From a virus: a stretch of 29,267 nt of DNA. Shown here one piece after another: positions 1 to 29,267 of this stretch; positions within the stretch are counted from its first letter, which is position 1, and each line of letters begins with the position of its first letter. A program made the translations under genes and the position numbers. The notes beneath the pieces are model-generated. The model did no database searches. It was not told where the DNA came from and saw only the letters and a program-made list of their open reading frames with translations. The stretch lies in IMG/VR virus record IMGVR_UViG_3300020442_001789, positions 1 through 29,267 of that record; one strand, 5' to 3'.

Positions 1-736
1 AGGTCATACGACCTTGACCCTGAGGTTTCTTGCTGCCACCAGCGGGATTAGGACCAGTGTTTTTAACAGCACGAGAAGAGTATGCAGCACCGCTGTGCTT
101 GCTATCACCAGAGACCATCTTGCCGCCATCAGAGCGACTGTCTTGGTATTCTTTCTCGGACTGACCGTGTTTACCCTTGTAAATTTCGTCTAATTCTTCT
201 TCCTTGACACAGTTAGGGACTTCTTTGCCGCCCTTTTTCTTTGTGCCTTTGGCTTTGTAACCATCCCAACACGTAGATGCTCCCACGTTTTTACGTGCTT
301 GCTTGAGTCCTTCAAGCATCTGTGTATGGAGGTCTTCAATGTCAATACCTACGACTTCTTCCTTAGCAGTTACACCAAGGTCAGCAGCGTCACGTGCTGA
401 TTTCTCTCCTTTCTTACCGACAACGATGTAGCGTCCGTCTGCTTTCTTACCAGTGATAAGCATAGACTCTCCACCTGATTGCACAACGCGACCAACATTA
501 CGGTCGTCACCATGCTCTTTCTTTTTCTTCGCGACTGACTGTCTGTCAATCTTGAATCCAGCGTATCCTTCTACGACAGGCTCATAAGCATCGAATGCTT
601 CCATAACCTTAAAGACTCCCTCTTTGAGTCTCTCGCTAGTGGGGATTGTATCCTCTTCAATGTGATTGAGGATTCTACTCTGCTCTGCCTGAGTATAATT
701 CATCAGTGCTGCAGAGACCAGCATTTCTAATGTCAT
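1..736 (-). CDS. Conserved cyanophage hypothetical protein, possible virion protein (cut by window edge)
   Basis: The first 245 codons are present, from ATG at 736; the 3' end lies outside the window. The N-terminus (MTLEMLVSAALMNYTQ) is helical and followed by an acidic stretch with the word NHIEEDTIPTSERLKEGVF. The middle is rich in Lys, Gly and Asp, with a run KKKKEHGDD and a segment GKKADGRYIVVGKKGEK. A later segment around CWDGYKAKGTKKKGGKEVPNC resembles the low-complexity parts of cyanophage structural proteins. It lies 23 nt downstream of the cytidylyltransferase-like gene, whose stop codon overlaps a late-promoter-like ACTAAATA (761-768), which would fit late expression. No enzyme motif was found. 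Function is unknown; the virion role is inferred from composition and promoter only. Confidence 0.75.
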   Translation of the reverse strand, partial: MTLEMLVSAALMNYTQAEQSRILNHIEEDTIPTSERLKEGVFKVMEAFDAYEPVVEGYAGFKIDRQSVAKKKKEHGDDRNVGRVVQSGGESMLITGKKADGRYIVVGKKGEKSARDAADLGVTAKEEVVGIDIEDLHTQMLEGLKQARKNVGASTCWDGYKAKGTKKKGGKEVPNCVKEEELDEIYKGKHGQSEKEYQDSRSDGGKMVSGDSKHSGAAYSSRAVKNTGPNPAGGSKKPQGQGRMT

Positions 737-759
737 CGTTTTGCCGTAACTATACAGTA

Positions 760-1881
760 TTATTTAGTTGAAGCGTTTTTTCTAATCGCTGCGTTGAAAT
801 CTGAGAATTTAACTACCTTTTGGCCAGGTGTCATATTCTGCAGTGCCTCACGGTAGCGGTCAGTGCCTGCCTTCCATGTGTTACCACTGCCATCATCAGC
901 ACTGTAGTTGCTTTGGTCCTTAGTAGTATCAGCAGCAACCTCTTGTGCATGACTGAGGTCGTCTGGTCCTAGGTGAGCAACCTCAGTGACGTGACGTAAC
1001 CACGCACGAATTTCGCTTCCATCTTTCATCTCGAAGATAACATAATTAGGTCCACGATGTACAATGTGACCACGGAGTCCACTGTCATCATGCTCTACAA
1101 TAGCACCAACCTTAAAGATATGGTTGAGCATATAGTAGTCACGGAATGATTCAAAGTCTAACTTAGGAGCATACTGCCATACAGATTCATGGATACCTTC
1201 ACCCTTCTTAGGTTTCTTACCCTTAGCAGGAGGGGTCATGCCTGCAAGCACGTCCTGCATTAGTTTCTTAGAGTCCTTGTATCCACCAGTCCCATGATGG
1301 AATGAGTCGTGATCTCCCCCTTGGGCATGAGCTCGCATCTTTGATGCTGACAGATTTTCAATAGGGTCATCACTATCATTAGCACGAGCACCTGCAGACT
1401 TAATGTTAATAGATTTGAAGTCATAATGAATGCCGTTGTACTTGTTGGTCAACGATTCAAACTCTTTAACTCGGTCATCACCTACAACCATAGTGACATG
1501 CTCATGACCCTCATCATGGAGGTCACGTAACACATCAAATACATTTCTGTGTGCCTCGTTGTTTTGGATTGCGTCCTTATGTTGCTTAAACATCTTACGC
1601 ATGTGGTCCACCTTCTGCTGTGCAGACAGTGGATTCTTCTTGTGGTCCTGTGACCTAGAGGGGTAGATTCTATAATTACCAGAGTCACCACCGTGTGCTT
1701 TCACTGCATCAAGAAGTTTGCCATGACCTGCATGAGGTGGGTTAAACCTACCGAAGGTAATAGCGACATGTTTGTCTTCTAATTTCTTGTCAGCAGCAGT
1801 CTTGCCCTTCGATGAAGTGGAAGGTTTCTTCGCCTTTGCTGCAGCTTGTGCTGCCTCTTGGATGAATTGTAGAAATTTCAT
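760..1881 (-). CDS. Cytidylyltransferase-like nucleotidyltransferase with C-terminal barrel-like domain
   Basis: This 373-aa protein carries the HxGH nucleotidyltransferase signature in GRFNPPHAGH (residues 44-53), a VGDDR segment (133-137) and ENLSASKMR (175-183), the equivalent of the (I/L)SxTxxR phosphate-binding motif. Together these mark the family of NMN adenylyltransferases and cytidylyltransferases, which move a nucleotide onto a phosphate and release pyrophosphate. The substrate cannot be told from the sequence. A Lys/Ala/Ser-rich leader of about 36 residues precedes the domain. After a basic linker (about 218-230) a second domain holds VGAIVEHDDSGLRGHIVHRG, which looks like a KOW/SH3-type small beta barrel and may bind nucleic acid or protein. 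The start overlaps the stop of the ligase-like gene as ATGA, so the two are probably translated together. Confidence 0.8.
   Translation of the reverse strand: MKFLQFIQEAAQAAAKAKKPSTSSKGKTAADKKLEDKHVAITFGRFNPPHAGHGKLLDAVKAHGGDSGNYRIYPSRSQDHKKNPLSAQQKVDHMRKMFKQHKDAIQNNEAHRNVFDVLRDLHDEGHEHVTMVVGDDRVKEFESLTNKYNGIHYDFKSINIKSAGARANDSDDPIENLSASKMRAHAQGGDHDSFHHGTGGYKDSKKLMQDVLAGMTPPAKGKKPKKGEGIHESVWQYAPKLDFESFRDYYMLNHIFKVGAIVEHDDSGLRGHIVHRGPNYVIFEMKDGSEIRAWLRHVTEVAHLGPDDLSHAQEVAADTTKDQSNYSADDGSGNTWKAGTDRYREALQNMTPGQKVVKFSDFNAAIRKNASTK
761..768 (-). promoter_or_regulatory. Late-promoter-like ACTAAATA
   Basis: On the minus strand the octamer ACTAAATA lies about 25 nt before the ATG at 736. It differs from the T4 late consensus TATAAATA only in the first two bases, and similar octamers stand before other genes in this window (4506-4513, 13256-13263, 16873-16880). 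It overlaps the stop codon of the upstream gene. Assignment rests on motif and position only. Confidence 0.4.
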
Positions 1882-3062
1882 TTACCCCAGTCTTTAGCTA
1901 CTGTGAAGTTAGCGCGAGAGAATTCTAATCTGTCTACGAGTTTGAGTGCCGCACCGTCACGGATTGCAACGAATCCTTCAGGGTTGGTAGCACGTAGACC
2001 GTTTTCTGTTTCCAGAAATGTGCCGATACTTTTAATTTGTATCAGTTTATTTATGATTAAAGTCTTTGCGTCCATCAGGTTTTTGAAACCATCAAGTGCT
2101 GAATTCATCATATTGCTATTAGTATTTAGGTATTTCATTGACTCTGCCTTACGGTTAGTCCAGTCTAACTTAGACTTGAGAGTCTTCTTCTTATCTATTT
2201 CCTGTGTATACTTGTCACTTACAAACTTTTTGAAACCGTTTGCCATCTGTGATGAGGATGTAGGGATGACACCACCTCTGACAATCTGGTTGAAATAAAC
2301 CTTAAAGAGTGCAGGTAAACTGAAGGGACCCTTACCACCCTGTATCGTGTCAAGAAATCTACCACCAGAGGCGAGAGACTTCTCAGCAGAGAGAATGACA
2401 GCGTTGAGTCTAGACTTCTCAGCAGGAGACAGGTTTGCTGCTCCATTGATATTCTCAAACGTAGAGGAGAATACTGCTACGTCTCTGACACCCTGCAGTT
2501 TACTTACATCAACACCAAAACCTGCTGACAGACTGTCCATGCTATTACCTGAGTAAGTCGTATGGAATACGATACCCATCTTACTAGCACCTACCTTCTT
2601 ACCCATAGGGGAGTCAGCATTCAACACATAGGTAATGGTGTTGGGTTTGAATTTGTATTCTCCTGACGACTTGGAGAGTGGTTTACTATAGAGCAGGTCA
2701 CCCTGTAGCACACCATCAATAGGCAGGTCCTTTAGATACTTAAGACACAACTTAAGAATGGACCCGACTGTTGACCCTGCATAAAACCTGTCAGCATCAG
2801 CGTCAGAATATACAATCTTCGGGTCAGTCTTATTGAAGACCGACTTGGTGCCGACAAAGAATTGTTTAGTCTCAGGATTCCTACCACAAATGACAGCGGG
2901 TGCACCATCCCACTTGGTAGTAATCTTCACCTTAGACCCACCGCTACCCTCGGTGAGCATGTCACGGAGTGCTTTGAGAAAGTTGATAGCATTGGTGGCA
3001 CCTGCAGACCCTTGGTTAAAGATGTCATCTTCTAGGTGCTCTAGGTGTGTGTTCTTTGCCAT
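1878..3062 (-). CDS. Covalent nucleotidyltransferase (DNA/RNA ligase-like), DUF6267-type
   Basis: This 394-aa phage protein is normally listed as unknown, but it shows the ordered motifs of the covalent nucleotidyltransferases (ATP-dependent DNA and RNA ligases, capping enzymes). Motif I is KWDG at residues 50-53, where K50 would be the adenylated lysine. A motif Ia-like GTKSVFNK follows (71-78), then motif III-like GDLLYSK (121-127), motif IV-like NPEGFV (360-365) and motif V-like LKLVDR (373-378). About 230 residues between motifs III and IV are longer than in small ligases and look mostly helical. No OB-fold follows motif V, so a minimal RNA-ligase-like enzyme or a modified relative is more likely than a complete DNA ligase. 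The downstream nucleotidyltransferase gene is coupled by ATGA. The motifs are seen; the activity is inferred. Confidence 0.7.
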   Translation of the reverse strand: MAKNTHLEHLEDDIFNQGSAGATNAINFLKALRDMLTEGSGGSKVKITTKWDGAPAVICGRNPETKQFFVGTKSVFNKTDPKIVYSDADADRFYAGSTVGSILKLCLKYLKDLPIDGVLQGDLLYSKPLSKSSGEYKFKPNTITYVLNADSPMGKKVGASKMGIVFHTTYSGNSMDSLSAGFGVDVSKLQGVRDVAVFSSTFENINGAANLSPAEKSRLNAVILSAEKSLASGGRFLDTIQGGKGPFSLPALFKVYFNQIVRGGVIPTSSSQMANGFKKFVSDKYTQEIDKKKTLKSKLDWTNRKAESMKYLNTNSNMMNSALDGFKNLMDAKTLIINKLIQIKSIGTFLETENGLRATNPEGFVAIRDGAALKLVDRLEFSRANFTVAKDWGK

Positions 3063-3068
3063 GTCTGT

Positions 3069-3077
3069 ATTATAGCA
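3069..3077 (-). promoter_or_regulatory. Extended -10 promoter candidate (TGCTATAAT)
   Basis: The minus strand reads TGCTATAATACAGACATG, a perfect extended -10 element seven bases before the ATG at 3062. No -35 box is visible at 16-18 nt. Transcription would start at or next to the ATG, and no ribosome binding site is seen, so the message might be leaderless. It lies in the 58-nt gap between the nuclease-like and ligase-like genes. Confidence 0.4.
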
Positions 3078-3120
3078 GGTCTAGAGGGGTGTGGGTAGGG
3101 GGAGTGGACACTTTGACAAC

Positions 3121-4482
3121 CTACTCCAGCTTGTAGTAGGGGGCAGAGATGCTGGACTGAGATGAAGCATATAGTAAGAAGTCTTCACACAGTTGGTCCC
3201 TCTTCTCTCCTTTAATAGAGTCAATCAGATTAAACAGTTGGACTGCCTGCCACTTAGAGTATAGGAATGGGTCAGTCACCTTCTTAGGGTCCTTGAATAG
3301 TTTCTCTATCTCTGCAGGTGTTGACTTGGCATACTTCTTGAGTCCTGCCTTAATGTCAGCAATCATCTGGTCACGATTATTCGTAACCATACGTGCAGCA
3401 GTGGTAGGTATTTGTTTAGCACCACCCAGATGATTCTTAATCAGTAGGTTGATAGGACCAAGAGATATCTTTCCTTGGTTAGCACTAGCACCCTTGACTT
3501 CACCCTGCCATCCTGTCAGTTTAGTGCCACCAAATGTCCTGAATTGAATCTTCACACCACTCTTATAGATGATGTAACCATCTAGTGACTCCTTACCCAT
3601 CTCAAAGCGAGAAAACTGTTGCTCATTCTTCTGCTTCTTATCGAAGTTGATGGGTTTCATTCTTGCTGCAGCGGTAATCTTCTTAAGAGATACACCGATA
3701 GCGATATTCTTTTGTATCCTCTCTTGCATACACTGATTCAATCCCCTGATACTCTCCTCTTCACCTAGACATGCAGGGTCAAATGCAGGACCAATCAGAT
3801 ATATGTCAGCAGGAGACCACTTATTCTGGTCCATTCTGATGCCTTCCTTCTTAGCAACTCTCTTGAAGGCACCTTCAATTCTATCTACTGTCTTACTACC
3901 ACGGTGGAAGACATAGTTTTTACCTAGAGTGGAAATGATTTTCTCTGCACCTTTGTTACAGGAATCAATCCAATCCTCAGACAATTCTCTTCTTAGTTTC
4001 TCGCAGTCATTACGTGCGATGTCAGCAGGGATGTCAAACTTACTTGATGCCTTTCTAATGTTGGCCACATCAAACACTGTGCCTGCATCTGATTTACCAG
4101 TCACTGCTCTCACTGCAGCAAAGACACACTGTGCTGACTCAGTTAACTTAGTAATCTCAGCACCAGCACCACTACCGCCAGCACCCTTCTGCTTGTATAC
4201 AAATTCTGTTAGTGTCCCTCTAGTAGATTCAACTACTGTGCCAGAGAAACTAGATGGTGGCCATCCTCTCTGATACTTAGGGTATCTCAGAGCATCATGC
4301 CAATCGATATTCTCCTTAGTCAATGCATCTTCAATCGCTTTCTTCGCTGCGATTCTATCCTTACTGACTACACGGATACGTGTCAAAGATGCAGACGGAC
4401 TGCCTATGATTTGTGACTCATAGGTTTCTAAAACTTTGTTGGTGGCTAGGAGTATCTCGTCCTCAGTATTGGACTTAGCCAT
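3121..4482 (-). CDS. Conserved phage protein, candidate PD-(D/E)XK-type nuclease
   Basis: This 453-aa protein belongs to no family I can name with certainty. Residues 221-230 read KWSPADIYLI and residues 264-268 read VSLKK. A buried Asp after a strand start, followed about 40 residues later by (S/E)xK in a second strand, is the layout of PD-(D/E)XK nucleases, with D226 and K267 as candidate catalytic residues. A preceding segment, YVFHRGSKTVDRIEGAFKR (190-208), would be the helix that often carries a further acidic residue. A Gly-rich loop lies at 99-108. The protein precedes the ligase-like and cytidylyltransferase-like genes by 58 nt, so the three may form one nucleic-acid-processing unit. 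A CCTAAATA late-promoter-like site stands just upstream. Nuclease activity is an inference from motif spacing. Confidence 0.6.
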   Translation of the reverse strand: MAKSNTEDEILLATNKVLETYESQIIGSPSASLTRIRVVSKDRIAAKKAIEDALTKENIDWHDALRYPKYQRGWPPSSFSGTVVESTRGTLTEFVYKQKGAGGSGAGAEITKLTESAQCVFAAVRAVTGKSDAGTVFDVANIRKASSKFDIPADIARNDCEKLRRELSEDWIDSCNKGAEKIISTLGKNYVFHRGSKTVDRIEGAFKRVAKKEGIRMDQNKWSPADIYLIGPAFDPACLGEEESIRGLNQCMQERIQKNIAIGVSLKKITAAARMKPINFDKKQKNEQQFSRFEMGKESLDGYIIYKSGVKIQFRTFGGTKLTGWQGEVKGASANQGKISLGPINLLIKNHLGGAKQIPTTAARMVTNNRDQMIADIKAGLKKYAKSTPAEIEKLFKDPKKVTDPFLYSKWQAVQLFNLIDSIKGEKRDQLCEDFLLYASSQSSISAPYYKLE

Positions 4483-4491
4483 GCTCTTAAC

Positions 4492-5094
4492 TTAAGTTAC
4501 AAGAGTATTTAGGCAGATGTTTCCAGAGACACTGATGCGGTCCTCATCACAATTAAAGAATGGATAGACACCATGGTTTAGTTTTGATGGGAAGAATAGC
4601 ATAGTATCATTCCACTCGGGGTCTAGTTGATACTGATAGGATGTAATCTCTCCTAGGATATTTGTGAAGTGAAACTCAAAGTTGGATGCTGTGCCTTTAC
4701 TGTTGTCACATAGAGCATACTGCTCTCTCCAATCAGTAGGTATATTCAACCAGATAACAAAACTATACACTCCAAAATGATTATGAAATGGATTGTAGTT
4801 AGTTTGCTTCATGGTATTCATCCACAGGTTATCCAACATGAATGGATGTGTCCCTCTGGTAGGCACATTGAAGTCACCAAACTCCTCAATGTATCTCCCA
4901 ATGAATCGTGTGCATACCTTATTAAAAAACCAGTCCCCTTCATCTCTAAGATAAAGAGAACTGTCTACATGACCAAGCAACTCTAACTTGGCATCTTCTT
5001 TTGCCTTGTAGATATACTGCCAGAGTTTACCAGACTCTTGACTACTGAGTGTGTCCTCTAACCACCCTAGATTAGAGGGAATTATGCTCCGCAT
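4492..5094 (-). CDS. 2-oxoglutarate/Fe(II) oxygenase-like protein (HxH variant)
   Basis: The 200-aa protein has the layout of phage 2OG-Fe(II) oxygenases of the PF13759-like group. A metal-ligand pair sits in NPFHNHFGVYSFVIWL (H104, H106), followed by an acidic, aromatic stretch. A FFPSKLNHGVYPF segment holds the distal His (H174), and DEDRISVSGN holds the Arg (R186) expected to hold the 2-oxoglutarate carboxylate. The first pair is HxH rather than the usual HxD, so activity is less certain than for the HxD members. The substrate is unknown; hydroxylation of a base or of a protein side chain are both possible. The start overlaps the preceding 84-aa gene by 23 nt, and the gene ends 9 nt before the next start. 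Confidence 0.65.
   Translation of the reverse strand: MRSIIPSNLGWLEDTLSSQESGKLWQYIYKAKEDAKLELLGHVDSSLYLRDEGDWFFNKVCTRFIGRYIEEFGDFNVPTRGTHPFMLDNLWMNTMKQTNYNPFHNHFGVYSFVIWLNIPTDWREQYALCDNSKGTASNFEFHFTNILGEITSYQYQLDPEWNDTMLFFPSKLNHGVYPFFNCDEDRISVSGNICLNTLVT
4506..4513 (-). promoter_or_regulatory. Late-promoter-like CCTAAATA
   Basis: CCTAAATA on the minus strand, 23 nt before the ATG at 4482 and inside the last codons of the upstream oxygenase gene. It resembles T4 late TATAAATA in its last six bases. The same octamer precedes the gene starting at 16852 at almost the same distance. Confidence 0.4.
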
Positions 5095-5326
5095 TATACT
5101 TATCCTTGTTGTTTACATACCAAGTATCAGGATTTGTCTTACGAATGACGATGTAACCGTCATCTTTATTTGGGACATCATGATGTGTGACAACTTCGTA
5201 TTCTACTTTACTTAGGTCCCATCCAAGATGCTCCATGGCATCATTTAATTCAAGTGTTAATAGCAAAGTTTTACTTATCCTCCGTCCTTTATACTTTGAA
5301 TTGTCATTTGAGAACGATCTTGGCAT
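5072..5326 (-). CDS. Small hypothetical protein (84 aa)
   Basis: An 84-aa soluble protein with a basic N-terminus (SKYKGRRISK), a helical part (LLLTLELNDAMEHLGWDLSK) and a C-terminal half rich in Tyr, Asn and Lys (DGYIVIRKTNPDTWYVNNKDK). There is no recognised motif, signal peptide or membrane segment. It overlaps the upstream membrane-protein gene by 52 nt and the downstream oxygenase gene by 23 nt. An internal Met at residue 31 (start 5236) would remove the upstream overlap but discards the basic N-terminus. It looks real because its end fits tightly into the gene chain and no better frame occupies the space. Function is unknown. Confidence 0.6.
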   Translation of the reverse strand: MPRSFSNDNSKYKGRRISKTLLLTLELNDAMEHLGWDLSKVEYEVVTHHDVPNKDDGYIVIRKTNPDTWYVNNKDKYNAEHNSL

Positions 5327-5520
5327 TGGTTAGAATTCCAGTGACGAATTACTCCGCTAACAATAAAACAGTTAGTGACAAGATAAGTGAGAAGTATAAT
5401 AGTCCGTAGCACAACCACGTGGTTGTCATATTTTTCTGTCTTGTCATCGGAAAAACTACCTAGTGTATACTTCCACGTCTTGAGGACGCCCCTAAATGTC
5501 ACCTGGCGCTCTGTTTTCAC
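5275..5520 (-). CDS. Small single-pass membrane protein (81 aa)
   Basis: An 81-aa protein with one clear membrane helix at about residues 35-58 (VVVLRTIILLTYLVTNCFIV), preceded by a hydrophilic, charged stretch SFSDDKTEKYDNH and followed by GVIRHWNSNQ. Proteins of this design, a short charged leader followed by a single helix ending in GVxxHW, recur in cyanophage genomes as hypothetical membrane proteins; this is from memory, not a search. It overlaps mazG by 29 nt upstream. No signal-peptide cleavage site is apparent. Function unknown; the inner membrane is the likely location. Confidence 0.6.
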   Translation of the reverse strand: MKTERQVTFRGVLKTWKYTLGSFSDDKTEKYDNHVVVLRTIILLTYLVTNCFIVSGVIRHWNSNQCQDRSQMTIQSIKDGG

Positions 5521-6151
5521 TGTAGTTTACCTCAAACATACCGCCTGGATATCGTGCTGCAAGTTTGAGAGTGTTGATGTAAATGATTTCATCAAGTCGA
5601 GTGTCAAGTGCCATTGCTGCCTGTGCAACATACCACATGATGTCACCCAATTCTTTTTGCAGGTGCTCTTTAGTAGCAGTGTCATAGGGTTTGCCTTGAA
5701 ACTTCAGTTTCTTAACAATCTCCATGAATTCTCCTGCCTCTGCAGACATACCAGATGCAGCAGTATCAAGACGAGAGATGTTACAACCTGCTCTCTTCAA
5801 CTCACCATAACGGTCCATCAAAGAATTGAAGTCCTTAGATGCCTCTGAAGTTACACGGTCAACAAACTCAGTGTATTTGTCAAGGTCAATCTCAAACTTC
5901 TCGTTACCTTTCTTCTTTGCTTTCTCGCGCTCTTCAATCTTCTTGTCAACTTTACGCTTTGACTGGGGAGCACTGCCCATCTTTGCTGCCATATCTTCGG
6001 CAGTCTTAGGGGTGTCATCAACTTGTTTTTGTGCTTGCCCCTGTGCTTCATCTACCTTGTCACGTGCAGCACTATTGATACGCTCAGCAGCAGCATCTTG
6101 GTTGCCATCGTTAGGGTCGAAATTTTGGGTAAACTTATTTGCGTTTGCCAT
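5492..6151 (-). CDS. mazG: MazG-type nucleoside triphosphate pyrophosphohydrolase with N-terminal extension
   Basis: MazG enzymes split (d)NTPs or related nucleotides to the monophosphate and pyrophosphate; cyanophage versions are thought to alter host nucleotide pools during infection. The catalytic domain is the C-terminal half of this 219-aa protein. The EXXE pair is E138 and E141 in SAEAGEFMEIVKK, and the EXXD pair is E167 and D170 in KELGDIMWYVAQAAMAL, which gives the all-alpha metal site. The first about 85 residues are charged, rich in Ala, Lys, Glu and Gln, and likely disordered or coiled coil; this tail is not part of the MazG fold. The gene lies 2 nt downstream of helicase gp41. Family assignment is firm; the true substrate is not visible. 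Confidence 0.88.
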   Translation of the reverse strand: MANANKFTQNFDPNDGNQDAAAERINSAARDKVDEAQGQAQKQVDDTPKTAEDMAAKMGSAPQSKRKVDKKIEEREKAKKKGNEKFEIDLDKYTEFVDRVTSEASKDFNSLMDRYGELKRAGCNISRLDTAASGMSAEAGEFMEIVKKLKFQGKPYDTATKEHLQKELGDIMWYVAQAAMALDTRLDEIIYINTLKLAARYPGGMFEVNYSENRAPGDI

Positions 6152-6153
6152 AG

Positions 6154-7539
6154 TTAAATTTTGAATCCTTCAAATTGTTTTTTACTGTCAGTTTTGTATG
6201 ACACAGGGTTGTCAGGTATATCACCAGCGTCGATGATGTCTTCTTGTGCCGACTGCTCACAATCATACAATCTCATCTTCGCCCTGTCAATACCCACCAC
6301 GAATCGCTTATACATGGTGGGGTCATTGTATCTATTCTTCAACTGCTTGACCATAATCTGACCCATCTGCTCCATATCTTCTGTGGAGATGAGAGCAATC
6401 ATCAGGTCAGCAGTAGCAGGTAGACCAAACGATTCACTGGTGTCAGTAATCTCTACGTCAGAGTTACCGTATCCAGAGCGAGTGGTCTGAGTTGCAGACA
6501 CGATAGGCACATTCATTTTGCCTGCTAGTCCACGCAACTCTTCAGCGATTGACTTCACATAGGTATATGAGTTTACAATAGTGCCTTTATACCTACTACT
6601 AGCGCAGATATTGAGATAATCGACAAAGATAATGTCAGGATGGAAACCTTTTTTAAGGGACAACTCATTTAATAGTGACTCGAAGTGACCAACGTGTGCC
6701 GATGCAGTAGGATATTCCTTGACAACAAGTTTACCCTGTGTCTTCTGCCTCAACTTATCCATCTTAGCACGATACTTTGCCTTAGTAAACAGGGGGTCGC
6801 TTAAGGTTTGGATTGGGATGTCGAGGAGGTTGGCATCAATTCGCTCAGCAATCTTTTCCTCTGCCATTTCACATGTAATGTAGAGTACGTTGCGCCCTTG
6901 CATGAGGCAGGCACTAGCCACATGGCACATGAATAGAGACTTGCCGACACCTGTACCAGCGAGTGCGATATTGAGAGTCTTATTAGGGAGACCACCTTTG
7001 GTAATCTTGTTAAGATACTCAAGGTCGAATGGAATCTTTTCTTCTTTTCTGTGGTAGAAATCGTAACGGTCATCAGAGTCAGCTAGGTAATCGTGTCCCA
7101 CGTGGTCATCAAAGCATACACCCAATGCCTCTGACATGATGCTAGGAATAGCATCCTTAGTACGTGTCTTGTCTTGACCGTCAGCAATCTTTACAGACTC
7201 CATCAGGGCAAGGTAAATTGCTCTCTCCTTACACCACTTCTCAGTGGTATCCAGCAACCACTCTTCATTGTAGTGGTCTCTGTCGAGGTTATCAAGGAAA
7301 GACTCTACTTCATTGTAGATATCCTCTGTAATGTCACGCCTCTTTTCGACTTCAATCTTCAGAGCATTAGGCTCTGGTGTGGTGTCAAACTCATTAATGT
7401 ATTCAGATAACGTTTCAAAAAGAATACGTGATTTGAATACGTCGAAGTATTCAGGCTTAATAAAGGGCAGGACTTTGCGACTGTAAGACTCATCCAAGAT
7501 GAGTTTACTGAGAGCAACTTCCTCAATTTTTAGACTCAT
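6154..7539 (-). CDS. 41: Replicative DNA helicase gp41 (DnaB family)
   Basis: The 461-aa protein is the T4 gp41-type hexameric helicase, which unwinds DNA ahead of the polymerase on the lagging-strand template. An N-terminal helical domain spans about residues 1-150. The RecA-like motor follows, with Walker A AGTGVGKS (194-201), Walker B IIFVDYLN (303-310), and a downstream SATQTTR-type segment that senses nucleotide and DNA. Length is close to T4 gp41. It starts 3 nt inside the end of the preceding oxygenase gene, and mazG follows after 2 nt. Its position next to UvsX and gp43 is the usual cyanomyovirus order. Confidence 0.95.
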   Translation of the reverse strand: MSLKIEEVALSKLILDESYSRKVLPFIKPEYFDVFKSRILFETLSEYINEFDTTPEPNALKIEVEKRRDITEDIYNEVESFLDNLDRDHYNEEWLLDTTEKWCKERAIYLALMESVKIADGQDKTRTKDAIPSIMSEALGVCFDDHVGHDYLADSDDRYDFYHRKEEKIPFDLEYLNKITKGGLPNKTLNIALAGTGVGKSLFMCHVASACLMQGRNVLYITCEMAEEKIAERIDANLLDIPIQTLSDPLFTKAKYRAKMDKLRQKTQGKLVVKEYPTASAHVGHFESLLNELSLKKGFHPDIIFVDYLNICASSRYKGTIVNSYTYVKSIAEELRGLAGKMNVPIVSATQTTRSGYGNSDVEITDTSESFGLPATADLMIALISTEDMEQMGQIMVKQLKNRYNDPTMYKRFVVGIDRAKMRLYDCEQSAQEDIIDAGDIPDNPVSYKTDSKKQFEGFKI

Positions 7540-8093
7540 GTATAATGTAGATAAGTGGTAACGATATACTTGTCATCACTGACAGGAGGTAGTCCTGCAT
7601 GTGGAAACATCCACATAGGAGGAAACATAACAATTCTACCACACTTTGCAGTTACTTTATAGTCTAACTGCTCAAAGAAAGTCTCGCCACCTTCTGTCAC
7701 ATCATTCATATACATGAAGAATGAAACAAAACGACGAGCAGATTCATGGTTACCCACATCGATGTGAGTATCGAATCTATCGCCAGCGGTAGCGGAGTAT
7801 TTATGCATCTTGATTTGCTCAAGACTATTTTCTTTTGGCCATAGTTTATCCATCTTCATGTCGATGGCATACTGCTGACCACATGCTTGGATTGCTTGGA
7901 TGAGTTGGTTATGAATTACATTCCACTGTGGATGTTGCTTCTCCTCTGACATAAGAGTCAGGTTAAGAGAGGTCATCTGAGGTGTCTCTAGACGGACAAC
8001 ATTCTCATCCACCTTGAATAATTCGATGGCATACTTGCACATATTATAGTCAAGTACATCATCATAGATTTTGATATACTCTTTAAGATCCAT
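7536..8093 (-). CDS. 2-oxoglutarate/Fe(II) oxygenase (prolyl-4-hydroxylase-like fold)
   Basis: This 185-aa protein has a complete facial triad. HID at 110-112 in [17 protein letters not shown] gives the His and Asp, and H165 in [13 protein letters not shown] gives the distal His. K175 in [10 protein letters not shown] would bind the 2-oxoglutarate carboxylate. The segment [17 protein letters not shown] is the usual P4H-type core with the GGET turn. The start at 8093 is chosen over 8114 because AAGGAG lies seven bases before it, inside the end of uvsX, leaving an 11-nt overlap. It sits between uvsX and gp41, a conserved place for such a gene in cyanophages. The substrate is unknown; protein or nucleic-acid hydroxylation are both open. 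Confidence 0.85.
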
Positions 8094-9096
8094 ACCCAAA
8101 CTCCTTCGCAGCACACTCGTCGAGTGCCTGCATTATTTCTGGCGTGAAATACTTGTCAGGAGAGGCAAGAATAGCAGAAGGATAAACGGAAGATTCCCCA
8201 ACAACAACGCGATTCCCCTTCCGTTGGAAGACTCCATATTTCTCACCCAATTCCAGTAGGCCGTAATACTTGTCCAGTCCACGTTCGTCGTAATAAAGTC
8301 GAGTCTCAATCTCGTTATTCTCCTTGGTTAATCTTGACTTGGCGGTTTTGCATTTGATAAGATTTCCAACAACCGTCTTACCATCTTTTTCCTTCTTCTT
8401 TGATAGATATATAATTGTTGATGCAGCGTATTTGAGTCCACTTCCACCTCCCATCTCCTTCGTAGGAATATACGCACCCACTACATCATATGTATGATTA
8501 GTAACAAGAAGTGGGACGTTTGCTTTACCTAATTTTAATGTTAGCACACGGAAGATAGATTTGACAACCTGTGCACGTGTCATGTCACGGGTCTCTTTAC
8601 CTGCCTCAGAATCTTCAATCTCTTTAGTGGTAGACAGCATACCTAGAGAGTCCAATACAAACATCAGAGGTTTGCGGTCTTCTGCTTTCTGCTCAAGATA
8701 CTTGTCAAGAATCTTAATAGATTGTGTGCGGAATTCCTGTACTGTGGTAACAGGCACGACAATCATACGCTTTGAATCGATGTTACGCGACTCAATCATC
8801 TCCTTAGAGATAGCAGATTCAGTCTCAAAATAAATGACTCCAGCGTCAGGGTCCATTTCCAGATAGTGTTTGACAATCGACAGACAGAAGAATGTCTTAC
8901 CAGTCGATGACTCACCAGCGATTGCTGTAATCTTATTGGATGGAATACCTCCGTAGATACTGCCAGATACTAGACCATTAAAGATGTATGACCCTGTATC
9001 AACAAACGCAGAGGTGTCTCCTGCAGACACACCATCAGCAACTACCGTTGCATATTCATTGTCAATCTCTTTTACAATATCCTGTAGAAAATTCAT
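8083..9096 (-). CDS. uvsX: Recombinase UvsX (RecA-like)
   Basis: UvsX coats single-stranded DNA and drives strand exchange in recombination-dependent replication and repair. The 337-aa form starting at ATG 9096 shows Walker A GESSTGKT (61-68), Walker B LMFVLDS (144-150), and a [11 protein letters not shown] segment that fits the DNA-binding loop region. The stop of the small ORF upstream overlaps this start as ATGA, which favours 9096 over the ATG at 9102. An extended -10 element (TGCTATAAT) lies about 57 nt before the start, so uvsX may have its own promoter besides read-through from the polymerase. Confidence 0.95.
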
Positions 9097-9269
9097 ACCC
9101 ATCGTTTAGTCTGTAAGTATTTTAGCACGTCTTCACGCACGTCCATCAACTCATTATAGCATGATTGGTTGTGAGCGCAAGAGCGCAGTTTGTCATCTGG
9201 TTTATGGACTGACTCAATAAAGATGTCAAGTGCCCTATTCCATTTGTCTTTTTTAGATTCTATGCCCAT
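9093..9269 (-). CDS. Small protein (58 aa) between polymerase and uvsX
   Basis: A 58-codon ORF runs from ATG 9269, inside the last codons of the polymerase gene, to a TGA that overlaps the uvsX ATG as ATGA. It fills a gap with no other explanation. The product begins [17 protein letters not shown] and is hydrophilic and likely helical. It has two Cys in CAHNQSC and a charged C-terminal part ([14 protein letters not shown]). The Cys-His-Cys arrangement could bind a metal, but this is a guess. A promoter-like TGCTATAAT lies within it. The coupling at both ends supports translation; no family is recognised. Confidence 0.6.
9153..9180 (-). promoter_or_regulatory. Promoter candidate before uvsX
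   Basis: The minus strand has TTGCGC (9175-9180), 16 nt, then TATAAT (9153-9158) with TG in the extended -10 position. It falls inside the 58-aa ORF and ends 57 nt before the uvsX start, so it may boost uvsX, the oxygenase and gp41. Confidence 0.4.
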
Positions 9270-11761
9270 AGTGCCTCTAGAGTGTTACGTTTTTCTGCAT
9301 CCCATCCAATAGTATCCAAGATTACCTGAAGGGGGTCAAGGAAACTCTTCTTGAATTGGAGGTCATAATCAATACTCCCCTGCAATCCAAACTCATGCGG
9401 TAGAGTTTGGAAAAATGATACCACGTTTTCATTAATCTTATTAGGGGTGCTTAACATTATGTACTTAATCTTCTCACCCTCCTGAATGAGAGGATACTTG
9501 TGTGTAAGTTTCTTTTTCTTCACCCAGAAATTATACAGCAGTGCACCACGCACATGCATAGGACAACCCTTGCCATAGATTGTGGCAGGTGAAGAATTCT
9601 TTGCAATGTTATTACACCCACGTGGGAATGCAATCTCTTCGGCAGACATACCTTCAAACTTCTCACGGAAGTCAGCAATGTATTGCTGTGCTGCTGCCTC
9701 ATCTTCATTCATGATGACATTAAGTGCTTCTTTAATAGCGACACGGCATGGTGCAGGGGTAGAAGACTTAACTGCTTCGATACCCATCATCTTGAGTTTA
9801 GGCTCAGCATACTGCACACCTTCACTATTCCATACGTTGAGAATATATCTCTTCTTAGCAGTCCAGATACCTTTGTTAGCGATATTCTCTCGCTTCATCA
9901 CCATCTTCTGATCGTAGGCATTTACATAGGACGCCAACGCTTCATAAGAATTTCGTATATACTTCTCAAATTCCACTTGACACACCTTGTCAAGGAACCT
10001 AACAACACTCTCATCGCTCTTCTCTCTGCCTTGGAATACCTTGTCAACAAAAGGACCCAGATTGAGATAGATGGAATCAGTATCACTAGCAATAACGTAG
10101 TCATCATTATCAGTTTTTAGAATTTTGTTTAGGTAAGCATTCATCTTGTTTTCAATCCATCGGATGCTTACCTGCCCCGATAGAGTAATCGCTTCAGCAT
10201 TTGCCAGATTGTAATACCTGAAGTATTGATTTCCGATGGCACCATAGGCAGAGTTGAGTTGGATTTTCCTTGCCATTTGGATGTTGTTGAATCGGGACAC
10301 ATCCTTGCGAAGTGATGCGGTCTCTGCAGGTGTCTTGGCATCTTCAAGATGCTGCTTAGCGGCAAGCATCTTCCCCTTGTAAATCTTTCTTTCATCGTAG
10401 ATTCGCTGCATCATTTCTGGAAGGAAACCATGAATGTCCTTACGATACTGAGCACCGTTAGCACAGACACAATACTCTCCCTCAATATCTAGCGACTCCT
10501 CAAGTATCTTATCAACCGTAACTGTTGGATGTCGCTCATCGACGAGGGTCTCGGGCGAGATGTTGTACTGCATAATAAGATGGGGATAAAGACTATTAAG
10601 GTCAAAAGAGACCACCCAATCATACTTTCCAGGAATCGGTTCTTTGACATATGCCCCCGCATACTTTTCGTCCTTCTTAGTAGTTAGACGAGGAGGCACC
10701 ACAATGTTACGAGTTTTAAGGTCATTGTAAATAAGAGTGTCCCACATGCGGACCTGAGAATATACATCCTCAAAGTTAACCTTGGCATCATATGCCATGG
10801 TCACTGCCAATTCAATCAACCTCATCTTATCTTCTAGTTGGTCAACCAGATTCACGTCATGGATGTTGTATTCCACGAAACGTTGCCAGTTAGACGTATA
10901 GAAGTCCTTAAAGTTTTCAAACTCCGTATGGTCTAGTTTTGCATCACCCAACTCAACCATTGCAATGTGGTCAAGACGATATGATTCTTGGTTGGTGTAA
11001 GTAAACTTCTTATAAAGGTCAAGGTAGTCAAGGATATTGACACCTGTAATCTCATAAGCAATGTTTTTACGACCCTGAATGATAATCTCTCTGTCCATCA
11101 CACGATTCCATGGTGACAGAGACTTCTTCCACTTCTCACCTAGCACACGCTCAATGCGACGGCAGATATAAGGGATGTCATACAGGTTGTTATTCCAACC
11201 AGTGATAATGTCAGGAGTGTTTTGTGTCCACCAACGATGGAAGTCAGTCAACATCTCCTGCTCGGTCCAGAAGACACGGTATTCATTATCAACCTTTGCT
11301 TCCCTAGTGCCCCAAGTAATAATTTCCTTGGTATTGAAATTCTTCATGGTGATGCATAGCATTTCCTCAGCGGACGCTTCTACATCAGGGAATCCATTCT
11401 CACATGCCACCTCAATATCAATCGTCCAGATTGACATTTGGGACATATCATAATCAATCTCACCAGCAAACTTCTGTCCGATGTGTTGGTATACGAAACG
11501 CTCGTATCCATGCACCTCCAGACCTACAGCATCCTGATACTGCTTAAGAAACTCACGTGCTTCTCGTGCACCATCAAACTTTTTTGGGTATGCTTTTCTA
11601 CCGTCTAGTGTCCTGTAATCAGAGGGACGCTTCTGTGCATCTGGCACAAAAAACAATGTTGGTTTACACCGCTCCCTATACTGCACTGCTTCACCATGCT
11701 CGTAACCACGATAAAGAATGTCGTCACCTAGAAGGACCAGACTGGTATAAAAACTACTCAT
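9260..11761 (-). CDS. 43: DNA polymerase gp43 (family B)
   Basis: The 833-aa replicative polymerase has both proofreading and polymerase domains. Exonuclease motif I is TIDIEV (113-118), motif II is in TGWNNNLYDIPYI (about 187-199), and motif III is YNIHDVNLVDQL (about 298-309). Polymerase motif A is DLNSLYP (387-393), motif B is KIQLNSAYGAIGNQ (about 499-512), and motif C is ASDTDSIY (558-565) with the two metal-binding aspartates. It is somewhat shorter than T4 gp43 (898 aa), as usual in cyanophages. It overlaps the preceding 80-aa gene by 8 nt and the following 58-aa ORF by 10 nt. No intein or split is seen. Confidence 0.97.
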   Translation of the reverse strand: MSSFYTSLVLLGDDILYRGYEHGEAVQYRERCKPTLFFVPDAQKRPSDYRTLDGRKAYPKKFDGAREAREFLKQYQDAVGLEVHGYERFVYQHIGQKFAGEIDYDMSQMSIWTIDIEVACENGFPDVEASAEEMLCITMKNFNTKEIITWGTREAKVDNEYRVFWTEQEMLTDFHRWWTQNTPDIITGWNNNLYDIPYICRRIERVLGEKWKKSLSPWNRVMDREIIIQGRKNIAYEITGVNILDYLDLYKKFTYTNQESYRLDHIAMVELGDAKLDHTEFENFKDFYTSNWQRFVEYNIHDVNLVDQLEDKMRLIELAVTMAYDAKVNFEDVYSQVRMWDTLIYNDLKTRNIVVPPRLTTKKDEKYAGAYVKEPIPGKYDWVVSFDLNSLYPHLIMQYNISPETLVDERHPTVTVDKILEESLDIEGEYCVCANGAQYRKDIHGFLPEMMQRIYDERKIYKGKMLAAKQHLEDAKTPAETASLRKDVSRFNNIQMARKIQLNSAYGAIGNQYFRYYNLANAEAITLSGQVSIRWIENKMNAYLNKILKTDNDDYVIASDTDSIYLNLGPFVDKVFQGREKSDESVVRFLDKVCQVEFEKYIRNSYEALASYVNAYDQKMVMKRENIANKGIWTAKKRYILNVWNSEGVQYAEPKLKMMGIEAVKSSTPAPCRVAIKEALNVIMNEDEAAAQQYIADFREKFEGMSAEEIAFPRGCNNIAKNSSPATIYGKGCPMHVRGALLYNFWVKKKKLTHKYPLIQEGEKIKYIMLSTPNKINENVVSFFQTLPHEFGLQGSIDYDLQFKKSFLDPLQVILDTIGWDAEKRNTLEALWA

Positions 11762-11996
11762 TAACTGCCTTGTATTGCTTGATGATAGTGGGGCTCGGGT
11801 CCATTATACTCATGACATCATCAGATGTCAAGAAGACATAGCGTTGGTCAGTGTGCAGTGGGTAAGCCTGCAACTCACCTTCAGGTGTGATGGAGAAACA
11901 GTCTTCAATCAGCAGACTCGGCTCCTCGTCCAGCTCCTGAATCTTCCCCAACAGATAGGTCTGCGGGTGGTGTTTGAGAATAATCAATTTTAGCAT
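11754..11996 (-). CDS. Small conserved phage protein, Sm-like candidate (80 aa)
   Basis: The 80-aa product reads like a small beta barrel. Strands around LKLIILKHHPQTYLLGKIQEL and SLLIEDCFSI resemble an Sm1 block, where a Gly follows the second strand. YVFLTSDDVMSIMDPS resembles the short Sm2 block, and a charged, Pro-containing loop joins them. Sm-like proteins bind RNA or other proteins as rings, but no function is known here. The start overlaps the preceding gene by 92 nt, unusually long, while the end overlaps the polymerase by 8 nt. The fold is an inference from pattern only; a related pattern in the upstream neighbour suggests a tandem pair. Confidence 0.6.
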   Translation of the reverse strand: MLKLIILKHHPQTYLLGKIQELDEEPSLLIEDCFSITPEGELQAYPLHTDQRYVFLTSDDVMSIMDPSPTIIKQYKAVNE

Positions 11997-12321
11997 CGTC
12001 TTTCTTCATGTTTTTATATTTCTCTAGCACCTCATGATATCCCTGCATCACATTGTCATGTGGGTCGCTAACAGCGACAACGGAATATAGAGTTACCAGT
12101 GCTCTACCCTTAGTCAGAGGTGACCACGGGAAGAATTGTAGTTTCATATCCTGCAGTGCTTTCAACTGGTCTTCTTCAAACTCAGGTGCACTGATAGTGA
12201 TAGTGAATGCATCTACAAAGTCATACGCAAGTGCTTTAGTTGCAGTAGGAGATTCACGGACCTCCTTGATGTCAGCTATTACGTCCTCTCCGCTTTGCAT
12301 TCTTGCGATTTTTACGGTCAT
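11905..12321 (-). CDS. Conserved cyanophage protein, Sm-like candidate (138 aa)
   Basis: The N-terminal part begins MTVKIARMQSGEDVIADIKE, the strand-turn-strand pattern of an Sm-like or SH3-like barrel. It continues to FFPWSPLTKG and the strongly patterned TLYSVVAVSDPHDNVMQGY, which ends the folded part. The last about 30 residues (Asp, Ala, Gly, Ser-rich) are likely disordered, and their codons overlap the next gene by 92 nt. The N-terminus overlaps the preceding gene by 50 nt. The YS-VV-VSDPHxNV segment is typical of a family found beside DNA polymerase genes in cyanophages; this is from memory. Function is unknown. Confidence 0.65.
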   Translation of the reverse strand: MTVKIARMQSGEDVIADIKEVRESPTATKALAYDFVDAFTITISAPEFEEDQLKALQDMKLQFFPWSPLTKGRALVTLYSVVAVSDPHDNVMQGYHEVLEKYKNMKKDDAKIDYSQTPPADLSVGEDSGAGRGAESAD

Positions 12322-12514
12322 AGTCTTTACCCATTAAGTTTTCATAAGTGCCCTCTACCATTTCGAGGAATGCTCGCCGTGCAGAAATGTTTTTCTCATC
12401 CTTAAGGATGTGCACATACTGCATGAATTGCTCCATATGCTCGGCAGGCACATCAACGGTAACAGTATCGCTCCGTTGAGTGTATGGTGGACACAGATTT
12501 ACATACAAATTCAT
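12272..12514 (-). CDS. Small hypothetical protein (80 aa)
   Basis: The start at 12514 (MNLYVNLCPPYTQRSDTVTV) is chosen because GGAG lies eight bases before it; the longer form from 12547 would begin in the terminator hairpin. The product has a short beta-like N-terminus, then a helical stretch (AEHMEQFMQYVHILKDEKN), and ends with a very basic tail (KDYDRKNRKNAKRRGRNS) that could contact nucleic acid. It is the first gene after a strong terminator, so it may begin its own transcript. No family recognised. Confidence 0.65.
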   Translation of the reverse strand: MNLYVNLCPPYTQRSDTVTVDVPAEHMEQFMQYVHILKDEKNISARRAFLEMVEGTYENLMGKDYDRKNRKNAKRRGRNS

Positions 12515-12532
12515 AGTTAATCTCCACGCACT

Positions 12533-12553
12533 AAAAAAGACGCCCAAGGCGTC
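12533..12553 (-). terminator. Rho-independent terminator after hsp20 and the 63-aa gene
   Basis: On the minus strand the sequence reads GACGCC TTG GGCGTC followed by TTTTTT, a perfect 6-bp GC-rich stem with a 3-nt loop and a six-base U tract. It ends transcripts of hsp20 and the 63-aa membrane-protein gene and lies just before the start of the 80-aa gene at 12514. Confidence 0.85.
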
Positions 12554-12575
12554 TTATTCAGTTGTATAGTATATA

Positions 12576-12767
12576 TCAGTAATCATTGATATAACTTTGG
12601 CAGGTATCAGGATTCTTCCTACACCATTGTCTCACATAAGAGTTAGCGTCAACTTCCATAGAGTAATGAGCATGGTTGTGCATCAACCCTATGAAAATTA
12701 AAACTCCCACCAGTCCACCATTAATCAGTGTCACTGGATGGGTTAACACTTGTAGTATTGATTTCAT
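12576..12767 (-). CDS. Small membrane protein (63 aa)
   Basis: A 63-aa product with a membrane helix near residues 15-30 (INGGLVGVLIFIGLMHNHAH), followed by a soluble tail containing two Cys (VRQWCRKNPDTCQSY). It overlaps the end of hsp20 by 47 nt, no clear ribosome binding site precedes the ATG, and the terminator follows 22 nt after the stop. The Cys pair spaced by six residues could form a disulfide if the tail lies outside the membrane. It may be translated through coupling with hsp20. Function unknown. Confidence 0.55.
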   Translation of the reverse strand: MKSILQVLTHPVTLINGGLVGVLIFIGLMHNHAHYSMEVDANSYVRQWCRKNPDTCQSYINDY

Positions 12768-13203
12768 ATACTTTGAGTTTCTGATGTTCAGGTAACACCT
12801 TTGTCAACTCTACCACAAGTAATCCATTTTGAAAACCCACTGTCCCAATTTCAACATCATCGGACAGATTGAAACCTCGTGCGAAGGACCGAGAGGACAC
12901 CCCACGGTGTACGTATGTCTCATCGTGTTCCTTATCCTTCGCCGCCTTGGACTTGATGACGAGGACATTACTCTCCGTGCTTACCTCAATGTCCTTCGGG
13001 TCCCATCCAGCCAGTGCTAATTCAATCCTCCATTTACTATCTGATTCCTTGACGATATTGTAAGGAGGATACTGTGTCTCTTTGACTGCTCCTACACCAT
13101 AGGAGTGCAGTCTGTAGAATAGGTCATCAAAACCTACGCTAAATCTTTGTGATGCATCAAAAATCGCATCGATATCCTTAGTGGAAAACTTTCTAATGTC
13201 CAT
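12721..13203 (-). CDS. hsp20: Small heat-shock protein Hsp20 (alpha-crystallin family)
   Basis: The 160-aa chaperone binds unfolding proteins and prevents aggregation. A variable N-terminal arm (about 1-45, with MDIRKFSTKDIDAIFD and GFDDLFY typical of IbpA-type proteins) precedes the alpha-crystallin domain (about 47-135). That domain contains the ELALAGWDPKDIEV strand pair and the terminal signature FQNGLLVVEL (124-133). The C-terminal extension carries KVYEI, which stands in the place of the IxI tail motif. A strong AAGGAG ribosome binding site sits just before the start. Upstream are a perfect T4 late TATAAATA and a C(UUCG)G hairpin. Hsp20 is a hallmark cyanomyovirus gene and may act in virion assembly or protect host photosystems; the target is not visible. 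Confidence 0.95.
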   Translation of the reverse strand: MDIRKFSTKDIDAIFDASQRFSVGFDDLFYRLHSYGVGAVKETQYPPYNIVKESDSKWRIELALAGWDPKDIEVSTESNVLVIKSKAAKDKEHDETYVHRGVSSRSFARGFNLSDDVEIGTVGFQNGLLVVELTKVLPEHQKLKVYEINTTSVNPSSDTD

Positions 13204-13231
13204 AGCTCCTTATAAAGCGAGTTTGTATTGT

Positions 13232-13252
13232 GTGGTCCCCGAAGGCAACCAC
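13232..13252 (-). promoter_or_regulatory. 5'-UTR hairpin with UUCG tetraloop before hsp20
   Basis: The minus-strand RNA would read GUGGUUGCC-UUCG-GGGACCAC-like: eight base pairs (one G-U) closed by a C(UUCG)G tetraloop, with one bulged G. It lies between the late promoter and the hsp20 ribosome binding site. UUCG hairpins of this kind are common in T4-type messages, where they stabilise mRNA. No U tract follows, so termination is unlikely. Confidence 0.5.
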
Positions 13253-13255
13253 GAT

Positions 13256-13263
13256 TATTTAGT
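13256..13263 (-). promoter_or_regulatory. Late-promoter-like ACTAAATA before hsp20
   Basis: Second late-promoter-like octamer 53 nt before the hsp20 ATG, downstream of the perfect TATAAATA at 13287-13294. It may be a tandem late site or chance similarity. Confidence 0.3.
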
Positions 13264-13286
13264 GAAAAAGGTGCGGTGGGATACCG

Positions 13287-13294
13287 TATTTATA
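13287..13294 (-). promoter_or_regulatory. T4-type late promoter TATAAATA for hsp20
   Basis: The minus strand carries the exact late consensus TATAAATA, followed by CGG, 84 nt before the hsp20 start. In T4-like phages the gp55 late sigma factor recognises this element with no -35 box. It is one arm of a two-way promoter region, the other being the plus-strand GATAAATA at 13322-13329. Confidence 0.7.
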
Positions 13295-13321
13295 ATTACG
13301 GGTATCTAGAAAAAAATTATT

Positions 13322-13329
13322 GATAAATA
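13322..13329 (+). promoter_or_regulatory. Late-promoter-like GATAAATA for the plus-strand island
   Basis: GATAAATACTC lies 26 nt before the ATG at 13356, the first gene of the only plus-strand group. It differs from the late consensus only in the first base. With the minus-strand site it would give divergent late transcription of hsp20 and the exported proteins. Confidence 0.55.
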
Positions 13330-13355
13330 CTCATACAGACGGTCTATTTTTACGA

Positions 13356-13859
13356 ATGAAAAAGTTAGCCGTGCTTTTAGGAATGAGTTTGTTGACGGCA
13401 CCAGCACATGCCGACATTACGCATAGACTTTCCTCCAGTGTGCAGCTCACAGTCAACGCTGCAGCAACACAGGTTGAGAGAGTTGGCAACAGTTACAGTG
13501 TAACAGGTAATAACGTGGGTACAACCTACACACCTAGTGGTGGCAGTGCAGTGTCTAATGGCATCGGCGCTCTGTCAATCTCATCAGGTGTGGGATCTAT
13601 CCCTAGTATCGAAGCGACCCAAGCGACTGCAGGGGAAAGTTTCAGCTTCACTCAAACTTTCTTGCAAGGTGATGCCCTATCAGGTAGTGCACCAACTGCA
13701 GGCACAGTAAGTAACTACAGTAGTCAAGTTTCTACTGCGGCGGGGTCAGCAGGAGACCTTGCAGGTACTATTGACCAGAGTGGCACTATGGCAATCACGG
13801 CTGGCGGAGCAGGTACCAGTGCTGTTGGGCAGTTTACCAGCGAAATCTTTATCAAATAG
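13356..13859 (+). CDS. Exported Ser/Thr/Gly-rich protein 1 (signal peptide)
   Basis: The 167-aa protein begins MKKLAVLLGMSLLTAPAHA, a complete signal peptide with an AHA cleavage site, so ATG 13356 is the start rather than the upstream TTG at 13320. The mature part is rich in Ser, Thr, Gly and Ala with beta-type patterns such as VGNSYSVTGNNVGTTYT and GESFSFTQTFLQGD, and ends GGAGTSAVGQFTSEIFIK. Such proteins look secreted or virion-attached with beta structure. It is the first of three plus-strand genes, behind a GATAAATA late-like promoter. The family recurs in cyanophages as unknown. Whether it travels with the virion or to the host periplasm cannot be told. Confidence 0.8.
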   Translation: MKKLAVLLGMSLLTAPAHADITHRLSSSVQLTVNAAATQVERVGNSYSVTGNNVGTTYTPSGGSAVSNGIGALSISSGVGSIPSIEATQATAGESFSFTQTFLQGDALSGSAPTAGTVSNYSSQVSTAAGSAGDLAGTIDQSGTMAITAGGAGTSAVGQFTSEIFIK

Positions 13860-13871
13860 TGGAGAATCCTC

Positions 13872-14360
13872 GTGAGCATCCCTTTTGGAAAGATAATCAC
13901 GTTTATTGTGACAAGTGCGGCGGTAGTCTTGACTACTGCTGCAGATGTCCTGGCGGTCCCCGTGGTCCCAAATTTCCAGCAGGGCCAAATGACGAGCCAC
14001 ACAGAAACAACGTCTGAGGTGACTGAAATTATAAACAGTATGGATTACGGTACGGGGTATACATACAGTGTGTCAGGCCATGGGGTTAAACCCTCTGGAA
14101 GTAACATGCTACCTAGCGCGGTGGAGGAGCACAGTGTGACTGCACCAGCAACAACAACTAATAGTAATGGAATTAACTCGACATGGACAGGTTTGAATTT
14201 GTCAGGGACAAGTCGTCCCGCATGGAGTCAAGTAACACCAGGTGGAAACTTCAGTTTCACAGAGCATTATTCGGGACCAGGTCTACAGAATCACACGGTC
14301 ATCGAAAGAACAACAAAAATTCAAAGCGTAACAGATACCACAAGTATCTTTACCCAATAA
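13872..14360 (+). CDS. Exported protein 2 (signal peptide)
   Basis: A GTG start is used: GGAG lies seven bases before it, and no ATG fits better. The 162-aa product starts MSIPFGKIITFIVTSAAVVL, a signal peptide or membrane anchor likely cut near VLA-VPV. The mature part repeats the texture of its upstream neighbour: SHTETTSEVTEII, YTYSVSGHGVKP, and a PGGNFSFTEHYSGPG segment similar to GESFSFTQTFLQGD of protein 1. That suggests the two are distant paralogues. It is 12 nt downstream of protein 1 and overlaps the third gene's coding region. Function unknown, but expected outside the cytoplasm or in the particle. Confidence 0.75.
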   Translation: MSIPFGKIITFIVTSAAVVLTTAADVLAVPVVPNFQQGQMTSHTETTSEVTEIINSMDYGTGYTYSVSGHGVKPSGSNMLPSAVEEHSVTAPATTTNSNGINSTWTGLNLSGTSRPAWSQVTPGGNFSFTEHYSGPGLQNHTVIERTTKIQSVTDTTSIFTQ

Positions 14361-15031
14361 TCGCACTAGCATTTGCAGCACCAGTTAACGCTGAGACTGT
14401 AGGTGGTGTGTCTGCGACAGCAAACCCAGTCGCGAATAGTTCTGGCTCGGTGACCAACCAGGCAATTCAGGTTTTACAAGGTCCATACATCACCAACACA
14501 TATGGTGATGGCATTTCCTGTCAAGGACCTACCATGAATTTTACACCCTATGTCACTAGGTCAACTTCATGGATGTTTCCATACGAGTCTCACTATAACG
14601 ATCCAGTGTACAACATGCTGGACTTAGAAGGTGCCTTTGATGATAGTGGTAACCCAATTCCAGACGGGATTCCAGACAAACCTGGTGAGATTTTATATCA
14701 CAGACAGATAAGGACTGGACAGAAAGATAACTACAACTGGAATGCAGGTTTCTCTGCAACTATTTCTTGGCCACTAGATGGTAAAGCACAGGAGTTGTGT
14801 AAAGAAGCAGCACGACATCATAATGAATTGCGTACGCAAATGACTGCTAATCGTAGATTAGAGTTTGAGCTTACAAGATTAACCAAATGTGGTGAGCTTG
14901 CTCAGAAGGGTATCTTTTTCAAACCTGGCACACAGTATGCTGTGCTATGTGCAGACGTGGGTGTAAGAGCACCTATTGTGCAGGGTATCCCACATACTCA
15001 TTCTATTTCTTCCCCATCCTCAAAGCCTTAA
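14222..15031 (+). CDS. Exported protein 3 (start uncertain)
   Basis: From ATG 14222 the product is 269 aa; ATG 14183 would add 13 residues. A signal-peptide-like stretch (KYLYPIIALAFAAPVNA) lies about 40-56 residues in, but no ATG, GTG or TTG stands just before it, so the real start is unclear. The mature part opens TVGGVSATANPVANSSGSVT, continues with NQAIQVLQGPYITNTYG, a CQGPTMNFTPYVT segment and NDPVYNML, and ends with a helical, Cys-containing section (LCKEAARHHNELRTQM, LTKCGELAQKGIFF). Related proteins of cyanophages are, as I recall, also exported and unknown. Its first 139 nt overlap exported protein 2 in another frame, and its last 29 nt overlap the minus-strand gene. Confidence 0.7.
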   Translation: MESSNTRWKLQFHRALFGTRSTESHGHRKNNKNSKRNRYHKYLYPIIALAFAAPVNAETVGGVSATANPVANSSGSVTNQAIQVLQGPYITNTYGDGISCQGPTMNFTPYVTRSTSWMFPYESHYNDPVYNMLDLEGAFDDSGNPIPDGIPDKPGEILYHRQIRTGQKDNYNWNAGFSATISWPLDGKAQELCKEAARHHNELRTQMTANRRLEFELTRLTKCGELAQKGIFFKPGTQYAVLCADVGVRAPIVQGIPHTHSISSPSSKP

Positions 15032-15806
15032 GTGCTTCATATCTTTGACGTTGCTCTGCTCTACGCTCTCTAGTAGAGATGATGGGTGGCTGTTTACCTC
15101 TCATCGTAGCAATCTTCTTCATAACTTTCTTAACTGTTGGTTTGATTACTTTCAACAACAGGTCAGCCAAAGGTTTCGCTAACAGTGCAGAGGTAGTAGC
15201 GACAACAGCAATGGATGCAGTGGCAGTAACAGCACCAGCAGTGGGTATATTACCTACAACTTGGTCAGGCACAGACAATTTAACTTTAATGGGGACACAT
15301 TCAATCTTGTCCCCATTTTTTATGAGTCTGTATTCGACAATTTTCTGGTCTCCTTGAATAGACCCAACAGGTTCCTTCGCTTCTTGGATTTCAGTAGGAC
15401 ATTCCTGCTCCTTTGCAGCGGGAGTCGGCACCTTAGGAACTTCAGGTGAAGGAGGGGGCGGCGTCGCGTCTGGAGGTGGATTATACGGGGGAACTGGCTC
15501 TTCATACTGGTATTCTATTTTATTTTTATCATAGTCTATTGGATTGAAGTTAGGCATACCAGCATCACAGAATACCTTGACACCTTTAGGGTCTTCAATC
15601 TTCAGGTCTTCTGTATTTCCTTCGTGTGCTTCTACACAACCAGGCAGATTAATAATAGGCACACCTATCTGCTGTGTAACAGGTGGTGCTGCAGGGATAA
15701 CAGTGGGAGCATTTTTCAACCACTCAGGTGTGTATACTCTAGGAATCTCCGTAGTACTTACCTGGTTTATCCTTATACCATTAACGCCAATCTTGGGTAT
15801 GTCCAT
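15003..15806 (-). CDS. Proline-rich phage protein with hydrophobic segment, candidate structural protein
   Basis: The 267-aa protein has a proline-rich middle (PVPPYNPPPDATPPPPSPEV, near residues 107-126), Cys at C57, C80 and further residues, a hydrophobic helix (AVTATASIAVVATTSALLA, about 193-211) and a strongly basic C-terminus (ERRAEQRQRYEALKALRMGKK). This layout fits a membrane- or virion-associated protein with an extended spacer. It overlaps the oxygenase gene upstream by 26 nt and meets the plus-strand exported gene head-on with a 29-nt overlap. No family can be named; structural role is an inference from composition. Confidence 0.65.
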   Translation of the reverse strand: MDIPKIGVNGIRINQVSTTEIPRVYTPEWLKNAPTVIPAAPPVTQQIGVPIINLPGCVEAHEGNTEDLKIEDPKGVKVFCDAGMPNFNPIDYDKNKIEYQYEEPVPPYNPPPDATPPPPSPEVPKVPTPAAKEQECPTEIQEAKEPVGSIQGDQKIVEYRLIKNGDKIECVPIKVKLSVPDQVVGNIPTAGAVTATASIAVVATTSALLAKPLADLLLKVIKPTVKKVMKKIATMRGKQPPIISTRERRAEQRQRYEALKALRMGKK

Positions 15807-16314
15807 AGGTCGCTACCAATACAACACGTCTTTGTGTCTCAGGCAATTTGTGATAATGATACCCACTAAAGATAACAATATCATCTTCAATGGGTTCGTG
15901 ATACTCTGCAACGTTAGCCACTGTCTCACCACCTGCATCTGTCAGGTAAATGAGCATATTCATATGTGGGAAATCATGGTCAACGTGAGAGATAGTGTGA
16001 GATGGTGCTAAGGGTTGAGGGTCAACAGCATTAGCATTCATTCTATACACTAGGGATGCACTCAAGTTGTTGCATTCAAAGATTTGCTCCAATACATGAG
16101 AGAATAACTCTATGTGAGGAGACTTGGGGACAGAATACTTCTTAAACTCAGGTCTATCTAAAAATACATGTGAATAAAAATGGAAGTTGTCCTTCTCATT
16201 CTTATCATAAAACCATGCGAAGTCAGACCCAAGGACCAACTCCTTAAGTTGCTTGTATTCTGGTGTGAGAGGATTAGTCAACCTCTCCATGGGATAACCT
16301 TTCACATGATTCAT
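15781..16314 (-). CDS. 2-oxoglutarate/Fe(II) oxygenase
   Basis: The 177-aa protein has HVD at 110-112 in TISHVDHDFPHMNMLIYL, a DAGGET turn (126-131), and a distal His in IFSGYHYHKLPET (H153 or H155). An Arg in QRRVVLVATY (162-163) would bind 2-oxoglutarate. The chain is short but complete for a small prolyl-hydroxylase-type domain. The fold is well supported; the substrate is unknown. It follows the small membrane-protein gene by 14 nt and overlaps the proline-rich gene, so it may be co-transcribed with virion or membrane genes rather than with replication genes. Confidence 0.8.
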   Translation of the reverse strand: MNHVKGYPMERLTNPLTPEYKQLKELVLGSDFAWFYDKNEKDNFHFYSHVFLDRPEFKKYSVPKSPHIELFSHVLEQIFECNNLSASLVYRMNANAVDPQPLAPSHTISHVDHDFPHMNMLIYLTDAGGETVANVAEYHEPIEDDIVIFSGYHYHKLPETQRRVVLVATYGHTQDWR

Positions 16315-16328
16315 GATAATAAATTGGT

Positions 16329-16589
16329 TTACTTAACAGGAATGCCGAAACCTTTAGTGCCAGGAGGTGTTGGTAAAGCAGGTCCAGTTGATGTAGGCAA
16401 CTCAGGAAGTGCTTGGTCAACAGCAACAGGGAGTGCATCAGTAAGTGCTGATTGAATCGCCTTAGTAACACGAGACTTTGCTTTCTCTGCCAACTCTTCA
16501 CGTTGCAGGTAAACATATCCACCTGCTGAAACGATTGTTAGTGATACTAGACCTGCGAAGATAGCAAGTCCGTCGATAATTTTACGCAT
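16329..16589 (-). CDS. Small membrane protein with proline-rich tail (86 aa)
   Basis: The product has one N-terminal membrane helix (GLAIFAGLVSLTIVSAGGYV, residues 7-26), then a charged helix (REELAEKAKSRVTKAIQSAL) and a flexible C-terminus rich in Pro, Gly and Thr (LPTSTGPALPTPPGTKGFG). The design, an anchor followed by a helical and then extended exterior part, suits a spanin-like or envelope-spanning role but does not prove it. It follows the second small membrane gene by 2 nt. No lipobox is present. Confidence 0.6.
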   Translation of the reverse strand: MRKIIDGLAIFAGLVSLTIVSAGGYVYLQREELAEKAKSRVTKAIQSALTDALPVAVDQALPELPTSTGPALPTPPGTKGFGIPVK

Positions 16590-16591
16590 AA

Positions 16592-16852
16592 TTAGTCATC
16601 CTTTTCTTTTTTAACTTTAGGTTCGTCACTCTTTTTGGTCGTGGCAACGCCAAAAGTAGCTAGCGTTCCTGTGAAGACCGAGGCTATGAAAGTCGGATCG
16701 ATATTAGTTTTTGCTAGACCTGGCACTTGCAAATAATTAATTGTCAAGATAGCTGCGGACCACCCAAGGATAGTCAGACGCACAAGTGTAGCAACACCTT
16801 CATCTAGTAAGTCGAATTTCTTAGCAGGTTTCTCCTGTGGAGTTTGTGCCAT
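16592..16852 (-). CDS. Two-helix membrane protein (86 aa), holin-like layout
   Basis: An 86-aa protein with a soluble N-terminus, two hydrophobic stretches at about residues 24-43 (VRLTILGWSAAILTINYL) and 55-71 (FIASVFTGTLATFGVAT), and a very basic-acidic C-terminus (KKSDEPKVKKEKDD). Two short helices plus a charged tail is a common class II or III holin layout, but no lysis enzyme is nearby, so this is only a suggestion. A CCTAAATA late-promoter-like site stands just upstream, in the end of regA, which fits late expression. Confidence 0.6.
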   Translation of the reverse strand: MAQTPQEKPAKKFDLLDEGVATLVRLTILGWSAAILTINYLQVPGLAKTNIDPTFIASVFTGTLATFGVATTKKSDEPKVKKEKDD

Positions 16853-16872
16853 CGTACTTAGTGTGGGTACTT

Positions 16873-16880
16873 TATTTAGG
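16873..16880 (-). promoter_or_regulatory. Late-promoter-like CCTAAATA
   Basis: CCTAAATA on the minus strand overlaps the regA stop codon and lies 20 nt before the ATG at 16852. It matches the octamer before the gene starting at 4482 at nearly the same distance. It could start late transcription of the two membrane proteins and what follows. Confidence 0.45.
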
Positions 16881-17301
16881 TTTCTTGTACCGCCACTTTC
16901 TTCTTGCCGATGTTGTATTTAGACTCCAGAGTCCACTCACCTTTATCCTTAAAGGATAGGACTTTGATTTGATTGAGGGGAGCAAGGTCCTCTGCTTCTT
17001 CTGCTCTCGTAATATCTACCAATCCCCAGTCACTGAGGAGTTTTGCAATACGATTCCTACGCTGCACATCATTAGAAGTGATGTTTGTAGGTTTGCCATC
17101 GAGTGCAAACAATTCTTTGAAGTGCACAATATAATACTTACCACGTTTATGTAGAATGTGGCAAGATTGATAAAGTTTCCTCTCTTTTCGGGATGCAACA
17201 CCAACTCGGGTGAGGGTCTCTCGGACTTTCAGGAAATCATCTGGCTCCCTGAGTGTCACCTCTAGCATCATATCCTGAGACCAATTGATCTCTTCACTCA
17301 T
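16876..17301 (-). CDS. regA: Translational repressor RegA
   Basis: RegA binds the start region of early phage messages and blocks ribosomes, shutting down replication genes. The 141-aa protein has the family hallmarks: LREPDDFLKVRETLTRVGVA, the SCHILHKRGKYYIVHFKELF core, and NDVQRRNRIAKLLSDWGLV near the end of the conserved part. T4 RegA is 122 aa; the extra residues are mainly a C-terminal tail ending KKKVAVQET. It overlaps gp62 by 4 nt, as in T4-like genomes where regA follows the clamp loader genes. The role is established for the family; target sites were not identified here. Confidence 0.95.
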   Translation of the reverse strand: MSEEINWSQDMMLEVTLREPDDFLKVRETLTRVGVASRKERKLYQSCHILHKRGKYYIVHFKELFALDGKPTNITSNDVQRRNRIAKLLSDWGLVDITRAEEAEDLAPLNQIKVLSFKDKGEWTLESKYNIGKKKVAVQET

Positions 17302-17693
17302 CTTTTCCCTCCACGGTCCATCTTGCTTTTAATTACCTCAAGTTGCTCCTTAGTTAGGATACGCATTGCTGCGGTCGCATTCTCAGTGTTATAGCCATAG
17401 TATTGCTTTACAAGGGCGAGGTCACTGTCTTTCGACTTTTTATCCCAAGGAGAAAATCTTTTGGATTTCCTAACACTATGTATAAAAAATGAGTATTGCA
17501 TGTCATTTCGCAGATGACTACTAGCATTCATCTCATTAGCGTGCATGACGGTATCCATATGATGCATCAGACACTTGTTGATAACGAATGCAGGATACTT
17601 TTTCATAGCACGCTCATCCTCTGTCAGGTCACCCTGCTTCAGGTTGATGCTATTAAGATAATCCTTGAGGGGAATTTCGTAATCAGATGACAT
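17298..17693 (-). CDS. 62: Clamp loader small subunit gp62
   Basis: Together with gp44 this protein loads the gp45 clamp on DNA. The 131-aa form starting at 17693 (MSSDYEIPLKDYLNSINLKQ) is preferred to the longer one from 17741, which would lie more deeply in the upstream gene. Conserved features are SINLKQGDLTEDERAMKKYP followed by AFVINKCLMHHMDTV, a NDMQYSFFIHSVRKSKRFS segment and QYYGYNTENA near the end. Synteny (gp62 directly before regA) agrees. In this phage gp44 and gp62 are split apart by the methyltransferase and oxygenase insert of about 4 kb. Confidence 0.9.
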   Translation of the reverse strand: MSSDYEIPLKDYLNSINLKQGDLTEDERAMKKYPAFVINKCLMHHMDTVMHANEMNASSHLRNDMQYSFFIHSVRKSKRFSPWDKKSKDSDLALVKQYYGYNTENATAAMRILTKEQLEVIKSKMDRGGKR

Positions 17694-18267
17694 AGGATAA
17701 TACTCTTTCAGATGGGATTCTTTCTTTGACAGCAAGAGCATTCACAAAGAATACTTGCGTCAGACGAGGCTCTTCAACACGTGTATGTGAGTGCCATGTT
17801 TGTGCATCATATAAAATGCACCTGTTATACACATTCTTGACAATGGTAGTTGTCTCAAACTGTGAGTTGTAATCTTCGTATGCATAGTGGAGAGATGCCT
17901 CACCCACATCATCCTTTATAGGTCTATAGAAGGACGTGCCACTACCTAAGTCAGGCCATGGGTCAAGGTATACAACACCAGCGACGACACTATCCATACC
18001 ATCCTTGTGGATGAGACCTCTACCCATCGGGTCAATCTTTTGAAACTGTGTGAGCACAGTGCTGTCCACACCATTCTCAGGTTCTACTACCAGTGAGAGA
18101 AACTTAAGAGACATTTTCTTAAACATCTCATAGTTGATATCTTCAATACGCTCACTCCTAGCACCAGGAAAATGTCCTGTCTTGTTGAAGTCTAGACTGA
18201 GTGCATAGTCTCTAATCTCATCAGGATTCTCGTAGAAATTATCCCAAACAACTAGAGGAAACTTCAT
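17683..18267 (-). CDS. 2-oxoglutarate/Fe(II) oxygenase-like protein, DUF6445 type
   Basis: The 194-aa protein has HKD at 87-89 in GRGLIHKDGMDSVVAGVVYL, a GSGTSFYRP segment, and a distal His in ILYDAQTWHSHTRV (H159 or H161). R168 is a candidate for 2-oxoglutarate binding. This is the pattern of the DUF6445 group, relatives of the small Fe(II) dioxygenases. The first ten residues (MKFPLVVWDNFYENP) are typical of the family. It overlaps the Dam-type gene by 4 nt as ATGA. It lies between two replication-related genes, but its substrate is unknown. Confidence 0.75.
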   Translation of the reverse strand: MKFPLVVWDNFYENPDEIRDYALSLDFNKTGHFPGARSERIEDINYEMFKKMSLKFLSLVVEPENGVDSTVLTQFQKIDPMGRGLIHKDGMDSVVAGVVYLDPWPDLGSGTSFYRPIKDDVGEASLHYAYEDYNSQFETTTIVKNVYNRCILYDAQTWHSHTRVEEPRLTQVFFVNALAVKERIPSERVLSYVI

Positions 18268-19100
18268 TGGATGATTGCCTCAAGTGGTGTAGGAGGATTC
18301 ATCTCGTAGTTGGCAACCAACAACTCAGTCTTACGACGATTGTCAGCACGATGCTTCATGCCATAGGTAATACGAAACTCTTCCTGATGGAAACCTGCAT
18401 ACTGCTCTTTAAGATAGTCATCATTGTTATAAGTAACCATCCACTGATGCTTACAATACTTACAATGCTCAATAAAATCTCTGTGGTCAAACCCTTTATG
18501 CAATGATGCATCAGTCCCATACAGATAACTGTTAATCATATATGGGGGGTCGAGGAAAACAAATGCACCTTCATCATCATCCATAACCTCAGAGTAATCT
18601 AGGTTAGTAATGTGCCAGTGCTGAATCATCTCAGAGATAATCTTAAGATACTTAGCACCACGTGTTGTAAAGTTTTGTCTGGATGCACTCGCAGAGAAGG
18701 ATGAGTTTTCAGTCAACCCAGAGTAAGAACACTTATTAAGAATCCAAAATAAAACAGCTTGGCGAAAAGGATCTGCCGTGGAAATCTCTGCCTTAGATGC
18801 AATGAATAACTCTTTTGCTTTTTCTTCCGACGAGTGGTCCTCCTTAATCCCAACGAGGATGTCAGACAGTTCGTCACCATTGTCGCGAAGGGCGACCCAG
18901 AAATTGTAGAGATACTCATACTTATCGTTTACCCAAACGGGGATATCAGGATGAAGGTGTGTGAATAGTAGTGCAACACTACCACCACCTAGGAATGGCT
19001 CACGAAACTCCTTAATATCTTTAGGAAACTTCGCCAATAGTTTCTTTGCTACCCGTGACTTACCGCCAGGATAACGAAGAGGTGTTTTCAAGAATTTCAT
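18264..19100 (-). CDS. DNA adenine methylase, Dam/DpnM type
   Basis: The 278-aa enzyme, started at 19100, transfers a methyl group from S-adenosylmethionine to N6 of adenine, in most relatives within GATC. Motifs are present in class-alpha order: LRYPGGKSR (8-16), FREPFLGGGSVALLF (32-46) for S-adenosylmethionine binding, and VFLDPPYM (181-188), the DPPY catalytic motif. The ATG at 19100 overlaps the preceding stop as ATGA, so this start is preferred to 19130. The nearly complete lack of GATC in the window raises the question of what it methylates. It may protect phage DNA or modify host DNA; GATC specificity itself is an inference from the family. Confidence 0.88.
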   Translation of the reverse strand: MKFLKTPLRYPGGKSRVAKKLLAKFPKDIKEFREPFLGGGSVALLFTHLHPDIPVWVNDKYEYLYNFWVALRDNGDELSDILVGIKEDHSSEEKAKELFIASKAEISTADPFRQAVLFWILNKCSYSGLTENSSFSASASRQNFTTRGAKYLKIISEMIQHWHITNLDYSEVMDDDEGAFVFLDPPYMINSYLYGTDASLHKGFDHRDFIEHCKYCKHQWMVTYNNDDYLKEQYAGFHQEEFRITYGMKHRADNRRKTELLVANYEMNPPTPLEAIIQ

Positions 19101-19750
19101 AATGTAATGTCGAGTTGTGGAATGTCCCATGGTCCTACATTCACCTTACCAGTAGGGAATGCATTGAAAGAGATGGTCCATCTGTCATAGTTTTCAACCT
19201 GTCTACCTGAGTAGTGCTTCAACCATGCAGGAAACAGAATCAGTTTACCTGGTTCTGCGTCTACTTTTTCATTGATGCCCCACTCAGACTCCATCTTATC
19301 ATGATACCACACATCTAGGGTATCTGTCACCCTTGGTGTGCAAGGGTCATCAAAAAAGGTCGGAGCACCGTCAGTCAGGTAATAGACAGCACTCAAATAT
19401 GACATGGGATGTCGGTGTAGAGGGTGTCCAAACCCACTACCAGCAGGAGCATGGTTACTCCATGCCAAAGTGATTTCTAAATTGTCACAATACAGTTTAT
19501 ACGTTGTGCGATACTCTTGCAAGCATTGCTCAAACCACCCAAACAGTTGGTCTACCTCAGGACACACATCATCTTTGATGGTGTGAATGTCTGGACGTGA
19601 TGTAATCACACCCTCAGGTAGATTAGACTGCATAGCAGGATAAGTCTTAAGAAACTCAATGACCTTATCCGTATTGTGTGTCACATCACAATGATATTCC
19701 CGCAACACAACAGGAAATAGATGGACTTCTTTTCCTTGACTAGCCTGCAT
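19097..19750 (-). CDS. 2-oxoglutarate/Fe(II) oxygenase-like protein, tandem copy 1 (PF13759-like)
   Basis: The 217-aa protein carries GHPLHRHPMSYLSAVYYL with H112 and H114, LILFPAWLKHYSGR with H179, and YDRWTISFNAFP with R190. These are the metal-binding and 2-oxoglutarate-binding positions of the PF13759-like group, in which the first pair is HxH. The extended N-terminal half (helices around FEQCLQEYRTTYK) is longer than in the HxD oxygenases of this window. It is the third in a chain of three related genes, which overlap by 4-11 nt, and it leads directly into dam. The substrate is unknown. Confidence 0.78.
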   Translation of the reverse strand: MQASQGKEVHLFPVVLREYHCDVTHNTDKVIEFLKTYPAMQSNLPEGVITSRPDIHTIKDDVCPEVDQLFGWFEQCLQEYRTTYKLYCDNLEITLAWSNHAPAGSGFGHPLHRHPMSYLSAVYYLTDGAPTFFDDPCTPRVTDTLDVWYHDKMESEWGINEKVDAEPGKLILFPAWLKHYSGRQVENYDRWTISFNAFPTGKVNVGPWDIPQLDITL

Positions 19751-20408
19751 ACTTACTCAACCGCAACGGACCTAATTCTTTCCACCCATGTGCTGTCATC
19801 TTTGCCATAGGTTGATGTGCTCTACCCCCAGAGTTGATATCACCATGTGGGAGAGTGTTAAATGCGATGGTATATCTATCAATAGGGTCGTGATTTGCCA
19901 CACTACAGTGGACCATATATGAAGGAAATATAAAGCAGCCACCTTTACCAGGATGGATGAATAATCTGCTGTCTTCCATCGGTCCACCATCCAAATGGAC
20001 TTGACCCCACTCACGTTGTGCAAGGGGGTCTAAAAACACCGTTGGAGGACCCTCTGTGAGGTAGAATATACCGCTTAAATAGGACATTGGATGCCTATGT
20101 GGGTCGTGGTGGTCACCTGTAGATGCATCACTACGGTTTGCCCATGCCTTATTTACAACAACACGGTCAGCATCCCACCCATTATCAGCGTGTAGTGTGT
20201 CAATACAGTGTTGAAACCACTCAAACATGTTAACGAAGTCAGGGTTAGTCTGAATATCGTTGGTGGTGCCCACACCTTCAGGCTCATTCCACCTATGAAA
20301 CTCTAATTTCTTAGTTTTCTCAAGGACATCATCGACTAACTCATCAGGTGCCTTAAACTTAAAGCATCTAATAGGAAATAATCTTTCAGTAGTATACTTT
20401 TGTCTCAT
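19740..20408 (-). CDS. 2-oxoglutarate/Fe(II) oxygenase-like protein, tandem copy 2 (PF13759-like)
   Basis: The 222-aa protein has HDPHRHPMSYLSGIFYL (H104 and H106), FIFPSYMVHCSV (H167) and IDRYTIAFNTLPHG (R178). It resembles its two neighbours throughout the C-terminal half (HRHPMSYLS, FPxxxxH, R-T-FN). The N-terminus (LFPIRCFKFKAPDELVDD) also has the neighbours' FPV/FEF-type start. The start overlaps the stop of copy 3 as ATGA, so the three are translationally coupled and most likely came from duplication. Substrate unknown. Confidence 0.78.
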   Translation of the reverse strand: MRQKYTTERLFPIRCFKFKAPDELVDDVLEKTKKLEFHRWNEPEGVGTTNDIQTNPDFVNMFEWFQHCIDTLHADNGWDADRVVVNKAWANRSDASTGDHHDPHRHPMSYLSGIFYLTEGPPTVFLDPLAQREWGQVHLDGGPMEDSRLFIHPGKGGCFIFPSYMVHCSVANHDPIDRYTIAFNTLPHGDINSGGRAHQPMAKMTAHGWKELGPLRLSKYAG

Positions 20409-21007
20409 GATATGTCTATGTTTGCTATGCCTCCATTGATAGGACCATATGGTAACGCATTAAAGCTTACAGTATATCTATCATCTTCAGCAGGTATAGT
20501 GCAGTGCCAAAACCAACTAGGAAAGATGATAAGTTTGTTAGGTACAGCATGAATCACCTCTTGAATAGGTGCATTCTGGGTGATACCTTCCATTGTAATC
20601 TTAGGTAGAGTGAATAACTCTAGCGACCCTTGCGACCTGTCATGTATCGGGTCAAAAAAGAGAGTCGGAGTGCCTTCAGTAGCATAAAAGTTACCGCTCC
20701 AATACGAGTTAGCATGGCGGTGAGGCTCTTGGGCAGCGCCACGCTCATACTTATTTGCCCACATGGAGGTGATTTTGTATCCTTTGCAGTCATGGTTGTA
20801 ATGTTGGTATACTTGCCTTAAACAAGCATAAAAGTTTATCGCCAACTCATCGAATCGGTGATGTTTGTGGAGATTTAACTCACTATTCTGCACACCTGTG
20901 CCACCCCTGTAAATGAGGTCTAGTTTATCAATCTCTCTAACAACATCCATGTCAAGTTTGAGGTCAAACTCAAATACATTGACTGGATATAACTTATTTA
21001 CCTTCAT
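20405..21007 (-). CDS. 2-oxoglutarate/Fe(II) oxygenase-like protein, tandem copy 3 (PF13759-like)
   Basis: The 200-aa protein shows EPHRHANSYWSGNFYATEG (H96 and H98), LIIFPSWFWHCTIP (H168) and DDRYTVSFNALPYG (R177). It is clearly related to copies 1 and 2. Order in transcription is this gene first, then copy 2, copy 1 and dam. Its ATG overlaps the stop of the N4/N6 methyltransferase as ATGA, so one message likely carries both methyltransferases and all three oxygenases. Substrate unknown; a link to base modification is plausible only from this context. Confidence 0.78.
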   Translation of the reverse strand: MKVNKLYPVNVFEFDLKLDMDVVREIDKLDLIYRGGTGVQNSELNLHKHHRFDELAINFYACLRQVYQHYNHDCKGYKITSMWANKYERGAAQEPHRHANSYWSGNFYATEGTPTLFFDPIHDRSQGSLELFTLPKITMEGITQNAPIQEVIHAVPNKLIIFPSWFWHCTIPAEDDRYTVSFNALPYGPINGGIANIDIS

Positions 21008-21852
21008 TGCAGACGTGAGTTAATCAATTTGGCATAATCACTATTCAATTCTATGCCTCTATAGTATCTATCATTTCTTTTGGCAACTACAGCAGTAGTG
21101 CCACTACCCATGAAGGGGTCAAGGATAATATCACCCTCTTCACTGCCTGCTAGGACACAACTCTCAATCAATTCCTCTGGATACACAGCAAAGTGTGCTC
21201 CTTTATAAGGTTTAGTCTTGATATTCCATACAGATTTCTTCCTCTTCATTGACTTACCATCTTTTGTAGGTTCTTTGATAGAATCTACATCAAAATAATA
21301 ATTCTGCTTCTTACTTAGCAAGAAAATATACTCATGTGACTTCGTGCACCTATCTTTCATGCTCTCAGGCATAGGATTAGGTTTACTCCAGATAATATCT
21401 TGCCTAAGATACCACCCATCAGCACGTAATGCAAACGCAAGCATCCAAGGGATGCCAATCAGGTCTTTTTCCTTCAGTCCTTCTAGTTTATTGCCACGTC
21501 TAGCACATTCTTGAGGTTGGTCGCGTAGAGTTTTGGAAACTGACTGCTTTACAACTGCTTGTCCTTTACCTGGCCTGTAATTGTAGTAACTATCTCCAAT
21601 GTTTACCCACAATGTGCCGTCATCAGTGAGACAATCTCTCACTTTTCTAAAAATTTCTACAAGATTCTTGATGTATTCTTCTGGTGTCTGCTCTACTCCT
21701 ACCTGACCTTCTTGGTCACCATAATTCCTCATGCCATAGTAAGGAGGAGAGGTCACACACATACGACACTTCAAATCAACCTCAGCATACACATTAAGTG
21801 CATACTTTGCATCGCCAAAAAGAGTTACATCTCTCATAGTATCAGTCATCAT
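21004..21852 (-). CDS. DNA N4-cytosine/N6-adenine methyltransferase (class beta)
   Basis: The 282-aa enzyme, starting at 21852, has the motifs of class-beta DNA methyltransferases in permuted order: VTSPPYYGMRNYG (33-45), where TSPPY is the catalytic motif IV, and later ILDPFMGSGTTAVVA (243-257), the S-adenosylmethionine-binding motif I. TSPPY is most often seen in N4-cytosine enzymes but also occurs in N6-adenine enzymes, so the base is open. No target-recognition domain can be named. It overlaps the PsbN-like ORF upstream by 11 nt and copy 3 downstream by 4 nt. An alternative start is ATG 21837. No restriction nuclease lies beside it, so it looks like a stand-alone enzyme. Confidence 0.88.
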   Translation of the reverse strand: MMTDTMRDVTLFGDAKYALNVYAEVDLKCRMCVTSPPYYGMRNYGDQEGQVGVEQTPEEYIKNLVEIFRKVRDCLTDDGTLWVNIGDSYYNYRPGKGQAVVKQSVSKTLRDQPQECARRGNKLEGLKEKDLIGIPWMLAFALRADGWYLRQDIIWSKPNPMPESMKDRCTKSHEYIFLLSKKQNYYFDVDSIKEPTKDGKSMKRKKSVWNIKTKPYKGAHFAVYPEELIESCVLAGSEEGDIILDPFMGSGTTAVVAKRNDRYYRGIELNSDYAKLINSRLQ

Positions 21853-21991
21853 GGTCGTCAAATGGGTCATCAAGTCCTTCGTTTGCAAAGAATCCTCGAT
21901 AGACACCATAAGCAGCAATCAACACGGTGATAACCATAATGGAAATCGGAAACGTGATGTTGGGGTCAAAGTTGTAATGGGGAATCATCAT
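21842..21991 (-). CDS. psbN-like: PsbN-like small membrane protein (49 aa)
   Basis: A 49-codon ORF starts at ATG 21991, overlapping the gp44 stop as ATGA, and ends at 21842 inside the methyltransferase start. The product has a membrane helix (FPISIMVITVLIAAYGVY) and an acidic tail EGLDDPFDDHDD. Cyanobacterial PsbN, a small thylakoid protein needed for photosystem II assembly, has a single helix followed by a Tyr-containing turn and ends LRDPFEEHGD, so both layout and tail match. The leader before the helix (MMIPHYNFDPNIT) is longer than in PsbN. This is the best hint in the window of a photosynthesis-related function. The likeness is by eye over a short chain. Confidence 0.65.
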   Translation of the reverse strand: MMIPHYNFDPNITFPISIMVITVLIAAYGVYRGFFANEGLDDPFDDHDD

Positions 21992-22935
21992 TTGAATTCA
22001 CACCTCATCATAATTTCAGTCATAAATGCAACCAGATTAATCTCTTGGTCCACAACAAAGGCAGATTTGTATTGATACTCAGCAATCACTAGCACTGCCT
22101 CGGGGATAGTGTTACCTTTGAGGTAATTGTATAGATTATCATACACTTTGCGCATGATGTCAATAGGTTCGTTGTCCATATTCTGATTGACCCACTTCTT
22201 CATGGCAGTAAACTCTTTATTCTTGAGATACTGCATCAGGTTACTGATTTGAATGTCATTACTGGCACCAAGAATGCCGACATCAATCTTACCTGTAGAA
22301 GAATATCGTTGCAACTCATTAAGAGTGCGTCGAAAATCAGGGAAATACTTCTGGACAACCTCAGCAACTACCTTAGGTTCGTAATCAACATTCTCCTCCT
22401 CAAGAATCTCCTTGACTCTACCAAAGAATCCTGCAGCAAGCGCAGGTTTGTCCTGTGATGCAGTCGAGAAGTCCACCACAGAGCATCGAGAGTGCAGTGG
22501 AGAGATGATTTTGTTTTTGTAGTTGCAGGTGAAGATGAATCTACAATTCTTTTGAAACTCCTCCATGCAGGCACGTAGGAGCAGTTGCACGTCAGGGGTG
22601 GTGTTGTCTGCCTCATCGATGATAATGACCTTGTGGGGTGCTGTAGAGGTGAGAGAGACTGTAGAAGCATAGACCTTTGCCTGATTCCTCACAGTGTCTA
22701 GGAAGCGTCCCTCATCGGACCCATTGATAACCAGACAGTCAGTCCCCAACTCTTCACACAGTGCCTTAGCAACCGTGGTTTTACCCACACCTGCAGTGCC
22801 TGCCAATAGAAGGTTGGGAATCTCACCCTGCTCTAGAAATCCTTGGAAAATTCTACGTGTCGCATCAGGCAGAATACATTCATCAATTTTCTTGGGGCGA
22901 TACTTTTCAACCCAGAGAAACAACTTATCAGACAT
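21988..22935 (-). CDS. 44: Clamp loader large subunit gp44 (AAA+)
   Basis: The 315-aa ATPase forms the clamp-loader motor that opens and places gp45. It starts at 22935 (MSDKLFLWVEKYRPKKIDEC). KYRPK is the family's entry signature. Walker A is GTAGVGKT (46-53), Walker B is IIIDEAD (104-110), sensor 1 is TCN (136-138), and SRC (149-151) carries the arginine finger. The 5' end overlaps the preceding oxygenase by 8 nt and its stop overlaps the PsbN-like ORF by 4 nt. The start at 23010 would read deep into the oxygenase gene and is rejected. Confidence 0.95.
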   Translation of the reverse strand: MSDKLFLWVEKYRPKKIDECILPDATRRIFQGFLEQGEIPNLLLAGTAGVGKTTVAKALCEELGTDCLVINGSDEGRFLDTVRNQAKVYASTVSLTSTAPHKVIIIDEADNTTPDVQLLLRACMEEFQKNCRFIFTCNYKNKIISPLHSRCSVVDFSTASQDKPALAAGFFGRVKEILEEENVDYEPKVVAEVVQKYFPDFRRTLNELQRYSSTGKIDVGILGASNDIQISNLMQYLKNKEFTAMKKWVNQNMDNEPIDIMRKVYDNLYNYLKGNTIPEAVLVIAEYQYKSAFVVDQEINLVAFMTEIMMRCEFK

Positions 22936-23434
22936 CGTAGTTAGAGTTAATAATAATTCGATTCGGATGGTAACTTGGTGACATACCATTGTGGACAATG
23001 GTGCCATCAAATACTACCACACGATTTGCTTTAGGGCAAACACGCATATCATTGATAATGGTGTCGCCATCACTGTCATTCACATAATAGACTGCAGAAT
23101 AGTGCGGTCCATCCATATCAATGTGAGGTTGATGCTCTAGAGGAGTTGGATGATACAGTGTCATATCCAACCGTGCTCTCAGGATTCTAGGAGACTTCAG
23201 ATAATCCTGTATCTGAAACAATAAAGGCATCACCAATGACTTCAGTGGTGATTGCTCGATATAGTCATCATGATGTATGAGCATGTGACTAAATCCTTGC
23301 ATACCTAACTCAGGTATACCCTCTCTCTTTGAGATATTATCCTGATAAAACCACTCCATCCTATTACTACCCACATAGTCAAGCAACTCGTGGTGATAGG
23401 ATGGAGTGAGAAAGTCATCTAAGACTTCAATCAA
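22928..23434 (-). CDS. 2-oxoglutarate/Fe(II) oxygenase
   Basis: The 168-aa protein contains HID at 104-106 in EHQPHIDMDGPHYSAVYYV, a GDTII strand, and H148 in VVVFDGTIVHNGMSP. R159 in PNRIIINSNYDV would bind 2-oxoglutarate. All triad residues are present in a short domain. It lies between gp45 and gp44 and overlaps both (4 and 8 nt), so it shares their transcript. Cyanophages commonly carry such genes between replication genes. Substrate unknown. Confidence 0.83.
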   Translation of the reverse strand: MIEVLDDFLTPSYHHELLDYVGSNRMEWFYQDNISKREGIPELGMQGFSHMLIHHDDYIEQSPLKSLVMPLLFQIQDYLKSPRILRARLDMTLYHPTPLEHQPHIDMDGPHYSAVYYVNDSDGDTIINDMRVCPKANRVVVFDGTIVHNGMSPSYHPNRIIINSNYDV

Positions 23435-24144
23435 GGTTCGAGAGCGATGTAGTAGTTGAGTGAGGAGTGAGTTACACTAGAGAAGTTGGCGATATTCTTC
23501 TTACTAATGCATACATGGTAACTACCTTCAGCAAGTTTGAGATTCTCAACCTTGAAGCAGTAGCAGAAGTTACGACGCTCAGGTGTAACGTTGCCAGGAT
23601 TCTCAAATACTACCTTACGAAGAGGCAATGAGAATACGTTAGACGTATCATTTTTCTTGTCCTTCACACAGACACTATACTCACCCTCATAACCATAGAT
23701 GCAGAGGTCTTCCACACCATAGATACGTGCTGCCTGCATCAACTGAGTGATGTCTGCCTGAGGGAGGTCAAAGTGAATCTCCTTATCAGGAAGGTCAGGG
23801 TTGAAGTCAGGGACAGTCGGGATGATATCGGGGTCACTGTAGTAGAAAGTGGTCTTACCCTTAGACTCTTCATCATAGATGACAACTTTCTTGTCATCGG
23901 GGAAGAAAAGCATAGGAGTCTTAAACAGTGACACTGCACCAAGGAAGAGTGGCAGGTCATAGATTGCCATCTGCTCAGGAATATACTCCTTGATGTCAGT
24001 CAGAGAGATGATGTTTTTATTGACTGAAATAGTATCAATAAATTTACCCTCCTTGATAACAATAGACTTGTTAATCTGAGCAAAGTTACGCAGGAAATCA
24101 ATAGTTTGCTTGCTCAGTTTGATATTGCGTGGTGCTTCTTGCAT
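23431..24144 (-). CDS. 45: Sliding clamp gp45
   Basis: The 237-aa protein forms the trimeric ring that holds the polymerase on DNA and, in T4-like phages, activates late transcription. Two repeated halves of a clamp fold are visible, the first starting MQEAPRNIKLSKQTIDFLRN and continuing through NIISLTDIKEYIPEQMAIYD, the second around DLPQADITQLMQAARIYGVE. The C-terminus (HSSLNYYIALEP) contains the typical strand end. T4 gp45 is 228 aa. It starts 2 nt after the DUF3310-like gene and overlaps the following oxygenase by 4 nt. Confidence 0.93.
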   Translation of the reverse strand: MQEAPRNIKLSKQTIDFLRNFAQINKSIVIKEGKFIDTISVNKNIISLTDIKEYIPEQMAIYDLPLFLGAVSLFKTPMLFFPDDKKVVIYDEESKGKTTFYYSDPDIIPTVPDFNPDLPDKEIHFDLPQADITQLMQAARIYGVEDLCIYGYEGEYSVCVKDKKNDTSNVFSLPLRKVVFENPGNVTPERRNFCYCFKVENLKLAEGSYHVCISKKNIANFSSVTHSSLNYYIALEP

Positions 24145-24146
24145 AA

Positions 24147-24434
24147 TTATTGAGGATAAGTTTCAGTGGTGGAATGTTTGTCGTTGAAGTGCATCAACAG
24201 CACTGCATAGTGTAGCACCTTCATGATGTCACGTCGAGCAGTGCCTTTTCTATCATAGCGTGAAGCATACTTTAGGATATTACTCCTGCAGAATGCTTCA
24301 CCATCGCCACATGCTTCAATCAAGTCTAGTGTTTGAAAACCATCATTTGAATAATGCTGATTGTATGTGGAGGTGATGTAATCTCTCACCTCCGCTAGAA
24401 TCTCTTCTTCGTTATACTTCATAGCATGTGGCAT
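24147..24434 (-). CDS. DUF3310-like small protein (95 aa)
   Basis: The 95-aa product has CRSNILKYASRYDRKGTARRDI (residues 49-70), the NxxKY-RY-KG pattern of DUF3310/SaV-like phage proteins, followed by a helix VLHYAVLLMHFND. The group is common in phages and has been annotated loosely as nucleotide-kinase-related, without proof. The start could be at 24434 or at the internal ATG 24422 (MKYNEEEIL), which leaves the conserved part intact. It lies 17 nt after the CobS-like gene start of its message and directly precedes gp45 by 2 nt. Confidence 0.72.
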   Translation of the reverse strand: MPHAMKYNEEEILAEVRDYITSTYNQHYSNDGFQTLDLIEACGDGEAFCRSNILKYASRYDRKGTARRDIMKVLHYAVLLMHFNDKHSTTETYPQ

Positions 24435-24451
24435 AGTAACAATTAATTGTA

Positions 24452-25528
24452 TCAGGAAGCGAGGATGTTGTCAAGGTCCACTTCAGAATCAATTTTGTCA
24501 TACAACTCAAGGAAGGATTGCTTAGTCTCATCATCGAAACGGTTGAGGCAAACTTTGATTGCCTTCACACGGTCAGAGAAGATGCTGTATGCACGGATGA
24601 TGTGCACAAGACGACGAGTAGAGATGACTTCATCAACACCACCATCCTTGAAAGTCTTACGGATAATCTCTGCCCATGCAACAAGGTTGTTAATGTAAAC
24701 ATCGTCACAGCAATCCAACTCTGCACAGTAGTTGTGGAGCATCTTGACTTCAGTCTTAGCAGTAGGATACTCCTGCTCAAAGGTTACGGGGAAACGCTCA
24801 AGGAATGCTTCATTAAGCACGTTGGTGCCGATGAAACGACCGTCGTCACTACCCTTACCTTTGGTGTTAGCAGTAGCGAAGACGTTGAAACCTGCAGCAG
24901 GAGTCACCTGACGACCAATCTTCTTAAGGAAGACACCCTTACCTTCAAGGATAGACTGCAGACAGAGAATCTTGTTAGATGCAAGGTCAATCTCGTCAAG
25001 CAGCAGGACAGCACCACGCTCAAGTGCTTCAATCACAGGACCATTGTGCCATACAGTCTCACCGTTGACAAGACGGAAACCACCGATAAGGTCATCCTCG
25101 TCAGTTTCGATGGTGATGTTGACACGAATCAACTCACGACCGAGTTGTGCACATGCCTGCTCTACACCGAGAGTCTTTCCGTTACCAGACAGACCAGTGA
25201 TGAATGTAGGGTAGTAAATTTTAGATTGGATAACCTTCTTGATGTCGGAGAAGTTGCCGAAAGCAACAAAGTTAGGGTCCTTAGAAGGAATAAGTGATTC
25301 AGTCTGCTTCACTACAGTCTCAAGTTGCTCACGCACTTCCTGCACAGAGAGATTCCACTTGCCGATACCTGCCTTGTAATCCTTAAGACGCTTTTTAACA
25401 GTAGCGAAGGAGCAAGCAAAGTGGTCTGCAGCACCAAGCAATTCTTTTGTGCCAACTTGCTCTCCATGAGCATTAGTAAGATAGTCTACGAGTTGGTCAG
25501 TGGTCACGGGGTGTGCTGCAAAAGTCAT
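24452..25528 (-). CDS. cobS: CobS-like AAA+ ATPase (MoxR-type)
   Basis: The 358-aa ATPase, started at 25528 (MTFAAHPVTTDQLVDYL), is the cyanophage protein usually named CobS after the cobaltochelatase subunit. Walker A is GLSGNGKT (112-119), Walker B is LLLDEID (175-181), sensor 1 ATAN is at 218-221, and the Arg in LERFPVTF (about 245) is the arginine finger. A helical N-terminal domain covers about the first 100 residues. AAA+ proteins of this kind pair with VWA proteins; the large VWA gene lies two genes upstream on the same strand. Whether it takes part in cobalt insertion is not shown by sequence; remodelling of another target is equally possible. Confidence 0.85.
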   Translation of the reverse strand: MTFAAHPVTTDQLVDYLTNAHGEQVGTKELLGAADHFACSFATVKKRLKDYKAGIGKWNLSVQEVREQLETVVKQTESLIPSKDPNFVAFGNFSDIKKVIQSKIYYPTFITGLSGNGKTLGVEQACAQLGRELIRVNITIETDEDDLIGGFRLVNGETVWHNGPVIEALERGAVLLLDEIDLASNKILCLQSILEGKGVFLKKIGRQVTPAAGFNVFATANTKGKGSDDGRFIGTNVLNEAFLERFPVTFEQEYPTAKTEVKMLHNYCAELDCCDDVYINNLVAWAEIIRKTFKDGGVDEVISTRRLVHIIRAYSIFSDRVKAIKVCLNRFDDETKQSFLELYDKIDSEVDLDNILAS

Positions 25529-25555
25529 GAGTGTTTCTTTGTTGTGTATACATGT

Positions 25556-25561
25556 ATTATA
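25556..25561 (-). promoter_or_regulatory. Possible -10 (TATAAT) before the CobS-like gene
   Basis: TATAAT on the minus strand ends 28 nt before the ATG at 25528, at the 3' end of the upstream gene. No convincing -35 box is present at 16-18 nt. It would give a 20-nt leader. Confidence 0.3.
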
Positions 25562-26093
25562 CACACACCTGAGCGGAATAGTAGTCCAACCATGACGGTT
25601 TTCTATCTGGCACACGCAGGTAGTTGTCCTTTACCCATGGTTTACTAGCAACATAACGCTTGTAAGCTTCAATGGTATCAATGGATGTGTCGTATTTCCA
25701 CTCGTCAGGCATTGCCCTAGCGAATGGTGTATGTTTGTCAGGACATCCCCACTGATACAAATATCCTGCTAGACGGATACTTCTCTCACATGAGTGTTTT
25801 TTATCATATCTGTATGTATATTCCTCACATAGAGAAATACCATGCTGAATTAACCATTGAATGTTATGGTCAGATTCAGCAACCCATTTCGTACATGGGT
25901 GATTGCGGAAGGCACCCTTCTCCGTTTTGTAAGGAGTGCCATCCGCTTTGAATACTTTGCCTATATTGTGATACCAAGGAGAGTATACAATGCTGAGCAT
26001 TTGACAGCACTCCAGTGGCATTTTGACAATGTGTTTGTCTGGTAATTGGTGTGCAGATAGCGTAGGGTCGTCATCTACAGTGAAGATATTCAT
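25557..26093 (-). CDS. Conserved phage protein with DKH motif (178 aa)
   Basis: The 178-aa product opens MNIFTVDDDPTLSAHQLPDK and continues HIVKMPLECCQMLS, then RNHPCTKWVAESDHNIQWL, LCEEYTYRYDKKHSCERS and a conserved Trp/Pro-rich end. The DKH(V)xKM...NHPxxxW...EYxxRYxKxH pattern is a widespread phage family of unknown function. It reminds me of the layout of pyrimidine-dimer glycosylase-like proteins, but the link is weak. Candidate active residues are D19, K20, H21, H65 and W70. Its start overlaps the 27-aa ORF stop as ATGA and it ends 28 nt before the CobS-like gene. Confidence 0.7.
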   Translation of the reverse strand: MNIFTVDDDPTLSAHQLPDKHIVKMPLECCQMLSIVYSPWYHNIGKVFKADGTPYKTEKGAFRNHPCTKWVAESDHNIQWLIQHGISLCEEYTYRYDKKHSCERSIRLAGYLYQWGCPDKHTPFARAMPDEWKYDTSIDTIEAYKRYVASKPWVKDNYLRVPDRKPSWLDYYSAQVCV

Positions 26094-26173
26094 TTCTTGA
26101 ATACTCCCAATCTAGCAAGGATGTAGATTGAGAGTGATGTCCAGAAAATAACTTCCAAACCGATGTTATTCAT
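26090..26173 (-). CDS. Tiny membrane protein (27 aa), coupled on both sides
   Basis: ATG 26173 overlaps the stop of the VWA gene as ATGA, and its own TGA overlaps the next ATG in the same way. The 27 residues, starting MNNIGLEVIFW and ending RLGVFKK, form a single membrane helix with a basic end. The two exact couplings and the lack of any other use for the 76-nt gap favour a real gene. Size and layout recall small photosystem or cytochrome subunits, but I see no match. Confidence 0.5.
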   Translation of the reverse strand: MNNIGLEVIFWTSLSIYILARLGVFKK

Positions 26174-28326
26174 GCAATTTGCTCGATAAATGAGGAGAGA
26201 ATCCTCTTGTTGTTTGCTTTACTCTTGAGAGACTTAGTGAATGCTCTCTTGATGTCTGCTTTGGAATCACTCTTAGGGATGAAATCTACCTCGTCGTTAA
26301 GACCAGTAGAAGAGATGAAGTAGTGACGTTGATATCCACCGAAGGGGACTTCACATGCTTTAGTCTTCTTCCATTCTGATGTGATTTTTTGCATCTTGTC
26401 ATCTTCAACAAAGTCTCTGATGACAGACATAATCTCACGAGTCTGTCCGATACGGAATCCTAGGAAGTTACACTGAGGAAACCTTCCCTTTAGATAGCGT
26501 AGCATGGAATGAGTGGTCTGTCTATAGTTATCGACAGAATATGTGCGACCAGTCTTACGGTCACGAAGCATAGTGTTATGCCTCCATGATGTTGCAGAAA
26601 TTCTTGTCTCACCATTCCACTCACTCTTCTGCCATACACGTGAATACTGTGCTTCACCGTCAGTCAGAATAGATACGTGACACTTCTCAACACCATGCTT
26701 TGCTTTGAAGTCTGGGATAACAGTCTGCAGACAAGCAAGAGTCTCATTAAGAGGTGTGCCTGAAAGACTCAAGTGACCTGGCACATAGTGAGTAGTAGGC
26801 ACCTTAGCACCCTCAGGTTGCATCCAAGAAACTTGATTCCTGTGTGCATACATCATGCAGATACGATAGAGATACAGGCATGACTTGTCAAACTCTTGAT
26901 TGTTTTGGTCACTGTTGACAAAATTCATCATGAAGAAATTCCAAGGCACATAGAATGTGCCCTCGCGACCTGACTGCTCATCCCTCCAGTCTTTATCTGT
27001 AGGCATGAAGTGTGTATCTTGAGTGAAAGCATACACACTGAATGGAATACCAGACTTACGGCAGAAGAAACAAAGTGAAAGGAGTTGCTTAACAGTGTCA
27101 AACAGACAATCAACCATACTTCCAGACCAGTCAAGGATAAAAATCAAACCGTGATTCTTACCGTCAGGTGTGACAGTTACTTTCTTGAAGATATCTTCAT
27201 TGAATTTGTATGTGTGCAACTTAGAAGTATCAAGGACACCAGTCTTAGAGATAGAAGCACGTGCATATGCTGCAGCAGACTTCTTCATCTCAAACTCTTT
27301 AGAAAGGTATGCAACTTCACGTTGATTACCACGCTTCCACTCACGGTATGATGCATCAACATCGGTCCAGTCAGGACCACCCATGAAGAATTCATCTTTC
27401 TCGTCAGTGAAACGCGCAGCACCCCAGTATTCTTCAGTCATTCTGTTGATTTTATCAGGAGAAACAACCACGTGGTTGAGGTCAACCTTGTCAATCTCCA
27501 TGTAGTGAGTGACATTCCAAGACTCAGTGCTAGTTTCCTGCTGAAGACGGTCAGCAAAGGACTGGTCAGTAATTGAATCTAGGTCAGACTGCTCACCACC
27601 TGACTGCTCATAAGAAGGAGTCTCAAGGTCAGCGGGGTCGTTTTCTTTCTTCTCTTCTTTATCACCTTCACCCTTCTCATCAATCTCCTGTGGGAGGTTA
27701 TCATCACTTTTCTTTTGTGATGTAGGAGTAGTGCCTGCATCATTGGTGTTACCCTCGACAGGAGCAGGAATCTGCTTGCTCTGTTGCTGTTTGGAATACT
27801 CGTAAATAGCACGAGCAGACTCTACTGCATCCTCAAATGTCTCAGCAGCGCCCACAGCGTCTCTGAGGACAATCTCCTCGTCATTAAAAGGCATCATGAT
27901 ATATGCACCAATCTTAAAGTAGAGGTTTACTCGGTCGATAAGATTGAGTTTGTTAGTATCTGTATCTTTTACAGAGAAGAAGTCTCTCTCATGTAGTTGA
28001 CTATAACCTTGGAAGAAGTCTTTAGTAAGACCTGGAAACTTACGTTTCATTAGTTTCTCAATACGTGCATCCTCTGTGATGTTGACGTAAGATTTTGGGA
28101 GGTCAGTCTCTAGGAATCCCCAGTCATCTGCGGGTGTAAAGAGTGCGTGACCGACTTCGTGACCTACGAGCATGTCGTATACACGACCTGATACTTGCCA
28201 GATGGGAAGAGTCAAGACACGACGCTCAACGTCGAAGGATGCGGTCTCAACAATCTTGTGCTCAACAACAAGATTTTCAGTAGCGAGGAGTCTGGCGAGG
28301 TTACCTTTGATTTCTTGTTGAGTCAT
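26170..28326 (-). CDS. VWA-domain protein with HExxH metallopeptidase motif (CobT-like)
   Basis: The 718-aa protein joins two functional regions. Near the N-terminus HEVGH (56-60) lies 26 residues before NITEDARIE (82-90), the layout of zinc metallopeptidases in which the Glu of EDxR gives a third ligand. Residues about 185-260 are acidic and Ser/Gln-rich, probably a flexible linker. The VWA domain begins around GLIFILDWSGSM (393-404), with the DxSxS metal-ion site at 399-403, and continues to VSILTDGEAQ. Cyanophage homologues are called CobT or a VWA peptidase. The CobS-like AAA+ partner lies downstream. The likely complex is ATPase plus VWA adaptor with a protease or chelatase function. No membrane segment is seen. 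Confidence 0.85.
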   Translation of the reverse strand: MTQQEIKGNLARLLATENLVVEHKIVETASFDVERRVLTLPIWQVSGRVYDMLVGHEVGHALFTPADDWGFLETDLPKSYVNITEDARIEKLMKRKFPGLTKDFFQGYSQLHERDFFSVKDTDTNKLNLIDRVNLYFKIGAYIMMPFNDEEIVLRDAVGAAETFEDAVESARAIYEYSKQQQSKQIPAPVEGNTNDAGTTPTSQKKSDDNLPQEIDEKGEGDKEEKKENDPADLETPSYEQSGGEQSDLDSITDQSFADRLQQETSTESWNVTHYMEIDKVDLNHVVVSPDKINRMTEEYWGAARFTDEKDEFFMGGPDWTDVDASYREWKRGNQREVAYLSKEFEMKKSAAAYARASISKTGVLDTSKLHTYKFNEDIFKKVTVTPDGKNHGLIFILDWSGSMVDCLFDTVKQLLSLCFFCRKSGIPFSVYAFTQDTHFMPTDKDWRDEQSGREGTFYVPWNFFMMNFVNSDQNNQEFDKSCLYLYRICMMYAHRNQVSWMQPEGAKVPTTHYVPGHLSLSGTPLNETLACLQTVIPDFKAKHGVEKCHVSILTDGEAQYSRVWQKSEWNGETRISATSWRHNTMLRDRKTGRTYSVDNYRQTTHSMLRYLKGRFPQCNFLGFRIGQTREIMSVIRDFVEDDKMQKITSEWKKTKACEVPFGGYQRHYFISSTGLNDEVDFIPKSDSKADIKRAFTKSLKSKANNKRILSSFIEQIA

Positions 28327-28496
28327 GGGTTATTCGTTTGTATACACATACTATAATACGAAACCCTCCGCTTGGGAGGGTTGAGTAGACACTTCTTCAA
28401 GTGGCTCCGTCTGGCACGTGCCTGTCGTAGTGCTTGTGGTTTTAGGTGGCGCTTCGCTTCCTTCTTGGAATGGTGCTGCCAGTTAGGGACTTTCAT
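28323..28496 (-). CDS. Very basic small ORF (57 aa) between gp46 and the VWA gene
   Basis: A frame starts at ATG 28496, overlapping the gp46 stop by 14 nt, and ends in a TGA overlapping the VWA start as ATGA. The product begins MKVPNWQHHSKKEAKRHLK and is loaded with Lys, Arg and His (QARARRSHLKK, PPKRRVS), so it could bind nucleic acid. The opposite reading is that the frame is open by chance, because a GC-rich hairpin lies inside it (28362-28382) and no family is recognised. Confidence 0.45.
   Translation of the reverse strand: MKVPNWQHHSKKEAKRHLKPQALRQARARRSHLKKCLLNPPKRRVSYYSMCIQTNNP
28362..28382 (-). terminator. GC-rich hairpin, possible terminator
   Basis: The minus strand reads AACCCTCC, a 5-nt loop, GGAGGGTT, then TCGTATTATAG. 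The stem is eight perfect pairs but only a short U tract follows, so termination is uncertain. A TATTATAG stretch just after it could be a -10 box for the VWA gene. It lies inside the basic 57-aa frame. Confidence 0.4.
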
Positions 28497-29267
28497 CGTA
28501 GACTAACTTTGAGAAATCATTTGGTTTTTCAAACCTTAGGGTGGTGTCAAACTTGTCCAGTAGGACATCTCCCTTGTGAGATATTACAAAGAGGTTGGTC
28601 TTTCCGTCAAGATTCCTTAGAATCTTCATCAAATCATACGTTGCTGTAGAGTCCAGAGAAGAATCAAACACCTCGTCAAGGATGAGGAGGTTAGTAGATG
28701 CAGAATTCTTCATCTTAGCAATGTCACGCCATGTGAATAGGAGTGACAGGTCAATCTTCTGCTTTTCTCCTTCAGAGAATGATGCATAGGAAAAGACATC
28801 ACGGAAACGAGACTTAATCTGCTCGGTAAACTCTTCGTCAAGGGTGAAGTTGACAAAGAAATCCATACTTTGCAGGTATTTATTGATTCTTTGGTTAATT
28901 AGAGGGATGAATTTGCTGATTACCTTACTTTTAATACCACTGTCCTTCAGCAGATTGCTGACAACCTTCAGGTCATCACAATTCTTGTTGATTTCAGTGC
29001 AATCATCAGTAGTTTTCTTCAGTTTTTCACGATACTCTTCCAGTTTAACTTTCTCTGCCTTAGTATCAGGTGTTTCTTTGTTGCACTCATTAAGAATGTC
29101 TTGACATTCTCTCAGCAGTCGTGCACTTTCATCATTAAGACTGTTAATTTGATGCTGAATAGTGGTAATTTTCTCACAATTCTGCCTCTGCTCCTCAATC
29201 TGACCCCAGATATCATTAATCTGTTTGGTAATCATATCATTACCTTGAGAAAATTTCTCAACTTTAT
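28483..29267 (-). CDS. 46: Recombination endonuclease subunit gp46 (Rad50/SbcC-like, cut by window edge)
   Basis: The C-terminal 260 codons are visible; the frame stays open past 29235 to the window end, so the true start is outside. The visible part begins in a coiled coil (heptad-rich to about residue 100 of this fragment), then the C-terminal ATPase half: SFSEGEKQKIDLSLLF is the ABC signature, LLILDEVFDSSLD is Walker B and its acidic catalytic residue, and LFVISHK is the H-loop. With gp47 it resects DNA ends for recombination and degrades host DNA. The N-terminal Walker A and the hook lie upstream. Its end overlaps the basic 57-aa ORF. Confidence 0.92.
   Translation of the reverse strand, partial: KVEKFSQGNDMITKQINDIWGQIEEQRQNCEKITTIQHQINSLNDESARLLRECQDILNECNKETPDTKAEKVKLEEYREKLKKTTDDCTEINKNCDDLKVVSNLLKDSGIKSKVISKFIPLINQRINKYLQSMDFFVNFTLDEEFTEQIKSRFRDVFSYASFSEGEKQKIDLSLLFTWRDIAKMKNSASTNLLILDEVFDSSLDSTATYDLMKILRNLDGKTNLFVISHKGDVLLDKFDTTLRFEKPNDFSKLVYDESP

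Follow-up and report, generated by a model that had tools for sequence, protein, structure and literature searches.

A putative head-packed enzyme set with an interchangeable nuclease-like gene in marine T4-like phages

The internal head proteins IPI, IPII, IPIII and Alt of phage T4 are directed to the head by a capsid-targeting sequence (CTS) and cut by gp21. In marine T4-like cyanophages an HxGH nucleotidyltransferase gene belongs to the core genes; reports since 2010 list its product among the virion proteins, with no mechanism given. The protein was found by proteomics in virions of S-SM1 (T4-GC190; PMC3037559), S-SCSM1 (ORF91; PMC9602691), S-SZBM1 (S-SZBM1_140; PMC9146016) and S-CREM2 (ORF154; PMC10665884), with a warning from the authors of the proteome papers that such enzymes were possibly carried over in CsCl purification. 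Here, the HxGH gene was analyzed together with two genes that accompany it in a 29,267-nucleotide stretch of viral DNA (IMG/VR record IMGVR_UViG_3300020442_001789), hereafter referred to as the window. DUF6267, the family of one of the accompanying proteins, was not mentioned in the literature searched.

The original prediction had described three consecutive genes, the last two coupled through ATGA. Inspection of ORFs and motifs confirmed three intact genes in one direction, and the overlap is present. The features are:

3121..4482, minus strand: nuclease-like protein of the phrog_1462 family, occupant of the swappable slot, 453 aa
3805..3807, minus strand: D226 codon, putative metal-binding Asp of the nuclease, in KWSPADI
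3682..3690, minus strand: S265-L266-K267 codons, putative (D/E)xK-type element of the nuclease
1878..3062, minus strand: DUF6267 (PF19782), RNA-ligase-like covalent nucleotidyltransferase (predicted), 394 aa
2904..2915, minus strand: motif I KWDG of DUF6267, with Lys50 the putative nucleotide-accepting lysine
1878..1881, minus strand: ATGA start/stop overlap of the DUF6267 and HxGH genes; the minus strand reads ..GGGGTAAATGAAATTTCTA..
760..1881, minus strand: HxGH nucleotidyltransferase (T4-GC190 / phrog_395) with a separate C-terminal domain, 373 aa
1855..1881, minus strand: putative capsid-targeting sequence MKFLQFIQE with an (I/L)xE prohead-protease-type site
1723..1752, minus strand: GRFNPPHAGH signature of the HxGH fold
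2..736, minus strand: downstream gene, 3′ end cut off at the window edge; its homologue S-SZBM1_139 was detected in virions

The order of the three genes is kept across marine T4-like phages, many cyanophages among them, and DUF6267 is followed by the HxGH gene in 110 of the 113 loci with enough flank. In S-PM2 the two are fused, with the HxGH domain behind DUF6267. Neither scattering of homologues nor loss of the nuclease and ligase motifs in most relatives, the outcomes named in advance as damaging to the prediction, was found. With PADLOC the window proteins matched no defence system convincingly, and a PDB sequence search with each of the three revealed no relative.

The middle protein was assigned to DUF6267 with a Pfam E-value of 9e-125. 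It carries the signature of covalent nucleotidyltransferases (KxDG motif I and motifs III, IV and V), and the ligase-type residues K50, D52, G53, Q120, D122, E362, G363, V365 and K374 are identical in 87/87 diverse relatives. Foldseek alone found no significant PDB match for the AlphaFold model (pLDDT 87). VIA-align of the same model placed RNA ligases at all of ranks 1–21, the best being the Naegleria RNA ligase with a Z of 8.8. The predicted fold is RNA-ligase-like, that of a ligase-type nucleotidyltransferase, as originally proposed; neither an OB-fold nor an Rnl2-type C-terminal domain is apparent.

The nuclease-like protein belongs to a family annotated as unknown function. The E..D..(D/E/S)xK catalytic motif of PD-(D/E)XK enzymes is present, with E115, P224, D226 and S265-L266-K267 identical in 61/61 diverse relatives, and the secondary structure is compatible with a PD-(D/E)XK core. 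Pfam profiles and the PDB sequence search showed no sequence homology to a known PD-(D/E)XK member, and Foldseek alone gave no significant match of the model in the PDB. The PDB fold matches obtained (RsfS/terminal-NTase-like) cover residues 5–100 alone and, being limited to the N-terminal ~100 residues, are uninformative on the nuclease core. The protein is assigned as a putative PD-(D/E)XK nuclease, in agreement with the prediction, on the basis of the motif, the secondary structure and the related families described below.

The position in front of DUF6267 is a slot at which eight families with nuclease-type motifs replace one another while the ligase-like gene stays unchanged; the DUF6267 tree shows 40 or more changes of state. 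A gene-for-gene swap was seen between flanks 98% and 95% identical, and swapping is also found in isolates. A D..(S/E)xK element is conserved in all eight families, compared with 3 of 23 control families; most slot families have S in place of the first D/E of (D/E)xK. One of them, S6, is related to type II restriction enzymes (8.9e-16), while the others are not assignable to these enzymes by sequence. In hhalign comparisons among slot families, S1–S7 scored 93% at the motif and NUC–S7 83% in another region; none of the remaining pairs was significant. A PDB sequence search with four slot proteins found no relative. Such exchange of unrelated nuclease-like genes is more in keeping with attack or conflict than with repair.

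The third protein matches Pfam CTP_transf_like (E 1.5e-9) and contains both HxGH signatures, GxFxPxHxGH (as GRFNPPHAGH) and S/TxxR (as SASKMR), which bears out its predicted class. Its N-terminus, MKFLQFIQEA, is nearly the T4 IPII/IPIII sequence MKTYQEFIAEA. When CTS rules were taken from PMC9026906, this was the only one of the three proteins to begin with a T4-type propeptide (9–10 residues, aromatic/hydrophobic positions, E at the cleavage site). A CTS stands at the start of 142 of 187 HxGH ORFs versus 20 of 1960 other genes. It is kept among HxGH proteins only ~40% identical, and the linker behind it is not conserved. S-SM1 and S-PM2 provide a natural contrast: the HxGH protein of the former carries a CTS and was detected in virions, whereas the S-PM2 fusion lacks one and was not detected in virions of that phage. 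Head packaging of the HxGH protein is well supported, by the CTS and by proteomics of four relatives. The CTS would explain the route of this protein into virions and offers a simple rule for finding further head-packed proteins in abundant marine viruses.

The nuclease-like and DUF6267 proteins may be packaged as well. The nuclease homologue SSCSM1_90 is labelled a virion protein, and DUF6267 of pelagiphage-type phages bears its own CTS. The majority of slot nucleases, and of DUF6267 proteins from cyanophages, lack a CTS, which counts against packaging of the whole kit, and the published S-SZBM1 virion list does not include its DUF6267 and slot proteins (PMC9146016).

A late-promoter motif was found upstream of 97 of 188 slot genes, versus 183 of 1045. 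The window's own nuclease gene has no exact late-promoter motif in front, only CCTAAATA. In its pelagiphage-type versions the locus also includes kinases with a CTS and a domain of Polbeta type. The companions there are a P-loop kinase (AAA_33/zeta-toxin-like), a CTS-tagged adenylate kinase and a Polbeta-type NTase fused to HxGH; pelagiphage HxGH proteins are multidomain, with Polbeta, P-loop kinase and ATP-grasp domains.

The capsid-targeting sequence, the hot-swapped slot and the late-promoter enrichment with CTS-tagged pelagiphage companions go beyond the original prediction. We see an even chance that the nucleic-acid-processing enzymes of this locus form a late-expressed set, which is at least partly packed into the head and delivered to the host with the DNA, and in which the nuclease is interchangeable. 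The putative capsid label of the HxGH protein, combined with the repeated nuclease swap, suggests that a kit is delivered with viral DNA and attacks or processes host nucleic acids. Judging from motif statistics, transcription would be late, its promoter lying at the nuclease gene. The HxGH enzyme would be brought to the prohead by its CTS and trimmed after (I/L)xE by a gp21-type protease. In pelagiphage-type phages DUF6267 would follow by means of its own CTS, whereas in cyanophages it would do so by associating with the HxGH protein. At infection, the nuclease may cut host or rival nucleic acid, and the RNA-ligase-fold and HxGH enzymes may modify or rejoin ends or nucleotides to the incoming phage's profit. 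Frequent swapping may occur because the target of the nuclease, or its inhibitors, change. More tentatively, the heads of T4-like marine phages could hold a polymorphic nuclease weapon, in which a swappable restriction-type nuclease is coupled to an unchanging enzyme of RNA-ligase fold and to the HxGH transferase with its capsid tag. It would be delivered as infection begins, to act on nucleic acid of the host or of rival phages. The swappable slot suggests an oceanic arms race or competition between phages, which can be tested with cultured phages that have alike flanks and differing nucleases.

The set had been proposed to be an end-processing or repair system. Its enzymes with intact motifs, their kept order and the end-processing-type companions in pelagiphage types speak for this proposal; a free repair operon, however, is not supported as stated. 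In such an intracellular operon, RNA or DNA broken by host defence nucleases would be healed by the companions and resealed by the ligase-like protein, with the nuclease trimming ends. The RNA-ligase-like predicted fold agrees with this, and the pelagiphage-type kinase, adenylate kinase and Polbeta-type NTase resemble phage RNA-repair parts (PMC7824862). We nevertheless consider it unlikely, because the HxGH protein has a CTS-like start and is found in virions, late promoters are enriched, and unrelated nuclease families replace each other beside a constant ligase. A head-packed repair kit would reconcile the repair and packaging views.

Pure NAD+ salvage, a head-assembly factor and a homing site were also considered and ranked below the packaged kit. 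Less probable than the repair operon is NAD+ supply or counter-defence, with the HxGH protein acting as NMN adenylyltransferase, perhaps to recycle the NMN left by a ligase-like partner that uses NAD+, and the nuclease a separate passenger. The best NCBIfam trend of the HxGH protein is indeed nicotinate-nucleotide adenylyltransferase (TIGR00482, E 8e-7), at 29 bits below the cut-off of 112; the S-PM2 fusion would suit such a pair, and the CTS-tagged adenylate kinase of pelagiphage types could recycle AMP. But HxGH members act on many substrates, no phosphoribosyltransferase occurs among the three genes or the scanned neighbours, and the nuclease slot is left unexplained. The passages found in a published survey of NAD+-ADPr systems contain no mention of the three-gene set. 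A role as structural or packaging factors in head assembly, with the nuclease acting like T4 gp4 or gp49, is improbable: virion location and neighbouring genes, some annotated as virion or head proteins, are in line with it, but catalytic motifs are invariant and the nuclease is replaced by unrelated families and missing in P-RSM6. Least probable is that selfish or homing-type nucleases, functionally unrelated to DUF6267 and HxGH, use the slot as a landing site; this would account for gene-for-gene replacement at one place between nearly identical flanks but not for a slot nearly always filled, with a late-promoter motif, operon-like tight spacing and the same motif class each time.

Compared with known systems, the putatively packaged enzyme set resembles the phage NAD+ reconstitution pathways NARP1 and NARP2 in that a phage encodes an NMNAT-like enzyme of the HxGH type, which NARP2 also includes, but its HxGH protein is virion-packed and has no phosphoribosyltransferase partner. 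With type II restriction endonucleases it shares the S6 match and the D..(S/E)xK element of every slot family; unlike them, the module is without a cognate methyltransferase. T4 RNA repair (Pnkp, RnlA/RnlB) and the RlaP sets of jumbo phages (PMC7824862) likewise include an RNA-ligase-fold protein, joined in pelagiphage types by a kinase and a Polbeta-type NTase, but the present locus differs in its capsid tag, its signals for late expression, its HxGH enzyme and a nuclease that varies, and ligation is here predicted. Polyvalent, head-packaged caudovirus effectors (PMC5512222) are also virion-delivered enzymes of nucleic acids or nucleotides, and the multidomain HxGH proteins of pelagiphages recall them; in cyanophages, in contrast, the genes are separate, the tag is a T4-type CTS instead of a MuF/portal fusion and one dedicated position is reserved for a swappable nuclease. 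Finally, the T4 internal proteins offer a parallel in the N-terminal MKxFxxFIxEA propeptide, varied cargo under one tag, presence in virions and arms-race diversification. They differ from the present cargo, a nucleotidyltransferase accompanied by RNA-ligase-like and nuclease-like proteins, whose cleavage and injection are putative.

The virus record, 29,267 bases long and identical with the window, is a T4-like cyanophage (Kyanoviridae), as placed by its nearest relatives P-TIM40, S-SZBM1, S-WAM1 and P-RSM6. Downstream of gp43, uvsX, gp41 and mazG homologues it carries three ORFs, in transcription order:

3121-4482, minus strand: NUC, a nuclease-like protein
1878-3062, minus strand: DUF6267 protein
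760-1881, minus strand: HxGH protein, an HxGH nucleotidyltransferase

The last two genes share an ATGA overlap.

The middle protein was assigned to DUF6267 (PF19782, E 9e-125). Residues K50, D52, G53 (KWDG), Q120, D122 (QGD), E362, G363, V365 (EGFV) and K374 were kept in 87 of 87 relatives and, judging from sequence, correspond to the covalent-nucleotidyltransferase motifs I, III, IV and V. VIA-align with the structural model (pLDDT 87) placed RNA ligases at ranks 1-21, with Z of 8.8 for Naegleria RNA ligase, 7.6 for T. brucei REL1, 7.1 for T4 Rnl1 and 7.0 for T4 Rnl2, values (7-9) that are moderate taken alone; Foldseek alone found no significant match to this model. Since the top VIA-align rows are uniform in identity and are joined by the motifs, we regard the protein as RNA-ligase-like; it would carry out ligation or another nucleotidyl transfer. 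The model contains a helical insert (~213-340), and neither an OB domain nor an Rnl2-type C-terminal domain was evident.

NUC is a member of phrog_1462, a family of unknown function. Its residues E115, P224, D226 and S265-L266-K267, unchanged in 61 of 61 relatives with identity down to ~15%, appear to be the E..(P)D..SxK pattern of a PD-(D/E)XK nuclease, with Ser opening the last motif. In the AlphaFold model (pLDDT 90) E115 lies within a long helix and SLK at a strand end. PDB searches with this model gave matches to residues 5-100 only, so the nuclease fold is putative.

The genes are linked. HxGH followed DUF6267 in 110 of 113 loci with enough flank (~90 directly adjacent), and NUC preceded HxGH in 63 of 66, whether or not DUF6267 stood between them. 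Phage-isolate records contained DUF6267 (468) and HxGH (531); for the window's NUC, tblastn gave only 54. In S-PM2 (record LN828717) DUF6267 and HxGH are a single 591-aa protein, and one profile, phrog_455, spans both domains. The resequenced S-PM2 record has this fusion as one ORF and the older one splits it into two genes (L310:2992-4767 vs L090:6992-8771).

At loci without NUC, the gene position before DUF6267 (the slot) was mostly taken by a member of seven further families, named S1 to S7. Non-redundant loci arranged as X > DUF6267 > HxGH each had a single slot gene: NUC (33), S1 (22), S2 (17), S3 (16), S4 (12), S6 (11), S7 (9) or S5 (8); 46 further loci had NUC > HxGH without DUF6267. 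A D..(S/E)xK element was strongly conserved in 8/8 slot families vs 3/23 control families, the three being long, highly conserved enzymes. For S6, the region around the motif matched a model of type II restriction enzymes (8.9e-16). In profile comparison S1 aligned with S7 at the motif (93%), and NUC with S7 at a region other than the motif (83%). Viral structure matches at 15-24% identity agree in length with the slot proteins from S-RIM14, S-RIM8 and P-SSM3, three proteins that the NUC profile also matched. Slot proteins may act as nucleases on a presumed target.

A tree built from 137 DUF6267 sequences shows at least 40 changes of slot state, with unrelated slot genes even in DUF6267 pairs up to 93.7% identical. 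Two loci, L066 and L067, have a DNA identity of 98.1% ahead of the slot gene and 94.9% behind it, yet one carries S6 and the other S4. Because isolates differ likewise (S4 in P-TIM40, S3 in S-SZBM1 and S-WAM1, S2 in S-SM1), the swapping is not just a matter of metagenome assembly. A slot gene of that size was absent in P-RSM6.

The T4-type late-promoter motif, NATAAATA, stood no more than 90 bases ahead of 97 of 188 slot genes, as against 54 of 189 HxGH genes, 34 of 168 DUF6267 genes and 183 of 1045 other genes. At the NUC gene of the window itself there is a near match only, CCTAAATA. The window also encodes two DNA methyltransferases (phrog_56 and phrog_67; 18264-19130 and 21004-21918, minus strand); should the slot nuclease be restriction-like, these enzymes could give the phage protection.

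The HxGH protein contains GRFNPPHAGH and SASKMR. Its best NCBIfam score, far under the NaMN adenylyltransferase cut-off, does not point to a particular substrate. The N-terminus, MKFLQFIQEAAQ, resembles MKTYQEFIAEA, the start of T4 IPII and IPIII and a known capsid-targeting sequence (CTS), in which positions 4 and 7 count for targeting and 8 and 10 for processing (PMC9026906). Relatives of ~40% identity have CTS-like starts (S-SCSM1 MKSFLQFLKEA, P-SSM7 MKKFSAFLTEA, S-CREM1 MKRYTNFLSEA, S-SM1 MKKFSAFLNEA), followed by a linker without conservation. A fixed CTS pattern was found in 142/187 HxGH ORFs vs 20/1960 other genes of the same loci (Fisher p ~1e-157, related sequences not being independent); the majority of HxGH ORFs that it missed start similarly, e.g. 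MIRFHTFITEA. We infer that the sequence functions as a CTS and is cleaved; a literature search found nothing tying this protein (T4-GC190) to a CTS. The HxGH protein's small C-terminal domain also stands alone (L089:9896-10174, Syn1_162, and T4-GC534 records), annotated, apparently wrongly, as 'ribonucleotide reductase alpha subunit' or 'NrdB'.

The HxGH family, a cyanophage core gene, has been detected by others in virions of S-SM1 (PMC3037559), S-SCSM1 (ORF91, PMC9602691), S-SZBM1 (_140, along with the downstream product _139, PMC9146016) and S-CREM2 (ORF154, PMC10665884), carry-over being regarded as possible by the proteome authors. The NUC homologue SSCSM1_90 is labelled 'virion protein' in the S-SCSM1 record. 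S-PM2 encodes T4-GC190, yet it was undetected in S-PM2 virions (PMC3037559, 2010); the S-PM2 fusion is without a CTS. A serine/threonine kinase-annotated protein of S-CRM01 (g130, L312:2684-5149) has the CTS-like start MISFDQFLSEKK; since such kinases were reported from S-CRM01 virions (PMC10665884), the CTS rule may predict further virion cargo.

Pelagiphage-type DUF6267 proteins often have a CTS-like start, e.g. MQSFKQYLSEARNTHLEH (MAKNTHLEH in the window), the strict pattern occurring in 14 of 161 distinct DUF6267 sequences. Between DUF6267 and HxGH such loci have a CTS-tagged adenylate kinase (PF00406, 3e-40) and a P-loop kinase (AAA_33 / zeta-toxin). The adenylate kinase is an unusual capsid cargo (L197:7783-8346; similar in L209, L219, L223, L228 and L230). 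HxGH is fused there to a Polbeta-type NTase domain, a P-loop kinase, or ATP-grasp plus protease-like domains, the Polbeta and HxGH matches being near or under the Pfam cut-off; a 1047-aa protein (L222:5531-8674) combines HxGH, RimK-like ATP-grasp and Zn-protease-like domains.

The reading we favour, at about even chances, is a head-delivered kit for nucleic-acid processing with an interchangeable nuclease. DUF6267 and the nuclease would be packaged together with HxGH, and the kit proteins injected. The original prediction, a nucleic-acid end-processing or repair system, finds a place within such a kit. Companion parts of the pelagiphage type also occur in phage RNA repair (PMC7824862) and are similar to polyvalent proteins packaged in heads (PMC5512222). 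T4 CTS cargo, polyvalent injected proteins and phage RNA repair are each known in principle; a literature search found no description of them combined, with one position reserved for a hot-swapped nuclease.
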